Of a stretch of DNA of 64,000 nt, positions 1 to 64,000 are shown piece after piece. The notes beneath the pieces are model-generated. The model saw nothing but the letters and a program-made list of their open reading frames with translations. It was not told the origin of the DNA and did not search any database. The stretch comes from Candidatus Binatia bacterium (GTDB lineage Bacteria; Desulfobacterota; Binatia; UBA9968; JAJDTQ01). Position 1 is the stretch's first letter; every line of letters begins with the position of its first letter. The position numbers and the translations under genes were made by a program. The stretch spans positions 33,230 through 97,229 of the forward strand of contig JAJEAI010000088.1 of the NCBI GenBank assembly GCA_022824205.1, in the 5' to 3' direction.

Positions 1-1
1 C

Positions 2-595
2 GCCCTGGAGGCCATGGTAACCCCCATGGTGGTGCCGGAACGCCATCCCATCGCGAGCATCGACGGCGTCACCAACGCGTTGTTCTTCAAGGGGGAAGTC
101 AGCGACGGCGGAGCGCCCGGCGCGGGTGACTGGGACTACGTGTTCGCGGGGCCCGGGGCGGGCGGCGGCGCCACCGCCGTGGCGGTCCTCGGCGACGTCC
201 AGGAGTTGGTGGCACGCTCGGGTGATGCGCCCTTTCTGCCGGTGGAGAGCATCGTCTCCGGGGTGGACGCGGTGCGTCCGCAAGCGGACCTCAGGGCCTC
301 CTTCTACGTTCGCTTCGTGGTGCGGGACCAGAGCGGCATCGTCGGCGAGCTTTGCCAGATTTTCGGGGACCAACGGATCAACGTATCCGAGATCTGGCAG
401 CTCCAGCACTCCGGGGATGAGTTGGAGTCGCTCGTGGGAGCCGGGAAGGGCGGAGCCGCGGCCCGCGAAATCCTGCCGTTCGTGATTACCCTGGAGGAGA
501 CCAGCGTGGGCCAGTTAGGCCAGGCCCTGGAGCGTATCGCGCAAAAAGACTACGTGCTGGCGGAACCCTTGTGGCTGCCCATATGGAAGGCGTGA
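2..595 (+). CDS. hom: Homoserine dehydrogenase, C-terminal part (gene starts before the window)
   Basis: Catalyses NAD(P)-dependent reduction of aspartate semialdehyde to homoserine on the threonine/methionine pathway. The frame is open from the first bases of the window (ALEA before the first Met), so the 5' end with the Rossmann fold is missing and about 197 residues are seen. Residues 10-60 match the family's late catalytic-domain stretch, including HPIASIDGVTNALF and the glycine-rich FAGPGAGGGATAVAVLGD. Residues 97-195 form a C-terminal ACT domain (FYVRFVVRDQSGIVGELCQI), the usual site of feedback inhibition by threonine. The Nudix-like gene follows 80 bases downstream. The family assignment is firm; substrate cofactor preference cannot be judged from this part. 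Confidence 0.93.
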   Translation, partial: ALEAMVTPMVVPERHPIASIDGVTNALFFKGEVSDGGAPGAGDWDYVFAGPGAGGGATAVAVLGDVQELVARSGDAPFLPVESIVSGVDAVRPQADLRASFYVRFVVRDQSGIVGELCQIFGDQRINVSEIWQLQHSGDELESLVGAGKGGAAAREILPFVITLEETSVGQLGQALERIAQKDYVLAEPLWLPIWKA

Positions 596-675
596 AGGTG
601 GAAGCCCTGAAGGGATGGACCGCTTGAGCGGGTCTCCCGCCCCCGAACGCCGGGGCAGGCTGGGGTTGCGGCTCG

Positions 676-1350
676 ATGCCCACGGATGAGCGGGGCGCCC
701 GGGTCGGGCTGGTGGCCGTGCGCGACAGCCCTCGCTTCGGGCTCCAGGTGCTGTTGTCGCGACCATCCGCGGCGGCCGTACGCGCCGGCAGTGGCAACCT
801 GTCGTTTCCCGCGGGCTGCAGCGACAGCGGCGACCACGCGCCCGCGACCTTGCGGCGGTGCCACGGCTTGGGCGCGGCCACCGCGCGCCGGCTGCTGGGA
901 TCGGAGATGACTCCGGCGTACGCCATGGGTTGCTGGGTCGCCGCCGCCAGGGTGCTCCTGGTCGCCACGGGCCTTTGTTTCGCCGTCGAGGGAGAAAACC
1001 GGGCTCCGGTGCAACGAAGGGTGCCGCCCCGTGAACGTCAAGCCTTGAGCGGCGGGGGAGCCGAGTTCGCCGAGTTCCTGACCCGGCAGCAACTCCATTG
1101 CGATCTTGACCGGCTTTCCTTCTTTACCCAATGGATCGCGCCGGATTCGGAGGACGCGACGAAGTTCTTCCTCGTCAAGGTCCCCGACGACCTGCGCGGC
1201 GCCGGTTCCGTCTGGCACGCACCGGACAAGGCGTTGCTGCTGTGGCGCGACGGTGCCTTGACCCTGGACTTCGCCACCTTCGCATGTCTGCGCATCCTGA
1301 CGGATTTCTCATCCTGTAGTAGTCTTCTTTCCGAATACCGAGCCCCGTGA
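676..1350 (+). CDS. Nudix-fold protein (NUDT19/CoA-diphosphatase-like) with a degenerate Nudix box
   Basis: 224 residues. The N-terminal strand (VGLVAVRDSP), the loop FPAGCSDSGD, the segment CHGLGAATARRLLG and the helix WVAAARVLLVATG follow the order of NUDT19-type Nudix hydrolases, which normally read FPGG...D and then WVAAIRExxEEAG. Later segments DLDRLSFFTQWIAP and ATKFFLV also fit that family. The Nudix helix at residues 87-99 keeps Arg92 but has Val93, Val96 and Ala97 where the three metal-binding glutamates should be, so pyrophosphatase activity is doubtful. Length is normal for the family and no stop or frameshift is seen. Start chosen at ATG 676; other in-frame starts upstream are possible. 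It may be a pseudoenzyme or an early pseudogene. Confidence 0.62.
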   Translation: MPTDERGARVGLVAVRDSPRFGLQVLLSRPSAAAVRAGSGNLSFPAGCSDSGDHAPATLRRCHGLGAATARRLLGSEMTPAYAMGCWVAAARVLLVATGLCFAVEGENRAPVQRRVPPRERQALSGGGAEFAEFLTRQQLHCDLDRLSFFTQWIAPDSEDATKFFLVKVPDDLRGAGSVWHAPDKALLLWRDGALTLDFATFACLRILTDFSSCSSLLSEYRAP

Positions 1351-1423
1351 GGCATTCAGGTAAGTTGCAGAAGCACATCATCGTCATTCCCGGCTTCCCA
1401 ACACGTCATGCCGCCCCCCAATA

Positions 1424-1588
1424 CGTCATTGATATGAAAATAAAATCTTGTTCAATGATTTCTGGTAGTTATGGAATCCTGCTACACTCCAGCGAGTCAT
1501 TCCCGCGGAAGCGGGAATCCAGGGGTGGGGGGTCTGGCGGCCTCATTGCCCGGCCCCACCCATGGATTCCCGCTTCCGCGGGAATGAC
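1424..1588 (+). repeat. Composite palindromic repeat, copy A
   Basis: A hairpin with arms at 1496-1523 and 1564-1588 (core ATTCCCGCGGAAGCGGGAAT) is preceded by an AT-richer flank from 1424 that recurs beside copies B (43604-43810) and C (50425-50660). The flank contains CATTGATATGAAAATAAAA and TTTCTGGTAGTTATGGAATC. It lies in the 441-base gap between the Nudix-like gene and the Pht5-like gene, where I see no gene. Confidence 0.8.
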
Positions 1589-1646
1589 TCTTTGGGGGGC
1601 CGGCGCCCCATTTTCATCCCCCTATGTGTTGGCTGTAAGCCGACAT

Positions 1647-1735
1647 GGGTGATTCCCGCGAAAGCTTGCCTTCGACCCCGATCCGGGGCGGGAATCCAGG
1701 GGCGGGGTCGGGGGGAGGCTTTTCGGGGAAATGAC
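1647..1735 (+). repeat. Degenerate copy of the palindromic repeat
   Basis: Begins TGATTCCCGCGAAAGC and ends GGGGAAATGAC, with GGGCGGGAATCCAGGGG inside, so it looks like a rearranged relative of copy A placed 58 bases downstream of it. It ends about 56 bases before the start of the Pht5-like gene and could influence its 5' leader. Confidence 0.5.
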
Positions 1736-1791
1736 GATTTGCGCAGTCGAAGGACGACAACATCGCGACCCAAAAAGAAGGAGCATTCAAT

Positions 1792-2772
1792 ATGGCAACA
1801 GAATTGACCATCGCGCTCGAGCGATATGACCGGCACGTCCCGTTTTTCATGGGAATGGTCTCGCCCCCGGAGGGCATCGACCTGAAGGTGCTGGAGGTGG
1901 GCATGGCGCCGCCGCGCCGGGACGGCATCGACCGGCACAAGCGCTTCATGCTCGGTAACGAGTTCGACATCTGCGAGATGTCGGTCTCATCCTATCTGAC
2001 GGCCAAGAGCCGCGGCCTGAACTACACGGCGACGCCCGTGTTCCCGCGCCGCCTCTTCAGCCAGAACCATATGTTCGTCAGCACCGCCGCCGGCATCGAA
2101 AAACCCACCGACCTGATCGGGAAGAAGGTCTGTTGCCGCAGCTTTCAGACCACCATGTCGGTGCTGGCAAAGGGCGACCTGGCTTTCGAGTACGGCGTGC
2201 CCTGGCAGGAGTTGGACTGGCAGACCATGAGCACCGAACTCGTCGACTGGCCGGGCCGCGAGGCAGCCAACCTGACCACCATCGACGAACCCAGCGCCCC
2301 GGACGCCCTGATCGCCGGCGAACTGGCCATGATGATCCATCCGCATCCGCCCGAGAGACTGCTGGAGGGAGTGCGCGAGGGATCGGTGCACCGGCTGTTC
2401 CCCGACACCAAGGCCGAATGCGCCCGCTACTTCAAGAAGTACGGCGATTATCCGATCATGCACGTGCTGGTCTACAAGCAGGAAATCGCCGACCGTCACC
2501 CCGACCTGCCGCGCGCGCTCATGGACATGTGGGAAGACTCCAAGACCCAGGCCGCGGGATTCTACGACGACCCGGGCTATTCCGAGCTGGCGTTCGCGCG
2601 CAACGAGTTCGAGGAGGAACGGACCCTGTTCGGCACCGACATCTGGCCGTCCGGCCTTGCCGCCAACCGCGCCAGCATCGAACGCTTCATGAAGTACCTC
2701 ACCGACCAGACGCTGATCGAGGCGCCGTACCCGGTGGAGGAGCTTTTTCATCCGAGCGTGCTGGATACCTGA
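1792..2772 (+). CDS. Pht5 / 4,5-dihydroxyphthalate decarboxylase-like protein (SBP type II fold)
   Basis: 326 residues, no signal peptide, so probably cytoplasmic. The N-terminus TELTIALERYDR, the phrase PEGIDLKVLEVG, the core FDICEMSVSSYLTAKSRG, the loop IPVFPRR-like segment TPVFPRRLFSQ and the stretch GIEKPTDLIGKKVCC follow proteins annotated as 4,5-dihydroxyphthalate decarboxylase or NMT1-like periplasmic-binding-fold enzymes. In the family this fold acts as a decarboxylase or related enzyme rather than a transporter; the true substrate here is unknown. AAGAAGGAG lies 9 bases before ATG 1792 and supports the start. It stands alone: no co-directional catabolic gene is close. Family call good, reaction uncertain. 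Confidence 0.7.
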   Translation: MATELTIALERYDRHVPFFMGMVSPPEGIDLKVLEVGMAPPRRDGIDRHKRFMLGNEFDICEMSVSSYLTAKSRGLNYTATPVFPRRLFSQNHMFVSTAAGIEKPTDLIGKKVCCRSFQTTMSVLAKGDLAFEYGVPWQELDWQTMSTELVDWPGREAANLTTIDEPSAPDALIAGELAMMIHPHPPERLLEGVREGSVHRLFPDTKAECARYFKKYGDYPIMHVLVYKQEIADRHPDLPRALMDMWEDSKTQAAGFYDDPGYSELAFARNEFEEERTLFGTDIWPSGLAANRASIERFMKYLTDQTLIEAPYPVEELFHPSVLDT

Positions 2773-2787
2773 AGCGTGCTGACATCC

Positions 2788-3163
2788 CCATGGTTCCCGA
2801 CGGACTGTTGCCATTTCCGGCGAGAACCTGTCGGGCGGCCTCGACGTTCAAGGTGTCCGGATGGGACCTCTATCCCGTCGTCGCCCCGAACCGGGAGCCG
2901 GCGAGGAAGTGCCGGGCGGCCTCGATGCGCAAGCCGTCGGGATAGGACTTGTTCTGCGCCAACTCACCGACGACCTGCAGCCGGTGAAGTGCCTCACCGG
3001 TCAGAAAGCGTTTGAAGTTCGCGCTTGGCGCGGCATCGCTCCATTTCACTTCTATCATGGTCGACGACTTCCGATCCCGTGTGATCAGGAGATCGATCTC
3101 GCGGCCGTCCTTGTCGCGTATGTAGAGTCCTTTCGAGGTCCGGTCGGCGTACTGGCAGGATCA
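2788..3163 (-). pseudogene. Remnant of a DUF4143-type AAA ATPase (C-terminal fragment, tail partly duplicated)
   Basis: On the minus strand, 3160 to 2870 reads through GLYIRDKDGREIDLLITRD, IEVKWSDAAPS and YPDGLRIEAARHFLAG to a stop. This is the C-terminal PD-(D/E)XK-like part of DUF4143 ATPases (pattern: RDxxGREIDxL then VEVKWS). The frame is closed by TGA at 3161-3163, and the ATPase half is absent. Just downstream, about 2860 to 2788, a second partial tail reads HPDTLNVEAARQVLAG, a diverged duplicate of the end. No intact gene remains. Such ATPases are commonly carried on accessory DNA. The fragment identification is good; its history is inferred. Confidence 0.6.
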
Positions 3164-3569
3164 GAGTCGGACAATTTGGCAGGCAAGTGATAAAAGGTCA
3201 CGACTTTGACTTTTCAGCACCCGACAAACATATGGTCGGACAGATGGGTACATCTCGATCCCCCCAAGCGTCACGGGTGTTTCGGCGATACGTCGATGTC
3301 CTCGACGTCGAGCACGCTCCCGAACGTGGGTGCCGGGCGACGCGTAGCTCTTCCTTGGTGCCGGCACAAGTCGTCGCGACAGCAAGCAGGCGTTGGCGGA
3401 GGGGACAGCGCCCGATTCGAGGACAGAGGGAGGATTACACCGGTGACCACGGGACAGGCGATGGCGAAACCCCCCGAGATGTGGGATACTTCATGCACGT
3501 TAGCGGAGGAATGATGCGTGCGATCAATCCATCCTTTCTCCCGTCGCACCCTGCGAAACCGTCGACGCC
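3164..3569. other. No recognisable gene (406 bases)
   Basis: Short frames exist on both strands, but none shows a recognisable motif or a convincing ribosome binding site. The stretch may hold the eroded 5' part of the DUF4143 gene and the promoter of miaB. No strong -35/-10 pair was found. Confidence 0.4.
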
Positions 3570-4904
3570 ATGAAACTCTACGTGCAAACCTGGGGCTGCC
3601 AGATGAACCAGCTCGACTCGGCGAGGATCGTCCAGCTCATGAAGTCCGCGGACTATGAGCCTACGGACAGCGTCGAAGAGGCCGACCTGATCATCCTGAA
3701 CACCTGCAGCGTGCGCGACAAGGCGGAGCAGAAGGTGTACAGCGCGCTGGGGCGGTGGCGGAAGCTCAAGGAAGAGAAGGGGACCGTTCTCGGCGTGGGT
3801 GGCTGCGTCGCGCAGCAGGAAGGGGAGGCCTTGCTGCGGCGGGCGCCGCACCTGGACTTGGTCTTCGGCACCCACAACATGCACAAGCTGCCGGGGATGG
3901 TGGCGGAGGCGCGGGAGGCGGCCCGGCGCTCCGTCGAAACGGCTTTCTACCGCGATCCGTTCTATCTGGAGGATCCCTCGGGGCCGCCGGAGGTGGACGG
4001 CGCCAAGGCCTACCTCACCATCATGCAGGGCTGCAACAAGGTGTGCAGCTTCTGCATCGTGCCTCGGACCCGCGGGCGCGAGGTGAGCCGGGCCAGCGAA
4101 AACATCGTCCGGGACGTGGAAGAGTTGGTGCGCCGCGGCGTCAAGGAGGTGATGCTGCTGGGCCAGAACGTCAACTCCTACGGCCGCACGGCGGCAGGGG
4201 AGATGTCCTTTCCCGAGTTGCTGGAGCGGATCAACGAAGTCCCGGGGATCCAGCGTATCCGGTTCACCACGTCCCATCCGCAAGATCTCTCCCCGGAGCT
4301 GGTGGATGCCTTCGTCCGGCTCGAGAACCTGTGTGAACACCTCCATCTGCCGCTCCAGTCCGGCTCCGATGCCGTGCTTTCGCGCATGCGCCGGGGCTAC
4401 CGGTTCGGAGAGTACATGGAGCGCATCAAGGAACTGCGCCGGCGCCGGCCCGAGGTCGCCATCACGACGGACATGATCGTCGGCTTTCCGGGCGAGACCG
4501 AGGAGGAGTTCGAGGAGACCCTGTCCGCCGTCCGCGACATCGAGTACGACGACATGTTCACGTTCACGTACTCGCCCCGGCCGCACACGGTGTCCGCCAA
4601 GGTCTATCGCGACGACGTTTCCGAGGAGGTCAAGGCGGACCGGTACCGGCGGCTGCAGGAGTTGCAAAAAGGCGTTTCCCTCGGGAAGAACCGTCGCCTG
4701 ATCGGTGCGGAACAGGAGATCCTGGTGGAAGGACCTTCGCGGCTGGGTCGCGACCAGCTCATGGGACGCACCCGGACCAACCGGATCGTGAACTTCACGC
4801 CCAACGAAACCACCGTGCCGGCGGAGATGACGCGCGTACGGGTGGTGGACGCGACGCCGAACTCCCTGGTCGGCGTGGCCATCGAAGCAAGGGAGACCAT
4901 GTGA
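3570..4904 (+). CDS. miaB: tRNA-2-methylthio-N6-dimethylallyladenosine synthase MiaB
   Basis: 444 residues. Methylthiolates i6A37 of tRNAs reading UNN codons using two [4Fe-4S] clusters. The N-terminal UPF0004 domain has the auxiliary cluster ligands Cys10, Cys46 and Cys79. The radical SAM motif CNKVCSFC supplies Cys155, Cys159 and Cys162. A TRAM domain occupies about residues 375-440. The sequence NTCSVRDKAEQKVYSALG is typical of MiaB rather than MtaB or RimO. The start at ATG 3570 gives the standard N-terminus KLYVQTWGCQMN, although no strong Shine-Dalgarno is seen. The stop overlaps the DUF151 gene start (TGATG), so the two are probably translated together, with the TPR gene following. Confidence 0.97.
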   Translation: MKLYVQTWGCQMNQLDSARIVQLMKSADYEPTDSVEEADLIILNTCSVRDKAEQKVYSALGRWRKLKEEKGTVLGVGGCVAQQEGEALLRRAPHLDLVFGTHNMHKLPGMVAEAREAARRSVETAFYRDPFYLEDPSGPPEVDGAKAYLTIMQGCNKVCSFCIVPRTRGREVSRASENIVRDVEELVRRGVKEVMLLGQNVNSYGRTAAGEMSFPELLERINEVPGIQRIRFTTSHPQDLSPELVDAFVRLENLCEHLHLPLQSGSDAVLSRMRRGYRFGEYMERIKELRRRRPEVAITTDMIVGFPGETEEEFEETLSAVRDIEYDDMFTFTYSPRPHTVSAKVYRDDVSEEVKADRYRRLQELQKGVSLGKNRRLIGAEQEILVEGPSRLGRDQLMGRTRTNRIVNFTPNETTVPAEMTRVRVVDATPNSLVGVAIEARETM

Positions 4905-5419
4905 TGAAGAGTCCGGAAGTCATTGAAATGACGGTCGCGGGGCTGACGCTCGATCAGGTGACCCGGACCCCCATCGTCGTGTTGAAAGACTCGGAGAACA
5001 AGCTGCAACTGCCTATCTGGATCGGGCTGCTGGAAGCCACGGCCATGGCCACCGAACTGGAAGGGATCAAGATGGCTCGGCCCATGACCCATGACCTCAT
5101 GAAGAACCTGCTGGGGGAATTGGGTGGGAGGGTGAAGCGGGTCGCCATCACCGAGCTCAAGGAGAATACCTACTACGCGATGATCACGCTCATGGTGGGC
5201 GATCGCGAGGTCACCATGGACTCGCGCCCGAGCGACGCCATCGCCATGGCCTTGCGCAGCAAGACCCCCATCTACGTCGCCAAGGAAGTGCTGGAACAGT
5301 CCAGCGTGCTGCAGCAGACGGACGAGGGGAAGGACCCGGATTTCGCCAACGTTTCCAAGGAAAAGTGGGGCGAGATACTGGACAAGATGTCGCCCGACGA
5401 CTTCAAGTACAAGATGTAA
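4904..5419 (+). CDS. Bifunctional nuclease family protein (DUF151)
   Basis: 171 residues from ATG 4904; a GTG at 4901 would add one residue. The whole length is one DUF151/BFN domain: LPIWIGLLEATAMATELEG, RPMTHDLMKNLL and TMDSRPSDAIAMALR are its conserved blocks. Members have been reported with DNase and RNase activity, but their usual role in bacteria is not settled. The start overlaps the miaB stop, and the miaB-DUF151 pairing is a common arrangement, which suggests a housekeeping link to RNA metabolism. Predicted cytoplasmic. A TPR membrane protein starts 24 bases after the stop. Confidence 0.9.
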   Translation: MKSPEVIEMTVAGLTLDQVTRTPIVVLKDSENKLQLPIWIGLLEATAMATELEGIKMARPMTHDLMKNLLGELGGRVKRVAITELKENTYYAMITLMVGDREVTMDSRPSDAIAMALRSKTPIYVAKEVLEQSSVLQQTDEGKDPDFANVSKEKWGEILDKMSPDDFKYKM

Positions 5420-5443
5420 CGAAGTACTGGAGAATTTGTCCGA

Positions 5444-6115
5444 ATGGCCACGCCGAGAAAACGAATTCTGCGAAAGGAAATCCGCCAGCCGGATCGGTTC
5501 ATGGTCTGGACCGGCTTGGTCCTGGATTGGATCAAGGCCTACAGGAACCAGTTGATCGGCGCGGGTGTGGCAATCGTCGTGGTGGGTACCTCCGTCGCCG
5601 GTTGGCAGTACTACCGTGGCTACCGGCAGGACCTGGCGGCACGGGCGTACAACAGGGCTTTTCTCGAATATCAAGAAGGTCGCTATGAGGCCGCTCTGGA
5701 AGCCTTCCAGGACCTCCGGGAGGAAGGCGAGGCGCCATACGACAAACTGGCGGACCTTTATCTGGCCAACAGCTACATTGCCCTGGAACAGCCCGCGAAG
5801 GCCGTGGAGGTGCTGGGCAGCGTCGCAGGCACGGGGGGCGATGGCTTCGTGGACCAAGTGATGCTGGTGACGCTCGGGCTTGCGCAGGAGATGGACAACG
5901 CCTGTGACGAGGCCATCACGACCCTGAACCGGGCTCTGGATCGAGCGGGGCCGTTACGCCAGGAAGCCATGCTGGGAAAAGCACGTTGCAGCGCCCGTCT
6001 CGGCAACAATCAAGACGCGGCGGAGACTTACAAGGCCTACCTCAAGGAATTTCCCGACGGTGAGACCGTGGAGATCGCTCTCCGGTTGCAACAGTTGGAA
6101 GGCAATTCCAACTAG
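5444..6115 (+). CDS. Single-pass membrane protein with tetratricopeptide-like repeats (YfgM-like architecture)
   Basis: 223 residues. A basic cytoplasmic N-terminus (PRKRILRKEIR) is followed by one transmembrane helix at about 36-55 and an extracytoplasmic helical region with TPR-like units, for example ARAYNRAFLEYQEGRYEAAL, LYLANSYIALEQPAKAVEVL and AETYKAYLKEFPDGETVEI. This resembles the YfgM/TPR_21 class, some of which assist envelope protein folding; that role is only inferred. GGAG lies 12 bases before ATG 5444. It is the last gene of the miaB-DUF151-TPR run. No terminator stands directly behind it; a weak one is seen about 340 bases on. Confidence 0.7.
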   Translation: MATPRKRILRKEIRQPDRFMVWTGLVLDWIKAYRNQLIGAGVAIVVVGTSVAGWQYYRGYRQDLAARAYNRAFLEYQEGRYEAALEAFQDLREEGEAPYDKLADLYLANSYIALEQPAKAVEVLGSVAGTGGDGFVDQVMLVTLGLAQEMDNACDEAITTLNRALDRAGPLRQEAMLGKARCSARLGNNQDAAETYKAYLKEFPDGETVEIALRLQQLEGNSN

Positions 6116-6330
6116 CCAGTCCGCCAACATCCCACCCAAGGCTACCCAGAGCCTACCTCATCGAACCTCTCGCGCTGTGCACTGGCCGCTGCAAGGGCCA
6201 GCGTTCCAATCCGGACACCCTCGATTCCGCCGGCCAACTCTCGGTGTGGCGAAACATCCGCGCTTTCGGCCGGAGCCCGGTCACGACCGGCGGCAGAAAC
6301 CCACACACACCAACAACGTCCGATAATGTA

Positions 6331-6386
6331 TATTATGTCAACTTCCGTATTGGCGCGAATGCGCCACTGCGGAAGCTGACATAATA
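6331..6386. other. Long two-stage palindrome
   Basis: Outer arms TATTATGTCAACTTCCG (6331-6347) and CGGAAGCTGACATAATA (6370-6386) pair with one mismatch. Inside them TGGCGC and GCGCCA form a second stem around GAAT. It lies in the 399-base gap after the TPR gene (6116-6514), which otherwise shows no gene. No U-run follows, so it is not a standard terminator. Confidence 0.7.
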
Positions 6387-6452
6387 CCGGCGGAGCTTCC
6401 GGGCCTCGGTGTGGCACCGAACGGATGGCGGGAACTGGCCCCTCTTTTCGGG

Positions 6453-6473
6453 CTCCCGCACGGGGAGTTTTTT
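6453..6473 (+). terminator. Possible Rho-independent terminator
   Basis: CTCCC and GGGAG pair around GCACG and are followed by six T residues on the plus strand. The stem is only 5 bp. It could end the miaB-DUF151-TPR transcript, though it is far from the last stop codon. Confidence 0.35.
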
Positions 6474-6514
6474 CACGGCCTGGAAAGCGGGAATCCGTGA
6501 GTGGGGTTGAGGGG

Positions 6515-6856
6515 TCAGGTCATTCGTTTCTTGGCGGGAGTTTCTTTTTCGGGTTCCTGCGATTGGGGTTTGGCGCGCCCGCCCTGGACGAGAAACAGGC
6601 GGGTTCGAATGCGCTGGCGGCGACGGTGGTAGCTCCAGGAGCCGTAGGCGTTGTTGTTGAGCGTGTAGATGCCATCCGCCAGGGGTTGGGCGCTCATGTC
6701 GCTGCACGTGCTGAACGCGGAGCGCTGGATCCATTGACGGTGGTAGGTACAGTTGCCGGAACCGGCGCTCCCGGGTGCGGGTTGGAGGTATAGACAGTAG
6801 TTGCAGGTGTTCTCCCACTCGGGATGACGGCGGCGGTTTTTGGACTGCTTGGGCAT
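6515..6856 (-). CDS. Small cysteine-rich protein, possible Fe-S or zinc binder
   Basis: 113 residues. The four cysteines, Cys18, Cys21, Cys36 and Cys51, follow CX2C-X14-C-X14-C, with aromatic residues around them (CNYCLYL, CTYHRQWIQRS, AFSTCSDM). The C-terminal third is basic and low-complexity (PEKETPAKK). The spacing recalls the small HiPIP-like subunits of some glycyl-radical enzymes, but no partner enzyme is nearby, so this is only an analogy; a zinc site is equally possible. No strong ribosome binding site precedes ATG 6856. The gene is alone on its strand, flanked downstream by the hairpin region and upstream by a MITE. I do not recognise its function. Confidence 0.5.
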   Translation of the reverse strand: MPKQSKNRRRHPEWENTCNYCLYLQPAPGSAGSGNCTYHRQWIQRSAFSTCSDMSAQPLADGIYTLNNNAYGSWSYHRRRQRIRTRLFLVQGGRAKPQSQEPEKETPAKKRMT

Positions 6857-6918
6857 GATCGACCGGGTGCTTGGAGGGGTTGGAGGAGGCGTCTTTCGAC
6901 CATCAAGCGGCGGCCTGC

Positions 6919-7126
6919 TAGTGTCCTGTCCCGTACAAAACGTCGTGAAGATGCGCAGGACTTTTTGCCGTCGGCAAGGAGCGACGACTGTAGGGGCGAC
7001 CCGCGGTCGCCCCAGTGGCCCCTACCACGCGAGGATGACCCCGGGTCAAGCCCCGGGGTGACGTAACGCAGCCGACTGCGAAAAGGACAAGCAGATTCAT
7101 GGCGTTTTATACGGGACAGGACACTA
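6919..7126. mobile_element. MITE-like element, type 1 (208 bp)
   Basis: Terminal inverted repeats of about 24 bp: the left begins TAGTGTCCTGTCCCGTACAA and the right ends TATACGGGACAGGACACTA. CTAG lies at both outer ends, consistent with a TA or CTAG target. No coding capacity is seen. The centre (GTAGGGGCGACCCGCGGTCG, then GACCCCGGGTCAAGCCC) is shared with the type 2 elements at 46752-46958 and 57965-58149, although the termini differ. The right end supplies the stop codon of the persulfide dioxygenase gene. Confidence 0.8.
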
Positions 7127-8161
7127 GCGTTCAACCGGCAGGCCCGCCTCATTCCAGGCGACGAGACCTCCGGCCAGATTGGAGACGTCCGTGAAACCGG
7201 ATTTGCCGAGGATGGCCGCCGCGGTGGCGCTGCGCATGCCGGCGCGGCAGACCGTCACCACCGGAGCTTCCTTGTGTTCGTCGATGTCCTCCAGGCGGTT
7301 GATGAGTTCGCGGAGCGGCAGCAGGATGCTGCCGGCCAGATGGCCGAGCTCGCCCGAGTATTCCCCTGGCTCGCGCACGTCCACCAACAACGGCGGCTTG
7401 TCGGAAAGGAGCATTGCCTGAAGGCCTTCGATGTCAACCAGTCGCACCTGCTTGAGCTCGCTCCAGTCCGGGAAGCTGATCTCGTCCCTTCCGAGGGCGG
7501 ACTGGTTGGGCTGCAACACCTCCTGGATGTTCTGGGGCGGCGAGAGATTGAGGTTGTTCATCAGGTGGATGAAGTCGGGCCGCGTGCGGTTGGCGAGACG
7601 GGGATTGGTGCGCTTTTCCGCGTCGATGGTGGAGGTGGTGTTGCCGCGGTAGTCGTGGCCGGGGTGGACCACGGTTTCATCCGGCAAGGTGAAGAGTTTC
7701 CGAGTGACGGAATCGTACTGAGAGCCGGCATCGCCGCCCGCAAAGTCGGTGCGTCCGCAACCGCCGATGAACAGGGTGTCGCCGGTGAGGACGTGCCCTT
7801 CCACCACGAGGCTCATGCCGTCAGGGGTGTGCCCGGGGGTGTGCAGGACCCGCACGGTGAGGTCGCCGACGGAAAACTCTTCGCCGTCTTCCAGGTGGAT
7901 GTCGACGGCCGGGCTGGGCGCCCACTTGTGCATGGCGAACGGCGCACCGACCAGGAAACGCAACTGCGGGCAGCCGCTCAGGTGGTCGGCGTGGGTGTGC
8001 GTGTCGATGGCCATATCCAGTTCCAGGCGGTGGTAGGCAAGCACGGCGAGATACCGTTCCACATGGGTCCAGAGGGGGTCTACCAGGACGGCGCGTCCCC
8101 TGCCCTCGTCCGCTATGAGGTAAGTCTTGCTGCTCTCGCCGTTCAGTTCGCGCAGGATCAT
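7124..8161 (-). CDS. Persulfide dioxygenase (ETHE1-like) fused to a rhodanese domain
   Basis: 345 residues. Residues 1-240 form a metallo-beta-lactamase-fold persulfide dioxygenase: THTHADHLSG (His55, His57, Asp59, His60), HTPGHTPDG, TGDTLFIGGCGRTDF and HPGHDY. Residues 250-345 are a rhodanese domain with catalytic Cys305 in VCRAGMRSA. The pair oxidises glutathione persulfide to sulfite and exchanges sulfane sulfur with thiols or sulfite. It follows the SQR gene by 87 bases, so sulfide is oxidised to persulfide by SQR and then to sulfite or thiosulfate here. The stop codon TAG is the last CTAG of the MITE. The C-terminus (AGLPVER) looks complete for a rhodanese, so little or nothing was lost. 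Confidence 0.9.
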   Translation of the reverse strand: MILRELNGESSKTYLIADEGRGRAVLVDPLWTHVERYLAVLAYHRLELDMAIDTHTHADHLSGCPQLRFLVGAPFAMHKWAPSPAVDIHLEDGEEFSVGDLTVRVLHTPGHTPDGMSLVVEGHVLTGDTLFIGGCGRTDFAGGDAGSQYDSVTRKLFTLPDETVVHPGHDYRGNTTSTIDAEKRTNPRLANRTRPDFIHLMNNLNLSPPQNIQEVLQPNQSALGRDEISFPDWSELKQVRLVDIEGLQAMLLSDKPPLLVDVREPGEYSGELGHLAGSILLPLRELINRLEDIDEHKEAPVVTVCRAGMRSATAAAILGKSGFTDVSNLAGGLVAWNEAGLPVER

Positions 8162-8248
8162 GGCCGTCGTCTCCGCTTCGCCATGCTTGTCCCGAGCCCG
8201 TCGAAGTTCCTGGCCTGAAGTCGTCCGGGGTTCAGGGCAGGACTTGGC

Positions 8249-9406
8249 TCAGAAATATCGCCATAGCCACCATTTCTCGAACAGGACCTTGCTCCAGTAG
8301 ATCATCCGGGACGGTCCCCAGGAGCGCGAGTCGGTGACGCCGAAGGGCGGCCATCCTTGGGGATACGTGGTGCGATTGGCGGCGGCGCGTCCCGCGCCGC
8401 AGGAGAGCAGTCATATGGTGTGCAGGTGCAGGGTCGACAACTCCCCTTCCCCGGTGATCTCCGCCACCAGGTTGTCCGCCACCACGTCCGCCTCCTGGTG
8501 CGCCACGCCGCCGGCCTTGGACGCCGGCATGTTGGCGCAGTCACCGATGGCGTAGACGTTCTCCCACTTGGTCTCCAGGGTGTCGTAGTCCACCTGGATG
8601 CCGGACTCGTTGTCCACCAGTCCGCAGTCGTAGAGCACACTGGAGGGTCGGTGCGGCGGCACCATGAAGAGCAGGTCGTAGGAAAGCTCGTAGCCGTACA
8701 GGCCGTGGACGCGCTTCTTCTCCGGGTCGATGGACTGTATGACGAAGTCGTAATGGATCGTAACGTCGCGTTTCTTGCTCTGGGCGTCCATCCATACCGA
8801 CGGCATGTGTTCTTCGCCGGCGGGCTCGGGCTCGCGGGTAAAGTACTGAATGTCCACGAGATCGCGGATATTGCGTTCCTTGAAGTAGCTGTCCAGCATC
8901 CACTGGGCTTCGTACGGGGCCGGCGGACAGCGGTAGGGACCCAGCGGCACGCCCACGACGACGCGCCCCTCGCGGAAGCTCTCGAGCGTGGTTTTCAGCC
9001 GCAACGCGGCGTCCATCTCCCAAGGATGGTGCGCTCCTTCCGCGAAGCCCGGCAGCAGGTCGGGTCTTACTTCCAGACCCAGGGACACCACCAGGTAGTC
9101 ATAGGGGATGGCCGTGCTATCGAGAATCACTTGCTGGCGGCCGGGATCGATACCCAGGATCTCCGCCTGAAGGACCCGGATGTTGCGCTTCTCGAGACGT
9201 TTCAGTTTCCGGGAAATGTCCTCGGGACGGCGCTGCCCGACCATGAGAAACAGGAAAGCGGGCATGAAGATGTGATCGGTCCGGCGGTCGATGAGCGTGA
9301 TGTCGTGGTCCGCCCCGAGGGCGCGGCCGAGTTTTGTGGCCGCCACCACGCCGCCGCTCCCGCCTCCGAGCACGACGATCTGTTTCCTGCCGTTGTGGTA
9401 GTGCAT
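8249..9406 (-). CDS. sqr: Sulfide:quinone oxidoreductase with in-frame TGA, candidate selenoprotein
   Basis: Membrane-associated FAD enzyme that oxidises sulfide and reduces quinone. Residues 1-331 contain the FAD-binding motif VVLGGGSGG, GQRRPEDI, redox Cys160 in GPYRCPPAPYE and the second FAD stretch YAIGDCANMPASKAGGVAHQ. The frame meets TGA at 8413-8411 (codon 332) and stays open to a second TGA at 8251-8249. The extension contains LLSCGAGR, YPQGWPPFGVTDSRSWGP and the family's ending SKVLFEKWWLWRYF, giving 385 residues, a normal SQR length. The TGA stands at the position of the second redox cysteine of SQRs (ICIADFG in the Acidithiobacillus enzyme, from memory). A SECIS-like hairpin follows. 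Alternatives are a nonsense mutation from TGC/TGT or a sequence error. SQR identity is firm; selenocysteine is inferred. Confidence 0.85.
8382..8413 (-). promoter_or_regulatory. Candidate bacterial SECIS hairpin after the in-frame TGA
   Basis: Reading the minus strand: TGA (8413-8411), ten bases CTGCTCTCCT, stem GCGGCGCG (8400-8393), loop GGA (8392-8390), stem CGCGCCGC (8389-8382). The 8-bp stem is perfect. The loop starts 18 bases after the TGA and has G in its first two positions, matching the general bacterial SECIS description (short loop containing an early G, about 16-37 bases from UGA). High GC content makes chance hairpins more likely here. Confidence 0.5.
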
Positions 9407-9433
9407 CCCTGAACCCTGTCGTCCCCGTCGCCG

Positions 9434-9643
9434 TCAGGAAGCTTCCCGCTGCCGCCGCTTGGCGCGCAGGGCGAGGCCCTTGAGATTGCGCATGCGCCGG
9501 TCGCGCCACATGCGCTGTTCCTGCCGCCCCTCGTCGGTCAGCTCGGATTCGAATCGTGAAGTGCCGCGGATCAGGCGCAGCACCAGATAGTCGGAGCACT
9601 CCTTGACCCGCTCCGCAAACCATGTGAAGAGTCCGCCGGACAT
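9434..9643 (-). CDS. Small basic protein of unknown function
   Basis: 69 residues from ATG 9643, 7 bases after the stop of the DapA-like gene and 27 bases before the SQR start, so it is part of the same transcript. An upstream in-frame ATG (9679) would overlap the aldolase gene and is less likely. The N-terminus (GGLFTWFAERVKECSDYLVLR) could form an amphipathic helix; the rest is rich in Arg, Glu and Gln (RMWRDRRMRNLKGLALRAKR). There is one cysteine. No known domain is recognised. Its place beside SQR allows a role in membrane attachment of the sulfide pathway, but nothing in the sequence shows this. Confidence 0.5.
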   Translation of the reverse strand: MSGGLFTWFAERVKECSDYLVLRLIRGTSRFESELTDEGRQEQRMWRDRRMRNLKGLALRAKRRQREAS

Positions 9644-9650
9644 GGCCTTG

Positions 9651-10616
9651 TCAACGCAGGAAGGTGTCTTCCTGGGCAAGCTGGACCGCGGCCTGGTCGA
9701 AGGCGGCTTCGTCCGGCTCTCCGTCGCCCAGGATGCCGATCTGGCTCAGGAACTGCCCGATCTGGGCGTGGTCCCGCGGACTCACCGGCGCGTACGGCCG
9801 GCCCGGGTCGCCGATGTCCACGCCGAAGTGCTTGAGGGCCGACTTCATGATCGGCGGCAGCCCGTAGGCGCCCCACTTGCCCGGAAAGAGCGTGAAGCAA
9901 CGCTGCCAGTAGCGTGCCCTGTCGATGTCGCCGTCCCGGAATGCACGCACCACGCGCGCGCCGATGCGGGTGCCCGGCGGCGGCATGGTGGCGCCCGCGC
10001 CTCCCATCATGAGCGTGGTCAGCAGGGGCTGCATGGTGGTGAAGTAGTTGGCCTTGCCGGCGAGCTGTATTTGCTCGATGAGCCGGGTGATCTTGGTGAT
10101 GTCCCTCGAGCTTTCCTTGAAGTAGTCGACCTTGTTCAACTCGCTCAGACGCACGAACGCGTCGAGGGGTGGGTCCGCGCCGGGACCGGGGTTGTGATAG
10201 GCGACGATGGGCAATGGACTCGCCGACGCCACCTCGGTGAAGAACTGTACCAGATCCGAGATGGTCGGTTGTCCGCCCCACGGCCGGATGGGCATCAGCA
10301 CCTGGATGAGGTCGCCGCCCACGGCCGCGGCATGCTCCGCCAGATCCAGGATCGTGTCGATGGAGTGGCTCGACGCCCCGAGGATGACGGGCACGCGCTT
10401 GTTGACGATCTCGGTGGCGCGCCGCATCACTTCCTTGCGGTCCTCGAGCGAGAGCACCGTGTATTCCGACGCTTCCACCGCGGCGATGGAAACGGCGTCG
10501 CAGTCGGTCACGAGAAACTCGATCTCGCGCGCGAGGGCGTCGTAGTCCACCCGTCCATCGTCCGTGAACGGGGTCAGTGCCGCGCCGATGATTCCTCTGA
10601 TGGGGCTAGCCAGCAT
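9651..10616 (-). CDS. Dihydrodipicolinate synthase family aldolase (not DapA proper)
   Basis: 321 residues, a class I aldolase TIM barrel. The Schiff-base lysine is Lys167 (FKESS) and the catalytic tyrosine is Tyr140 (YHNPG), at DapA-like spacing. The GTTGE motif that binds pyruvate in DapA is replaced by AAVEASEY at about residues 45-52, so the keto-acid substrate is probably different. Family relatives act on sugar acids, hydroxyproline derivatives or aromatic aldol products. Gaps are 17 bases to the upstream cyclase gene and 7 bases to the downstream small gene, pointing to one operon with the sulfide genes. Assignment to the family is firm; the reaction is unknown. Confidence 0.85.
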   Translation of the reverse strand: MLASPIRGIIGAALTPFTDDGRVDYDALAREIEFLVTDCDAVSIAAVEASEYTVLSLEDRKEVMRRATEIVNKRVPVILGASSHSIDTILDLAEHAAAVGGDLIQVLMPIRPWGGQPTISDLVQFFTEVASASPLPIVAYHNPGPGADPPLDAFVRLSELNKVDYFKESSRDITKITRLIEQIQLAGKANYFTTMQPLLTTLMMGGAGATMPPPGTRIGARVVRAFRDGDIDRARYWQRCFTLFPGKWGAYGLPPIMKSALKHFGVDIGDPGRPYAPVSPRDHAQIGQFLSQIGILGDGEPDEAAFDQAAVQLAQEDTFLR

Positions 10617-10633
10617 CCCTTACTCCAGATCTC

Positions 10634-11287
10634 TCACTGCAACTCCGCGACGATCCTCGCGTGCGCCGCGTCGCTGCCCTGCACCTTGAGGGGCAACGCC
10701 ATGATGCGGCAGTTTTGGCCCGCGATGGCGCCGAGGTTGGTGACGTTCTCCGCGATCAGCACGTCGTTGCCCAGCAGGGTGCGGTGCACCGGGAAGTCGA
10801 ACCCCTTGGGGCGCAGCGGCGTCGGCAGGTCCACCGTGATGCAGTCGATGCCGAAGAGCTTCACCCCGCGCTCCACGATCCATTCCGCCGCATCGACGGA
10901 CAGATAGGGATGCATATTGTATTCTTCGCTTTCGAACTTCTCGTCCCATCCGGTGTGCAGCATCAGGATGTCGCCGCCGTTGACCGCCACCCCGGACCCT
11001 TCGAGGTCCGCGGCCGTGACCTCCTCGCCGCCGCCTGTCCGCACCGAGATGACCGCGCCCGGGCCGACGAAGGCGTCGAGGGGCAGTTCCTCGATGGACT
11101 TGCCGTTGGGCACGATGTGCACCGGCGCGTCCACGTGGGTGCCGGCGTGGCACGGCAGGTTGATCTCGGTGACGTTGAGCGGGTGTCCCTTGCCGAGGTC
11201 GAAGAACCGCTGCACGTGCACGTCCGGCAGCACCGGAATCTTGGGCATGCCGTCGTAGATGAGCCGTGAGAGATCGATGATGGACAT
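10634..11287 (-). CDS. Cyclase family protein (kynurenine formamidase-like metal hydrolase)
   Basis: 217 residues. The metal-binding motif HxGTHxDxPxH is present as His47, Gly-Thr, His51, Asp53 and His57 (HAGTHVDAPVH). The later stretch DFPVHRTLLGNDV also fits PF04199. Family members hydrolyse N-formylkynurenine or other amides and lactones or act on isatin-like compounds; the substrate is not evident here. A second family member lies at 52899-53570 with the motif at the same residue numbers. It sits between the diiron-protein gene (40 bases upstream) and the aldolase gene (17 bases downstream). Cytoplasmic, no signal peptide. Confidence 0.88.
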   Translation of the reverse strand: MSIIDLSRLIYDGMPKIPVLPDVHVQRFFDLGKGHPLNVTEINLPCHAGTHVDAPVHIVPNGKSIEELPLDAFVGPGAVISVRTGGGEEVTAADLEGSGVAVNGGDILMLHTGWDEKFESEEYNMHPYLSVDAAEWIVERGVKLFGIDCITVDLPTPLRPKGFDFPVHRTLLGNDVLIAENVTNLGAIAGQNCRIMALPLKVQGSDAAHARIVAELQ

Positions 11288-11327
11288 GGGTCGTGTTCCT
11301 GACGGTTGAGAGGTCCCTTGCGCCGGA

Positions 11328-12074
11328 TCAGGCGGTGCCGTTGCGCCACGCGGCGTAGATGGGGTCCTTGTCGACGAAGGCGCGCTTGATGCCGTCGAAC
11401 GCCAGCCAGAACTGGTCCAGGGTCTTCTGCACCGACTGGCGCACCACTTCCTGCTGCTGGTCGGTGACCGCGTACCGGCTCACTGCCAAGGGACCCACCT
11501 TCATGTGCTCTTCGTCCACCCCCATGTGGAGCGTCCAGTAGCGGATGTCGTCGCTTTCCCGGTCGAAGCCGTAGTGGGTGGTCAACCCGGTGACGATGCG
11601 GCTCATGCGCTCGCTGGCGGTGCCTTCCAGACAGAAACCCTGGCAGGCGTAGAGTTCCAGCCACGAGCGCTGGTACATGAGCAGGTCGCGCCAGTCGAGG
11701 AACGCCGAGGTCTCGGGCAGGGGTTGCACCGCGTCCAGCTCCTCCTTGGAGCCGTAGCCGCAGGCCATGGCGAAGCGGATGAAGAGGCCGCGGTGGCTGT
11801 CCGTGCCGGAGATCTCGCCGGTGCCCTCTTCCACCACGTTCTCGATCCACATTCTCTCCAGCTCCGCGTCCTCGGGGCAGCGCCCGAGCATGGTCGCGAT
11901 GGGCTTGGGAAAGGGCTTGGGGAAGAACAGGTAGAACTGGCCCACGAACCCCCTGAGCGCCGCGCGATCCAGTTCTCCCCTCTCGATCATCCCGATCAGC
12001 GGGTTGTCCTTGGAGTGCTTGTCGCGCACGGCGGCGTGTATCTCGTTGACGAACTCTTCGCCGGAAAGTGCCAT
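11328..12074 (-). CDS. Haem-oxygenase-like diiron protein (TenA/PqqC/CADD superfamily)
   Basis: 248 residues from ATG 12074, which has GGGAG 10 bases upstream; a longer frame to 12266 lacks homology and is not used. The all-helical fold is suggested by FVNEIHAAVRDKH and RGFVGQFYLFF. Candidate iron ligands are Glu82-Glu87 with His94 (EEGTGEISGTDSH), Glu150 (FCLEG), and His183, Asp187 and His190 (HMGVDEEH). The H-x3-D-x2-H spacing matches CADD-type haem-oxygenase-like diiron oxidases. Such enzymes cleave C-C bonds or make p-aminobenzoate or other products using O2. The neighbours are an amidohydrolase and a cyclase, so a ring- or amide-processing step is possible. Exact reaction unknown. Confidence 0.68.
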   Translation of the reverse strand: MALSGEEFVNEIHAAVRDKHSKDNPLIGMIERGELDRAALRGFVGQFYLFFPKPFPKPIATMLGRCPEDAELERMWIENVVEEGTGEISGTDSHRGLFIRFAMACGYGSKEELDAVQPLPETSAFLDWRDLLMYQRSWLELYACQGFCLEGTASERMSRIVTGLTTHYGFDRESDDIRYWTLHMGVDEEHMKVGPLAVSRYAVTDQQQEVVRQSVQKTLDQFWLAFDGIKRAFVDKDPIYAAWRNGTA

Positions 12075-12237
12075 CGAATATGCTCCCTCGTTCGTTTGAT
12101 TTCCCTTTGAATGGCCGATCCCGATGTCGCGGACGGCAACATCGGGATCGACGCTAACGCTTCGACGAAATAGACTAGTTAGTGGAAAGCGGCCGGCATC
12201 GCAACCGTTCGCGGCGACCGGCGCGCGTTCGCCTCCC

Positions 12238-13260
12238 TCAGTCGAGGCCGTAGAAGCGCCGGGCATTGTTGCCCAGTATGTTCTCCTTGGCGTCCCGCGT
12301 CAGGTCGTCCCGCCCCCAGATCAGCGAGCCCGATTCCGGCCAGCTCATGTCCCAATGGGGATAGTCCGAGGCGTACATGATGGTCTCGGAGCCGATCTCC
12401 CCCACCACGTAGCCGATGGTCTTCTCGTCGGGCTCGCAGCCGTAATAGACGTTCTTGCTGGTGATGTAGTGGCTGGGCTCGTGCTTGCACTCGGGGGCTT
12501 CCACCGCGCCGCGTTTCTCCCACTCCTCGTCCATCCGGTCGGACCAGTACGGTATCCAGCCGCAGCCGATCTCGAGAAACCCGAGCTTGAGGTCCGGGTA
12601 CATCTCCGGAATGCCCGCGAAGATCATGGCCGTGAGCTGGCGCAGCACCGGGAACGGGTGGCCGGTGGTGTGGATGGAGATGAACTGGTCGAAGATCTCG
12701 CTGCCAGGCTCGTCGCCGCCGAAGGCGTGGATCGCCAGCGGCGTATCGAGCTTCTGCGCTTCCTCGTACAGCGGAAAGAACTCGGCCGAGCCGAAGTTCT
12801 TGCTGTGGGCCTGGGCCGCCATCATGCCGCCCACGAGTCCCAACTCCTGGACCGCGTAGCGCAACTCCTCGGCCGCGGCCGCCGGGGCGTTGACGGGCAG
12901 GTTCGCCACCGCCTTGAGGCGCGGCGACGCCTTGCAGTAGTCCGCGATGAACTCGTTGTACGCGCGGCACAACTGGGTCTGGTAGTTGGGCTCGCGGATG
13001 TGTCCGATGCCCAAGCCACTGGTCGGGTACATGACCGCCGTGTGGATCTCCTGCGTATCCATGGCCGCCAGGCGTTCCTCGTGCTTGATGCCGGAGTGTC
13101 CCAGCGTTCCGCCCAGGTTGCGGTCGTAGGTTTCCCGCGGAATGAACGGCGGACGCCGGTTCTGGAATGCCTCGCCCAGGAAGGGCTTGACGAGATCGTC
13201 GTTGTCGCGCGCGTGCGCGTCGGCGTCGATCACCTTCACGGACGGATCGATCTTACCCAT
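12238..13260 (-). CDS. Amidohydrolase family 2 protein (ACMSD-like TIM barrel)
   Basis: 340 residues from ATG 13260, preceded by GGGAGA; an extension to 13344 is not supported. The N-terminus has VIDADAHARD (metal-binding D-x-H region), the middle HTAVMYPTSGLG and PLAIHAFGG, and the C-terminus the characteristic YASDYPHWDMSWPES and NILGNNARRFYGLD. These are hallmarks of PF04909 decarboxylases and hydrolases that act on carboxylated aromatic or muconate-type compounds. It lies 136 bases downstream of the oligopeptide-type ABC transporter, which may import its substrate. A second member is at 41102-42223. Family firm, substrate unknown. Confidence 0.88.
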   Translation of the reverse strand: MGKIDPSVKVIDADAHARDNDDLVKPFLGEAFQNRRPPFIPRETYDRNLGGTLGHSGIKHEERLAAMDTQEIHTAVMYPTSGLGIGHIREPNYQTQLCRAYNEFIADYCKASPRLKAVANLPVNAPAAAAEELRYAVQELGLVGGMMAAQAHSKNFGSAEFFPLYEEAQKLDTPLAIHAFGGDEPGSEIFDQFISIHTTGHPFPVLRQLTAMIFAGIPEMYPDLKLGFLEIGCGWIPYWSDRMDEEWEKRGAVEAPECKHEPSHYITSKNVYYGCEPDEKTIGYVVGEIGSETIMYASDYPHWDMSWPESGSLIWGRDDLTRDAKENILGNNARRFYGLD

Positions 13261-13396
13261 GTTCTTCTCCCTTGATCTTGGGTTGTCGGCACGTCTTTCA
13301 ACAGGGGAAACTAACACCTTCGGCCCGGAATGCCAATTCACCATGCGAAGCGGGCGGGTTCGAAACCCGCCCGCGAAACGTCCGGCCTCCCTCCTG

Positions 13397-15538
13397 TCAC
13401 GCCTGCGGGGCCGCGGGCGCCTCCAGGTCCCGGTCCGGGATCGTGATCACCGGCTCCACCTCGCGCAACTCGTCCAGCGGAATGTGGCAGGCGATGGAGT
13501 GGTCGTCGCCGTCGAGCTGGACCGGGGGCGGCTCGTCGTCGCAGATGCTGCCGACCTTGCGTTGACAGCGGGTGGAAAACGGGCATCCCTTGGGCGGGTC
13601 CAGGGGGCTCGGGAGATTGCCTTCCAGCACGATGCGGCGCTTTTCCACCTCCGGGTCGGCGATGGGCACAGCCGAAAGCAGCGCCTCGGTATAGGGGTGG
13701 TACGGAGGCGCGAAGACCTCGTCCGTGGTGCCCCGCTCCATGATCTGGCCCAGGTACATGACGACGATCCGGTCGGCCAGGTAGCGCACCGCGGACAGGT
13801 CGTGGCTGATGAACAGGAGCGTGGTGCGGTGCTCGCGCTGGATGTCCATCAGCAGCTCGGTCACGGCGGCGGCCACGGACACGTCGAGGGCCGAGATAGG
13901 CTCGTCGGCGATGACGGTCTTGGGGTTGCCGGCGAAGGCGCGCGCGATGCCCACCCGCTGCTTCTGTCCGCCCGATAGCTGACGCGGTTTGCGATTGACG
14001 AAGTCGCGCGGGAGCTTCACCGTGTCGAGCAGCTTGTGGACCCGTTCCTGGATCTTCGCCGGATCGGACTCGATGCCGAAGCGCTTGATCACGCGGCCGA
14101 TCTGGTAGCCGATACTGTGGGACGGATTGAGGGTGTCGTTGGGGTTCTGGAACACCATCTGCAGCGACGCGAGCTGCTCGGGGGTGCGTTTCTTGACCTC
14201 GATGCTGCCCAGGTCGGTGCCGTCGAGGCGCACCTCGCCTTCCGTGGCGGTCTCCAGCCCCATGAGCACCTTGGCGAAGGTGGACTTGCCGCAGCCCGAC
14301 TCGCCCACGATGGCCACGGTCTCCCCTTCCCCGGCGTCGAAGCTGATGCTCTCGTTGGCCTTCACCTGGCGCACCGAGCCGCCGGAGACCATGGCCGCCA
14401 GCGTGCTCTCCTTGACCTCGTAGTACTTGCGCATGTTGTCGACTTCGAGGACCGTGTCGCCCACCTCGATGGGATCGCGCGTCGTCTCGACGGTGCGCGC
14501 TTCGTCGTGGTCGATCTCGTTCCAGCGCAGGCAGCGCACCCGGTGGGCGTCGTCGTCGTCGGTGAAGACTTCCTCCATGGGTATGTGGTCGCTGTCGCAG
14601 CGCCCGGTCTGGAAGAACTCGCAGCGCGGTCCGAAATAGCAGCCCTTGGGGCGCTGGTGCGGCAGCGGAAGTTGGCCCTTGATGGCGTTCAGCGGCCGCG
14701 CGTTCTTGTCCGCGTGGGGCAGCGGGATGCAGCCGAACAGGCCGTGGGTGTAGGGGTGCTTGGGCCAGGAGAAGATGGAGCTGATGTGCCCCTCCTCCAC
14801 CACCTCGCCGGAATACATCACGCAGATGCGGTCGCACACCTCGAGCATCAGGCCGAGGTTGTGGGAGATGTAGAGCAGCGAAGTGCCCGACTCCTTGCTG
14901 AGCTCCGCGATGAGCTCGACGATGCCCGCCTCCACGGTCACGTCCAGCGCCGTGGTGGGCTCGTCCAGCAGCAGCAGCGCCGGCCGCGACAGGAGCGCCA
15001 TGGCGATGACCACGCGCTGCTGCTGACCGCCGGAAACCTGGTGCGGGTACGAATCCATCAGGCGCTTGGGGTCCGGGATGTGCACGGCGGAGAGCATGTC
15101 GTAGGCGCGCTGGAATGCCTCCTCCTCGCTCACCTCCTCGTGGATCATGGGCACTTCCATGAGTTGGGCGGCGATGGTCAGGCTCGGGTTGAGCGCGGCC
15201 ATGGGCTCCTGGTAGATCATGGCGATGTCCTTGCCGCGCACCCGCCGGACCTCCTCCTCGGACATCTCCGCCATGTCCCGGCCCTGGAACTTGATGGTGC
15301 CGCCGACGATGCCGCCGTTCTTGCCCATGTAGCGCATGATGCCGTTGGCCACCGTGGACTTGCCGCATCCCGACTCGCCCACCAGCCCGACGGATTCGCC
15401 CTTGGCGATGGTGAGGTCGAAGTCCATCACCGCGGGGATCTCCCCGGCGCGTGTATAGTAGCTGAGCCGGAGGCCGGAGATATCGAGGACCGGCGCCTCG
15501 CCGTTTCCGTTGTCCTTGCCGTTGTGATCAGCCATCAC
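13397..15538 (-). CDS. Oligopeptide-type ABC transporter ATP-binding protein, two fused ATPase domains
   Basis: 713 residues, about twice a single DppD or DppF, because both ATPases are fused, as in GsiA. Domain 1 has Walker A GESGCGKST near residues 54-62, signature VSGGQQQR and Walker B LLLLDEPTTALD. Domain 2 repeats these with GESGCGKST, LSGGQKQR and VIADEPISALD. Each half ends in the oligopeptide/dipeptide C-terminal domain with clustered cysteines (GCYFGPRCEF and GCPFSTRCQRK), a site that binds an Fe-S cluster in some relatives. It follows the two permease genes by 7 bases and completes a full importer with 15546-19226. Start either of two adjacent ATGs at 15538/15535. Confidence 0.93.
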   Translation of the reverse strand: MMADHNGKDNGNGEAPVLDISGLRLSYYTRAGEIPAVMDFDLTIAKGESVGLVGESGCGKSTVANGIMRYMGKNGGIVGGTIKFQGRDMAEMSEEEVRRVRGKDIAMIYQEPMAALNPSLTIAAQLMEVPMIHEEVSEEEAFQRAYDMLSAVHIPDPKRLMDSYPHQVSGGQQQRVVIAMALLSRPALLLLDEPTTALDVTVEAGIVELIAELSKESGTSLLYISHNLGLMLEVCDRICVMYSGEVVEEGHISSIFSWPKHPYTHGLFGCIPLPHADKNARPLNAIKGQLPLPHQRPKGCYFGPRCEFFQTGRCDSDHIPMEEVFTDDDDAHRVRCLRWNEIDHDEARTVETTRDPIEVGDTVLEVDNMRKYYEVKESTLAAMVSGGSVRQVKANESISFDAGEGETVAIVGESGCGKSTFAKVLMGLETATEGEVRLDGTDLGSIEVKKRTPEQLASLQMVFQNPNDTLNPSHSIGYQIGRVIKRFGIESDPAKIQERVHKLLDTVKLPRDFVNRKPRQLSGGQKQRVGIARAFAGNPKTVIADEPISALDVSVAAAVTELLMDIQREHRTTLLFISHDLSAVRYLADRIVVMYLGQIMERGTTDEVFAPPYHPYTEALLSAVPIADPEVEKRRIVLEGNLPSPLDPPKGCPFSTRCQRKVGSICDDEPPPVQLDGDDHSIACHIPLDELREVEPVITIPDRDLEAPAAPQA

Positions 15539-15545
15539 GTTCCTC

Positions 15546-16445
15546 CTAATCCCTCAGAGACACTTCCCGCAGCCCGTCCGCCAGCAGGTTGAACCCCAGC
15601 ACCAGCAGGGACACCGCGCACGCCGGCATGATGGCCATGTGCGGGAACCCGCCGGTGACGAAGGCGCGGGTCTCGGTGATCATGCCGCCCCAGTCGGGGT
15701 CCGGCGGCGGCAGGCCCAGGCCCAGGAACCCGAGCGCGCCGATGGTGATGGTCGTGTAGCCCATGCGCAGGCAGAAGTCGACGATGAGCGGGCTGCGCGC
15801 GTTGGGCAGGATCTCCACCAGCATGATGTACCAGGGGCCCTCGCCGCGGGTCTGGGAGGCGGCGATGTAGTCGCGGGTGGCGATGTCCATGGTGACGCCG
15901 CGCACGATGCGCATGATGCCCGGGGAGGACGCAAACACCACCGCGAAGACGATGTTGAGTCCCGAGGCGCCCAGTTTGGCGATGATCAGCACGTAGAGCA
16001 CCATGATCGGAAACGACAGGATCACGTTGGCGAAGAACGAGATGATCTCGTCCAGATAGCCGCGGAAGTAGCCTGCCGCCAGTCCCATGAGGATGCCGAC
16101 GATGTACGCCGAGATCGTCGCGACCGTGGCGTAGAACAGCACCCGCTGGCCGCCCCAGATGATGCGCGAGAGGATGTCGCGGCCCAGATGATCGGTGCCG
16201 AACAGGAACACGCCGCCGTCCGGCGCGGCCGTGCCCGGAAACGCGAACGGGAGCATCGTGGCATTGGGATCGTAGGGCGACACCAGCGGCGCGAAAATCG
16301 CCAGCAGGACGAAGAAGAGGACGATCAACGCGCCCACCATGCCCACTGGGCTCTCGCGCAGGAGGGCCATGGCCTTGACCGCGTTCAGGATCGTCGAATC
16401 CGGTCTTACGAGAGGTGTGCTGTCGGAATTCGTGGCCATGCTCAC
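15546..16445 (-). CDS. Oligopeptide-type ABC transporter permease (DppC-like)
   Basis: 299 residues. A short hydrophilic N-terminus, a first transmembrane helix (GMVGALIVLFFVLLAIFAPL), an extracytoplasmic loop with HLGRDILSRIIWGGQ, and five further helices match DppC/OppC. The cytoplasmic coupling (EAA) loop is seen at TRGEGPWYIMLVEILPNAR. The pattern FLGLGLPPPDPDWGGMI is typical of the family. It is 4 bases downstream of the DppB-like gene and 7 bases upstream of the fused ATPase. Inner membrane. ATG 16445 is used; ATG 16439 is also possible. Confidence 0.93.
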   Translation of the reverse strand: MSMATNSDSTPLVRPDSTILNAVKAMALLRESPVGMVGALIVLFFVLLAIFAPLVSPYDPNATMLPFAFPGTAAPDGGVFLFGTDHLGRDILSRIIWGGQRVLFYATVATISAYIVGILMGLAAGYFRGYLDEIISFFANVILSFPIMVLYVLIIAKLGASGLNIVFAVVFASSPGIMRIVRGVTMDIATRDYIAASQTRGEGPWYIMLVEILPNARSPLIVDFCLRMGYTTITIGALGFLGLGLPPPDPDWGGMITETRAFVTGGFPHMAIMPACAVSLLVLGFNLLADGLREVSLRD

Positions 16446-16449
16446 CTCC

Positions 16450-17382
16450 TCACTTGAACCGGATCCTCGGGTTCAGGTACGTGTACCCGAGGTCGCCGAT
16501 GGTCTGGGTGAAGACCGCCACGAACACCGCCGCCAGGCCGCAGGCTTCGATGACGAAGATGTCGCGCCGCAGCGCCGCCTCCAGCAGCAGCGCGCCGAAC
16601 CCCTTGTAGCCGAAGGCGAACTCGGTCACCACAACCCCGGACAAGAGCCAGTTGATCTGCAGCATGATGACCGTGAACGGCGCGATGAGCGCGTTCCGCA
16701 GCGCGTGCTTCATGATGATGTGCCGGTACGGCAGCCCCTTGAGCATGGCGGTGCGGATGTAGTGGTTGGTCATCACCTCCGCCATGGAAGCCCGGGTCAT
16801 CCGCGCCACGTAGCCGAATCCGTATAGTGTCAGCACCATCACCGGCAGTATCAGCTCGACGACGTTGAAGCCCCCTGTCATGGCCGAGGTGCCCGGCAGC
16901 CAGCCGAGCCCGAATACGAAGATCCAGGCGAGCAGCACCGCGCTGGCGTATTCCGGAATCGATGTGGTGGTGATGGAGAAGACCGAGATCACCCGGTCCT
17001 GGGCCGAGCCTTCCTTCATGCCCGCCAGTACACCCAGGGTCAGCGCCACCACCACCATGACCACGAAGGTCACGCCGGCGAGGATGCCGGTGTTGCCAAG
17101 CCGGTCCCAGAAGATCTCGTTCACCGGCCGCTTGTAGATGATGGAGTCGCCCAGGTCGCCGGACAGTACCCGTCCGATCCAGTCGAAGTAGCGGACCATG
17201 ATCGGCCGGTCGTAGCCGTGCTGGGCGATCCAGGCGTCGAGTTGCTGGTCCTGGGCGTAGGGCCCGAGGACGCTGCGCGCGATGAGCCGGGGATCGCCCT
17301 CGTTCATGAGAAAGAGAAGCAGCGCCACGACCAGCATGATGAGGATCATCATGCCCACGCGCCGCAGAATCAGTTGTGACAT
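16450..17382 (-). CDS. Oligopeptide-type ABC transporter permease (DppB-like)
   Basis: 310 residues with six predicted helices. The first helix (MMILIMLVVALLLFLM) is followed by the usual extracytoplasmic segment ending in GDLGDSIIYKRPV. The coupling loop is TAMLKGLPYRHIIMKHALRN. The C-terminus DLGYTYLNPRIRFK is the standard ending of DppB proteins. With the DppC-like gene (4 bases away), the fused ATPase and the upstream binding protein it forms a complete importer. A 110-base gap with a strong hairpin separates it from the binding-protein gene. Confidence 0.93.
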   Translation of the reverse strand: MSQLILRRVGMMILIMLVVALLLFLMNEGDPRLIARSVLGPYAQDQQLDAWIAQHGYDRPIMVRYFDWIGRVLSGDLGDSIIYKRPVNEIFWDRLGNTGILAGVTFVVMVVVALTLGVLAGMKEGSAQDRVISVFSITTTSIPEYASAVLLAWIFVFGLGWLPGTSAMTGGFNVVELILPVMVLTLYGFGYVARMTRASMAEVMTNHYIRTAMLKGLPYRHIIMKHALRNALIAPFTVIMLQINWLLSGVVVTEFAFGYKGFGALLLEAALRRDIFVIEACGLAAVFVAVFTQTIGDLGYTYLNPRIRFK

Positions 17383-17440
17383 GTCCGTCTCCGCTGCTCA
17401 GCAGGGCGAGTCGGCCGGCGTACGCGCTCCGGCCGGGGAA

Positions 17441-17470
17441 GGCAGGGGCGACCAGCCGGCCGCCCCTGCC
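17441..17470. terminator. Intercistronic hairpin between binding-protein and permease genes
   Basis: Perfect 10-bp stem GGCAGGGGCG / CGCCCCTGCC with a 10-base loop. There is no U-run, so it probably acts as a partial terminator or 3'-end stabiliser that keeps binding-protein mRNA more abundant than permease mRNA, a common layout in ABC operons. The role is inferred. Confidence 0.5.
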
Positions 17471-17492
17471 CAAGCCACCGCGGCGTAGCCTG

Positions 17493-19226
17493 TCAACCTT
17501 CCAGCCACACGTTGTGAAACTGGTGGTACAGCGTCGGATGGGTTTGGTGCCCCTTGACCCGCTTGTTGGCCGCCTTGAAGACCGAACGCCAGAAGGGCTG
17601 CGGGATGATGGCGTCGTCCTGGAGGATCTTCTCGCAGACGGCCATCTTCTTCTTGCGCTCGTTGACGTCGAGGGTGGCCTCGGCGTCGTCGAGAGCGGCG
17701 TCGAACTCGGGATTGTTGTAGGCCGTCTCGTTCCAGGGCACGCCGGAGCGGTAGCCGAGGCCCAGAACCATGGTGCCCAGCGGACGGTGCGTCCACGCCG
17801 TGTACCCCCAGGGCGCCTTGTCCCAGACCTCCCAGTACTGGTTCGCCGGCATCTTGTTGATCTTCAGGTTGATGCCCGCGGGGGCGAGCTGGTTCTTGAA
17901 GATCGCGCAGACGTCGGTCATCCACGGGCCCTCGGTATCGCCGTTGGCGATCTCGACGGTGATGCCGTCCTTGTAGCCCGCCTCGGCCAGGAGCTTCTTG
18001 GCCTTTTCGACGTCTCGCTTGAGCGGCGGCAGCGCCGCGTAGTCCGGATGGATCGGGCAGACGTGGTGGTTCTCGGCGATTTGGCCGAGGCCCTTGAACG
18101 CCTTGTCCAGGAGTTCCTTGTGGTCCATGCAGGCGGCGATGGCCTGACGCAGCTTGACGTTGTCGAAAGGCTTCTCGGTGACGCGGAAACGCATGACCGC
18201 CGTCTGTGCCGTGGTCGCCTCGTGAAGCTCCACGAAGGGAAGCCGCTTGACGGTCTCGATGGCGTTGTTGGGCAGGCGGAAGACCATGTCGACCTGCTGC
18301 GACGCCAGCGCCGCGATCCAGGCATTGGTATCCTCGCCATGATCGAAATAGTGGATTTCGTCCAGGTGGAACGGCCCGGCCCACCAGTCCCGCGCCTTCT
18401 TGAGGATCGCCCTCTCGCCGACGGCGAACGCCTCCAGCTTCATCGGGCCGGTGCCGATGGGGTTCTTGGAAAGGTCGGCCTCGTAGTCCTTGCCGAAGCC
18501 CCGGTGCACGATGGCGGCAGGATAGTTGTAGAAGTTCTCCGGCATGGCCAGGGCGGCCTGTCGGAGGTTGAACTTGATGGTGTGGTCGTCGATGACCTCC
18601 ACCGCGTTGGCGATGCCCCGTTTCAGCGGCTTTCCGTCGGCACCCTTCACGGTCTCCACCATGGCGGCGAACAGCCCCAGGTTGGAAGAGCCGGTTTTCG
18701 GATCGAGCCAGCGGTTGACCGTGTGCGCGACGTCGGCGGCAGTGAACTTGTCGCCGTTGGACCAAGTCACGTCATCCCTGAGATGGAACACCCAACTCTT
18801 GAGATCGTCCGACGCCTCCCAGCTCTTGGCAAGGTAGGGGACCGTTGTATTGTCGGCCTTGGTCCGCGTCAGGTGCTCCACGAGGAACCGGGCGACGTTG
18901 GACTTCTCCGTCCAGTCGAATATCGCCGGATCGGTCACCTCCTGGATGCGCATGGACACGCGCAGGGTTCCGCCGGGCTTCGGCGTTGCCGCCGCCACGG
19001 TTGGCGTGAACGCCCCGCCGATGAGCTTGTCGGCGGTGGCATAGGCCGCGCCCACGGTCATGCCCAACAGCGCCGCCTGGCGCAGGAAATCCCGGCGGGT
19101 GATCTTGCGGACGCGGAGTTGATCGCACAACTCCGGCAGGTAGCTGTGGGTCTCGGCGCCCAGGGCGCGTTCGGACGGCAGCAGATAGCGCCGCTTGTCC
19201 CGACTCAGTATCTTCTTGTCACTCAC
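17493..19226 (-). CDS. ABC transporter substrate-binding protein, family 5 (oligopeptide type), Tat-exported
   Basis: 577 residues from GTG 19226, chosen because AGGAGG lies 8 bases upstream; the upstream ATG frame lacks such a site. A long n-region leads to the twin-arginine motif KITRRDFLRQAALLG (Arg44-Arg45), a hydrophobic stretch and AAA before the mature part. The SBP_bac_5 domain follows: GGTLRVSMR, FHLRDDVTWSNGDKFTAADV, NPIGTGPMKLEAF and the C-terminal PFWRSVF. Solute is unknown; Tat export suggests folding before export. It leads the transporter operon on the minus strand and is divergent from the molybdenum hydroxylase gene across 182 bases. Confidence 0.92.
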   Translation of the reverse strand: MSDKKILSRDKRRYLLPSERALGAETHSYLPELCDQLRVRKITRRDFLRQAALLGMTVGAAYATADKLIGGAFTPTVAAATPKPGGTLRVSMRIQEVTDPAIFDWTEKSNVARFLVEHLTRTKADNTTVPYLAKSWEASDDLKSWVFHLRDDVTWSNGDKFTAADVAHTVNRWLDPKTGSSNLGLFAAMVETVKGADGKPLKRGIANAVEVIDDHTIKFNLRQAALAMPENFYNYPAAIVHRGFGKDYEADLSKNPIGTGPMKLEAFAVGERAILKKARDWWAGPFHLDEIHYFDHGEDTNAWIAALASQQVDMVFRLPNNAIETVKRLPFVELHEATTAQTAVMRFRVTEKPFDNVKLRQAIAACMDHKELLDKAFKGLGQIAENHHVCPIHPDYAALPPLKRDVEKAKKLLAEAGYKDGITVEIANGDTEGPWMTDVCAIFKNQLAPAGINLKINKMPANQYWEVWDKAPWGYTAWTHRPLGTMVLGLGYRSGVPWNETAYNNPEFDAALDDAEATLDVNERKKKMAVCEKILQDDAIIPQPFWRSVFKAANKRVKGHQTHPTLYHQFHNVWLEG

Positions 19227-19408
19227 GACGGTAACCTCCTGTTGGACTCGACTGTCAGGTGGGTCGCCGCACACGCTTCATGGGGCGACGTGGATGGGGA
19301 GGCCGCTTGTTCCATCCCCATGCCCCGACAGACCAAAGCATGGAAAGCCGCTAGCCTAAGCCACCTTTACTATGGAATGCAAGCCGGTTTTCTGCGATTC
19401 TGGGTGGA

Positions 19409-21679
19409 ATGGCCAGAACCGTAAGCGATAGTACACCTCACACCATCGGGCGTTCCACTCCCGCCGTGGAGGGGGCCGCCAAGGTCGCCGCCGAAGCGCG
19501 GTACCTGGAGGACCTCCAGGCGTCAGGCATGCTCTACGGCAAGATCTGCCGCAGTCCCCTGCCCCATGCCCGCATCCTCGACGTCGACACATCCCGAGCC
19601 GAGCGGCTTCCCGGGGTGGTGGCGGTCATCACCGCGCGGGACATGCCCGACATCAAGTTCAGCTTCGTGCCGGAGTTCGCCGACAAGACACCGCTGTGCG
19701 CCCCGGGCCGCACCGTGCGTTACGCCGGCGACGAGGTAGCGGCGGTGGCCGCCATCGACGAAGCCACCGCGGAGGAGGCCGCGCGCCTCGTCGAGGTGTC
19801 GTACGACCCGCTGGAGCCGGTGTTGGACGTGGAGGCGGCCCTGTCTCCGGATTCCCCCGCGGTCCACGACGGCGGCAACCTCGCCTATGAAGTGCACAAG
19901 GCCGAGGGCGACCTGGACGCCGCCTTCGCCGGCTGCGACCTGGTGCTGGAGGAGGAGTTCGAGACCGCGCGCCAGTCCCACGCGGTGATGGAAGCGCGCG
20001 GCTGCATCGCCCGGTACGGCGCCGCCGGCGAGCTCACGGTATGGCACCAGACGCAGGCGCCCCACACCCTGCGGGCCGAGATCGCCCGGACCCTCGGCAT
20101 CCCCGAGCGGCGGGTGCGGGTGATTCAGCCCGAGACCGGCGGCGGCTTCGGTTCCCGCCTGGTGATGAACGTCATGGTCCCCATCGCCGCGGTGCTGTCC
20201 CGGAAGGCGGGCGGGCGGGCGGTGCGCATCGTCAACACCCGGGACGAGGAGTTCCGCTGCGCCGGCGCGCGCTATTCCTACCGTTTCAAGCTCAGGCTGG
20301 GCTGCACCCGGGACGGAGTCATCCGCGCCAAGAGCCTGGAGGTCCTGGGCGACAACGGCGCCTACAACGACAAGGGCATTTCCACCGTCAACTTCATCAC
20401 CATGACCTTCTTTTCGAGCTATCACCAGCACCATCCCGCCACGTCGGTGGACGCCAGGCTGGTCTACACCAACAAGCCGCCGGGAGGGGCCTTCCGTGGC
20501 TTCGGCCACGCCGAGAAGACCTTCGCCTTCGAGTCGCTCCTGGACACCATGGCGGAACGCCTCGACATCGATCCGGTGGAGATCCGCTTGAAGAACCTGC
20601 ATCGTCCGTGCGAGCGCGCCTGCGTGGAGCGGGCCACCGCGGTGATGCGGCCGGGCAAGGGAAGCCCGAAACGCACCGCGGGCACGACGCGCACGGGCAT
20701 CGGCATGGCCGTCCTGTCGGAGACCGGGGCCGGGCTGCGCTACTACCGGCAGAACTCCACCGAGGCCATCGTCAGGGTCGATCGCGACGGCACCGTGGGC
20801 ATCATTGCCACCATCGCCGACACCGGCACCGGCACCCGCACGGTGATGGCGCAGATCGCCGCCGAAGAGCTGGGGGTGTCCGTGGACCGGGTGCGCATCT
20901 TCCACAACGACACCGACGTGATTCCCTTCGACCTCGGCACCTGGGCGAGCCGCACCACGTTCGTGTGCGGCAACGCCGTGGCCGCCGCGGCGGCGGACGC
21001 GCGCCGGCGCCTGGCGGAGGTGGCCGCCGGCATGCTGCGGGCCGTTCCCGAGACGTTGGCGTTCGGCAACGAGCGTGTGGCCGCCACGGTGGAACCCGGC
21101 GGCGACGTGAGCTTCGACGAGGTGGTGCGGGAGGCCTACGACCGGCGCGGCCTGCTCATCATCGGCAAGGGCGCCTTCGTGGACGAGGAGGCCACCCGGT
21201 TCGTCACCAACGACTACGCGGCGGCGGCCCCGGTCATCGCCGCCTGCTGCCACGTGGCCGAGGTGCGGGTGGACATCGAGACGGGCGCGGTGGAGTTGCT
21301 CCGCTACCTGGCGGTTCACGACGTGGGCAAGGCCATCAACCCCCTGGGCATCCAGGGCCAGATCGAGGGCGGTCTCACCCAGGGACTGGGCTTCGCCCTC
21401 TACGAGGACCTGGTGGTGGACGGCGGGCAAGTGTTGAACCCGAACTTCGTGGACTACCGCCTGCCCACCTTCCGCACCATGCCACGGAGCCTGGAAAGCG
21501 AGTTCCTGGAAGGCGACCCCTCCGATGGCCCCTACGGCGCCAAGGGGATCGGCGAACTGCCCTTCGGCCCGGCGGCCCCGGCCATCGCCAACGCCATCTA
21601 CAATGCCGTGGGCGTGCGCCCGAGGACCTTGCCCATGACGCCGGAGCGGGTCTGGCGGGAGTTGAAGGAACGCGGATAG
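19409..21679 (+). CDS. Xanthine dehydrogenase-family molybdopterin-binding large subunit
   Basis: 756 residues. The N-terminal a/b hammerhead domain (KVAAEARYLEDL, LYGKICRSPLPHARI) is followed by the molybdenum-cofactor domain: RQSHAVMEARGCIA, PETGGGFGSRL, PPGGAFRGFGHAEKTFAFE and the region with the catalytic glutamate GAKGIGELPFGPAAPAI. Members hydroxylate or dehydroxylate aromatic, heterocyclic or CO substrates with help from Fe-S and FAD subunits. Neither partner is encoded nearby, unlike the three-subunit set at 55-59 kb, so it may borrow subunits or work with unlinked ones. After NLHRPCE the region around residues 400-420 is shorter than usual. It opens a plus-strand run with an LLM oxidoreductase and UbiD. 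Confidence 0.9.
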   Translation: MARTVSDSTPHTIGRSTPAVEGAAKVAAEARYLEDLQASGMLYGKICRSPLPHARILDVDTSRAERLPGVVAVITARDMPDIKFSFVPEFADKTPLCAPGRTVRYAGDEVAAVAAIDEATAEEAARLVEVSYDPLEPVLDVEAALSPDSPAVHDGGNLAYEVHKAEGDLDAAFAGCDLVLEEEFETARQSHAVMEARGCIARYGAAGELTVWHQTQAPHTLRAEIARTLGIPERRVRVIQPETGGGFGSRLVMNVMVPIAAVLSRKAGGRAVRIVNTRDEEFRCAGARYSYRFKLRLGCTRDGVIRAKSLEVLGDNGAYNDKGISTVNFITMTFFSSYHQHHPATSVDARLVYTNKPPGGAFRGFGHAEKTFAFESLLDTMAERLDIDPVEIRLKNLHRPCERACVERATAVMRPGKGSPKRTAGTTRTGIGMAVLSETGAGLRYYRQNSTEAIVRVDRDGTVGIIATIADTGTGTRTVMAQIAAEELGVSVDRVRIFHNDTDVIPFDLGTWASRTTFVCGNAVAAAAADARRRLAEVAAGMLRAVPETLAFGNERVAATVEPGGDVSFDEVVREAYDRRGLLIIGKGAFVDEEATRFVTNDYAAAAPVIAACCHVAEVRVDIETGAVELLRYLAVHDVGKAINPLGIQGQIEGGLTQGLGFALYEDLVVDGGQVLNPNFVDYRLPTFRTMPRSLESEFLEGDPSDGPYGAKGIGELPFGPAAPAIANAIYNAVGVRPRTLPMTPERVWRELKERG

Positions 21680-21759
21680 AGCCGCTTCTTCAGGTTTCTT
21701 GTCAAGTAGGGTAGTGGTGTGCGGAAGTAGTGTGCGGAATTGCGCCAAACCCCAGAGGC

Positions 21760-21857
21760 GTCATTCCCGCGAAAGCGGGAATCCAGGGGTGGTGGTGGGG
21801 CACTACAGCGGCGTTTTCCCGCCTCGCCACCTGGATTCCCGCTTTCGCGGGAATGAC
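21760..21857. repeat. Palindromic repeat, copy D
   Basis: Arms 21760-21787 and 21830-21857 carry GTCATTCCCGCGAAAGCGGG and its complement, enclosing about 40 bases. Downstream, GACACACGCTGT and CGCGGGAATGAG (about 21890-21912) resemble the outer flank of copy C. It fills the gap between the molybdenum hydroxylase gene and the LLM gene and could act as a transcript-end hairpin. Confidence 0.8.
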
Positions 21858-21947
21858 GTTCTGTGGCGTGGGTGCCTTGGGAGGCTTGACACACGCTGTC
21901 TCGCGGGAATGAGCAACGGCGATTGGCGAAGTTGGCAACGGTGATCG

Positions 21948-22940
21948 ATGATGCGTGATCTGCCTACAAGATGGGGACTCAGCCTCCCCAACCGCGGCGT
22001 CTTGTTCGGCCTGACGACGGTGGAGGACCTTTTTGCCTCCGCCGCCCTCGCCGAGGAGTGCGGCGTCTTCGAGTCGGTGTGGGTGGGCGACAGCTTCATC
22101 CACAAGCCGCGGCTCGATTCCATCGTGATGCTGTCCAACCTGGCCGCGCGCACCAGCCGCGTGCGGCTGGGCACCATCTGCATGGCCACGTTCCCGCTGC
22201 GCCACCCGGTGGAGCTGGCGATCCAGTGGGCCAGCCTGGACCACGTGTCCGGCGGCCGCACCGTCCTCGGCGCGTGCATCGGCGGCGGCCACGAGCCCGA
22301 ACTGCGCGCCTTCGGACAGACTTCCAAGGAGCGGGCGCCGCGGCTGGAAGAAGGCATCGCCCTGTTGCGGGCGCTGTGGAGCGACGGCAAGGTGCATCAT
22401 CGCGGTCGTTTCTACACCCTGGAGGACTACGACATCCTGCCCAAACCGGCGCAGCGCCCTTGCCCCATCTGGATCGCCGTCAACCCGAGACGCCCCCTGG
22501 AGGGGAGTCCGCTGGTGCAGCGCGCACTGGAGCGCGTGATCCGGCTGGGCGACGGCTACATGACCGACGTGGTGGCGCCCGACGAGTTCCGCCGCCGCTG
22601 GGACTTCATGCAAGCGGTGGCGCAACACCAGGGCCGCGACCTGAGCGGCTTCGAGACCTGCATCCACGGCATGATCAACATCAACGAAGACAAGCGGGTG
22701 GCCTACGAGGAGTCGAAGCACTATTTCCAGGAATACTACCCGCTGGCACCGCCCAGCGACGAGGTCATCCGCACCTGGCTCGCCTACGGCGCGCCGGAGG
22801 AGTGCGCGGTGCTGCTGCGGGAGTGGCTGGACATGGGCATCAGCACGCCGGTGCTGCGCTTCACCGGACACGACCAGTTGGCGCAGATCCGCCGTTTCGT
22901 CGAGGAGGTCCTGCCCCTGGTGCAGGAGGACACCCGATGA
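21948..22940 (+). CDS. LLM class (luciferase-like) flavin-dependent oxidoreductase
   Basis: 330 residues, a TIM-barrel of the bacterial luciferase/F420-dependent reductase superfamily. Seen: FASAALAEECGVFESVWVGD, SRVRLGTICMATFPLRHPV, DHVSGGRTVLGACIGGG, RAPRLEEGIALLRALWS and PCPIWIAVNPR. Whether FMN or F420 is used cannot be told. Such enzymes oxidise alkanes, sulfonates, amines or heterocycles. The stop lies 13 bases before the UbiD gene start, so the two are co-transcribed. Start at the first of two ATGs (21948, 21951). The molybdenum hydroxylase gene lies upstream beyond repeat D. Confidence 0.9.
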   Translation: MMRDLPTRWGLSLPNRGVLFGLTTVEDLFASAALAEECGVFESVWVGDSFIHKPRLDSIVMLSNLAARTSRVRLGTICMATFPLRHPVELAIQWASLDHVSGGRTVLGACIGGGHEPELRAFGQTSKERAPRLEEGIALLRALWSDGKVHHRGRFYTLEDYDILPKPAQRPCPIWIAVNPRRPLEGSPLVQRALERVIRLGDGYMTDVVAPDEFRRRWDFMQAVAQHQGRDLSGFETCIHGMININEDKRVAYEESKHYFQEYYPLAPPSDEVIRTWLAYGAPEECAVLLREWLDMGISTPVLRFTGHDQLAQIRRFVEEVLPLVQEDTR

Positions 22941-22953
22941 AGGAGACAGTCTT

Positions 22954-24339
22954 ATGAACCCCGATCTGCGGACTTTCCTTCAGGCCGTGCGGGAGACCGG
23001 ACCCGACAACTACGTCGAGGTGACCCGGCCGCTGGACCCCTACCTGGAGATCGGCATCATCCAGCACAAGCTCGCGGCCGAGGGCCGCAACCCGGTCATC
23101 TACTGCCCCGAGATCAAGGGCAGCGCGCTGCCGCTGGTCACCAACATGTTCGGCTCCTTCGACCTCCTGGCCTGGGGACTGGGCTGTGACCCGCGCCGCA
23201 TGACACGGGTGGAGATATACGACGTGCTGCGCAAGAAGCTGGCGCAACGCGAAGACCCGGTATGGGTGGACGACGCCCAGGCTCCGATCAAGGAGAAGAA
23301 GTTCATCGGCGACGATGTGGACCTGGGAATGCTGCCCATCATCCACAACTCCAAGCTGGACGCGGGGAAATACGTCAGCGCCGGCTTCATGATCGCCCGG
23401 TGGCCGGATACCGGGGTCCCCAACGCGGGCATCTACCGCCACATGGTCATGGGCCGGAACCGCCTCGGCTGCATGATCAACCCCGGAAACGACGGCGCCT
23501 ACATCGCCCGGCGCTGCGCCGAGCTGGGCCGGCCCATGGAGGTGGCGCTGGTCATCGGCCACCACTCGGCGGTGCTGCAGGCGTCCCAGGCCAAGGGCGT
23601 GGTGGAGTTCGACCTCATGGGCGGTTACCTCGGGGAACCCCTGGAAGTGGTCAAGGGCGAGACCGTGGACGTGCCGGTGCCGGCGCAGGCCGAGATCGTC
23701 ATCGAAGGCACCATCGATGCCGCCACCATGTCCACCGACGGCCCCTACGCCGAGTACCTGGGTTACTACGGCGTGGGCGACAAGCCCTGCTACGTCATCG
23801 AGGTCAGCGCCATCACCATGCGCCGGGACGCCATCTACCATCACCTGGACTCCGCCCACGTCGAGCACAACCTGGCGCCCAACGTGAGCGCCGAGATGAG
23901 CATGTACGACCGCCTGCGCTCCCAGTTCCCCACCCTCAAGGCGGTGAACATCATGGGCTGGCTGGGCACCTACGTCTCCTTGCAGCAACGCGTCCCCGGC
24001 GAGGGCAAACAGGCGGGCCTGGTGGCCGTGTCCACAGACAACTACGGCAAGACCGCGGTGGTGGTGGACGACGACGTGGACGTGTTCAACGAGCGCGAAA
24101 TGGCCTGGGCCATCAGCACGCGCATGGTCGCCGACCAGGACCTGCTGATCATGCCCGGGGTCAAAGGGGCGCACCTCGACCCCGTGTCCTACAACGAGGC
24201 GCGCACGGGCCGCGGACCCATGACCACGCACCTGGTCATCGACGCCACCCGCACGGTGGAGAAGGAGTTCGAGACCCGGATCGAGCCGGACCCGGAACTG
24301 TGGCGGAAGATGGCGTTGAAGGACTACCTGAAGCCGTGA
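22954..24339 (+). CDS. UbiD family decarboxylase
   Basis: 461 residues. UbiD enzymes use prenylated FMN for reversible decarboxylation of aromatic, heteroaromatic or unsaturated acids. Family blocks seen: LAAEGRNPVIYCPEIKG, NAGIYRHMVMGRNRLGC, RRCAELGRPMEVALVIGHH, VEFDLMGGYLGEPLEVV and DGPYAEYLGYYGVGD, and near the end VKGAHLDPVSYNEARTGR. No UbiX prenyltransferase is in the window, so the cofactor must be supplied elsewhere. It directly follows the LLM gene; a promoter and a four-gene ABC importer follow. Substrate unknown. This is one of three UbiD-family genes in the window. Confidence 0.93.
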   Translation: MNPDLRTFLQAVRETGPDNYVEVTRPLDPYLEIGIIQHKLAAEGRNPVIYCPEIKGSALPLVTNMFGSFDLLAWGLGCDPRRMTRVEIYDVLRKKLAQREDPVWVDDAQAPIKEKKFIGDDVDLGMLPIIHNSKLDAGKYVSAGFMIARWPDTGVPNAGIYRHMVMGRNRLGCMINPGNDGAYIARRCAELGRPMEVALVIGHHSAVLQASQAKGVVEFDLMGGYLGEPLEVVKGETVDVPVPAQAEIVIEGTIDAATMSTDGPYAEYLGYYGVGDKPCYVIEVSAITMRRDAIYHHLDSAHVEHNLAPNVSAEMSMYDRLRSQFPTLKAVNIMGWLGTYVSLQQRVPGEGKQAGLVAVSTDNYGKTAVVVDDDVDVFNEREMAWAISTRMVADQDLLIMPGVKGAHLDPVSYNEARTGRGPMTTHLVIDATRTVEKEFETRIEPDPELWRKMALKDYLKP

Positions 24340-24370
24340 CGAAAACGCGGTTCGAGACCCCCATCCGGCA

Positions 24371-24399
24371 TTGACAAAGAACCGGGCACACTCTAGTAT
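24371..24399 (+). promoter_or_regulatory. Sigma-70-type promoter for the ABC importer
   Basis: TTGACA at 24371-24376, a 17-base spacer, then TAGTAT at 24394-24399. The -35 is perfect and the -10 has five of six consensus bases. It lies about 80 bases before the binding-protein start at 24478 and after the UbiD stop, so the importer is likely transcribed independently of the enzymes upstream. Confidence 0.7.
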
Positions 24400-24477
24400 T
24401 CGGGGTTTTAATGTTGCACCGGAATCGAAGGCTCTCGTTGCCGGCCGCCGGGCGGCAACCGTCAAAGGAGGCAAGAC

Positions 24478-25464
24478 ATGCGACGCTATACATGGACAGC
24501 ATTGGTGGCTTTTGCCCTCGCGGGTTTTCTGGCCAGCGAAGCCGCGGCTCAGAACAAGATCACCGTGACGGCCGGGCGCAACAGCATTATCTCCCTGGTC
24601 TATCTCGCGGGCAACATGGCCGGGATCTTCCAGAAGGCGGGCATGGACGTAACCGTGGACGTGCGCCCCTTCGCTGGCCATATGGCGGCGCTGCCGGCCA
24701 AGGAAGTCCCCTGTTCCTCCTATGCCGGCACAGCGGCCATCGCCAGGATCACCAAGGGGATCGACTTCGTCGTGATCGGCGGCGGGCTCACCGTGATGCA
24801 GGAGGTCTTCGTCAGGAAGGACAGTCCGGTGAAGTCCATCGGGGACATGCGCGGGAAGAAGTTCGGCACCTGGTCCACCGGCGCGGGCGCCTTCAAGGCC
24901 ACCCAGGCTGCCCTCATCGACGGCCACGGCATGAACGTGACGGACAAGAACGACGTGGAGCTGGTTCAGGCCGCGGCCCCGGCACTGCTGGCGCTGCTGG
25001 ATCGGGGCGACGTGGACTCGATGTTCAACATCAGCTCCCTCACCGTCCGCGCGGCCTCACAGCCCGAGAAGTACCGCTCGGTGTTCGTTCCCAACGAGTA
25101 CTGGAAGTCGAAGACCGGCCAACCCATCGTGTGGTCCGCTCCTCTGGTATGCTGGCGTGAGTGGGTGGACGCGGACAAAGACCGCGCGGCCAAGTTCGCG
25201 GCGGCCGTCATGGAGTCCATGAACTGGCTCGCCGATCACAAGAACTTCGATGCGGCCGCGGCCAAGCACGGCAGGATCGCCGGCATCGTCAACGACCGGG
25301 AGAAGGCCGTGTACCGGGACTGGATCCACACCGGCAAGATGTTCCTGGCCAAGTGGGACAAGGAGACGGTGGACGCCCAGTGGGAGTTCCTGGAAATGGC
25401 CAAGCGGCGCGGGGTCCTGGACTTCGTTCCCGACAAGAAGAAGCACGGGCTGATTCTCAACTAG
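24478..25464 (+). CDS. ABC transporter substrate-binding protein, NMT1/SsuA-like
   Basis: 328 residues. The signal peptide (residues 1-24, TALVAFALAGFLASEAAAQ) sends it to the periplasm. The mature part starts with KITVTAGRNSIISLVYLAGN, then GIFQKAGMDVTVDV, a run about VRKDSPVKSIGDMRGKKFGT and LLDRGDVDSMFNISS, as in NMT1/THI5-like proteins of nitrate, sulfonate, taurine or pyrimidine importers. A good ribosome binding site (AAAGGAGG) precedes ATG 24478, and a near-consensus promoter lies upstream. It heads an SBP-permease-ATPase-permease operon. The ligand cannot be read from the sequence. Confidence 0.9.
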   Translation: MRRYTWTALVAFALAGFLASEAAAQNKITVTAGRNSIISLVYLAGNMAGIFQKAGMDVTVDVRPFAGHMAALPAKEVPCSSYAGTAAIARITKGIDFVVIGGGLTVMQEVFVRKDSPVKSIGDMRGKKFGTWSTGAGAFKATQAALIDGHGMNVTDKNDVELVQAAAPALLALLDRGDVDSMFNISSLTVRAASQPEKYRSVFVPNEYWKSKTGQPIVWSAPLVCWREWVDADKDRAAKFAAAVMESMNWLADHKNFDAAAAKHGRIAGIVNDREKAVYRDWIHTGKMFLAKWDKETVDAQWEFLEMAKRRGVLDFVPDKKKHGLILN

Positions 25465-25549
25465 CTCGAATCACCGGGGGACCGGTCCTCGCGGCGGCGG
25501 TCGCCGCCCGGGGACGGTGCCCCATTTTCCCACCCTACAGGCTCTCCTC

Positions 25550-26314
25550 ATGAACAAGGGCAAGCCCGGCTTCTTGGCCGGTGGCCTCACGCTGCTGGCT
25601 TTCGTCCTGTTGTGGCAGGTGGCGTCGATGCTGGCCCCGCCAGCCACCGTGCCGGGGCCACGGGAGCTCCTGGAACGATCCATCACGGTCTACTCCGAGC
25701 CCGACAGCTACGTCGTGGTGTGGGATACGCTTCGGCGGATCATTCTGGGCCTCACCCTCTCCATGATCGTCGGCGGCATCGCCGGAGTGATGATGGGACT
25801 CCACCGTCACGTGGAGGCCTTCCTCGATGGCTGGATCATGGTGTTGCTGACGTTCCCGGCCATCTGCTGGGCCTTTGTAGCCGTGCTCACGTTCGGCATT
25901 TCGGACGTGGGCCCGGTGTTCACCACGGTGCTCATCGTCTTCCCCTTCGTGGCCCTCAACGTATGGGAGGGGACCAAGGCCATCGACAAGGAAGTCATCG
26001 ACATGGCCAAGGTCTACAAGGCGAACCGCCACCTGATCATTCGCAAAGTGGTCGTCCCGCAACTCATGCCGTACCTGTTCTCGTCGTTGCGGATCGCCCT
26101 CTCGCTCTCCTGGAAGATCGTCCTGGTGGGGGAGGCCTTCGCGGTAGGGAGCGGGGTCGGACGGATGCTGTTGTTCCATTTTCAGGACACCCGCGTGGAC
26201 CTGATGCTGGCCTGGGGCGTGAGCTTCATGGTGTTCATGGTCCTGATCGACGTGCTGATTTTCCGGTCCTGGGAGCGACGCGCTTTCCGCTGGCGGCATC
26301 AGGTGGCCACCTGA
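25550..26314 (+). CDS. ABC transporter permease, nitrate/sulfonate/taurine type (first of a pair)
   Basis: 254 residues from ATG 25550; an upstream start at 25517 would add 11 residues without clear support. Six transmembrane helices, including FLAGGLTLLAFVLLWQVASM and LTLSMIVGGIAGVMMGL. The coupling loop is seen at DMAKVYKANRHLIIRKVVVP. It is a paralogue of the second permease at 27160-27939: both share the EGTKAIDK / EGTKAMDK stretch and the ending ERRAFRWR / EQRAFAWR. The importer therefore probably uses a permease heterodimer. It lies 85 bases after the binding-protein gene. Confidence 0.92.
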   Translation: MNKGKPGFLAGGLTLLAFVLLWQVASMLAPPATVPGPRELLERSITVYSEPDSYVVVWDTLRRIILGLTLSMIVGGIAGVMMGLHRHVEAFLDGWIMVLLTFPAICWAFVAVLTFGISDVGPVFTTVLIVFPFVALNVWEGTKAIDKEVIDMAKVYKANRHLIIRKVVVPQLMPYLFSSLRIALSLSWKIVLVGEAFAVGSGVGRMLLFHFQDTRVDLMLAWGVSFMVFMVLIDVLIFRSWERRAFRWRHQVAT

Positions 26315-26383
26315 ACGCACGCCGCGGCCCGGCCCGCTATTACTATCGGCCAACGCAATCCATTAGAGGTACAGGTATCGTTC

Positions 26384-27163
26384 ATGGCTTCGACGGTCGT
26401 ACACGTAGACAAGTTGACGAAGAAGTTCCCCGTCCCAGGCGGCGGTGAAGAGTTCGTGGTGCTCGACGCCGTGAGTCTGGACGTCAAGGAAGGCGAGTTC
26501 GCGAGCCTCGTCGGGCCGTCCGGTTGCGGGAAATCCACGCTCTTGAACGTCATCGCGGGCATCGAGGAAGAGAACAACGGCAGCGTGACTGTTTATCCTT
26601 CGGCCCAGTCCACCGACGGCACCGTGCACGTGGGTTATGTCTTCCAGAGCGCCCGCCTGCTCAACTGGCTCACGGTGGAGGACAACATCCGCTTCGCGCT
26701 GGAGGCCCAGGACGTGCCGCGGGAACAGTGGCGCGACCGCGTGGGCAAGTACCTCGACATGGTGGGTCTGGCGGGCCAGGAGCCCAACTATCCGCTCAAC
26801 CTCTCGGGCGGCATGCAGCAGCGTGTAGCCATCGCCCGCGCGCTGGCCATCGAGCCCGATATCCTGCTCATGGATGAGCCTTTCAGCCACCTCGACGAGA
26901 TCACCGCACGCAAGATGCGCATCGACCTGATGGAGATACTCGAACGGGCAAAGACCACCATCCTGTTCGTCACCCATGACCTGCGCGAGGCGGTCTACCT
27001 TTCCGACGACGTGTACATGATGAGCACCAAGCCGGCGCGGATCTTCAGGCACGTCAAGGTGGACTTGTCGCGGCCCCGGCATCCCGAGGACCCGCGGCTG
27101 TTCGACATGGAGAAAGAGTTGGTGCAGGAGTTCTTCGCGGTGGTGGAGCAGCAATCACAATGA
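26384..27163 (+). CDS. ABC transporter ATP-binding protein, nitrate/sulfonate/taurine type
   Basis: 259 residues. Walker A GPSGCGKST near residues 46-54, Q-loop YVFQSARLLNWLTV, signature LSGGMQQR, Walker B ILLMDEPFSHLD and switch histidine in FVTHDLREAV. These match SsuB/TauB-type ATPases that pair with permeases of this class. The stop overlaps the start of the second permease by four bases (ATGA), indicating translational coupling. It lies 69 bases after the first permease. Cytoplasmic side of the inner membrane. Confidence 0.94.
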   Translation: MASTVVHVDKLTKKFPVPGGGEEFVVLDAVSLDVKEGEFASLVGPSGCGKSTLLNVIAGIEEENNGSVTVYPSAQSTDGTVHVGYVFQSARLLNWLTVEDNIRFALEAQDVPREQWRDRVGKYLDMVGLAGQEPNYPLNLSGGMQQRVAIARALAIEPDILLMDEPFSHLDEITARKMRIDLMEILERAKTTILFVTHDLREAVYLSDDVYMMSTKPARIFRHVKVDLSRPRHPEDPRLFDMEKELVQEFFAVVEQQSQ

Positions 27164-27939
27164 GCATGCGCTTCTACATGCGCGCGGCGTCCATGGTGAC
27201 GCTGGTGGCGATCTGGTGGATCGCTTCCCTTTTCTCCTCACCGGAGGTACTGCCGAATCCGATCCGCATCGTCGCGGCCATGGTACAGATCCTGACCGAA
27301 GCCGGTCCGGAGGGCAATTCGGCCTTCTTCCACATCGGCATCACGCTATTGCGCATTTTCATCGCCTTCGCGGTCGCCATGCTGGCGGGCGTCGGCATCG
27401 GATTGGCCATGGGGCTTCGCCGGACCGTGGAGCACGCCCTGATGAGCCTGATCCCGCTGTTCCTGACCATCCCCACGATCCTGATGGTGTTCCTCGCGGT
27501 GCTCTGGTTCGGCTTCAGCGAAACCGGAAGCCTGGTGGCGGTGATGGCGGTGGTCACGCCGTTCGTGACCGTGAACATGGCCGAAGGCACCAAGGCCATG
27601 GACAAGAGCCTGATGGACATGGGCAAGGCATTCAAGGCCGGCAAGCGGATGATGGTGCGGAAGGTCTACATTCCCCAGCTCATGCCCTACCTGATGTCCG
27701 CGTTCCGCTACTCCTTCGGCATGACCTGGAAGATCGTCGCTCTGGCCGAGACTTTCGGCATCAAGTTCGGCATCGGCTACATGTTCTTCTTCTGGTTCGA
27801 GAGCTTCGACATGGAGCAGATGCTGGCGTGGGTCCTGCTCTTCGTGATCCTGATGCTGATCATCGAGTACGGCGTCATTGCCCGCTTCGAGCAGCGCGCC
27901 TTCGCCTGGCGGCGCTCCGTCTCGGCGGCCGCGTTGTAG
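27160..27939 (+). CDS. ABC transporter permease, nitrate/sulfonate/taurine type (second of a pair)
   Basis: 259 residues, six transmembrane helices (for example MVTLVAIWWIASLFS and IFIAFAVAMLAGVGIGLAMG). The coupling loop is DMGKAFKAGKRMMVRKVYIP. It is a diverged paralogue of the first permease (25550-26314). Start ATG 27160 overlaps the ATPase stop. It ends the operon; the next gene is convergent and begins after only 5 bases, with no terminator hairpin between. Confidence 0.92.
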   Translation: MSMRFYMRAASMVTLVAIWWIASLFSSPEVLPNPIRIVAAMVQILTEAGPEGNSAFFHIGITLLRIFIAFAVAMLAGVGIGLAMGLRRTVEHALMSLIPLFLTIPTILMVFLAVLWFGFSETGSLVAVMAVVTPFVTVNMAEGTKAMDKSLMDMGKAFKAGKRMMVRKVYIPQLMPYLMSAFRYSFGMTWKIVALAETFGIKFGIGYMFFFWFESFDMEQMLAWVLLFVILMLIIEYGVIARFEQRAFAWRRSVSAAAL

Positions 27940-27944
27940 CTTGC

Positions 27945-28256
27945 CTACCGCCCCTGCGCCTTGATCTCCGCCATGGAGAACGGCCCGGCACCCATCACCT
28001 GGTGCAGTTCCCACTCGATCAGCTCGAACGTGCAGAAGCCCGCGGCGGTGTAGGGGTCGCTGCCGGCGACCTTCTCCGCCTCCTCCCGTGAATCCGCGCG
28101 TATGAGGTAGATGCCCAGCTTGCGGTCCGGCGTCGGCCCGGACATGACGATCTTCCCCGCCGTGTGCTGGCGCTTCATCCAGGACAGGTGATCGTCCAGC
28201 GTTACCGTCCACTCATCCCTGGGCTTGACCGCGCTCCTCAGTCCGATGAACCACAT
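27945..28256 (-). CDS. YCII-related protein
   Basis: 103 residues, a single ferredoxin-like alpha/beta domain of the YciI family. Seen: DHLSWMKRQHTAGKIVMSGP, LGIYLIRADSREEAEKV and GSDPYTAAGFCTFELIEW. Members carry a His-Asp pair and may be small dehalogenase- or muconolactone-isomerase-like enzymes, but most have no proven reaction. It lies 35 bases downstream of the two-module VOC gene and is likely its operon partner, suggesting a shared catabolic role. Start ATG 28256. Confidence 0.85.
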   Translation of the reverse strand: MWFIGLRSAVKPRDEWTVTLDDHLSWMKRQHTAGKIVMSGPTPDRKLGIYLIRADSREEAEKVAGSDPYTAAGFCTFELIEWELHQVMGAGPFSMAEIKAQGR

Positions 28257-28291
28257 GTTCTACTTCTCCCCTGTCGTCTGTGTCAGGCGCC

Positions 28292-29128
28292 TCAGCGGGC
28301 GGCGCAGATGTCCCACCAGTTCCGGTCGAGATCGCTGAACACGAACGAAACCTCGCCGTCGTCCTCTTGCAGGTCCCGCACCTCGCCGATGCCCACGTCC
28401 CGGCCGGACGTGCGGAACGCCCGGTGCGCGTCCACCACCTCTTGCTCCGTTTCCACCTCCAGGGTGAACCGGTTCAACTCGGAGACGTAGTGACGCTTGC
28501 GGCCCGGCAGCACCACCACGTACCAAGGCGTGTCGAAATGCTTGATGTACACCGACATCCGACCCCCGCCCAGGATCTCCAGGCCCAGCACCTCGCTGTA
28601 GAACTTCGAGCTGACCGCCTTGTCGTCGCATTCCCGCGTGCCGTGACTCAGCGCCTGGGGCAAGTAGCCGCGGCCCGGAAACCGATCCTCCGTCATCTTC
28701 TCGGTCCACGGGTTGATGGCGTTGCGCTGGCCGCGCACCACCGCCTCGTGGTCGTAGTACTCGATCTCCCAGTCGTTGCCGCCGGGCTCGCGGAAGTACA
28801 CCGAATGGGCGAAGTGGTTCTCGTGCGGACGGCTGACGCGCATGAGCTTGTAGCGCTCCTTCCGCGACTGGAGGTAGTCGTAGGCCGCGTTGACCTCATC
28901 GAGGCTCTCCACCCGCACGCCGTAATGGTGCAGGTGCGGCTTGTCCACCGCCTCCGGCGCACCCTCGTGCACCACCAGTTCCCAGTCGGTGTTGGGGTGC
29001 TTCACGGTCGCCTGCCCCGCGCCCTGCCGCACGACGTCGAACGCCAGCAGGTCCGTGAGCACCGGCAGCGTGTCGTCCAGGGACTTGCATTCATAGTGGC
29101 CGCGCTTGAGCGCGGTGGGCTTGATCAT
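28292..29128 (-). CDS. Two-module VOC family protein (extradiol dioxygenase-like)
   Basis: 278 residues from ATG 29128, which has GGGAGGAAG just upstream; a longer frame to 29368 has no homology. Two tandem vicinal-oxygen-chelate modules: module 1 about residues 6-145 (RGHYECKSLDDTLPVLTDLL, HHYGVRVESLDEV, WEIEYYDHE) and module 2 about 150-278 (LSHGTRECDDKAVSSKFYS, LNRFTLEVETEQEV, FVFSDLDRNWWDI). The layout matches catechol 2,3-dioxygenase-type enzymes. In module 2 the residue where a metal histidine is often found reads Asn in LNRFTLEV, so the metal site is not certain. Predicted ring-cleaving or related lyase/isomerase; substrate unknown. Confidence 0.75.
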   Translation of the reverse strand: MIKPTALKRGHYECKSLDDTLPVLTDLLAFDVVRQGAGQATVKHPNTDWELVVHEGAPEAVDKPHLHHYGVRVESLDEVNAAYDYLQSRKERYKLMRVSRPHENHFAHSVYFREPGGNDWEIEYYDHEAVVRGQRNAINPWTEKMTEDRFPGRGYLPQALSHGTRECDDKAVSSKFYSEVLGLEILGGGRMSVYIKHFDTPWYVVVLPGRKRHYVSELNRFTLEVETEQEVVDAHRAFRTSGRDVGIGEVRDLQEDDGEVSFVFSDLDRNWWDICAAR

Positions 29129-29336
29129 GTCGACTTCCTCCCTGAGAGATTGTCGCACGGCGTGTTCCGTAAGCGGCCCGCGGGCGTGATGCGCGCGGGT
29201 TGCCGGCCAACTTAACGCATTTCCGGCGGTTGATGAAGTGCTGTCCCGGGCTGGCCGTCTCCGCTTGCGTTTTACCCCTCTCCCTGTTTCCATCGACATG
29301 TACCCTGCGGCCGTTTCGAGAGACACGGGAGGCCAG

Positions 29337-29888
29337 ATGACGACCGAAGCCAGCCATACCCGATACACCTACAAGGATTATCTCAAGACTTCCGATGACA
29401 TCCGGTATGAACTCATCGAAGGAGAACTGCTGGTCATGGAGCCGGCACCCACCACGTCACACCAGCGGGTCTTGATCCATCTCGCTGTTCTCCTGGCACC
29501 GTTAGTGGAGGAACACCGTCTGGGCGAGATACTCATCGCCCCTACCGATGTCTACCTCTCCGACACCAACGTGCTGCAGCCGGACCTGCTCTTCGTGTCC
29601 GCGGCGCGGGCGTCGATCATCACCGAACGCGACGTCCACGGAGCTCCGGATCTGGTCGTCGAAATTGCTTCGCCGTCTACCCGGCGGCGCGACCGTGGCA
29701 TCAAGATGGATCTCTACGCCCGCCACGGCGTGACGGAGTACTGGCTGGTGGACCCGGCTACCGCTATCGTCGAGACGCTCCGGCTGAAGGACGGGCAAAT
29801 GATACCTGCCGGGCGCTACGGGCGGGAAGAGTGTTTCACCACACCCTTGTTCCCAGGCCTGGCCGTGGACCTGTCGAGGGTTCTCTGA
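29337..29888 (+). CDS. Uma2 family endonuclease-like protein (DUF820)
   Basis: 183 residues from ATG 29337, which has GGGAGG 5 bases upstream. The PD-(D/E)XK fold is indicated by YTYKDYLKTSDDIRYELIEG, VLQPDLLFVSAAR, GAPDLVVEIASPSTRRRDRG and KMDLYARHGVTEYWLVDP. Uma2 proteins are common in cyanobacteria and in some other phyla as many copies; their function is unclear and they may be mobile-DNA linked. The gene reads away from the VOC gene. The next gene starts 15 bases after it. Confidence 0.85.
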   Translation: MTTEASHTRYTYKDYLKTSDDIRYELIEGELLVMEPAPTTSHQRVLIHLAVLLAPLVEEHRLGEILIAPTDVYLSDTNVLQPDLLFVSAARASIITERDVHGAPDLVVEIASPSTRRRDRGIKMDLYARHGVTEYWLVDPATAIVETLRLKDGQMIPAGRYGREECFTTPLFPGLAVDLSRVL

Positions 29889-29903
29889 AGGAAGTTCCCA
29901 TTC

Positions 29904-31913
29904 ATGTTGACCCATTTCCTCATCCGCCGCAGGCAGCCGTTCGCCGATGGTCACGCGTTCGGGGCCGCGGGCGCATACGAGATCGTGGCGGGCGAGGTCC
30001 ACGGCGAAGTGGCCCCGGACGATCCCCGCAACGCCGGCATCGTCAATCTCGCCAAGGCGCCGCGAAACGAGCGTGGCGCCGTGGAATACCGTTGCGACGT
30101 CCACATCCTGCGGCCCAAGGACATGGCCAAGGGCAATCGGCGGGTGCTGTACGAGGCCCCCAACCGAGGCAGCAAACGCGGCTTGATGTTCCTGAACGAC
30201 GCCCAGGAATGCAACGAACCGGTATCCCTGGAACACGCCGGTAACGGCTTCCTGATGCGCCACGGTTATACCTGGGTCACGTCCGGCTGGCAGGGAGACC
30301 TCGTTGCCTGGAAGGACGGCATGGTGCTGGACGTCCCCGTCGCCACCGACAACGGGCAAGCGATCCAGCGGCCGGTGCGCACCGAGGTCTGCGTGAACCG
30401 CCCGGGTGTCCACAGCCAGCCCCTGAGCGGCGATCCGCGCGTCCGCAGCTACCCCGCCGCTACCCTGGACACCTCCCATGCCGAACTGACCGTGCGGATG
30501 CAATCCTACGGCGAGCGCCAAGCCATACCCTCCTCCGACTGGGCGTTCGCAACCGAGAGCAAGGCGGATGCCGGCGGCGCACCAACGGTGACCCCGAGCG
30601 CTTCGCATCTCTACCTGCCCGGAGGGTTCATTCCCGGCGCCATCTACGAACTCGTGTACACCGCCCGGGACCCGCTCGTGCTGGGCCTGGGGTTCGCCGC
30701 GGTGCGCGATCTGGTTTCGTTTCTGCGCTTCCGGAAGGACGACGGCGCCGGTAGTCCCAACCCGCTGGCGGGCGAAACCGGCATCGAAAGAGTCTACGCC
30801 TGGGGGCGTTCGCAGAGCGGCCGCTTCCTGCGCGACCTGGTCTACCAGGGTTTCAACGAGGACGAGGAGGGCCGGCGGGTGTTCGACGTCATCGCGCCCC
30901 ACGCCGCGGGCGGCGGACGCATGTTCCTCAACTACGAGTTCGCGCGCCCGGTCACCTCATGCCAGCAGCACACCAACCAGCTCGAACCCGAACTGTTCCC
31001 CTTCGCCTACAATGTCCTGGAGGATCCCCAGACGGGCAGGAAGGACGGCATCCTCAAGCGCCCCGCCACCGACCCCCTGGTGATACACACCCAGACCTCC
31101 ACCGAGTACTGGCAGAAGCGGGGTTCTCTCGCCCACACCGACGGCCGGGGAAACGATGTCCCCCCGCCCAACGGCGTGCGCGTGTACCTGTTCGCAAGCA
31201 CCCAGCACAACGCCCCCTACGGCACGCCGGCCGCCAGGGGCAAGACACGGCATCCGAGCAACCCCCTGCCCATCGGCCCGGCCCTGCGCGCGCTCATCGT
31301 CGCCATGGACCGCTGGTCCACCGAGGGCACCGCTCCGCCCGCAAGCCGTATCCCGCGAAGCGCCGACGGCACGCAGGTGGCACCCGAAACCCTGCGGGCC
31401 GACTTCCCCGCCATTCCCGGCGGCGCCTGCACCGGGCTCCACAATCGCCAACTATTCCTCGATTACGGCGAAGGCGTCACCCGCGGCGTCCTCGATGCCC
31501 ACCCCAAGCCCCCGCCCGACGGCGCGGGCTACACGGTCCTCGTACCCGCGGTGGACGAAGACGGCAACGACATCGCCGGCATCCGACTTCCCTGGATCAG
31601 CGTCCCCCTCGCCACCTACACAGGCTGGAACCTCCAATCCGAGGAGTCGGCGGAAGGCGAGTTGGCCGGTCTGCTGGGGTCGTCCATCTCCCTCCCTAGA
31701 ACTCGTAGAGAACGCGAAACCGACGGCGATCCACGGCTGTCGTTGGAAGAGCGGTACCGCGGGGTGGACGAGTATGTCGAAAAGGTACGAGCCCACATCG
31801 ACACCCTGATCCAGGCCGGACTCATGCTGGACGAGGACCGCGACGCCTTGCTGGCGGACTGCCGCGCCGCCTGCATGGATGCTCTGGATCAACCGGAAGC
31901 CCGGCGACCCTGA
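29904..31913 (+). CDS. Alpha/beta hydrolase domain protein (Abhydrolase_10 type)
   Basis: 669 residues. The N-terminus (FADGHAFGAAGAYEIVAG, VLYEAPNRGSKRG) and the middle (VYAWGRSQSGRFLRDLVYQG) match large alpha/beta hydrolases of PF20091, with Ser in GRSQSG as the likely nucleophile. Other conserved stretches are YTWVTSGWQGD and GIRLPWISVPLATYTGWN. No signal peptide. A short helical extension (LSLEERYRGVDEYVEKV) closes it. The substrate is probably an ester or lactone; this cannot be refined. Start ATG 29904 follows AAGGAAG. It is 15 bases after the Uma2 gene. The tRNA-Arg gene is convergent, 46 bases on. Confidence 0.8.
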   Translation: MLTHFLIRRRQPFADGHAFGAAGAYEIVAGEVHGEVAPDDPRNAGIVNLAKAPRNERGAVEYRCDVHILRPKDMAKGNRRVLYEAPNRGSKRGLMFLNDAQECNEPVSLEHAGNGFLMRHGYTWVTSGWQGDLVAWKDGMVLDVPVATDNGQAIQRPVRTEVCVNRPGVHSQPLSGDPRVRSYPAATLDTSHAELTVRMQSYGERQAIPSSDWAFATESKADAGGAPTVTPSASHLYLPGGFIPGAIYELVYTARDPLVLGLGFAAVRDLVSFLRFRKDDGAGSPNPLAGETGIERVYAWGRSQSGRFLRDLVYQGFNEDEEGRRVFDVIAPHAAGGGRMFLNYEFARPVTSCQQHTNQLEPELFPFAYNVLEDPQTGRKDGILKRPATDPLVIHTQTSTEYWQKRGSLAHTDGRGNDVPPPNGVRVYLFASTQHNAPYGTPAARGKTRHPSNPLPIGPALRALIVAMDRWSTEGTAPPASRIPRSADGTQVAPETLRADFPAIPGGACTGLHNRQLFLDYGEGVTRGVLDAHPKPPPDGAGYTVLVPAVDEDGNDIAGIRLPWISVPLATYTGWNLQSEESAEGELAGLLGSSISLPRTRRERETDGDPRLSLEERYRGVDEYVEKVRAHIDTLIQAGLMLDEDRDALLADCRAACMDALDQPEARRP

Positions 31914-31959
31914 CGCGTCCGCAAGACCCAGCCGCACAGATCGCCCTTGGGCGGGAAAG

Positions 31960-32033
31960 TGCCCCCGGCGAGACTCGAACTCACGACACCAGGATTAGGA
32001 ATCCTGTGCTCTATCCTGCTGAGCTACGGGGGC
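31960..32033 (-). tRNA. tRNA-Arg (anticodon CCU)
   Basis: A 74-base cloverleaf on the minus strand. Acceptor GCCCCCG pairs with CGGGGGC, followed by discriminator A. D-arm GCTC/GAGC, anticodon stem CAGGA/TCCTG with loop TTCCTAA (anticodon CCT, reads AGG), T-arm GTGAG/CTCGC with loop TTCGAGT. CCA is not encoded. TACACT about 10 bases upstream of the 5' end may be part of its promoter. Confidence 0.95.
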
Positions 32034-32167
32034 GTATCGGAAAGTGTAACACGGCGCCGGCGTCCGGACACGCGTGCGGATCGGTTCGGAAGCCGTGAGG
32101 TGCGTTTCTGACACGCCCTCGCGCGGCTTGTCAAACGATGACAAGTCGGGATCGGTCTCCGCTTGCG

Positions 32168-32791
32168 CTATGCGTCCGGCGGCACCTGCATGCCGCGCTG
32201 GACCGCGGGGCGGGCGCCGATGGTGTCGAACCAGCGTTTGACGTTCGGGAAATCCGCCAGGTCCACTTGATGCCTCTCGTACCGCCCCACCCAGGGGTAG
32301 GTGGCGATGTCCGCCACCGAATAGTCGCCCGCCAGATATTCGTGGTCGGAAAGGCGTTTCTCCATCACGCCGTAAAGGCGGCGCGTTTCGTTCTTGTAGC
32401 GGTTGATGCCGTAGGGGACCTGTTCCTTGGCGCCCAGGAAGTGGTGTGCCTGGCCGAACATCGGCCCTACCCCGCCCATCTGGAACATGAGCCACTGCAG
32501 GACGTCATGGCGCGCCCGGGATTCCTCGGGCAGGAACCGGCCACCGGACTTCTCCGAAAGGTAGAGCAGGATGGCGCCGGACTCGAAGAGGCTGTAGGGA
32601 CCACCGCCCGGACCGTCTTGATCGACGATGGCCGGGATCTTGTTGTTGGGGCTGATGGCGAGAAAATCGGGCGCGAACTGCTCGTCCTTCCCGATGTTGA
32701 TGAAGTGCACGGCGTACGGCATCTCCAACTCTTCCAGCATGACGGACACCTTGCGGCCATTGGGTGTTCTCCACGTATACAGATCGATCAT
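32168..32791 (-). CDS. Glutathione S-transferase family protein (YfcG/YghU-like)
   Basis: 207 residues from ATG 32791. The N-terminal thioredoxin-like domain starts IDLYTWRTPNGRKVSVMLEE, where TPN replaces the usual Tyr or Ser active site as in Nu-class YfcG/YghU enzymes. SPNNKIPAIVD and LFESGAILLYLSEK complete the GSH site. The C-terminal helical domain follows (GDYSVADIATYPWV). Nu-class members have disulfide-bond reductase activity; glutathione conjugation is weak. The start overlaps the stop of the upstream membrane-protein gene (ATGA), making it the last gene of a long minus-strand run. tRNA-Arg lies 134 bases downstream. Confidence 0.9.
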   Translation of the reverse strand: MIDLYTWRTPNGRKVSVMLEELEMPYAVHFINIGKDEQFAPDFLAISPNNKIPAIVDQDGPGGGPYSLFESGAILLYLSEKSGGRFLPEESRARHDVLQWLMFQMGGVGPMFGQAHHFLGAKEQVPYGINRYKNETRRLYGVMEKRLSDHEYLAGDYSVADIATYPWVGRYERHQVDLADFPNVKRWFDTIGARPAVQRGMQVPPDA

Positions 32792-33924
32792 TGTGCCTCC
32801 TTCGGATCCATCTTGGCCTGCCCGGCCGGCCAACGCAACGGAAGCCCGCGTCTCCTGGTGATCCGCCCGGCGGCGAGCCCGGCCAATACCACCGCCAGGA
32901 ACACGATCACCGGCCAAACGCGGATGCCCAGGGGTGGCGTGGCCGATTCCACCTCGACGGTTCGTGAGATTTCCGCTGCCGCTTGGCGCCCCCGTGGGGT
33001 GGCCAGAACAACGATTCGATGAGCGGACGCGTCGGTGAACTGAAACGCGACGTCGAGGGTGCCGTCCGTGGGTACCGGGTGCAGGGCGAAAACCTCCCTG
33101 CCCTTCTCGATCTGCATCACTCGCAGGTTCACGGCGGCGGCCACGGGTTCCCCGGAACCCGTGGCCGTCCCGCGCCACCGTATGGTGGTGGGGGCGCCCA
33201 CGCGGGGCGGCGCGATCGTCAACTCGCCTTTCAACCCGGCGGCGTGGCCGGCATCCGCGCTCAGGTTCCCGTCCGAAGCGGCGCCGAACAGGAGCATGAT
33301 CAAGCAACCCGCCACCATCCCGACCGGAACGGAGAAGATTCTCCCCGCGATGAACCCCAGCAGGAAGAGCGCGGCGATGAAGCCGATGAGGAAGGCAACC
33401 TTCGCGCGGTTTTCATGCACCCGGAGAGTGAGGGAGCGTTCGAGCCGGCGTCCGTTTTGGTCCGTGGCGCTCACGTCGAGCCGGTACTCTCCCCGAATGG
33501 GAAAAACGTAACTCCAGGAGAGCGTGCCGGTCGTGCTGGCGAGGTTCAGTTCGACGAGACGGGTACCCTCGATCAACGGAAAATCGGAGGAGACGAAGGT
33601 GCCCGGTGGCGGCGCGGTGAGCCGGACGGAGAGCTGCACGGGACCGCGAAATGTCTCCGCCGCGCCATCGACGTCGATGGTGATCGTCGCCGAGTCCTTC
33701 AGGGGACGCACCAAGGCCGTGTCCGGCGACACCCGGACCTTGATCGCACCCTGGTCCACCTGAGCCGCGACATCCCCTGGGACGCTCGCGAACAACAGTG
33801 CTACCGAGACCAGAAACGCGCCAACGGCTGGGTTCCGGCTCCCGTAGCCGGAGAGGACAGGTGGCGCGGGGCGGTCCGTGGGACGCGGCGTGGATCGAGT
33901 GAACAGAATGCCGGCTAGTGGCAC
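32788..33924 (-). CDS. Membrane protein of unknown function, encoded next to CbtB
   Basis: 378 residues. A hydrophobic N-terminal segment (about 33-55) may be a signal or anchor. A beta-rich extracytoplasmic domain follows (VQLSVRLTAPPPGTF, YVFPIRGEYRLDVSATD). A helix pair lies at about 176-216 (KVAFLIGFIAALFLLGFIAG), then a second beta-type domain (RWRGTATGSGEPVAAAVNL) and a last helix (VWPVIVFLAVVLAGLAAG). The start overlaps the end of the CbtB-like gene by 10 bases, and the stop overlaps the glutathione transferase start. CbtB is usually paired with the cobalt permease CbtA, but this protein does not look like CbtA. Metal-related function is only a guess from context. Confidence 0.55.
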   Translation of the reverse strand: MPLAGILFTRSTPRPTDRPAPPVLSGYGSRNPAVGAFLVSVALLFASVPGDVAAQVDQGAIKVRVSPDTALVRPLKDSATITIDVDGAAETFRGPVQLSVRLTAPPPGTFVSSDFPLIEGTRLVELNLASTTGTLSWSYVFPIRGEYRLDVSATDQNGRRLERSLTLRVHENRAKVAFLIGFIAALFLLGFIAGRIFSVPVGMVAGCLIMLLFGAASDGNLSADAGHAAGLKGELTIAPPRVGAPTTIRWRGTATGSGEPVAAAVNLRVMQIEKGREVFALHPVPTDGTLDVAFQFTDASAHRIVVLATPRGRQAAAEISRTVEVESATPPLGIRVWPVIVFLAVVLAGLAAGRITRRRGLPLRWPAGQAKMDPKEAQ

Positions 33925-34166
33925 GGAACTATGCTCAGCGCGTGACGGAAGTCATGCATGGCATCGTGAACGGGAGGATAGGCAGCGGCCAGACTCACGT
34001 AAAGGAGCACGCCAACGACGGTCATGAACGCCGCGGATTTCAGGACGAAGCCGATGCGTTCCGACGTCGCCGAGGCAAGTCCGGACGTGGTGCTGCGAGT
34101 CAGCCGGACGGTGCGTTCCATCATGGCCGTGACTTCTACGTCAGGGCTGCGGTGCTTGTCAAGCAC
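33915..34166 (-). CDS. CbtB-like small membrane protein
   Basis: 83 residues, one transmembrane helix (about 46-62, FMTVVGVLLYVSLAAAY) and a short His-rich C-terminus HDAMHDFRHALSIVPCH. That ending (HDxRHxxxxPCH) is the hallmark of CbtB, a small subunit predicted to take part in cobalt uptake. The true start may be ATG 34124 or 34121, which would drop 14-15 residues. It lies 42 bases after the ATPase gene of the oligopeptide-type importer and overlaps the next gene. No cobalamin riboswitch is seen upstream, unlike many cbtAB loci. Confidence 0.65.
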   Translation of the reverse strand: MLDKHRSPDVEVTAMMERTVRLTRSTTSGLASATSERIGFVLKSAAFMTVVGVLLYVSLAAAYPPVHDAMHDFRHALSIVPCH

Positions 34167-34208
34167 CCCGGCCCTGTGTCCGAATCGAGCGCGGCGGACG
34201 ATCGGCTC

Positions 34209-35204
34209 CTATGATCGGACACATGCCACGTTGTGCCCCATCCTCTTCTCCACCAGCGGAACGGCCTGCTCCGTGCACTCCGCGATGCGCAGCGGGCAGC
34301 GGGATGCGAACCGGCAGCCGGGGCCGGGGTTCAGCGGCACCGCGGGCTCGCCTTCGAGGGGCCGCAGTTGGCCCGGGTGGCCGATACGGGGGCGCGTGTC
34401 GAGGAGAGCCTTGGTGTAGGGATGCAGGGGGCGCTGCATCACGTCGTCGGTGGCGCCCTCCTCCATGATCTTGCCGCCGTACATGACCGCGATGCGATCC
34501 GACACGTATTCGGCGACGTTGAGGTCGTGGGTGATGAAGACCATGGTGAGGCCGAGTCTTGTCCTGAGATCCTGGAGCAGTGCCAGGACCTGGGCCTGGA
34601 TCGAGACGTCCAGTGACGAGACGGGCTCGTCCGCCAGAATCAGTGATGGCTCCGTGGCCAGCGCCCTGGCGACGGCGATGCGCTGGCGCTGGCCGCCGCT
34701 GAACTCGTGCGGGTACCGTTCCAGGTGCTGCGCGGACAAGCCCACCCGCTCGAGCAATTGCACGACACGTTCGCGCCGGGCTTCCCCGCGGAACCCGAAA
34801 TGGATGGACAGTGCCCGGCCGATGATCATCTCCGTGCGCATGCGTGGGTTCAGGGAGGAAAACGGGTCCTGGAAGACGAACTGGATGTCCTTGCGGAGCG
34901 CCTTCATTTCGTTCGTCGACGCCTTCAGGATGTCCCGGCCCGCGAGCAGCACGTCCCCGGACATCACGGGGAGCAGGCGCGCGATGAGCTTGGCCGTGGT
35001 GGACTTGCCCGAACCGCTTTCCCCCACCAGGCCCAGTGTTTCGCCCCTTGCGACCTCGAACGAAACCCCGTCGACCGCCTGCACCGTGCGCCGGCCGTAC
35101 AAGAGGCGGCGGAAGGCCCCGCCGCTCACGTCGAAATACTTGACCAGGTCGCGAACCCGGAGCAGGGGCAGATTGCTGTCGGTGGCGCCGAGAGCTTCCA
35201 TCAT
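34209..35204 (-). CDS. Oligopeptide-type ABC transporter ATP-binding protein (DppF-like)
   Basis: 331 residues from ATG 35204. Walker A GESGSGKST, Q-loop FVFQDPFSSLNPRM, signature FSGGQRQR, Walker B LILADEPVSSLD and the C-terminal oligopeptide domain with GCRFASRCPLR. The gene follows the DppD-like gene by 22 bases. Unlike the importer at 13-19 kb, its two ATPases are separate. It works with 35227-39867 as a full importer. A longer frame to 35351 overlaps the upstream gene and is rejected. Confidence 0.93.
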   Translation of the reverse strand: MMEALGATDSNLPLLRVRDLVKYFDVSGGAFRRLLYGRRTVQAVDGVSFEVARGETLGLVGESGSGKSTTAKLIARLLPVMSGDVLLAGRDILKASTNEMKALRKDIQFVFQDPFSSLNPRMRTEMIIGRALSIHFGFRGEARRERVVQLLERVGLSAQHLERYPHEFSGGQRQRIAVARALATEPSLILADEPVSSLDVSIQAQVLALLQDLRTRLGLTMVFITHDLNVAEYVSDRIAVMYGGKIMEEGATDDVMQRPLHPYTKALLDTRPRIGHPGQLRPLEGEPAVPLNPGPGCRFASRCPLRIAECTEQAVPLVEKRMGHNVACVRS

Positions 35205-35226
35205 GGCGGTCCGGTTCCCATGTCGA

Positions 35227-36210
35227 TTAACCTCGGCTCGAATCCAACGGATAGTGACAGGCGTAGACATGCCCGCGCTCCCCCGGCGTGTTCGCCGGGG
35301 AGCGGGTGAACTCGGGGACGTCCCGATGGCACAGCGGCCGGGCGTGGGCACAGCGCGGGTGGAAGCGACACCCCGGCGGCGGCGTGCGCAGATCGAAGAT
35401 GGTGCCGGGGACGCCCTGCAACGGTTGTCCTCGTTGCGGGATGGAGTTGATGAGGCCGTCCGTGTACGGATGCCTGGGTGCCGTGAAGATCGCGTCGGTG
35501 CTGCCCACTTCCATCAGCCGGGCGCCGTACAGAACGGCGGCGCGGGTGCACAGCTCCGACACCACGGCCAGATCGTGGGAGATGAACAGCAGCGCCAGGT
35601 CCATGTCCCGTTGAAGCTGGCCGAGGAGCGACAGGATCTGGGCCTGAATGGTGACGTCCACTGCCGTCGTGGGTTCGTCGGCGATCAGGAGCGACGGTCC
35701 GCATGCCAGCGCGGCGGCGATGGTCACGCGCTGGCGCATGCCGCCGCTGAACTCGTGCGGGTACTTGTTGAACATCTCCCGCGCACCCGGCAGCTTGACG
35801 CGCTCGAACATCTCGATGGTGCGGCGCCGGGCTTCCGCATGGCTGAGGCGAAGGTGATGGCGGTACACTTCGGCCACCTGTTCCCCCACGGTATAGCCCG
35901 GGTTGAGGCTCGTCATGGGCTCCTGGAACACCATGCCGATCCTGCGTCCCCGAATGGACTCCATGGCGGACTCGTCCTGGGTCACGAGATCCTGGCCGTC
36001 GAACCAGATGCGGCCGTGGGTAATCCTGGCCCGCGGATCGAGCAGGCGCATGATGGACAACGCGGTCACGGTCTTGCCCGAACCGGACTCGCCCACGATG
36101 CCCAGGGCCTCGCCGGGCTCCAGGGTGAACGAAACGTCGTCCACCGCGCGCAGGCTCTCCGCCCCGAGGTCGAAGTCGACGGTGAGGTTCCGCACGTCGA
36201 GCAAGGCCAT
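35227..36210 (-). CDS. Oligopeptide-type ABC transporter ATP-binding protein (DppD-like)
   Basis: 327 residues from ATG 36210, which overlaps the permease stop by one base (TGATG). Walker A GESGSGKTV, Q-loop MVFQEPMTSLNPGY, signature FSGGMRQR, Walker B LLIADEPTTAVD, switch FISHDLAVV and the Cys-containing C-terminal segment GCRFHPRCAHARPLC. All are typical of DppD/OppD. Translation is probably coupled to the permease. Confidence 0.94.
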   Translation of the reverse strand: MALLDVRNLTVDFDLGAESLRAVDDVSFTLEPGEALGIVGESGSGKTVTALSIMRLLDPRARITHGRIWFDGQDLVTQDESAMESIRGRRIGMVFQEPMTSLNPGYTVGEQVAEVYRHHLRLSHAEARRRTIEMFERVKLPGAREMFNKYPHEFSGGMRQRVTIAAALACGPSLLIADEPTTAVDVTIQAQILSLLGQLQRDMDLALLFISHDLAVVSELCTRAAVLYGARLMEVGSTDAIFTAPRHPYTDGLINSIPQRGQPLQGVPGTIFDLRTPPPGCRFHPRCAHARPLCHRDVPEFTRSPANTPGERGHVYACHYPLDSSRG

Positions 36211-37130
36211 CAGCGCGTCCCTCCCCGGCGCCGGGTGCGGGGGTCCAGGTGGTCCCGGATCGCGTCTCCGATCAGGACGAAGCTCAGGACGGTGAGCGCC
36301 AGCGCCGCGCCGGGGAATATGGCCAGCCAGGGGGCCTCCTCCAGCCATTGCTGCGCATCGTTCAGCAGGCCGCCCCAACTGATGGTGGGCGGCACCAGGC
36401 CGAGGCCCAGGAAGCTCAGGGAGGCCTCCACGGTCACGGCGCTCGCGAAGTCCAGCGTCACCTGCACGGCCAGGGGCGGCAGCACGTTGGGCAGGATATA
36501 GAGGAACAAGATGGCCAGCCGTCCTTCACCGATGGCGTGGGCGGCCTCGACGTACTCCCTCTCCTTCTGGTCGAGGACGCTGCCGCGCACGATGCGCGCG
36601 TAGCGCGGTATGGAGCTGAAGGCGATGGCGAACCACAGGGACACCACCGATGGTCCCATCAGGACCACCAGCACGATGGCCAGCAGTCGGGCGGGGAACG
36701 CGATGATGGCGTCCATGCATCGCTGGGTCACGTCGTCCACGAGACCGCCGATGTAGCTCGTAACCGCCCCGAGGGGCGCACCGATCAACAGCGCCAGCAG
36801 GGCGGCGCCGATGGCGACCCTGAAACTGACGGAGGCGCCGGCGAGGACCCGCGACAACAGGTCCCTTCCGCTGCGGTCCGTGCCCATCCAGTGAGACCAG
36901 CTCGGGGCCGCGAACCGGTTCCGTACGTTGGGTTGATCGGGTTCGTAGGGGACGAGCCGCGGCCCCACGAAGGCCGCGAACAGCATGACCACGAGCAGGA
37001 TCATGCCCACCATGGCGCGCCGGTCGCGCAGGAAAAACCCGGCGACGCGCTGCGTCAACGTTTCCTGGCGCCATGCCGGCGCCGCCGTTGGTTCGGCGCC
37101 GGATGCGACATCCATCGGGTTCGCGTTCAT
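36210..37130 (-). CDS. Oligopeptide-type ABC transporter permease (DppC-like)
   Basis: 306 residues. A cytoplasmic N-terminus, first helix MVGMILLVVMLFAAFVGPRL, then the marker WMGTDRSGRDLLSRVLAG and the coupling loop AHAIGEGRLAILFLYILPN. FLGLGLVPPTISWGGLL is the usual C-terminal block. The gene follows the DppB-like gene by 43 bases and overlaps the DppD-like gene. Inner membrane. Confidence 0.93.
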   Translation of the reverse strand: MNANPMDVASGAEPTAAPAWRQETLTQRVAGFFLRDRRAMVGMILLVVMLFAAFVGPRLVPYEPDQPNVRNRFAAPSWSHWMGTDRSGRDLLSRVLAGASVSFRVAIGAALLALLIGAPLGAVTSYIGGLVDDVTQRCMDAIIAFPARLLAIVLVVLMGPSVVSLWFAIAFSSIPRYARIVRGSVLDQKEREYVEAAHAIGEGRLAILFLYILPNVLPPLAVQVTLDFASAVTVEASLSFLGLGLVPPTISWGGLLNDAQQWLEEAPWLAIFPGAALALTVLSFVLIGDAIRDHLDPRTRRRGGTR

Positions 37131-37173
37131 CGACTTGCCATGACTCCGGGCTGACAGCGCCTCGTACCGCGTC

Positions 37174-38163
37174 CTACGCCGTCGCGTACCGTATCCGCGG
37201 GTTCAGGTACGCGTAGATCAGGTCCACGAAGAAGTTGACGATGACCACCAGCACCACCATCCACAGGACCACGGCCTGGATGACCGGGAAGTCGCGCGCA
37301 TAGATCGCTTCGATCAATAGTCGCGACAGGCCGGGGTAGCTGAAGAGGGTCTCGATGATGGTGGAGCCTCCCAGAAGCCGCGCGGTATTCAGGCCCACCA
37401 CGGTCACCGTGGCTATGAGCGAGTTCTTGAGCACGTGCTTCCAGATCACCAGTTGCCCCGGCAGCCCCTTGGCGCGGGCGGTGCGCACGTAGTCCTGATG
37501 GAGCTGGTCGAGAAAGTCGGTCCGCTGAAACCTGAGGATATTGGCCGCCACGTCCAGCCCCAGCACGGTGGCCGGCAGGATCAGGTGCTTCAGGAAGCGC
37601 AGGAAGTCTTCCTGGGGCGGCACGTAGCCGATGGAGGGCAGCCACCCCAGGTAGATGGCGAACACCAGGATCACGATCATGCCGAACCAGAACCCCGGCA
37701 CGGCGATCCCGAACAGCACGAACCCGGACGCCAGGTGATCGACCCAGGTGTCGTTCTTCACCGCGGCCCAGACGCCGAAGGGCACGGATACCGCGATGGC
37801 GATGAGCAGGGAGGCGGTCCCGAGGTACAGCGTGGCGGGCACCCTGGAGAGCACCACGTCGATCACCGGAACCCGAAACACCACCGACTTGCCGAAGTCT
37901 CCCTGCAGCGCATCGCCGAGCCAGTAGAGGTATTGAACCGGAATCGGACGATCCAGGCGGAGCTCCCGAAACATGCGATCGTAGATTTCGTGGGGCACCG
38001 CCGTGACGTCGTCGGCATAGTAGCCGAGCATGCTCAGGACGGGATCGCCCGGAATGATGATGATCAGGACGAACACCGCCACCGTCACCAGCAGGACGGT
38101 GGGAATCATCTGGAGAGCGCGGAGCAGCGTGTAGCGGATCATGCGCTTCGTGGGAGCCGCCAC
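37174..38163 (-). CDS. Oligopeptide-type ABC transporter permease (DppB-like)
   Basis: 329 residues with six predicted helices. The first is LQMIPTVLLVTVAVFVLIII; the loop segment GDFGKSVVFRVPV, the coupling loop ARAKGLPGQLVIWKHVLKN and the ending DLIYAYLNPRIRYATA are characteristic of DppB. It lies 87 bases after the binding-protein gene and 43 bases before the DppC-like gene. A second DppB in the window is at 16450-17382. Confidence 0.93.
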   Translation of the reverse strand: MAAPTKRMIRYTLLRALQMIPTVLLVTVAVFVLIIIIPGDPVLSMLGYYADDVTAVPHEIYDRMFRELRLDRPIPVQYLYWLGDALQGDFGKSVVFRVPVIDVVLSRVPATLYLGTASLLIAIAVSVPFGVWAAVKNDTWVDHLASGFVLFGIAVPGFWFGMIVILVFAIYLGWLPSIGYVPPQEDFLRFLKHLILPATVLGLDVAANILRFQRTDFLDQLHQDYVRTARAKGLPGQLVIWKHVLKNSLIATVTVVGLNTARLLGGSTIIETLFSYPGLSRLLIEAIYARDFPVIQAVVLWMVVLVVIVNFFVDLIYAYLNPRIRYATA

Positions 38164-38250
38164 GCACTCTCAGCCGCGGCGGTTCCCACTTTGGTGACGA
38201 AATGCAACCGTTACGTTCTCGTCTTGAAGGTGACTAATCGTTGAGGGTGG

Positions 38251-39867
38251 CTACTTCTCGATCCAGGTCCGATGGAGGCCTCCCAGGGCGTTCCGGTACT
38301 CCTGGCCGGGTCCCCGCTGCCAGTCCTTGACCTTGTTGCGCCAGCCGAAGTTGCGGTTGTTGGACCACCCGATCCCGTACTGCATCATTTCGTCCGCGAA
38401 CACGGCCTTGACGATCTTGCCGTAGATGCGCACGCGCTCGGCCCGGTCCGAGGCCGTGGGATACGAGGAGATCAGGGCGTCCATGGCCGGGTTGCAGTAG
38501 CCCGTGCGCGAACGGCGCACCTTGCCCTTCTCGCACACGTAGTTGATGGTCTCCTCCAGTCCCGGCTCGCCCCTGAAACGGCCGCTCGACATGAGCAGGC
38601 TGAAATCGCCCTTGCCCAGGCGTTCATAGAAGATGGTCGATTCCACCGGGGCCATCTTGATGTTGAGGCCCGCCTCCGCCGCCTGGCGCACGATGGCTTC
38701 GCCAAGGGCCACCTCCTGCCCCAGGGTCATGTTGAGCGACAACGGCTCGCCGTTGTAGCCGGCCTCCTTGAGCAACTGGCGCGCGCGCTTGACGTCCCGT
38801 TCGTAGGAGGGAAGGTTGGCTGTGCCGGCCCGGAGCCAGTCCGAGTCGGGCGGCACGGCGAGAGGAAGGGGGTCGCCGACGCCGAGAAAGCCTTCCTCGA
38901 CCGTCGCTTCCCGGTCAAGGGAAATGATGATGGCTTCCCGCACGCGCTTGTCGCCGGTCCACTTCCCCTTGGTGTTGAAGTAGAGCTGACGGAAGCCGGC
39001 GCCGCCCACGGCCCTGGTCTGGATGCCGGTAATCCTCCCCTTCTTCACCCTTTCCGCGAACGACGGCCGCAGGCGGTCCGCCATGTCCACGTCGCCGGCC
39101 CGCAGTGCATTCTGCCGGGCGGCCTTGTTGGTGATGATCCGGAACCGGAGCCCTTCCAGGTACGGCGCGCCGTCCCAGTAATCCTCGAACCGCTTGAACT
39201 CCACCTGCGTTCCCGGCGTCCAGTTCACGAACTGGAAGGGGCCGGTGCCGGGCGGAGGATTGCCTTCGATCTCCCCTACCTTGCCGCCCAGCGAGCCCTT
39301 GGGGACGATGGTGCCATTCTGGATGCTGCTGAGCACGTGTGGGAAGAGCGCCCGCGGCCCCACCATCGTGAACTTGACCGTGTACGGGTCCACGGCCTCG
39401 ACCTTGGCGATGTTGTCGGACAGCACGGTGTTGGCGTAGGCGCCGTTGGCCGGGTTCAGGATGTAGTCGTAGGACCAGACCCAGTCGGCGGAGGTCATTT
39501 CCGCTCCATTGTGGAACTTGACGCCGCGCCTGAGCTTGAAGGTCCACTCGCTGGCGTCGGCGTTGGGCTCCCAGCTCTCCGCCAGCATGCCGTGCAGGTT
39601 GCCGGCGAGGTCGTACATGGTGATGGATTCCCACATCATCATCTTGATGAACTCGTCCACCGAGGTCACCCGCGTGAAGGGATGCTTGGTGTTCATGTCC
39701 TTGGAGCTGCCGATGATGAGGGTCCCGCCCTGGCGTTTCTCCCAGGCCTCCGGCTTCGAGGCCGCGTCGCCCGTGGCCGGGCTGGCAAGGGTCAGGACAA
39801 CAGCGGCAGCGAGCCATGCCACGAGCATGAACATGGAAACGATGTTGCAACGTTTGCGAAGGTTCAT
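38251..39867 (-). CDS. ABC transporter substrate-binding protein, family 5 (oligopeptide type)
   Basis: 538 residues. Sec signal peptide at residues 1-36 (FMLVAWLAAAVVLTLASPAT). SBP_bac_5 blocks: GGTLIIGSSKDMNTKHPF, FKLRRGVKFHNGAEMTSADW, GTGPFQFVNWTPGT and a helix with NALRAGDVDMADRLRP. The start (ATG 39867) overlaps the stop of the SDR gene by four bases (ATGA), which is unusual for a binding protein and ties the importer to the enzyme genes upstream. Ligand unknown. Confidence 0.92.
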   Translation of the reverse strand: MNLRKRCNIVSMFMLVAWLAAAVVLTLASPATGDAASKPEAWEKRQGGTLIIGSSKDMNTKHPFTRVTSVDEFIKMMMWESITMYDLAGNLHGMLAESWEPNADASEWTFKLRRGVKFHNGAEMTSADWVWSYDYILNPANGAYANTVLSDNIAKVEAVDPYTVKFTMVGPRALFPHVLSSIQNGTIVPKGSLGGKVGEIEGNPPPGTGPFQFVNWTPGTQVEFKRFEDYWDGAPYLEGLRFRIITNKAARQNALRAGDVDMADRLRPSFAERVKKGRITGIQTRAVGGAGFRQLYFNTKGKWTGDKRVREAIIISLDREATVEEGFLGVGDPLPLAVPPDSDWLRAGTANLPSYERDVKRARQLLKEAGYNGEPLSLNMTLGQEVALGEAIVRQAAEAGLNIKMAPVESTIFYERLGKGDFSLLMSSGRFRGEPGLEETINYVCEKGKVRRSRTGYCNPAMDALISSYPTASDRAERVRIYGKIVKAVFADEMMQYGIGWSNNRNFGWRNKVKDWQRGPGQEYRNALGGLHRTWIEK

Positions 39868-40640
39868 CTCTCACCTCCTTGGTCCGGCGGTCTTGCGACC
39901 GCGACTCCGGCCCGCTTGCGGCCGGCCGTAGCTCCTCCGTCGAGCACCAGTGTCGCTCCTGTCATGTATCTGGCTTCCGCGGATGCGAGATAGATCACGA
40001 GGGAAGCCACGTCGTCGATGGTACCGCCCCGGCCCACGGGGATGTGGGACGTGTTTCCGCCGCCCGGGTTCCGGTGCTGGATCGAACCCGGGGAGATGCA
40101 GTTCACCGTGATCCCGGACGGTCCGGCCTCGAGCGCCAGCACCCTCGTCAGCATCGCCAGGGCGGCCTTGGTGACCGCGTAGGCGCCGCCGCCCGCGTAC
40201 GGTGCCACCCCGCTCACCGAACCGATGTTCACGATACTCCCGGCTCCCTGCTTCTTCATGTGCGGCAGGGCCCGCCGGCTGCACAGGAAGGCGCCGGTCA
40301 CGTTCACCCGGAAGGCCTCGTTCCACGCCGTGACGTCCATCTCTTCGATGGTGGCGATGGGGTGGATGGCGGCGTTGTTGCACAGGAGGTCGATGCGCCC
40401 GAAGCGCGCGACCGCGGTCTCGACGGTTTCGGCGGCGCCGTCTTCCGTCCCGACGTCCGTCTCCACCACCGCCGTGCGGTCCCCGTATCCCTCCAGGCTC
40501 GCCGCCGCGTCCGCGCACGCTGCGGCGTTCCAGTCGGCCGCCACCACGGCCATGCCCTGCTCGGCCAGCCGGCGCGCGATACCCAGCCCGATACCGCTCG
40601 CCCCGCCCGTGACCACCGCGACTTGCCGGCTGTTCTCCAA
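39864..40640 (-). CDS. Short-chain dehydrogenase/reductase
   Basis: 258 residues from TTG 40640, used because GGGAGG lies about 7 bases upstream and no ATG or GTG is available before the nucleotide-binding motif. TGGASGIG binds NAD(P); NNAAIHP, IGSVSG (Ser), and YAVTK (Tyr-Lys) form the active site. The C-terminus ends with YMTGATLVLDGGATAGR. Classical SDR; oxidises or reduces an alcohol/ketone in the pathway of its operon. Gap to the upstream VOC gene is 29 bases; the downstream binding-protein gene overlaps by four bases. Confidence 0.9.
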   Translation of the reverse strand: MENSRQVAVVTGGASGIGLGIARRLAEQGMAVVAADWNAAACADAAASLEGYGDRTAVVETDVGTEDGAAETVETAVARFGRIDLLCNNAAIHPIATIEEMDVTAWNEAFRVNVTGAFLCSRRALPHMKKQGAGSIVNIGSVSGVAPYAGGGAYAVTKAALAMLTRVLALEAGPSGITVNCISPGSIQHRNPGGGNTSHIPVGRGGTIDDVASLVIYLASAEARYMTGATLVLDGGATAGRKRAGVAVARPPDQGGER

Positions 40641-40669
40641 ACCCGTCCTCCCGGTCCCTTCCCGCTCCC

Positions 40670-41080
40670 TTACTCCGTCTCGTAGGACATGATCTCGATG
40701 AGATTGTCGTCCGGGTCCCGGATGTACACGCTGGTGGCCCGCCCTCGTCCGCCCGACCGGGCCGCCGGTCCCGAGCGCACCGGTATGTCGTTCTGCTTCA
40801 GGAAATCCAGGATCTCCTGCACCGTCCCGTCCCACGTGAGACAGAAGTCCATGGAGCCCGGGGCATAGTTCGGCGCCCCTGAAGGACTCTCGATCTCGTA
40901 GCGATCGGCCGCGTAGAACTTGATGAGCTGGGTGTCGTTGACGCGGAACACGGGCCGCGACGACTCGCCTCCCGCCTTGGACTGCCAGGACTCCTTGAGC
41001 CCGAGCTTGCGGTAGAAGTCCACCGACTTGTCCATGTCCTTGACGATGATGACCCAGTGATCGATGCCGGAGATGCCCAT
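40670..41080 (-). CDS. Single-module VOC family protein (glyoxalase/dioxygenase-like)
   Basis: 136 residues. One vicinal-oxygen-chelate domain: GIDHWVIIVKDMDKSVDFYR at the start, with His8 as a likely metal ligand, RVNDTQLIKFYAA in the middle and DPDDNLIEIMSYETE at the end, with a Glu ligand. Proteins of this size work as dimers and can be dioxygenases, lyases, epimerases or resistance proteins. It sits between the amidohydrolase gene (21 bases upstream) and the SDR gene (29 bases downstream), so a ring-processing step is plausible. Confidence 0.85.
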   Translation of the reverse strand: MGISGIDHWVIIVKDMDKSVDFYRKLGLKESWQSKAGGESSRPVFRVNDTQLIKFYAADRYEIESPSGAPNYAPGSMDFCLTWDGTVQEILDFLKQNDIPVRSGPAARSGGRGRATSVYIRDPDDNLIEIMSYETE

Positions 41081-41101
41081 GGTCGCCTCGTTTCCGAATC
41101 G

Positions 41102-42223
41102 CTATTCCCCACCCAGGTAGAGCTTGATGCCGTTGTCCCGCGTGACCTTCCGTGCCACGGCCTCGTCCACCCCGGCGAACTCTTCGTCGACGGTCTCCCG
41201 GGAGCGCGGCCACACGGAGTCGCCGTGAGGGTAGTCCGAGGCCCACAGGGCGTTGTCCACGCCGACCTCTTCCAGGAGCTTCACCCCGACGGGGTCCGAC
41301 TGGAAGGTCGCGTACACCTGGCGCCGGTAGTAATCCGACGGACGCATGTCCAGGACCGCCGCGTCGCCCCCTCTCCCCTTGTTCATGCGCACCTCGTACT
41401 CCCAGTCCATCCGATGGAGCACGAACGGAATCCAGCCGATGGAACTTTCACCGAGCACCACCCTGAGCCCGGGATGGCGATGCAGCATCCCGGACATGAC
41501 CACCGACACGAGCACCTCGTCGAGCTGTATCGGCGCCACCGTCGTGGAGGTCGTCTGGACGCCGCGTCCGGGCGGCCTCTCTCCCTGGGTGCTCCATTGC
41601 CCGCCGCCCACGTGGAAGGAGACGGGGAGCCCGGTCTCCTCCCCCGCGTCCCACAGGGGTTCCCATGCCTCGTCCCAGTGCGGCGTCTCCGCGAAGAACG
41701 CCTGGAACTGCACTCCCTTCAATCCAAGCCGCGCGCAGTTGTGCATTTCCGCGATGGCGGCTTCCACGCTATGGGTCGGGATCCAGCCCAGGCCGACGAG
41801 GCGCTCGGGGGCGGCGGCGCAGAAGTCGGCTGTCCACTGGTTGTAGGCCCGTGTCACCACGGTATTGAGGTCGGGGTCCTTGACGCCGAAACCCCTGGTG
41901 AGCCCGCCGTAGAGCACCTGTGTCTCCACGCCATCCCGGTCCATGTCGGCCAGGCGAAGCTCGGGCGTCGTGGGCCGCCACCTTCCCCCTTCGTGTTCCA
42001 CCGGCGTGCTCCAGTGGCCGAAGCTCGTGGTGATCACGGCGTCCTTCTTCTGCGGCGTGCCCAGCAGACGGCCGTCCATCTCCCAGTGCCAATCGGTGGC
42101 CGTCTCCACGAGCCGTGGAGCGCGCTCGCGGTATGCCGCGGGAACCCGTTTCTCCCAGAGATCTCCCGGCAGGTACGGGAGGTCCACGTGATCGTCCGCC
42201 GAGAACAGCTTCCAGTCAGGCAT
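41102..42223 (-). CDS. Amidohydrolase family 2 protein (ACMSD-like TIM barrel)
   Basis: 373 residues. The N-terminus WKLFSADDHVDLP carries the D-x-H metal motif. RLADMDRDGVETQVLYGG, GLPVSFHVGGGQWS and WASDYPHGDSVWP are hallmarks of PF04909. The last is shared with the paralogue at 12238-13260, but overall the two have diverged. Typical reactions are decarboxylation or hydrolysis of aromatic-derived acids. It lies 75 bases after the NicX-like gene and 21 bases before the VOC gene. No signal peptide. Confidence 0.88.
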   Translation of the reverse strand: MPDWKLFSADDHVDLPYLPGDLWEKRVPAAYRERAPRLVETATDWHWEMDGRLLGTPQKKDAVITTSFGHWSTPVEHEGGRWRPTTPELRLADMDRDGVETQVLYGGLTRGFGVKDPDLNTVVTRAYNQWTADFCAAAPERLVGLGWIPTHSVEAAIAEMHNCARLGLKGVQFQAFFAETPHWDEAWEPLWDAGEETGLPVSFHVGGGQWSTQGERPPGRGVQTTSTTVAPIQLDEVLVSVVMSGMLHRHPGLRVVLGESSIGWIPFVLHRMDWEYEVRMNKGRGGDAAVLDMRPSDYYRRQVYATFQSDPVGVKLLEEVGVDNALWASDYPHGDSVWPRSRETVDEEFAGVDEAVARKVTRDNGIKLYLGGE

Positions 42224-42298
42224 GCCCGGTCTCTCCTTCCGCGTGTTTGTGACACCGCCGAAGACTTCCGTGCGACCGGCGCCGCACGTGCCTGGAGA

Positions 42299-43474
42299 TC
42301 AGATCCACCTTTCCGCGTCTCCGGCCGGACGATCCGGGTACCGCGCCGCCATGGCCGTCACGCTTGGATGATCCATGACTCCCAGCCGGTCTCCGTCGTG
42401 CAGCACCTTTCCGTCCACCTTCAACGTGGAGCCCCGGAGTTCGGGTGCGGCGTGGAGGCAATAGGGGAAGTCGTCGTTGTAGCGGTGGTTGCCCAGGTGC
42501 AGGTGGATGCTGGACGGGTGAAAGGAATGCAGGAACTCGCGGTATTCGTCGTCGGGGCACAGCACCGGGCGAATCCGCGCCGCCGGGTGGATGCCGCCGT
42601 GCGGCGCGCGCATCTCGTACCCGTGGTCCTCTCCGAGCACCTTCGCCAGTTCCACGTAAAAGGCTTCGAGTGTTCTCGCCTCCGTGCCGCCCTCGAACTT
42701 CACGATGTGGTTGTCACGGATCGTGACGGTCACGGGACGGTCGAAGCTCGGCGGCACGCCGATGTCGCGGGCCCACACCGGCAGCATGCGGTCGAACACC
42801 AGCTCACCCTGCATGCCGACGGGATTGATGGCCGGGTAGATCCCCTCCGGGAAGGAACCCCTGCGCCCGCGCGGCGCTGTATAGCTCCCCCAGTTGGAGG
42901 TCGCCGGCCCCACCGTGCCTTCCAGGTGCGTGCCGTTGGGATTCGTAAGCTCCCAGCGGGCGCCGGCATGGATGAGGTCCGCGGTACGCAGACGAAGCTC
43001 GGAGACGTATTCGTGGGGCGTCCGCGCCCACGCGGTCGACAGCAGGCCGGCCGTGGTCGCCATGTTGCGCACGAAGTGAACCTTGGTCTCCGCCAGGAGG
43101 TCCGGCCATTCCTTCAGTTCTTCCTCGGTGGAGAAATCCAGCACGTGGCTGATGAGAAGGTCCGCGCCGCGCATCACCGATTTCACGGGCGCCGGGATGC
43201 GCCATACGGTTTCGCGCGTCGGGATGTCCGGCCAGATGACGGTGCGTCGGACCGGCAGATCGACCCACATCACCGTAGCGTGGGCGCCGCGGGCCTGGAC
43301 GCCTTGCTGGACCCAGGTGATGGCAGTCTCGTCCACCACGTTGACGCCGCCGTAGAGCCCGTCCACGGCGGCCAGGATGACTACGTGCTGATCGCGCTGC
43401 ACGGCCGCGCAACCGTCGAGAAGGTTGTCGATGGCCTGGGCCGCCGCGCTCGGAATGGGCCGGAAGTCTCCCAC
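42299..43474 (-). CDS. NicX/M29-aminopeptidase-like protein
   Basis: 391 residues, no signal peptide. Similar in order and spacing to NicX (2,5-dihydroxypyridine 5,6-dioxygenase) and related M29-fold proteins: ADLLISHVLDFSTEEELKEW, an NPNGTHLEG block, FDRPVTVTIRDNHIVKFEGG, EARTLEAFY, APHGGIHPAARI and SIHLHLGN. NicX opens the pyridine ring of the nicotinate pathway; M29 peptidases use the same fold. The match is partial and was made by eye. It opens the minus-strand operon, and the following amidohydrolase, VOC and SDR genes would fit ring degradation. Confidence 0.48.
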   Translation of the reverse strand: MGDFRPIPSAAAQAIDNLLDGCAAVQRDQHVVILAAVDGLYGGVNVVDETAITWVQQGVQARGAHATVMWVDLPVRRTVIWPDIPTRETVWRIPAPVKSVMRGADLLISHVLDFSTEEELKEWPDLLAETKVHFVRNMATTAGLLSTAWARTPHEYVSELRLRTADLIHAGARWELTNPNGTHLEGTVGPATSNWGSYTAPRGRRGSFPEGIYPAINPVGMQGELVFDRMLPVWARDIGVPPSFDRPVTVTIRDNHIVKFEGGTEARTLEAFYVELAKVLGEDHGYEMRAPHGGIHPAARIRPVLCPDDEYREFLHSFHPSSIHLHLGNHRYNDDFPYCLHAAPELRGSTLKVDGKVLHDGDRLGVMDHPSVTAMAARYPDRPAGDAERWI

Positions 43475-43603
43475 GATGCGCTCCCTTCATGCCGCGTTGG
43501 CCCGGACGATACATGAACCCCTGGCGCCGTTCAAGCACCGTTTCGCGGACGGAGCAGGTGTCAAGACTCCGCTACGCCACGAAGCGGCGCCAACCCCCCG
43601 GAT

Positions 43604-43810
43604 CGTCATTGATACGAAAACAAAACTCGTTCAATGCTTTCTGGTAGTTACGGAATCCCGCTACACCCCGACGAGTCATTCCCGCGGAAGCGGGAATCCA
43701 GGCGGGGTGGGGCCGGGCAATGAGGCCGCCACACCCCCCACCCCTGGATTCCCGCTTCCGCGGGAATGACGATTCGGGGGTCTCTACCTCATAAGTATTG
43801 ACACAGCCTG
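43604..43810 (+). repeat. Composite palindromic repeat, copy B
   Basis: Hairpin arms 43675-43702 and 43743-43770 (ATTCCCGCGGAAGCGGGAAT core) with the left flank shared with copy A (CATTGATACGAAAACAAAA, TTTCTGGTAGTTACGGAATC) and a right flank (GTCTCTACCTCATAAG, then TTGACACAGCCTG) shared with copy C. It fills most of the 428-base gap before the TAXI gene. Confidence 0.8.
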
Positions 43811-43818
43811 GGCGAGTC

Positions 43819-43846
43819 TTGACATGGCGAACCTCTGGTTCATTAT
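43819..43846 (+). promoter_or_regulatory. Possible promoter for the TAXI-TRAP operon
   Basis: TTGACA at 43819-43824, a 16-base spacer and CATTAT at 43841-43846 (four of six consensus bases). It is about 57 bases before the TAXI start and just downstream of repeat B. Another TTGACA at the end of the repeat (about 43798) has no good -10. Confidence 0.4.
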
Positions 43847-43902
43847 TGAACGGTGACATGGCCGATTCGGAGAGAATCGGGAACCCGGAAAGGAGATGGC
43901 CC

Positions 43903-44874
43903 ATGAAATTGAGTCGTAGAACCATCGTTGTTGCAGGGGCAGCCTTGGCCGCCTGTGCGTTTACCTTCATCTCAACGGTTTCGGCCGCCCAGCGCATCGT
44001 CTTCGGCGGCGGACCCGCCGGCGGCACCTTCCAGGTCGTGGCCAACTCCATCCAGACCTATGATCCGGTCAAGACGTCCAAGGACTACCGGGTCAGGGCC
44101 CAGTCCTCGGCCGGCTCGGTGGAGAACCTGCGCAAGGTCAACGCGGGGCGCATGCAGTTCGGCGTGGTCTATTCCGGCCATGTGTATCTCGGACACAACG
44201 GCCGCATGAAGAACGACACGCGCAAGTACACGGACGTGCTCGCGGTCTCCTACCTGTACGGGGCACCGGCGCAACTGGTGGTGCGCAAGGGGTCGGGCAT
44301 CCGCAGCGTCAAGGACCTGGCGGGCAAGCGGGTCGGCGTGGGCAACGCGGGCTCCGGCGCCTTTGCCAACTGCGAGCTGTTCTTCACCCACATGGGCATA
44401 TGGGACAAGATCAAGCGCAACGCCATGGGCTACAACGACGCGGCCGCCGCCTTCGGAAACAACCAGCTCGATGCCTTCTGGCTGTTCACCGCGTTTCCCA
44501 GCGGCGCGGTGATCATGGCCGCGCAGACCAACGACATCGAGCTGATCGATCTCGCCAAGGACGCCGAGGAGAGCGGCTTCTTCAAAAAGTACCCCTACTT
44601 CGCCAAGCTGGCGGTGCCCGCCGGCACCTACCGCGGCGTCGACAAGTCGGCCCCCTCGTTCCAGGACTCGACGCTCTGGGTGGCCAATGCCAAGGTGTCC
44701 GCGGACATCGTCTACGACCTGCTCTCCAAGATCTACACCGACGAAGGCCTCGCCTACATGCGCAACCAGAAGAAGACCTTCAAGGAAATGAACGTCAAGG
44801 TCGGGACCAAGGGCATCGTCACCCCGCTGCATCCGGGAGCGGAGCGCTTCTGGAAGGAGAAGGGCGTGATGTAG
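43903..44874 (+). CDS. TRAP transporter solute-binding protein, TAXI family
   Basis: 323 residues from ATG 43903, which has AAAGGAG 9 bases upstream; an earlier frame start is not supported. The N-terminus KLSRRTIVVAGAALAAC is a signal peptide ending near SAAQ. TAXI marks: IVFGGGPAGGTFQVVANSIQ, AQSSAGSVENLRKVNAGRMQ, GSGIRSVKDLAGKRVGVGNA and GSGAFANCELF. TAXI proteins bind small acids such as glutamate or related compounds; the ligand here is unknown. The fused TRAP permease gene follows by 52 bases. Downstream nitrile/thiocyanate hydrolase-like genes hint at the nature of the cargo. Confidence 0.92.
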   Translation: MKLSRRTIVVAGAALAACAFTFISTVSAAQRIVFGGGPAGGTFQVVANSIQTYDPVKTSKDYRVRAQSSAGSVENLRKVNAGRMQFGVVYSGHVYLGHNGRMKNDTRKYTDVLAVSYLYGAPAQLVVRKGSGIRSVKDLAGKRVGVGNAGSGAFANCELFFTHMGIWDKIKRNAMGYNDAAAAFGNNQLDAFWLFTAFPSGAVIMAAQTNDIELIDLAKDAEESGFFKKYPYFAKLAVPAGTYRGVDKSAPSFQDSTLWVANAKVSADIVYDLLSKIYTDEGLAYMRNQKKTFKEMNVKVGTKGIVTPLHPGAERFWKEKGVM

Positions 44875-44926
44875 GCGTAGCGAATCGAAGTCGAAGGGCA
44901 CCGTCCGGAAAAGACGAGCAAATCGC

Positions 44927-46672
44927 ATGTTCGAGAAACTGAACACCCCGGAGCGATGGCTGTTCGACGTCCTCTCGCTCGTCCTGGTGATCTTCTACTC
45001 GTACTCCGCGGTGCTCGTTCCCGCGGCCACCCAGTACCATCGCGGCATCTACGTCGTCATCACCTATGTGCTCGTGTTCCTCATCTACCGCTCCCGGAGT
45101 GCGCCGGGAAGGATCGTGGACTACCTGCTGATGGCGGCGTCGGTGGTGTGCATCGGCTACTGGATGTGGAACTTCGAGGCCATCAACTACCGGGTGGGCG
45201 CGGAAACCGTCCTGGATCAATGGATCGCGGTGGCGGGTGTGCTGATCGGCGTCGAGCTGGCGCGCCGGGTGGTGGGCAACGTCTTCGTCGTCCTTGGCGG
45301 CATCATGCTGTTCTACGGGGTCTACGGCGACATCATGCCCGACCTCATCTCCCACGCCGGCGACACCTTTCCGGCCCTCTGCACCAGCATCTTCTACAAG
45401 AGCGACGGGGTCTTCGGGATCATGGCCAACGTGCTGGCCACCTACGTGATCCTGTTCGTCATCTTCGGGGCGTTCCTGGAAACGAGCGGGGCACAGCGAT
45501 TCTTCGTCGACTTCCCGCTCGCGGCGGTGGGACACCGGGTCGGCGGCCCGGCCAAGGTGGCGGTGATCGCCAGCGGCCTCTTCGGCTCCATCTCCGGCAG
45601 CGCCATCGCCAACACCGTCTCCACCGGCAACTTCACCATCCCCATGATGAAGAAGGCCGGCTTCAAGCCCCACGTCGCCGGCGCGGTCGAACCCGCCGCA
45701 TCCATCGGCGGCATGTTCATGCCGCCCATCATGGGCGCCGGCGGATTCATCATGTCGGAGCTCACCGGCGTGCCCTACTCCACCATCATGCTCGTGGCCA
45801 TCTTCCCGGCGCTGATGTATTTCTTCAGCGTCTACGTCATGGTCCACTACGAGGCCAGGCAGCACGACATCCGCGGTGACAGGTCGGAGACCAGCGCCGG
45901 CGAGATCTTCCGCCGCGGCTGGTACTACGTCCTGCCGCTCGCGGTCATCACCGTGCTGATGCTGATGGGGTACTCGCCGGCCTACTCCGCGATCTTGGGG
46001 ATGCTGACCTGCATCGCCGTGAGCTGGGTGCGGAAGGACACGCGGATCGGTCCGCGACGCTTCCTGGAGGCCGCGCGCACGGGGGCCGAGAACAGCCTCA
46101 AGATCGGCGCCACCCTGGGCGTCATCGGCATCATCATCGGTGTGCTGACATACAGCGGCCTGGTACTCACCTTCGCCGACATCGTGATCGAGCTGGCGGA
46201 CGGCAGGCTCTGGTTGACCATCCTGCTCATCGCCCTGGCGTCCCTGATCCTCGGCATGGGCGTGCCGGTGACCGCCGCCTACCTGATCACCGCCGTGGTG
46301 GCCGTGCCGCCCCTGACCGAGCTGGGCGTCAACCCCATCGCCGCGCACATGATCGTCTACTGGCTGTCCCAGGACTCCAACATCACCCCGCCGGTCTGCA
46401 TCGCCGCCTTCACCGGCGCCACCATCGCCCAGGCCGACATGTGGAAGACCGCCTTCAGCGCCTTCAAGTTCGCCAAGTTCCTCTATCTCGCGCCCTTCCT
46501 CTTCGGCTACGTGCCGGCCTTCACCCTCGATGGCAGCGCCTCCGACATCGCCGTCGCCTTTGTGCTCATCATGATCGGAACCTGGGGGTATTCCTGGCTG
46601 CTGAGCGGTGTCTGGCTTAACTGGTTCGCGGGGGGAACGGCGAAGGATACCAGTCAAGTCAAGGGACCCTGA
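44927..46672 (+). CDS. TRAP transporter fused permease (4TM + 12TM, TAXI-associated)
   Basis: 581 residues. An N-terminal DctQ-like bundle of four helices (LFDVLSLVLVIFYSYSAVLV and next) is fused to the DctM-like subunit. DctM marks: FFVDFPLAAVGHRVGGPAKV, ASGLFGSISGSAIANTVSTG, ATIGGMFMPP-like segment AASIGGMFMPPIMGAGGF and LGMGVPVTAAYLITAVV. Secondary Na+- or H+-driven uptake with the upstream TAXI protein. Somewhat shorter than many fused TRAP permeases, but complete. No strong ribosome binding site is seen before ATG 44927. Confidence 0.92.
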   Translation: MFEKLNTPERWLFDVLSLVLVIFYSYSAVLVPAATQYHRGIYVVITYVLVFLIYRSRSAPGRIVDYLLMAASVVCIGYWMWNFEAINYRVGAETVLDQWIAVAGVLIGVELARRVVGNVFVVLGGIMLFYGVYGDIMPDLISHAGDTFPALCTSIFYKSDGVFGIMANVLATYVILFVIFGAFLETSGAQRFFVDFPLAAVGHRVGGPAKVAVIASGLFGSISGSAIANTVSTGNFTIPMMKKAGFKPHVAGAVEPAASIGGMFMPPIMGAGGFIMSELTGVPYSTIMLVAIFPALMYFFSVYVMVHYEARQHDIRGDRSETSAGEIFRRGWYYVLPLAVITVLMLMGYSPAYSAILGMLTCIAVSWVRKDTRIGPRRFLEAARTGAENSLKIGATLGVIGIIIGVLTYSGLVLTFADIVIELADGRLWLTILLIALASLILGMGVPVTAAYLITAVVAVPPLTELGVNPIAAHMIVYWLSQDSNITPPVCIAAFTGATIAQADMWKTAFSAFKFAKFLYLAPFLFGYVPAFTLDGSASDIAVAFVLIMIGTWGYSWLLSGVWLNWFAGGTAKDTSQVKGP

Positions 46673-46694
46673 TCAAGACCTCGTTCGCCCAGAG

Positions 46695-46740
46695 CCCTTC
46701 GACGGGCTCAGGACAGGCTTCGCGTAGCGAAGTCGAAGGG
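46695..46740. repeat. REP-like hairpin (CCTTCGACGGGCTC type)
   Basis: Arms CCCTTCGAC (46695-46703) and GTCGAAGGG (46732-46740) around GGCTCAGGACAGG and GTAGCGA. Related words occur at about 55051-55090, and in part at about 44876-44902 and 8170-8205. It stands right after the TRAP permease gene and may stabilise its mRNA end. Confidence 0.65.
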
Positions 46741-46751
46741 CGCCATCTTGC

Positions 46752-46958
46752 TAGTGTGGTGTCTGGCTGATTCGCAGCATAATATGCGGAGGACTTGTCG
46801 TTGTCGGCAAGGCGCGATGACCCGTAGGGGCGACCCGCGGTCGCCCCATGTGGCGGGCACCACGCGAGGAAGACCCCGGGTCAAGCCCGGAATGACGAAA
46901 CGCAGCCGACGGCGAAAGAGACCCGCAGATTATGCCGCGAATTAACCAGACACCACAC
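46752..46958. mobile_element. MITE-like element, type 2, copy a (207 bp)
   Basis: Left end TAGTGTGGTGTCTGG followed by ATTCGCAGCATAAT; right end ATTAACCAGACACCACAC. The left outer border has CTAG, while the right border has diverged (CCAG). The core GTAGGGGCGACCCGCGGTCG is shared with the type 1 element at 6919-7126. Non-coding. It separates the TRAP transporter genes from the nitrile-hydratase-like genes. Confidence 0.8.
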
Positions 46959-47052
46959 CAGGCTCGATTGATCGGTGTTTCCTCAATAGCGGACTCACTC
47001 CCCGATGGCGCCGTCAGTTGACAACGATCCCGCGACATACGAGACTGCGCCC

Positions 47053-47343
47053 ATGAGTTTTCGCTACAAACCGGGCGATACGGTCAGGGTTCTGGAGACA
47101 TTGACGCTGGGGCACCACATCCGTTCGCCTCAGTATCTCCGGGGCAAGGACGGCGTGGTGGCGGATATCCGAGGCAGCTTCAAAGACCCGGAGCTGCTCT
47201 CCTTCGGCAAGGACGGCCTGCCCAAGGCCAACCTTTATTCCATCGCGTTCGATCTCGCCCACGTGTGGGACGACCGGCCCGCGCCCGAGGGCGTCAACAA
47301 GATTTACGCGGACATCTTCGAGCAGTGGCTCGAGCCACGGTAA
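47053..47343 (+). CDS. Nitrile hydratase beta C-terminal-domain / thiocyanate hydrolase alpha-like subunit
   Basis: 96 residues from ATG 47053; a start at 47005 would add 16. The SH3-like barrel of nitrile hydratase beta is present: KPGDTVRVLETLTLGHHIRS, YLRGKDGVVADIRG and LYSIAFDLAHVWDD. The helical N-terminal half of a normal beta subunit (about 230 residues) is absent here. Thiocyanate hydrolase splits beta in this way into two short subunits, but only one is found. It lies 32 bases before the alpha-like gene and would form the entrance side of its metal site. Whether the enzyme is a nitrile or thiocyanate hydrolase is open. Confidence 0.78.
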   Translation: MSFRYKPGDTVRVLETLTLGHHIRSPQYLRGKDGVVADIRGSFKDPELLSFGKDGLPKANLYSIAFDLAHVWDDRPAPEGVNKIYADIFEQWLEPR

Positions 47344-47375
47344 ACGTTTCAGGAAAAAGCCTACGGGAGAACGTC

Positions 47376-48194
47376 ATGGCCAAGGAAAAGCAGGAAGAGA
47401 ACGTGGAGCCGGCCGCCATCCCCGCCGAGGAGCCGAGCTACTTCGAGCGGCGCGCCCGCGCCACCGCGGACCTGCTGAAGGAAAAGGGTGTCCTGAGCGC
47501 CGACGAGACGCGAAGCGTCAAGCATGGGCACGACCACAGCCACGACGACGTATTCGAGCAGCTCCACGCCAACAATCCCATCGACACCACGGAGCACGAG
47601 TACACGCTGTTCGAGAAGCAGATGCTGGCCATGGGCAACCTCCTGCGCGAAAAGGGCATCATCAGCACCGACGAGGTGCGGCGCAAGATCGACGAGAACG
47701 AGGGCGTCTCACCGCATCAGGGCTCGCGGGTGGTGGCCCGGGCCTGGACGGACCCCGACTACAAGAAGCGCCTGTTCGAGGACGGCATCGCGGCAGCGGA
47801 GGAGCTGGGTGTCGACATGTCCACCGCCAACCAGCTCATCGCGGTGGAGAACACCGACGACGTGCACCACGTGGTGGTGTGCACGCTGTGCTCCTGCTAT
47901 CCGCGACAGCTCCTGGGGCAACCGCCCGACTGGTACAAGAGCACCAACTACCGCACCCGGGTAGTGGTGGACCCCCGCCGGGTGTTGAAGGAAATGGGGC
48001 TCGATCTCCCCGAGTCCACCGAGGTACGTGTGGTGGACAGCACCGCGGAGACCCGCTACCTGGTGGTTCCCCGGCGTCCGGAGGGGACCGAAGGCTGGAG
48101 CGAGGAGCAACTGGCCGGGCTCGTCACACGCAACAGCATGGTGGGCTGCTCCAACGCTCTCACCCCCATGCAAAAAGAGATGATGGCCGACTAA
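47376..48194 (+). CDS. Nitrile hydratase alpha / thiocyanate hydrolase gamma-like subunit with extended N-terminus
   Basis: 272 residues from ATG 47376 (GGGAG 7 bases upstream). The metal-binding claw CTLCSC is at residues 169-174 (Cys169, Cys172, Ser173, Cys174), of cobalt type (Thr after first Cys). CSCYPRQLLGQPPDWYKS and RPEGTEGWSEEQLAGLVTR match the catalytic family; YPR rather than YPW is also found in thiocyanate hydrolase gamma. The first 110 residues hold two related helical units, SYFERRARATADLLKEKGVL and TLFEKQMLAMGNLLREKGII, with a His-rich link (KHGHDHSHDD). The second may replace part of the missing beta N-terminal half. A cysteine hydrolase gene follows 74 bases on. Confidence 0.85.
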   Translation: MAKEKQEENVEPAAIPAEEPSYFERRARATADLLKEKGVLSADETRSVKHGHDHSHDDVFEQLHANNPIDTTEHEYTLFEKQMLAMGNLLREKGIISTDEVRRKIDENEGVSPHQGSRVVARAWTDPDYKKRLFEDGIAAAEELGVDMSTANQLIAVENTDDVHHVVVCTLCSCYPRQLLGQPPDWYKSTNYRTRVVVDPRRVLKEMGLDLPESTEVRVVDSTAETRYLVVPRRPEGTEGWSEEQLAGLVTRNSMVGCSNALTPMQKEMMAD

Positions 48195-48268
48195 AGGCGA
48201 CGGCGGTGAGCACGAGCAAAGGGTCCGGGTGAAGCAAGTCCAAAAACACGAGTTTTCGGGAGGCCGGA

Positions 48269-48922
48269 ATGAGCATCTTACGTAGTCTCACGGAGCGTTG
48301 CGATCCGTCCCTGGCGGGACTCATCGTGGTGGATGTCCAGAACGATTTCTGCAGCCCCGAGGGTGCCTGCGCCAAGCGCGGCGTGGACATCACTTCCGGT
48401 CTCGAGATGATGCCCAACCTGTACAAGCTCATCGACGAGGCGCGGGAAGTGAGCCTGCCCATCATCTACATCCAGACCATCCACAGCGAGTGGACCGACA
48501 CCGACCCCTGGATCTACCGCAAGCCCGAGGGCGCGGACAAGGAGACCTGCCGCGAGGGCTCCTGGGGCGCCGACTTCTTCGAAGGCATCGAGCCACGGGC
48601 CGACGAGCGCGTGGTGATCAAGCACCGCTACAGCGCCTTCATCGGCACCGACCTTGAGACCATCCTCAAGGCCAAGGGCATCGAGAGCGTGCTGTTGACC
48701 GGCGTCGCCACCAACGTGTGCGTGGAGAGCACCATGCGGGACGCCTTCATGCTCGACTACTACGTCACCATGGTGCACGACTGCATGGCCACCGGCGACC
48801 CGGTACTCCACGAGGGCACGCTGGAAAACACCCGCCGCCAATTCGGCTTGGTGGCATCCCATAAGGAAGTCATCGATACGTGGGAGGGGCTGGAACGAAA
48901 GAAGGCCGCTCCACCGTTGTGA
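48269..48922 (+). CDS. Isochorismatase-family cysteine hydrolase
   Basis: 217 residues. The catalytic triad is Asp22 (IVVDVQNDFC), Lys118 (VIKHRYSAF) and Cys151 (GVATNVCVESTMRDA), with the usual cis-peptide region before the Cys. Family members are amidases (nicotinamidase, N-carbamoylsarcosine, biuret, ureidoacrylate) or isochorismatases. Placed after the nitrile-hydratase-like genes, an amidase role would complete nitrile to amide to acid; this is inferred. Start ATG 48269 follows GGGAGG. It ends the plus-strand run; a lower-GC stretch follows. Confidence 0.9.
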   Translation: MSILRSLTERCDPSLAGLIVVDVQNDFCSPEGACAKRGVDITSGLEMMPNLYKLIDEAREVSLPIIYIQTIHSEWTDTDPWIYRKPEGADKETCREGSWGADFFEGIEPRADERVVIKHRYSAFIGTDLETILKAKGIESVLLTGVATNVCVESTMRDAFMLDYYVTMVHDCMATGDPVLHEGTLENTRRQFGLVASHKEVIDTWEGLERKKAAPPL

Positions 48923-49011
48923 TGTGTCAGGGAAACCTCCACCGGCAACAACGAACTCGATTGGGAACGAGTTGGAACTTTCCGTCGCTGTAGTAGTTGA
49001 TGTAGTCCGAT

Positions 49012-49681
49012 TCATGGACAACAAACTGATTCCTGGGAGGCAGTGAAGTCAACTTCTTTCCATTCGCATTCAGTTAACATTTGAGCGAGCATTGCCCTGA
49101 CTTGTCCAGAAACTGCATCAAGTGCCTTCTTTTCCGCGTCCGAGACGTCCGAAAGCGCGCTGTCCTTAGCGTTCTGCAAAGCAACCAGTCCAATCTTCGT
49201 CTTCTCGACTACGTTCTGTAGGTTCGTCTCCTTCTTGGCGGCAATTGCATCAAGTGCCTTCCTTTCCGCGTCCGCGACGTCCGAAAGCACGCTGTCCTTA
49301 GCGTTCTCCAAAGCAGTTAATCCCGCCTTCGCCTTCTTTATGGCGTCGTTGCGGGCATCGGTTACTGCACCAACAGCTTTATCGGAAGAAACCCTGACGT
49401 CCGACAGAGCCTTACTCCGGCTACTCTTTAAGGCCTCCAATCCATCGACTTGGTTCCGCTCAATTTCGCGTACTGCCTCGTGTCCCGCTCTAGCGATGGG
49501 ACCTACAGTGTGATCCCCCAGGGCGCTTACTTCGCCCTCTAGTTTACCCAGTCCCCTTCCTAGCTAGATCAACAAGCCAAATTGCTCCACCAATGATCGC
49601 GGTTAGCAGGGTCGCAACTATTACGATTGTTTCCCTGTCAAATCGCCTGCCATGGGACTGAGGCGTCGTATTCTAGGCCAT
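49012..49681 (-). pseudogene. Decayed gene for a membrane-anchored coiled-coil protein
   Basis: Minus strand. ATG 49681 with AAAGGGGA upstream is followed at codon 3 by TAG (49675-49673). The same frame then encodes a transmembrane helix (TIVIVATLLTAIIGGAIWLV) ending at 49544. A one-base shift near a G-run (about 49553-49562) leads into another open frame, GLGKLEGEVSALGDHTVGPI and on to a long Ala/Lys/Asp-rich coiled coil with two copies of a 44-residue unit (ENAKDSVLSDVADAERKALD, QNAKDSALSDVSDAEKKALD). The intact part 49440-49012 could still be made from TTG. GC drops to about 52% here. Two lesions suggest a pseudogene; sequencing error cannot be excluded. Region 48923-49748 has no other gene. 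Confidence 0.5.
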
Positions 49682-49748
49682 GATCTACGTCCCCTTTCGA
49701 GCGAAGCTAGAATTAGCCGATCGGTTTGGGTAGCTGGTGCAGGTTCCA

Positions 49749-50360
49749 TCAATCCAGTTCGATGTCCAACTCCTCCAGCAGCGCCGCCGCGTCCGACTTG
49801 AAACCCTCGTCGATGTCCTGATACAGGCTCCTGCCCTTGGTGTCGGCGTCGACGATGAGAGGGCCGAGCCCATCCACCTCCACGATCCACATGGCCTCGG
49901 GCCGGCCCAGTTCGGGCCAGGCGCAGTCGATGACCCGTGTCACCCGCGCGGCGTATTCGTTGTAGTTACCCGCGCATACCAGGTGCACGCAGCCAGCCTT
50001 CTTGCAAAACGCTTCCAGTCCTTCGAGCATGCCCTTGCCGATGATCAGCTTGAGGCCCAGCAGACCGACGGCCTTCTCGATCTTCTCGCGGCCCGCGAGC
50101 CAGCTCGGCATGGGAACCATGGCGATCATCTCGGCGTGGTCCGGCCCTTCTTTCACCAAAGGGCCGCTATGGAACACGGTCTCGGCGCCGAGTTCCTTCA
50201 GGCGTTGGCGGACGCCCTCCCCTTTCTCGGGATCGATCAGGCGATCATAGGTCAGCGACCTGCAGGTGAACAGCCGTCCGCTGATGGTGACCGAGTCGCC
50301 CGCGTCCAGGTCCCGCAGGGCTTCCTCGCTCACCGGACTCGTCAGGTGAAGCGTCTTCAT
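49749..50360 (-). CDS. Class I fumarase / L(+)-tartrate dehydratase beta subunit (C-terminal half)
   Basis: 203 residues from ATG 50360. KTLHLTSPVSEEALRDLDAG, GDSVTISGRLFTCRSLTYDR, AETVFHSGPLVKE and a helix-rich end (WPELGRPEAMWIVEVDGLGP) are the marks of PF05683. Together with the alpha subunit (50688-51611) it forms a [4Fe-4S] hydro-lyase acting on fumarate, tartrate or similar dicarboxylates. A 327-base gap containing repeat C separates the two genes, which are normally adjacent or fused. The neighbouring TctC gene also fits a tricarboxylate or dicarboxylate setting. Confidence 0.9.
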   Translation of the reverse strand: MKTLHLTSPVSEEALRDLDAGDSVTISGRLFTCRSLTYDRLIDPEKGEGVRQRLKELGAETVFHSGPLVKEGPDHAEMIAMVPMPSWLAGREKIEKAVGLLGLKLIIGKGMLEGLEAFCKKAGCVHLVCAGNYNEYAARVTRVIDCAWPELGRPEAMWIVEVDGLGPLIVDADTKGRSLYQDIDEGFKSDAAALLEELDIELD

Positions 50361-50424
50361 GGTATCTCCAGTTCGTCCGCATACGGACCACTGCTCCCGG
50401 CCCACGGACTCCCGCTTCCCAGGG

Positions 50425-50660
50425 TGTGTCGAGACTCACCACATAGAGACGTTACGAATACGTCATTCCCGCGCAAGCGGGAATCCAGGTGGGGTGGGGC
50501 CGGGCAATGAGGTCGCCACACCCCCCTACCCCTGGATTCCCGCTTCCGCGGGAATGACTCGTTGAGGGGCAGCGGATTCCAGAAATCACTGAACAAGATT
50601 GCATTTACGTATCAATGACGATTCGCAACGTCTCTGCCTCAGAAGCTTCGACACAGCCTG
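50425..50660 (-). repeat. Composite palindromic repeat, copy C (inverted relative to A and B)
   Basis: Central hairpin arms 50462-50488 and 50531-50558. The AT-richer flank that lies left of copies A and B is here on the right, as reverse complement (50559-50620). Outer flanks (GTGTCGAGACTCACC at left, GCTTCGACACAGCC at right) form a second, larger inverted repeat. It lies between the beta and alpha subunit genes of the dehydratase and accounts for nearly all of that 327-base gap. Confidence 0.8.
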
Positions 50661-50687
50661 TTCCGCGGGAATGACGGTTCGGGGCTT

Positions 50688-51611
50688 TCACTCCCGCTCC
50701 ATCCAGCTCGACAAGGGGCGTCCCTCGACCCGGCCGTCGGCGTACATGCGCACGGTGGTGCGGCGCATGGCGGCGCATTGGAGGTAGACCGCCACGGGCA
50801 GGGTCGCCATGTGGCAGTAGGCCATCTCCAGGTGGACGTCGAAGGCGGAGGTGGCACCGCCCATGCCCATGGGCCCCAGCTTGAGCCTCAGGATGTCGTC
50901 CATGAGCTGGTTTTCCAGCCGCGCCAGTTCGGGGTCGGGGTTGCGGTCGCTCACGGGCCGCAGGATGGCGGCCTCCTTGGCCATGCGCGTGCAGGTCTCG
51001 AAGGTGCCTCCCAACCCCACGCCTACCAGGTTGGGCGAGCAGGTGGCGCCGAGGCGCACCAGGTTGATGGTGGACTCCACGACGAACTTGCGCACGCCCT
51101 TCTCGCCGGCGGTGGGCGGCAGCACGGTGAACTTGCTGCCCACCAGTTCGGGGCCTCCGCCCACGGCCACGTTGGTGATCTCCAGGTAGTCGGCGCCGGG
51201 CACCACCCGCACCTTGATGTCCGGGCAGCCGGGCCCCTGGTTGGTGTTGGGGTTGTGGCGCGTCAGCGGGTGGACCGCGTTGGGACGCAATGGAATTTCC
51301 GATGTGACCTCGGCGCTCACTTCGCGAAGCGTGCGCTCCAGGGCCTGGTAGCCGCCCTCGATCTCGCCGATCAAGTTCGTTCCCAGGCCGATGTAGTAGG
51401 TCAGCAGGCCCGTGTCCGCGCAAAACGGCATGTTTCGTGCCGAGGCGGTGGCCACGGCGTCCAGGTTCGCCTTGAGGTGCGCCTTGCCGAACTCGCTGGT
51501 CTCCTTGTCGTGCTGCTCCTGCAGGAACGACTTGAAGTCCTCGGGCAGGTCGTACTGATTGCTCTTCCACAACGCGGTGACCGTCCGCGCGATGGCTTCC
51601 TGGCTCAGCAT
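50688..51611 (-). CDS. Class I fumarase / L(+)-tartrate dehydratase alpha subunit (N-terminal half)
   Basis: 307 residues from ATG 51611; an extension to 51716 is not supported. PF05681 blocks: PFCADTGLLTYYIGLG, QGPGCPDIKVRVVPG, GATCSPNLVGVGLGG and GLGPMGMGG-like LKLGPMGMGGATSAF. Three Cys (in FCADTG, GCPDI and ATCSP) are placed to bind the catalytic [4Fe-4S] cluster. Substrate could be fumarate, tartrate or a related diacid; sequence alone does not decide. The beta subunit gene follows beyond repeat C. The TctC gene is divergent, 175 bases away. Confidence 0.9.
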   Translation of the reverse strand: MLSQEAIARTVTALWKSNQYDLPEDFKSFLQEQHDKETSEFGKAHLKANLDAVATASARNMPFCADTGLLTYYIGLGTNLIGEIEGGYQALERTLREVSAEVTSEIPLRPNAVHPLTRHNPNTNQGPGCPDIKVRVVPGADYLEITNVAVGGGPELVGSKFTVLPPTAGEKGVRKFVVESTINLVRLGATCSPNLVGVGLGGTFETCTRMAKEAAILRPVSDRNPDPELARLENQLMDDILRLKLGPMGMGGATSAFDVHLEMAYCHMATLPVAVYLQCAAMRRTTVRMYADGRVEGRPLSSWMERE

Positions 51612-51786
51612 CGTTGGTCCCTTTCCGCCTGCATGCGACAGGCCACTTGCACCTACAACACAGGGACCTGATTGGCAACCGCCGCCCGAGGGCCAACTCT
51701 CCGCCGTTCTTGACAATCCCGATGTCGTCTTGCATTGTGTGGAGCTTCAAACAACGGTGCGGTCCATCAAAGAAGGGAGTCTTACG

Positions 51787-52815
51787 ATGGTGCGGACACT
51801 CATTGCGATAATGACGGCAGGTATCGCGTTGGCGCTCATGTCGGGACCGGCGTGGAGCGTGGCGGATTTCTTCAAGGGCAAGACCATCCGTTTCATCGTG
51901 GGCCACGCCCCCGGCGGAGGATACGACACCTACACCCGGACCGCCGCTCGCCATATCAGCAAACACTTTCCCGGAAACCCCAGGCCGGTGGTCCAGAGCC
52001 TCACCGGCGCGGGTGGACTCATCGCCGGGAACTACATCTACAACAAGACCAAGCCGGACGGGCTTACCGTGGGCGTGTGGAACAACCTGTTCGTCATCCA
52101 CCAGGCCCTGGGCAGCAGAAGGGTCCAGTTCGACGCACGGAAGCTGGGTTGGGTCGGCGCTCCGGTCACCGGGTGGCCGAGTTGTGCGGTGATGGGGTTC
52201 ACCGGGCTCAAGACCTGGGACGACGTGCTCAAATCGGGCAAACCCCTCAAGATGGGATCGGCTGGCGGAACCGGCACCACCCTGCCCACCATCCTCAACC
52301 TGGTGACCGGCAAGGAGGTCTTCGAGATCATTCCGGGATACCGCGGGACCGCCCCCGTGCGGCTGGCCTTGCAGGCGCGAGAGCTGGGCGGCCTCTGCAT
52401 GGCGTTCGAGTCCATGCGGGTCACCGCACGGGCGATGCTCGACGCCGAGGGTGACAACAAGCTGATCCCCATTCTGGTCTACGGGGATCCGCCGGATCCG
52501 GAGGTGCAGAACATCCCGCGAGTGCGTGATCTGGTCAAGGGCAAGGACAACGAAGCGATGCTCAATGCCTGGGGCCTGCAGTACAACTTCCAGCGTCCGT
52601 TGACCCTGCCGCCGGGCACCCCAAAGGAGCGCGTCGCGGCCTGGAGGAATGCCTACACCGCGACCCTCAACGACCCCGCGTTTCTCGCGGACGCGAAGAA
52701 GTCACGGCTGAACATCGTCCACGTATCCGGAGAGCAGATCGACCGCTACGTGGAAACCATGCTCAACATGTCCGCGGAGACCAAGGAACGGCTCAACTGG
52801 ATGCTGCCCAAGTGA
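51787..52815 (+). CDS. Tripartite tricarboxylate transporter substrate-binding protein (TctC/Bug family)
   Basis: 342 residues from ATG 51787, with GAAGGGAG 7 bases upstream. The signal peptide is at residues 1-24 (LIAIMTAGIALALMSGPAWS). TctC marks: KTIRFIVGHAPGGGYDTYTR, VVQSLTGAGGLIAGNYIYN and LPPGTPKERVAAWRNAYTAT. TTT systems carry citrate, aromatic or dicarboxylic acids with TctA and TctB. The fused TctA-TctB gene is at 61606-63672 on the other strand, so this protein may serve it. A TTGACA at 51710-51715 with a weak -10 (CATTGT, 17-base spacer) may be the promoter. A strong hairpin lies after the stop. Confidence 0.9.
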   Translation: MVRTLIAIMTAGIALALMSGPAWSVADFFKGKTIRFIVGHAPGGGYDTYTRTAARHISKHFPGNPRPVVQSLTGAGGLIAGNYIYNKTKPDGLTVGVWNNLFVIHQALGSRRVQFDARKLGWVGAPVTGWPSCAVMGFTGLKTWDDVLKSGKPLKMGSAGGTGTTLPTILNLVTGKEVFEIIPGYRGTAPVRLALQARELGGLCMAFESMRVTARAMLDAEGDNKLIPILVYGDPPDPEVQNIPRVRDLVKGKDNEAMLNAWGLQYNFQRPLTLPPGTPKERVAAWRNAYTATLNDPAFLADAKKSRLNIVHVSGEQIDRYVETMLNMSAETKERLNWMLPK

Positions 52816-52848
52816 GGAGCCACGAATCCGCTCGCGGCTGATGCCGCG

Positions 52849-52885
52849 AACCGCCCCTTTTCGCGGAGACCGGAAAGGGGCGGTT
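52849..52885. terminator. Hairpin between convergent genes
   Basis: Perfect 12-bp stem AACCGCCCCTTT / AAAGGGGCGGTT with a 13-base loop, located 33 bases after the TctC stop and 13 bases after the cyclase stop on the other strand. It probably acts as a bidirectional terminator, although no T-run follows on either strand. Confidence 0.55.
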
Positions 52886-52898
52886 CCGTATCCGGGGT

Positions 52899-53570
52899 CT
52901 ACACCACCGCGACGGCGCGGCACGGCGCGCCGTCGCCGCCTTCGATCTTGATGGGAAAGGCGATCAGGGTGAAGGTGCGTTGCCTTACCTTGTGCAGGTT
53001 GGCCAGGTGCTCGATGAATGGGATGCCCTTGCCCAGAAAGGTCCGGTGCACCGGGAAATCGCCGGGACGCGGCTCCCCCGTCCCTTGCACCTGGTCCTGC
53101 GGCGAGTCCAGCGCCAGCGCCTTGATGCGCTTCGACACCAGCCAGCGCGCCAGCTCGACGGTGATGAAGGGGTTGTCGAAGTAGTAGTTGGGCTCGCCGA
53201 ACATCTTCCGGTTCCACCCCGTATGGAACACCACGATCCTTCCCTTCAAGTCCTGCTCCCGAAAGCCCGGCGAGTTGCGGACATCGTCGATGGTGATGCC
53301 GGTCCTGGGTTTCACCTTCCGGCGCAGGTCGATCTTGACCGCCGGCCCCATGAAGCGCTCCAGCGGCATCTGGTCGATGGTCTTGCCGCCGGGCACGAAG
53401 TGGTACGGGGGGTCGCAATGGGTGCCGGTGTGGATGCTGGCGTGCATCTCGGTGTTGGAACGTCCGTGGGTCTCGTGGGTGTGGATGGGGTGGAACGACA
53501 GGGTCGGATGCCCCGGCACCACGGTAACGTTCGTGGTCAGGGGCAGGCTCAGGTCGACGAGCTTCGGCAT
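52899..53570 (-). CDS. Cyclase family protein (kynurenine formamidase-like metal hydrolase)
   Basis: 223 residues from ATG 53570. The metal motif HTGTHCDPPYH gives His47, His51, Asp53 and His57, the same residue numbers as in the paralogue at 10634-11287. Later blocks are GRIVVFHTGWNRKMFG, ARWLVSKRIKALALDSP and DFPVHRTFLGKGIPF. The enzyme probably hydrolyses an amide or lactone. It is the last gene of a long minus-strand run that includes UbiD and molybdenum hydroxylase genes; 126 bases separate it from the UbiD stop. Confidence 0.88.
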   Translation of the reverse strand: MPKLVDLSLPLTTNVTVVPGHPTLSFHPIHTHETHGRSNTEMHASIHTGTHCDPPYHFVPGGKTIDQMPLERFMGPAVKIDLRRKVKPRTGITIDDVRNSPGFREQDLKGRIVVFHTGWNRKMFGEPNYYFDNPFITVELARWLVSKRIKALALDSPQDQVQGTGEPRPGDFPVHRTFLGKGIPFIEHLANLHKVRQRTFTLIAFPIKIEGGDGAPCRAVAVV

Positions 53571-53696
53571 GGTTGAGTCCTCATTCCCGCCAGTCCACGG
53601 GAGGGTCGAAGGCGTGGACGGGTCCTGAATCCGCCTCGACACGGTTTGTGTCTCAAGCGAAAGAGAGGCGGCCGGCTGCTGGGCATCCGCACATGC

Positions 53697-54968
53697 TCAG
53701 CGGTGTATGATCCTGGGCCGTACGTGGCGGATGTCGTCGATGTCCACGGTGGTGTCGATACCCATCTTGAGGTTGTTCCACCACTCGTCGTCGCAGCCGC
53801 GGCTCACCACCTTCTCGGGTTCCAGGATCCGGTTGCTTACGGCCCACAGCACGTCCGCAGGATCGTCGACGTTCACGTCCTCGTTCACCAGGAAGGCCCG
53901 GTTGATGCACTGGATGCGCAGGTAATCGTCCATGATCTCCCGGGTCCGGTCCGTGGGACCCACCGCCGCCACGACCAGCCTTCCCAAGGCGTAGTCGGGT
54001 ACCGAGTAGCGCTTGATCTCGGGATATTTCCGCTGGATCGCCTCCAGTTCCGGATAGAAACGCACGATGGTGAGCAGGATCTGCTCCCTGGAGTCCACCG
54101 GCAGGATGGTCTGGTACACCGGGTCCTTCCGGTGCGACACCCGCAGGATGTCCAGCGTGGGCTTCTGCTGCGGCCTGGCGTAGCAGCCGGTCCAGTCGCC
54201 GAACGGGCCCTCGGCTTCCAGGTCGGTGGAGACCACCCCCTCGATGACGAACTCGCATCCCGCCGGCACCTGGATGTCCACCGCGTCGCACTGGGCCATG
54301 GCCAGTTCGCCGCGGTGTGCGGGGGCAGCCAGCGCCGTGGCCACCTGGACCTCGTCCACTCCCTCCGGGATGAAGCCCGCGGCCGCGGCCAGCATCTCCG
54401 ACGGCGGCCCCAGGGTGATGGCCACCTCCATGCGCCGGCCCTTGCGGGCGATGCGGTTGTAGTAGAGCCGGTTGTGCACGGACTTGGGGTTGAAGCCCAG
54501 TTTTTTCGGGCCCTTCACCATGTGGCGGATGAAGGAGATGTTGACCCGCCCGGTCTCCGGGTCCTTCATGAACACCACGCCGGAGGTGATGTAGGGAGCG
54601 GCGTCCCGTTCCGAGTACTGGGCCACCGGCAGAATCCCGGTGATGTCCGGGTCGTCGTGCACCACCTCGAAGCAGGGCGCGTCCGCGGTCTCCACCACGG
54701 GCTCGGGATGGGCCACCGCGTGGTCGAAGTGCTGCCACATCCTCGATACATCCACTCCCATTCCCAGGGCGTAGCGCTCCATGCTGCCGTAGAGATTCGC
54801 CAGCACGGGTACGTCGTAGCCGTTGACGCGCTCGAAGAGGATGGCGCGGTTGCCGTTCTTCTCCTCGTCCTGTATCCGCCCGGGCATGGACTCCCGGTCG
54901 ACGGCCTCGCTTACGGTAAAGAGGTTGCCGCGTTCGCGGCACGCGGTGACAAGCTCTCTGATACGCAT
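53697..54968 (-). CDS. UbiD family decarboxylase
   Basis: 423 residues. UbiD blocks seen: NGYDVPVLANLYGSMERYAL, ISFIRHMVKGPKKLG, GRRMEVAITLGPPSEMLAAA, FVIEGVVSTDLEAEGPFGDW and the prFMN-domain end VNEDVNVDDPADVLWAVSNR. It is diverged from the paralogue at 22954-24339 and shorter. The reaction is a prFMN-dependent (de)carboxylation of an aromatic or unsaturated acid. The gene lies 127 bases after the molybdenum hydroxylase large-subunit gene, across a REP-like hairpin. Confidence 0.92.
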   Translation of the reverse strand: MRIRELVTACRERGNLFTVSEAVDRESMPGRIQDEEKNGNRAILFERVNGYDVPVLANLYGSMERYALGMGVDVSRMWQHFDHAVAHPEPVVETADAPCFEVVHDDPDITGILPVAQYSERDAAPYITSGVVFMKDPETGRVNISFIRHMVKGPKKLGFNPKSVHNRLYYNRIARKGRRMEVAITLGPPSEMLAAAAGFIPEGVDEVQVATALAAPAHRGELAMAQCDAVDIQVPAGCEFVIEGVVSTDLEAEGPFGDWTGCYARPQQKPTLDILRVSHRKDPVYQTILPVDSREQILLTIVRFYPELEAIQRKYPEIKRYSVPDYALGRLVVAAVGPTDRTREIMDDYLRIQCINRAFLVNEDVNVDDPADVLWAVSNRILEPEKVVSRGCDDEWWNNLKMGIDTTVDIDDIRHVRPRIIHR

Positions 54969-55050
54969 GCCCTGTTTCCTCCGCTAATGTGGCGTCCGAA
55001 GGGTTTCGGACACGTCGCGTTTGTGGGTCGAATGAGCCTTGGCCTTTCCC

Positions 55051-55090
55051 GTTCGTCCTGAGCGTAGCGAAGCGAAGTCGAAGGACGACG
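55051..55090. repeat. REP-like hairpin
   Basis: TCGTCCT and AGGACGA frame GAGCGTAGCGAAGCGAAGTC. This relates to the element at 46695-46740. It sits in the short gap between the molybdenum hydroxylase large-subunit and UbiD genes. Confidence 0.6.
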
Positions 55091-55095
55091 CCGAT

Positions 55096-57447
55096 TCATC
55101 CCCGGGCCTCCCGCAGCAGCTCCAGGATGCGGCTGGGCGACAGCGGGGTCGAGGTGATCTCGACCCCCAGGGGCTCGATGGCGTCGGCCACGGCGTTCAC
55201 CACCGCGGCGTAGGCGTAGACGCAGCCGCCCTCCCCCATGCCCTTGTACCCGCCGGGGATCTGCGGCGCGGCGGTCTGCAGGTGGCACACGTCGAACGAC
55301 GGCATGTCGGTGGCCGTGGGGATCAGGTAGTCCATGAAGCTCGTGGTCAGGAGTTGACCGTCCTCATCGTAGACCATCTCCTCCAGGAGCGTGCCGCCGA
55401 CCCCTTGAGCGGTGCCCCCCACCACCTGTCCCTCGACGACCATGGGATTGACCTCCACCCCGCAGTCGTGGACGATGGCGTAGCGCAGGAATTTCACGGT
55501 GCCGGTCTCGATGTCCACCTCCACCACCGGGATGTGGATGGAATAGGGCCAAGTGATGCAGAGCCCGCTCATCGGCGCCTTGAAGGACTCGGTGGCCTCG
55601 AGCCCCGCGGGTATCTCGTGCGGCAGGGTCGCCACCTCGGAGTAGGCCACCCGCGCCACCCGGCTCACCGGCAGGCTCTTGCCCGGCACGCCCCGTACCT
55701 GAACCTGCCCCTCGACGATCTCCATGTCCTCCTCGGCCCCCTCCAGCAGGTGGGCGCCCACCCGGCACACCTTCTTCTTGAGCGCCATGCCCGACTCCGC
55801 CACCGCCGGCAGCACCACCGCGCTGAAGCGGGCGGCCCGTGTGCCCGAATCGTAGGGGGTCACCGCGGTGTCCCCTTCCACCACCTCGATGGTGTCGATG
55901 GGAAGTCCGATGGCGTCCGCCGCCACCTGCGCGGCAGTGGTGGCGTGGCTGGTGCCGCAGGCAACGTCGCCGATGAGCACTTTGACGTTGCCGGAGGTGT
56001 CCATGCGCATGGTGACGGTGGCGTAGTCGAGCGTGGGTACGTAGTGCTGGGCCATGGCCGCGGTGTAGGTGTTCCAGCCCGCGCCTTCCACCGCCATGGC
56101 CACGCCGATGCCCATGTAGCGCCCCTCCTCCCGGAGCCGCGCCTGCTCTGCCCGGAGCGCCCCGTAGTCCACCATCTCCAGGGCCTTGTCGAGCCCGGCC
56201 ATGTAGTCGCCGCTGTCGAACTCGTGCCCGGTGACGCACTTGTAGGGCGTTTCCTTGATGACGTTCTGCTTCCGCAGGTCCACCGGGTCACGACTCAGCT
56301 CCCGCGCGATGAGGTCCAGGGAGCGCTCGATGACCAGCGCCCCCATCTGGCTGCCGAAACCCCGGTAGGCGCCGTACGGGCACTTGTTGGTCATCACCGC
56401 GTCGATGTCCACGTGGAACCCCTTCACCATGTAGGGCCCGGGAAGCCACATGCCGGCGCCCAGCGACGGGCCGCTGATGCGGGCGTCAAGGTAGCCGCCG
56501 GCGTTGACGATCTCGTGGGACTTGATGCCCAGGATGGTGCCGTCCCGCTTCATGGGAATCTCCACGTCGTGGGTCTGCTCGCGGGCATGCAGGAACGCCA
56601 TCAGGCTCTCCCGGCGGGTCTCGATCCATTTCACCGGCCGGCGCGTCTTGATGGCCAGCAGGCACAGCGCCACCACCTCCGGCGGCACCTGCAGCTTGTT
56701 GCCAAAGCCGCCGCCCACGTCCGGCGCGATGACCCGGATCTTGAACTCCGGGAAATCCAGGATCTCGGAAAGGTGGGTCTTGAGTATGTGCGGGATCTGC
56801 GTCGAGCAGTGCAGGGTCAGTTCCTGGGTGCCGGTGTTGTACTGGGCGATGCAGCCGCGGGTCTCGATGGGCGTCCCGGTATGGCGGTGCATGCGGTAGC
56901 GCCGCTTGAAGACGAAGTCGGCCTCCCGGTAGGCGGCCTCCATGTCCCCTCCCCGGCGCTCGATGCGCAACCCCACGTTGTTGTCGAGGTTGTCGTGCAG
57001 CTTCGGGGAATCCGGCTTGATGGATTCATCCGGGTTCATCAAGGGCTCCAGCGGCTCGTACTCCACCTCCACCAGCTCGGCCACGTCCTCCGCCGCGTAG
57101 CGGTCCGCCGCCGCCACCAGCGCCACCGGCTCGCCCACGAAGCGCACCCGGTCGTGGGCCAGACAGCGGTAGTCCGGCTTCTTGATAACCGCCGCCTCGC
57201 GGTAGCTGTAGACCGGCATGGGACCCGCCAGCGGGTAGGCTTCCGCCCCGGTGATTGCGTCGATGCCCTTGGGATGCTCCAGCGCCTTCGTCGTGTCCAC
57301 CCCCAACAGCCTGGCGTGGGCGTGTGGGCTGCGAACGAAGGCGGCGTAGAGCATGCCCGGCAGGGTGATGTCGTCCACGTAGGTGCCCGAGCCGGTGACG
57401 TACTTCAGGTCCTCACGCCGCTTGATGCTCTGACCGATCATTGGCAT
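55096..57447 (-). CDS. Xanthine dehydrogenase-family molybdopterin-binding large subunit
   Basis: 783 residues. The N-terminal hammerhead domain (RREDLKYVTGSGTYVDDITL, YAAFVRSPHAHARL) is followed by the molybdenum domain: RHTGTPIETRGCIA, PDVGGGFGNKLQVPPE, KCPYGAYRGFGSQMGALV and GGYKGMGEGGCVYAYAAVVN with the catalytic Glu. With the 2Fe-2S and FAD subunit genes upstream it forms a complete three-subunit molybdenum hydroxylase of the CO dehydrogenase/aldehyde oxidase type. The CoxL active-site Cys motif (AYRCSFR) is not present (AYRGFGS), so CO is not the substrate; an aromatic or heterocyclic acid is more likely. Confidence 0.93.
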   Translation of the reverse strand: MPMIGQSIKRREDLKYVTGSGTYVDDITLPGMLYAAFVRSPHAHARLLGVDTTKALEHPKGIDAITGAEAYPLAGPMPVYSYREAAVIKKPDYRCLAHDRVRFVGEPVALVAAADRYAAEDVAELVEVEYEPLEPLMNPDESIKPDSPKLHDNLDNNVGLRIERRGGDMEAAYREADFVFKRRYRMHRHTGTPIETRGCIAQYNTGTQELTLHCSTQIPHILKTHLSEILDFPEFKIRVIAPDVGGGFGNKLQVPPEVVALCLLAIKTRRPVKWIETRRESLMAFLHAREQTHDVEIPMKRDGTILGIKSHEIVNAGGYLDARISGPSLGAGMWLPGPYMVKGFHVDIDAVMTNKCPYGAYRGFGSQMGALVIERSLDLIARELSRDPVDLRKQNVIKETPYKCVTGHEFDSGDYMAGLDKALEMVDYGALRAEQARLREEGRYMGIGVAMAVEGAGWNTYTAAMAQHYVPTLDYATVTMRMDTSGNVKVLIGDVACGTSHATTAAQVAADAIGLPIDTIEVVEGDTAVTPYDSGTRAARFSAVVLPAVAESGMALKKKVCRVGAHLLEGAEEDMEIVEGQVQVRGVPGKSLPVSRVARVAYSEVATLPHEIPAGLEATESFKAPMSGLCITWPYSIHIPVVEVDIETGTVKFLRYAIVHDCGVEVNPMVVEGQVVGGTAQGVGGTLLEEMVYDEDGQLLTTSFMDYLIPTATDMPSFDVCHLQTAAPQIPGGYKGMGEGGCVYAYAAVVNAVADAIEPLGVEITSTPLSPSRILELLREARG

Positions 57448-57457
57448 GGCGTCATCC

Positions 57458-57940
57458 TCACGCGCCCGCGCTCTTCAGGCGCTCGGCGGCCCACAGCACC
57501 GCCTCCACGATGTTCTGATAACCCGTGCAGCGGCACAGGTTCCCTTCCAGCTCCTGCCGGACCGTCGCTTCGTCGGGGTCCGGATGCCGTTCCAGCAACT
57601 GCAATGCCGACATGATCATGCCCGGGGTGCAGTAGCCGCACTGGAGGCCGTGCTTCTCCCAGAACCCCTCCTGCAGCGGATGGAGCTGGTCCTCGTCCGC
57701 TACCCCCTCGATGGTCGTGATCTCGGCGCCATCGGCCCGTACCGCCAAGAGCGTGCAGGACTTGACGGCCTTGCCGTTGAACATCACGGTGCAGGCGCCG
57801 CAGTTGGTGGAATCGCAGCCGACGTGGGTGCCGGTGAGACCGAGCCGGTCTCGCAGGAAGTGCACCAGCAGCAGACGCGGCTCGACGTTTTCCTCGTAGT
57901 ACTTGCGGCCGTTGACGGTGGCCTGGACGGTCCTTGCCAT
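57458..57940 (-). CDS. Xanthine dehydrogenase-family 2Fe-2S small subunit
   Basis: 160 residues. The plant-type [2Fe-2S] domain binds through Cys42, Cys47, Cys50 and Cys62 (CDSTNCGAC and later SC). The helical second domain binds the other cluster with Cys101, Cys104, Cys136 and Cys138 (CGYCTPGM and CRCTGYQN). It carries electrons from the molybdenum site to FAD. It lies 10 bases upstream of the large-subunit gene and is separated from the FAD-subunit gene by a MITE. Confidence 0.95.
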
Positions 57941-57964
57941 GAGGGCGTACTCCTTGGTGTCGTC

Positions 57965-58149
57965 TAGTGTGGTGTCTGGTCAATTCGCAGCATAATCTGC
58001 GGGTCTTTTTCGCCGTCTGCTCCGTTCCTCTTCCTCGCGTGGTGCCCGCCACTGGGGCGACCGCGGGTCGCCCCTACGAGTCATCGCGCCTTGCCGACGA
58101 CGAAAAATCCTCCGCATATTATGCTGCGAATTAACCAGACACCACACTA
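57965..58149. mobile_element. MITE-like element, type 2, copy b (185 bp)
   Basis: Terminal repeats TAGTGTGGTGTCTGG (left) and CCAGACACCACACTA (right), with CTAG at both borders. Inner parts ATTCGCAGCATAAT and ATTATGCTGCGAATTAA also pair. It is in opposite orientation to copy a and lacks part of the core. Non-coding. It lies between the FAD and 2Fe-2S subunit genes of the molybdenum hydroxylase and covers most of their 228-base gap. Confidence 0.85.
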
Positions 58150-58168
58150 GTATCTGTGAAGCAGCACA

Positions 58169-59032
58169 CTAGCTGCGTTGCCATGCCGCCGCCACCGCGC
58201 GCCGGACATACACGCCGGATACGTCGACACGGTATTGCGCGTCCGCCTGGACGTCCGAGGGAGGATCGAGGTTCCGCTTGGCGGCCTCGCCGGCTTCCGC
58301 CATGCGTTCCGCATCCAGCGGCCCCGCCTGGAGGATCTCCTCTGCCTCCGTGACACGTACGGGAACATCGCCCACCCCGGTGAGCACCACTCGTGCGTCC
58401 GCACAGTGCCCGCCTTCGCCTTCGGTCAGCGCTGCCGCCACGCCGACAATGGCGAAGTCGGTGCCGCGGCGGCTCAGTTTCAGGTAAGCGCTCCGAGCCC
58501 CGCTGCCCGGAACCGGGATCAATATATCCGTTACGATTTCAGTTGGTTCCAGGCAAGTAGTGAAAGTGTCGGTGAAGAAATCCACGGCCGGGATGCTCCT
58601 CTTCCCGTCCGGCCCCACCGCCAGGAGTTCGGCGTTCAGAGCCACCAGCACCGCGGGGTAGTCCGCGTTGTAGGCCGCGTGGGCAGCGCTGCCGCCGATG
58701 GTGCCAAGGTTGCGCACCAGCGGGTCTCCCACCACGCGGGCCGCGTCGGCCAGGGCCGGCAAGGTGGTTCGGATCAGCGGCGAGCTGTGCAGCGCGTAGT
58801 GCGTGGCCATGGCGCCGACGCGGACGACGCCGTCGTCCCGCCGGATGTAGTCGAGTTCCGGCAAGCGCCAGAGGTCCACCACCACGGCTGGCGAGACCAT
58901 CCGCAGCTTCATCATCGGCAACAGGCTCTGGCCTCCGGCCATGAGCTTGGCGTCCTCGCCATGCTGTTCGAGCAGGCCGACGGCCTCCTCCAGGGTCGCT
59001 GGATCGAAGTATTCGAATGCCCGTGGGATCAT
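58169..59032 (-). CDS. Xanthine dehydrogenase-family FAD-binding medium subunit
   Basis: 287 residues from ATG 59032. The FAD-binding PF00941 domain has FDPATLEEAVGLLEQHGEDA, the loop MAGGQSLLPMMKLR and RNLGTIGGSAAHA, both contacting FAD. The C-terminal CO-dehydrogenase flavoprotein domain follows (RGTDFAIVGVAAAL, VVLTGVGDVPVRV). It passes electrons to an external acceptor. The upstream epimerase gene ends 34 bases away. The downstream 2Fe-2S gene is beyond the MITE. Confidence 0.93.
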   Translation of the reverse strand: MIPRAFEYFDPATLEEAVGLLEQHGEDAKLMAGGQSLLPMMKLRMVSPAVVVDLWRLPELDYIRRDDGVVRVGAMATHYALHSSPLIRTTLPALADAARVVGDPLVRNLGTIGGSAAHAAYNADYPAVLVALNAELLAVGPDGKRSIPAVDFFTDTFTTCLEPTEIVTDILIPVPGSGARSAYLKLSRRGTDFAIVGVAAALTEGEGGHCADARVVLTGVGDVPVRVTEAEEILQAGPLDAERMAEAGEAAKRNLDPPSDVQADAQYRVDVSGVYVRRAVAAAWQRS

Positions 59033-59066
59033 GGATCGGCTCCCGCTTTGCAAGCCGGCCCGGCGG

Positions 59067-60035
59067 TCAGACCGGATGGCGTTCCAGCCATTCGAGATAA
59101 CGGTGGAGTCCGCTCTCGAGATCGTGTTGCGGCACGAAGCCCAGGTCTTCCCTGGCGCGTTTCATGGACAGCGGCCCGCGGAGGCTGTCCCGGAAGAACG
59201 GCGACAGCGCCCCGCCCTCCTTGAGCCGGAAACGGAAACCGGGCCGGACCCGTGCCAAAGCCGCAAGGATATCAGAGAACCGGTGATTTTCACCACAGCT
59301 TGCGTTGTAGACCTCATGTGACGGGTCCGCTTCGAGGAGCGCCAGGACCACGCAGCGGGCGGTATCCGCGACGTAGGTGAGGTCGCGCACGAGATCATCC
59401 GCCAGCTCCACCTCGTCCCCGTTCAAGGCCGCGCGGCACCAGTGGAATACGGGCGACATGACGGTGCGCAGCGGATTGGGGCGTTCCAGCGGACCGTACG
59501 GCGCGGAGAGGCGCAGCATGGCCCCCTTCATGCCGAACAGCTCGAAGTAACGGCGTACCACGTCCTCCGCGGCCCGCTTGGTGATGCCGTACATGCCCCG
59601 TGGCTCGACGGCGGCGTCCTCATCCAGGGGGACGTCCGGGTCGGTGGCGCCGTACACGCTGGCGGAGCTCAGGTGGACGAATCGCTCGACCCCGGCCAGG
59701 CGGGCGGCCTCCAGCACCGTGGCGGTGCCGCCGACGTTGACCATCGCCGCCTGCCAAGCCGCGTCCGGCTCCAGGTCGCCGATGGCGGTGACGGCGGCGC
59801 CGTGGACGACCTGCTCGACGCCGTGTCGGTCGATGATGGCACGCACTGCGTCCAGGTCCCGGACGTCGCCCCGGACGCAGGTCACCCGTTCCCGGGCCGG
59901 TCCCAGCAAATCCCGCGCGGCTTCGTTCAACTCCCCCTCCGCTGACAGGGCCACCACCGGCTCTCCCAGCCCGGCCAACCGGGCCGTCACGTGGATTCCC
60001 ACGAAACCGGTTCCGCCGGTCACGAGCACGCTCAT
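59067..60035 (-). CDS. NAD(P)-dependent epimerase/dehydratase (extended SDR)
   Basis: 322 residues from ATG 60035, which overlaps the stop of the flavoprotein gene (ATGA). TGGTGFVG binds NAD(P); HLSSASVYG (Ser) and YGITK (Tyr-Lys) form the active site. It belongs to the GalE-like extended SDRs. Its position between the flavoprotein and molybdenum hydroxylase genes suggests a redox or isomerase step on a non-sugar substrate is possible, but sugar-nucleotide epimerases look the same at this level. Substrate unknown. Confidence 0.88.
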   Translation of the reverse strand: MSVLVTGGTGFVGIHVTARLAGLGEPVVALSAEGELNEAARDLLGPARERVTCVRGDVRDLDAVRAIIDRHGVEQVVHGAAVTAIGDLEPDAAWQAAMVNVGGTATVLEAARLAGVERFVHLSSASVYGATDPDVPLDEDAAVEPRGMYGITKRAAEDVVRRYFELFGMKGAMLRLSAPYGPLERPNPLRTVMSPVFHWCRAALNGDEVELADDLVRDLTYVADTARCVVLALLEADPSHEVYNASCGENHRFSDILAALARVRPGFRFRLKEGGALSPFFRDSLRGPLSMKRAREDLGFVPQHDLESGLHRYLEWLERHPV

Positions 60036-61582
60036 CCGCCGGCCCGTTCTCCCGCCACGTTGCGCCCGGCGATGATGCCCGTGATGAAGGCCTCCGAATT
60101 GTTGCCCGAATTGAGGTAGAGGTGCCCGAACACGCCGCCCATCTCGCCGGCGCAATAGAGGCCCGGGATGGGGTTGTCGTGGGCGTCCAGCACCCGCTGG
60201 TCCTGGTCGTGGGCCAGCGCCCCCTGGGTGTTGGTGATGATGGGCCAGACCTCCACCGCGTAGAACGGCGGTTTGAAGATGGGGAACAGGCTGCCGGCGA
60301 AGCGGCGGAAGTCCGTGTCCTCCCGGCCCTCACAGATCTCGTTCCAGCGCGTCACCGTGGCCGCCAGGTTGTCTTCGGGCAGGCCCATGACCCGTGCCAG
60401 TTCCTCGATGGTGGGTGCCTGCTTGATCCAGCCCTTGGCCAGCTCCGCAGAGTTGTCCTCGCTCCACTCGTAGCGGCGGGACGGGTGGTCGCTGATGGGC
60501 GTGAACATGGGACCGGTGATGCGCCCGTTCTCGTCGAAGATCATGTACGACGGTATGCGAGGGAAGTCCTTGACGTGCACGTCGTAGAGGCTCATGTCGC
60601 GCCAGGGACTGTCCTGAGGCGCCGGCGGGTATTCGTCCATGTAGCGCTTGCCGAACTTGTCCACCACGATCCAGGGCATCATCTTGGGCCCCTCGTCACC
60701 GCTCTTGAGGGAGAACTCCTCTCCGGGCTTGGGCAGGTGATTGGCGCCATGGCGTCCCTGGATGCGATGCCGGAAAGCGATGGGAAACTCCGGCGCCTTG
60801 AAGCCGTAGCCGCCGTGGACGTGCCACATGTGCCACAGGCCGGCGCCGGCCTTCTGCCCCATGAGCAGGCCGTCGCCGGTGTTGCCGAGGGCGCAGATGG
60901 GATGGAAGGGCTGCGCCTGGAGGTACTGAAGCCGGAGCTGCTCGTTGTGCTCGAACCCTCCCGCCGCCAGCACGACGCCGTTCCGCGTCCGAATGCGCCG
61001 GCGTTCGCCGCCCTGCTCCGCGACGACGCCCACCACCCTCCCCCGCTCGTCCGACACCAGTTCCCGCACCGGCGTGGACACCGACACCTCGATGTCCCGC
61101 TTGTTCACGTTGTCGTCCACCACCTTGAAGGCGATCCAGCCCGTGCCGTGGACCTGGAGCCACGGATAGCATTGCGCCTCGTCGCTCTTGAACGCCAGGA
61201 GCCCGATGGCGTCTCCGGGAGGACCGCCCTCGAAGCGGTAGGTGCCGCCGGTGCCGGGCCGTTCCTGCACCTGGATGCCGCTGTCGCCGGTGAGCTCCTT
61301 CATGAACCCGGAGAGCGTGCGCAGTTCCCTGGCAAAGGCATGGATCACCGGGTCGGGGACCGTGTTGAGGCACATGCGCTTCAAGTAGGCGAAGGCCTTG
61401 TCCACGTCGTCGGTGCTCCTGAAGAAGCCGCCGGACAGAATGGAGTTGCCGCCCGGGTGCTCCATCTTCTCCAGAAGCAGCACCCGGGCGCCGTGATCGT
61501 GGGCCACGATGGCGGCCGCGCCGCCGGAATAGCCGTAGCCCACCACCACGACGTCGACTTCCCGATCCCAGGAGGCATTCAT
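60032..61582 (-). CDS. FAD-dependent oxidoreductase, fumarate reductase/3-ketosteroid dehydrogenase type
   Basis: 516 residues. N-terminal FAD motif DVVVVGYGYSGGAAAIVA with LLLEKMEHPGGNSILSGG. The C-terminal FAD block reads PGLYCAGEMGGVFGHLYLNS. Between them lies the capping domain that in this family reduces or desaturates a double bond next to a carbonyl or carboxylate (fumarate, urocanate, 3-ketosteroids). No signal peptide and no haem motifs, so it is a cytoplasmic single-subunit form. It lies 23 bases after the transporter gene and overlaps the epimerase gene. Confidence 0.87.
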   Translation of the reverse strand: MNASWDREVDVVVVGYGYSGGAAAIVAHDHGARVLLLEKMEHPGGNSILSGGFFRSTDDVDKAFAYLKRMCLNTVPDPVIHAFARELRTLSGFMKELTGDSGIQVQERPGTGGTYRFEGGPPGDAIGLLAFKSDEAQCYPWLQVHGTGWIAFKVVDDNVNKRDIEVSVSTPVRELVSDERGRVVGVVAEQGGERRRIRTRNGVVLAAGGFEHNEQLRLQYLQAQPFHPICALGNTGDGLLMGQKAGAGLWHMWHVHGGYGFKAPEFPIAFRHRIQGRHGANHLPKPGEEFSLKSGDEGPKMMPWIVVDKFGKRYMDEYPPAPQDSPWRDMSLYDVHVKDFPRIPSYMIFDENGRITGPMFTPISDHPSRRYEWSEDNSAELAKGWIKQAPTIEELARVMGLPEDNLAATVTRWNEICEGREDTDFRRFAGSLFPIFKPPFYAVEVWPIITNTQGALAHDQDQRVLDAHDNPIPGLYCAGEMGGVFGHLYLNSGNNSEAFITGIIAGRNVAGERAGG

Positions 61583-61605
61583 GTCTCAACCCCGATGCGC
61601 GGCGC

Positions 61606-63672
61606 TCAAGCGATTCCGAGCCGGACGAACAGTTCCCCCGGCGGGAACGGCAGGTGAAGTCCGTAGTCGAACAGGCCGAAAAAGAACATCCACGCCACCG
61701 CCGCCAACGCGACGCTGATGGCCCACTTCTCGCCCGCTCCCAGCTTGAGGTAGGCGAGGGTCGCCACCGCCGATGCGGTGATGAACCCGAGAAACCAGAT
61801 CATGAGGAAGAAACCCACCGTCCAGGCGGCGATGGCCAGGGTGCGGCGGCGCAACAGCGCGCGCTCGGCCGCCATGGCCGCGGTCTCCGCCGCCACCAGT
61901 CGCGCCGGACTACGGAACTCCTGGAGGAGCGCCACCATCGCCAGCCCCAGGCTCGGGATGCCCACGGCCAGGGGAAACAGCGCGGCCTGCTTCTCGATGG
62001 CGCCGAAGCCGTAGACGGCCTCGTACACGACGTAGAGAAAGAGGGCGACGAAAAAGCCCGCGAAGAGGGTCCGTTCCGATTTGGAGGCATCACCCCCTTC
62101 CTCCGGACCGGCGCCTTCGTACCCTTCGACGGACCTTGCTTCCGCTTCCAGCCGCCGGCGCTGCCTGTACGCCTGCCACAGCGGGTAGAGCAGCGCGCCG
62201 GCGATCAAGAGCCCGATCACGATCACCCCGGGCCGCGCCACCCAGCTCATGCCGTATATCTTGGTGGTGAGGAACAGGTTGTTGTCGGCGATGCCTCCCA
62301 GCACGAGCCCCAGCAGCAATGGAGGGCGCTGCCAGTCGTTGCGCATCATGAGCCATCCCAGCGCGCCGAACAGCAGCACCACGATCATGTCGCCAAAGCT
62401 GTTCTTGACGGCGAAGCCGCCCAGGAAGATGAGCAACAGCAGGAACGGGATCAGGTAGGTGCCCTTGACGAACGTGATCCTCGCCAACTGCTTGAGAAAG
62501 AGGAAGCAGACCGCCACCGTGACGATGTTGGAGAGCACGATGATCCAGACGAAGGAGAAGGTCAGGGTCAGGTGCTTGTGCGGATTCAGCAGGTCCGGTC
62601 CGGGGACGATGCCCTGGATGATGAACGCCCCCAGCAGGATCGCCATGCCCACGCTGCCCGGCACGCCGAAGGCGATGGTGGGAACCAGCGACCCGCCCTC
62701 CTTGGAGTTGTTGGCGGCGCCGGGGCCGAGCACGCCTTCCACGGCCCCTTCGCCGAAACGGGCGTGGTCCGAGCCGCTCTGGACGGCGTGGGCGTAGGCC
62801 ACCCACTGAGCCGGCCCGCCCCCGAGACCGGGAATCAGCCCGATGTAGGTGCCGATGGCGCTGCACCGGAGCACCAGCTTCCACTTCCTGAAAGTGTCCC
62901 GGACGCCCTGCATCACTCCGCCCAGCGCGCCGGGGGTGTCCCGTGCGATGCTGCTTCCCTGGGTCCCCAGCTCGATGATCTCCGGGATGGCGAAGAGCCC
63001 CACGGTCACGGCCACCAGGGAGAGGCCGTCCCACAGGAAGAGAGCGTTCTGGCTCCCGAGGAAGGGCTCCAGGGTATAACGGGACACACTGGTGATGGCG
63101 TCGAGCCCCACCATGGCCAGGACGAGGCCGAAGCCGCCGGCGGAGAGGCCCTTGGCTATGTTTCCGCCGCTCAGGGAGGCCAGGAAGGTGATGCCCAGGA
63201 GGCTGAGCATCAGGAACTCGGGGGCGCCGATGGACAACACCAGGGGCTGAACGACGGGGATGGCCAACGCCAGCGCAAATGCGCCGAAAACGGCGCCCAC
63301 CAGGGAGCTCATGAGGGCCGCTCCCAGGGCGCGGCCCGCTTCCCCGTTCTTGGCCATGGCGTGGCCGTCGACGATGGTGGCGGCGGTGATGCCCTCGCCC
63401 GGCACCCCGAACAGCACCGAGGTGATGTCGCCGGTGGTGGCGGTGACCGCGTGGCTCCCCAGCAGGAAGGCGAAGGCGGTGGTGGGGTCCATCTTGTAGA
63501 TGAACGGCAGCATCAACGCCAGGGTGGTGGCGCCTCCGAGTCCCGGCAGGATCCCCACGGCAAAGCCGATGGCGATGCCGATCATCATGAAGATGAAGGG
63601 GTCCTGTCCGGCCGCCGTGAAAGGCAGCACCGACGCAAGGCCGGCGAACAGCGACCCGAAATAGTCAAGCAT
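61606..63672 (-). CDS. Tripartite tricarboxylate transporter permease, TctA fused to a TctB-like domain
   Basis: 688 residues. Residues 1-500 are TctA: IGIAIGFAVGILPGLGGATT, GSHAVTATTGDITSVLFGVP and GPGAANNSKEGGSLVPTIAF. After a hydrophilic linker (about 510-535, GYEGAGPEEGGDASKSER) four more helices of TctB type follow (TLFAGFFVALFLYVVYEAV ... PFPPGELFVRLGIA). TctA and TctB are usually separate genes. The binding partner is probably the TctC protein at 51787-52815 or one outside the window. It stands between UbiD and flavoprotein genes, which suggests an aromatic or unsaturated carboxylate as cargo. Confidence 0.92.
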   Translation of the reverse strand: MLDYFGSLFAGLASVLPFTAAGQDPFIFMMIGIAIGFAVGILPGLGGATTLALMLPFIYKMDPTTAFAFLLGSHAVTATTGDITSVLFGVPGEGITAATIVDGHAMAKNGEAGRALGAALMSSLVGAVFGAFALALAIPVVQPLVLSIGAPEFLMLSLLGITFLASLSGGNIAKGLSAGGFGLVLAMVGLDAITSVSRYTLEPFLGSQNALFLWDGLSLVAVTVGLFAIPEIIELGTQGSSIARDTPGALGGVMQGVRDTFRKWKLVLRCSAIGTYIGLIPGLGGGPAQWVAYAHAVQSGSDHARFGEGAVEGVLGPGAANNSKEGGSLVPTIAFGVPGSVGMAILLGAFIIQGIVPGPDLLNPHKHLTLTFSFVWIIVLSNIVTVAVCFLFLKQLARITFVKGTYLIPFLLLLIFLGGFAVKNSFGDMIVVLLFGALGWLMMRNDWQRPPLLLGLVLGGIADNNLFLTTKIYGMSWVARPGVIVIGLLIAGALLYPLWQAYRQRRRLEAEARSVEGYEGAGPEEGGDASKSERTLFAGFFVALFLYVVYEAVYGFGAIEKQAALFPLAVGIPSLGLAMVALLQEFRSPARLVAAETAAMAAERALLRRRTLAIAAWTVGFFLMIWFLGFITASAVATLAYLKLGAGEKWAISVALAAVAWMFFFGLFDYGLHLPFPPGELFVRLGIA

Positions 63673-63700
63673 GGCTCTTTCGATCCCTGGACGGTGACGG

Positions 63701-64000
63701 TCAGTCCTTGTGAAGTCCCTTGATCACGTCGGTCGAGAGGTAATCGCCCAACGCCACCGTTTCCAGGGCCTCCTTCACCGGAACGCCCATTTCGGGGTAC
63801 CCCCTCGTTACCGGCTTGGTGCTGTCGATGAGGATGCCCCCCACCTGCAACGGCCGGGCCTTCGACTCGTCCTGGCGATTGGCCAGCAAGTCGCGAAAGA
63901 CGGTGAGCTGCTCCGTGGAGGCATCCACCCGTGTGGCGATGGAAAACCACACGGCGTTGACATCGAACGGATCGACGTCGTCATCCACCAGGATGAGGTT
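63701..64000 (-). CDS. UbiD family decarboxylase, C-terminal part (gene continues beyond the window)
   Basis: About 98 residues visible; the frame is open to the window edge (NLILVDDDVDPFD). VDDDVDPFDVNAVWFSIATR and ILIDSTKPVTRGYPE are the C-terminal marks of UbiD decarboxylases. A second UbiD gene lies 9 kb downstream in the same direction (53697-54968), so the run has two. It is 28 bases upstream of the fused TctA-TctB gene and likely co-transcribed. Confidence 0.88.
   Translation of the reverse strand, partial: NLILVDDDVDPFDVNAVWFSIATRVDASTEQLTVFRDLLANRQDESKARPLQVGGILIDSTKPVTRGYPEMGVPVKEALETVALGDYLSTDVIKGLHKD

What the first reader, a model, noticed from the sequence alone, without database searches (positions are those of the whole stretch)
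8249..9406. Candidate selenocysteine-containing sulfide:quinone oxidoreductase
Seen: the SQR frame has one in-frame TGA (8413-8411, codon 332), after which 53 codons encode the conserved SQR ending (YPQGWPPFGV, SKVLFEKWWLWRYF). Established: SQRs use two redox cysteines; the first is present as Cys160 (GPYRCPPAPYE), and the second lies in a motif like ICIADFG in Acidithiobacillus SQR (recalled, not searched). Here that motif reads I-TGA-LLSCG, so the TGA replaces exactly the second redox Cys. Replacement of a redox-active Cys by Sec is the classic sign of a selenoprotein. A hairpin at SECIS spacing follows. I do not know of a described Sec-containing SQR.
Basis: partly seen in the sequence, partly recalled or inferred. 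Interest (0 to 1): 0.93.

Follow-up and report, generated by a model that had tools for sequence, protein, structure and literature searches.

The report
Selenium-bearing sulfide:quinone oxidoreductase, new branch
A gene for a sulfide:quinone oxidoreductase-like enzyme carries a UGA codon, followed by a matching RNA hairpin, exactly where related enzymes have their second catalytic cysteine, and the UGA is the same in all 26 related genomes in which the site could be read, so the enzyme likely uses selenocysteine there and would handle sulfide with selenium instead of sulfur.

Summary
The SQR-like frame (8249-9406, minus strand) has one in-frame TGA, codon 332 (8413-8411), aligned with the second redox cysteine of SQRs. 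What could be tested says it is read as selenocysteine (Sec). The genome has tRNA-Sec, selA, selB and selD. The TGA is kept in 26 of 26 genomes whose hit covers it (58 searched, own included) and in three Acidobacteriota genomes. Homologues have Cys there. The 53 codons after it are under purifying selection. The hairpin meets the bacterial SECIS model, and its stem bases are the most constrained synonymous sites of the gene. Distant Sec genes in Methylomirabilota have the hairpin on the same codons with changed base pairs; some Cys genes keep a fossil hairpin.

It is not the first Sec-SQR: NCBIfam NF049943 ('type III sulfide quinone reductase, selenoprotein subtype') and a 2026 review list one, motif HxxU. 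Probe scans place its Sec in the same column. The window protein scores half of that family's cut-off (262 vs 525 bits), so it is a divergent branch. Sulfide oxidation is inferred. Conserved neighbours (cyclase, DHDPS-like, a 69-aa protein) are unexplained; a persulfide-dioxygenase-like/rhodanese gene follows in the window's genus only.

The parts
8249..9406 (-). Sec-SQR gene, 385 codons read through the TGA plus stop
   Evidence: Pyr_redox_2 and FCSD_central domains; SQR fold in the predicted model
8411..8413 (-). in-frame TGA, codon 332, likely selenocysteine
8382..8400 (-). SECIS-like hairpin: 8-bp stem, GGA loop starting 18 nt after the TGA
8927..8929 (-). TGT codon of Cys160, first redox cysteine
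   Evidence: invariant in alignment A1; aligned with the N-terminal catalytic Cys of human SQOR
8252..8410 (-). 53 codons after the TGA, with the C-terminal helix
   Evidence: median dN/dS 0.073 over 275 of 351 pairs; helix 367-384 in the model
7124..8161 (-). metallo-beta-lactamase-fold plus rhodanese fusion, persulfide-dioxygenase-like, next gene downstream
   Evidence: downstream on the same strand in the 7 loci of the window's genus
9434..9643 (-). 69-aa protein without a family match, conserved upstream of clade A Sec-SQR genes
9651..10616 (-). DHDPS-family aldolase/lyase-like protein, conserved upstream in both phyla of clade A
10634..11287 (-). putative cyclase (PF04199; arylformamidase-like), conserved upstream in the Binatia loci
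11328..12266 (-). haem-oxygenase-like iron protein (PF14518), conserved upstream in Binatia loci with long flanks; most relatives align only from about residue 60

Best explanation
The gene encodes a flavoprotein of the sulfide:quinone oxidoreductase family whose in-frame UGA at codon 332, the column of the second redox cysteine, is likely decoded as selenocysteine through the SECIS-like hairpin that follows it. Shown by sequence or computed model: the UGA/Cys pair, the hairpin and its conservation, the Sec machinery genes, the fold, and Cys160 as the conserved partner. Inferred: Cys160 and Sec332 face each other next to FAD, as Cys201 and Cys379 do in human SQOR, and form a mixed selenium-sulfur bridge (S-Se or S-S-Se). 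Sulfide attacks the bridge; Sec332 keeps the sulfane sulfur as a selenopersulfide and hands it to an acceptor; the sulfur at Cys160 forms the charge-transfer complex with FAD; FADH2 then reduces a quinone, with the C-terminal helix on the membrane. Selenium would make the bridge easier to open and the sulfane sulfur easier to pass on. In the window's genus the next gene, a persulfide-dioxygenase-like/rhodanese fusion, could take that sulfur on. The protein is a divergent branch of the already listed Sec-SQR kind.
Against: G020 has the TGA gene but no selA and no selB over the cut-off, at 96% completeness. G059 has selB but no selA. selA is so common here (51 of 58 genomes) that co-occurrence proves little. 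The hairpin is not more stable than shuffled sequence by itself (z -0.74), and one clade A gene (L037, frame-broken in its contig) fails the SECIS limits. P0018, 64% identical, has Asn at the column. No protein evidence. For function: outside the window's genus the neighbours found are not sulfide genes; the fusion gene follows in the 7 genus loci and once more, inverted, in L033, and it scores far below the cut-off of the dioxygenase family.
Confidence: 0.88

Rival explanations
1. It is a real selenoprotein of the SQR fold, but its physiological substrate is not free sulfide: it oxidises another sulfur or selenium compound, or a persulfide, made by the conserved cyclase / DHDPS-like / 69-aa gene cluster, and passes electrons to quinone.
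For: The conserved neighbours in Binatia loci are PF14518, PF04199, DHDPS-family and a 69-aa protein, and in Acidobacteriota DHDPS-like plus the 69-aa protein (domains). Clade A is set apart by a long, starred branch.
Against: Both catalytic positions of SQR are kept, and SQR and flavocytochrome c sulfide dehydrogenase are the best structural matches. In the window's genus a persulfide-dioxygenase-like/rhodanese gene follows.
Confidence: 0.22
2. The TGA is an ordinary stop: the gene makes a 331-residue protein, or is decaying.
For: 117 of the 120 listed public relatives (of 1312 found) end at the residue just before this column, as gene finders do; 331 residues hold the FAD domains.
Against: The 53 codons after it are under purifying selection at dN/dS 0.073, end alike in the relatives read, match SQR structures, and Cys homologues run through. 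Truncation would drop the second redox residue and the C-terminal helix.
Confidence: 0.03
3. The TGA is read as another amino acid (reassigned code, tRNA suppression) rather than Sec.
For: Only the open frame itself.
Against: TGA is also used as the terminal stop of this gene and of relatives; of 38 homologue rows without the TGA 37 have Cys and one Asn, none Trp or Gly; a SECIS-like hairpin with frozen stem bases follows; tRNA-Sec is present.
Confidence: 0.02
4. Sec was ancestral in this part of the family and was lost many times, instead of being gained separately in clades A and B.
For: The hairpin sits on the same codons with the loop at codon 339 in both clades, with three pairs changed on both sides. 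Cys members L127, L130 and L133 keep the hairpin.
Against: Cys rows lie between the clades and are the majority of rows; starred branches force at least 4 changes but not their direction. Gly337, Gly339 and Ala341 occur in many Cys homologues too, which could favour the same hairpin twice.
Confidence: 0.35

Closest known systems
[quoted passage not shown]
   Same: Best NCBIfam match (262 bits). Single-residue probes show its conserved Cys/Sec columns at our C160 and U332 and a His column at 329, matching its published HxxU motif.
   Different: The window protein scores half of the curated cut-off of 525 bits, and no match in the own genome or in nine genomes reached through relatives passed it. 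The window clade was found in Binatia and Acidobacteriota; the organisms named for the published family are two Desulfosediminicola, with unnamed further TGA homologues.
Human mitochondrial SQOR (PDB 6oi5, 8dhk)
   Different: Sec in place of the Cys that carries the transferable persulfide; about 21% identity.
Acidithiobacillus ferrooxidans and Aquifex aeolicus SQR (PDB 3sxi, 3hyv)
   Different: Cys (Cys356 in A. ferrooxidans, going by the entry title of 3sx6) instead of Sec; the third Cys of that type was not examined here.
Flavocytochrome c sulfide dehydrogenase, flavoprotein subunit (PDB 1fcd, 3vrd, 5n1t)
   Different: No cytochrome c domain in the neighbouring frames scanned.

Membership tests
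Bacterial selenoprotein | In-frame TGA aligned with a conserved Cys of homologues | tested here: met
   P0006 and more distant homologues have Cys at the column
Bacterial selenoprotein | bSECIS: loop 3-9 nt, stem 4-16 bp, G in the first two loop positions, 16-37 nt from the TGA, energy at most -7.5 kcal/mol | tested here: met
   loop 3 nt (GGA), stem 8 bp, 18 nt, -15.3 kcal/mol; limits read in PMC13188914
Bacterial selenoprotein | selA, selB, selC, selD in the genome | tested here: met
Bacterial selenoprotein | Selenium in the protein | not testable with these tools
   needs mass spectrometry or 75Se labelling
Sulfide:quinone oxidoreductase | FAD/pyridine-nucleotide-disulfide oxidoreductase fold of the SQR type | tested here: met
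Sulfide:quinone oxidoreductase | Two redox positions of the active site (Cys, or Sec in place of Cys) | tested here: met
   C160 invariant; the second is the TGA, in line with the catalytic Cys of human SQOR
Sulfide:quinone oxidoreductase | Sulfide-dependent quinone reduction | not testable with these tools
   needs an enzyme assay
Sulfide:quinone oxidoreductase, type III | Membership of the type III (SqrC) clade | tested here: inconclusive
   best NCBIfam match is a type III family, below cut-off; no typed reference set was put in the tree
NF049943 (SQR_III_seleno) | Score over the curated cut-off of 525 bits | tested here: not met
   262 bits
NF049943 (SQR_III_seleno) | Sec in the HxxU motif at the C-terminal redox position | tested here: met
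   C332A costs 5.5 bits and H329A 5.3 bits; T330A gains 1.3 bits and changes at three other Cys cost nothing; HxxU read in PMC13188914. Indirect: no member sequence was in hand
Flavocytochrome c sulfide dehydrogenase | Cytochrome c partner subunit encoded next to it | tested here: not met
   no cytochrome domain in the 11 neighbouring frames scanned with Pfam; a partner elsewhere in the genome was not sought

The most novel reading that the evidence does not exclude
Selenocysteine and cysteine have been exchanged repeatedly at the sulfane-sulfur-carrying position of the SQR family. At least two distant groups (HxxU in Binatia and Acidobacteriota, GYU in Methylomirabilota) use Sec with the hairpin placed on the same codons but with compensated base pairs, and Cys genes with fossil hairpins mark recent reversions. 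These enzymes would work through a mixed selenium-sulfur bridge, and clade A serves an undescribed conserved gene cluster (cyclase, DHDPS-like, 69-aa protein).
Probability: 0.6. Interest if true: 0.75.

Novelty: new variant of a known kind. Interest (0 to 1): 0.57.

Why it matters
SQR is a main entry of sulfide into respiratory chains. Selenium at the atom that would hold the sulfane sulfur gives a natural test of why enzymes pay for Sec in sulfur chemistry. The relatives offer matched Sec and Cys enzymes, and Cys genes with fossil SECIS hairpins, for measuring what the swap does. It also shows a systematic annotation problem: 117 of the 120 listed public relatives are cut off just before the Sec column, so they appear to lack the second redox residue.

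Tried and rejected
Single-sequence folding as proof of SECIS: rejected, z -0.74; replaced by codon constraint, background rate and pair counts.

Co-occurrence with selA as proof: rejected as weak, because selA is over cut-off in 51 of 58 relatives. TGA-SQR genomes with selA over cut-off: 25 of 26's set, 2 of 3 Acidobacteriota and 8 of 8 Methylomirabilota. Of three Methylomirabilota genomes with a Cys gene and fossil hairpin, two keep selA and one (G536) shows none, so loss of selA does not generally explain the reversions.

Getting a true NF049943 member: no match passed the cut-off in G000, in nine genomes reached through loci or in the 14 controls, so its Sec column was located with probe scans.

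The fold list: structures absent were not used as evidence.

Rows dropped: one search left out short or frame-broken hits (listed there), among them L124 and L127, which are therefore not in the tree; the tree has 68 rows. Pair counts use distinct 45-nt stretches (26 A, 8 B, 23 Cys), while one search used distinct 90-nt stretches (27, 7, 23; L041 not in that list).

Literature: the listings showed no experimental study of a Sec-SQR. The kind was met in the review PMC13188914 (passages read), which cites deep-Sep, PMC12013277 (also listed; passages and section 7 read). That paper does not use the word quinone; the SQR name comes from the review and NCBIfam. Also read in passages: PMC11039317 and PMC9666304. 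Subscription papers and bioRxiv are mostly outside the library.

Full report
OBSERVATION. The minus-strand frame 9406-8249 encodes an SQR-like flavoprotein with a single in-frame TGA at codon 332 and a terminal TGA after codon 385.

MACHINERY. The window's own assembly (4.82 Mb, 209 contigs, completeness 97.3, contamination 4.9) has tRNA-Sec with anticodon TCA, and selA, selB and selD on contig C39. selD itself has an in-frame TGA near its start, reading AG-U-AAK, so this gene would not be the genome's only Sec gene.

CONSERVATION OF THE TGA. Of 58 genomes searched (own plus relatives), 44 have some match, and 26 (own included) have a match at 67-100% identity that covers residue 332; all 26 have TGA there. 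Two genomes of the window's genus have no such gene (G006, G007). In Acidobacteriota 15 of 396 genomes match at E 1e-60 or better: three have the TGA, a fourth close hit ends before the site, and the 12 hits at 36-40% identity are open without a stop. The named-genome scan gave 30 loci, 18 of them from records titled Deltaproteobacteria, Candidatus Binatia, Syntrophobacter or Acidobacteria; close ones that reach the site have TGA, and the distant ones have Cys except L041.

CYS/SEC PAIR. P0006 (385 aa, 69% identical) reads LHTICLLAF with Cys at the column; its residues over the hairpin have changed from GAGR to EPGK. P0018 (64%) has Asn. In the alignment behind the tree every row has Cys at 160; at 332 the 68 tree rows are 30 TGA, 37 Cys and that one Asn.

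CODING AFTER THE TGA. Over 27 distinct genes the 53 codons after the TGA have mean pN 0.108 and pS 0.656, median dN/dS 0.073 (275 of 351 pairs computable). The 53 codons before it give 0.094 (232 of 351). A true stop would not leave this.

SECIS. The hairpin fits the published bacterial model (PMC13188914, Fig. 2 legend). So do 26 of 27 clade A genes and 7 of 7 clade B genes, against 6 of 23 Cys homologues and 153 of 1579 TGA triplets of the window; the stem energy of -15.3 kcal/mol is reached by 7 of those 1579, this one included. Of the six Cys passes, three (L127, L130, L133) are Methylomirabilota genes with a hairpin of the clade B kind, that is, likely fossil SECIS. Third bases inside the minimal stem (codons 337, 340, 341) are C in 27/27, 27/27 and 25/27 genes, ranks 1-3 of 56 conserved degenerate codons, while loop codon 339 is free. 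Among ten Cys homologues, codon 337 uses all four third bases and none of the eight Arg codons at 340 is CGC. Across clades A and B three of six stem pairs take more than one Watson-Crick type. Related sequences are not independent, so these are descriptions, not formal probabilities.

TWO SEC GROUPS. The Methylomirabilota search found 14 of 95 genomes with a match; 8 of the 15 listed matches carry one TGA, at the same column in a GYU motif. In a 68-row tree with the Sec column masked, clade A (23 Sec rows, P0006 Cys, P0018 Asn) stands on a 100* branch. What I call clade B is less tidy: six of its Sec rows share a 100* branch with three Cys rows, while L122 (the same gene as L041) sits in an unstarred fork with Cys rows, so it may be a separate case. 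Starred branches force at least 4 Sec/Cys changes; direction is not settled, and the tool warned about long branches, L047 next to clade A among them. Methylomirabilota genomes with the TGA have selA in 8 of 8 cases.

NEIGHBOURS. The window has, on one strand with short gaps: haem-oxygenase-like, cyclase, DHDPS-like, 69-aa protein, Sec-SQR, and the lactamase-fold/rhodanese fusion. Of 32 clade A loci examined, 27 have at least 700 nt upstream (L036 and L079 are one place). The DHDPS-like gene is upstream on the same strand in 27 of 27 and the 69-aa protein in 24 of 27, Acidobacteriota included; the cyclase was seen in 19 loci and in no Acidobacteriota locus. The fusion gene is downstream in the 7 loci of the window's genus and once more, inverted, in L033. 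The fusion matches bifunctional sulfurtransferase/dioxygenase Blh at 100 bits, far below its cut-off of 625, so 'persulfide-dioxygenase-like' is an inference.

WHAT IS KNOWN. NF049943 is the best NCBIfam hit at 262 bits, cut-off 525. Replacing C160 or C332 by Ala costs 5.6 and 5.5 bits; the other three Cys cost nothing (0 to +2.2 bits); H329A costs 5.3, P157H 4.7 and T330A gains 1.3. So that family has His-x-x-Cys/Sec at our column, matching the HxxU printed in the review. The kind is therefore listed already, by computation only in what I read; the window's branch is outside its curated bounds.

VERDICT. Sec at 332 is very likely; sulfide oxidation with a mixed selenium-sulfur bridge is the best-supported use; the conserved gene cluster leaves room for another substrate.

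Noticed in passing
window 6919-7126: A 208-bp element bounded by 17-bp perfect inverted repeats TAGTGTCCTGTCCCGTA sits right at the end of the lactamase-fold/rhodanese gene; it looks like a MITE. No other copy of the repeat in the window; the rest of the genome was not searched.
   Followed up: partly
L127, L130, L133 (Methylomirabilota genomes): Cys-coding SQR genes that keep a SECIS-like hairpin of the clade B kind, L133 with a compensated pair: likely fossil SECIS after a Sec to Cys reversion.
   Followed up: partly
window 9434-9643, minus strand: A 69-aa protein with no Pfam or NCBIfam match, conserved upstream of clade A Sec-SQR genes in two phyla.
   Followed up: partly
L018 (own genome, contig C39): selD carries an in-frame TGA near its start (AG-U-AAK), so SelD is likely a selenoprotein as well.
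   Followed up: partly
G020 (same order as the window): A 96%-complete genome with the TGA-SQR but no selA and no selB over cut-off: either a gap in the assembly or loss of the machinery.
   Followed up: partly
L027 / G058 / G017: A record titled Syntrophobacter sp. SbD2 appears to be the same genome as G017, which is of the window's order (same contig numbers and near-equal positions): probably misnamed.
   Followed up: no
P0018: A full-length relative (64% identical) with Asn at the Sec column, so the second redox residue is absent altogether.
   Followed up: no
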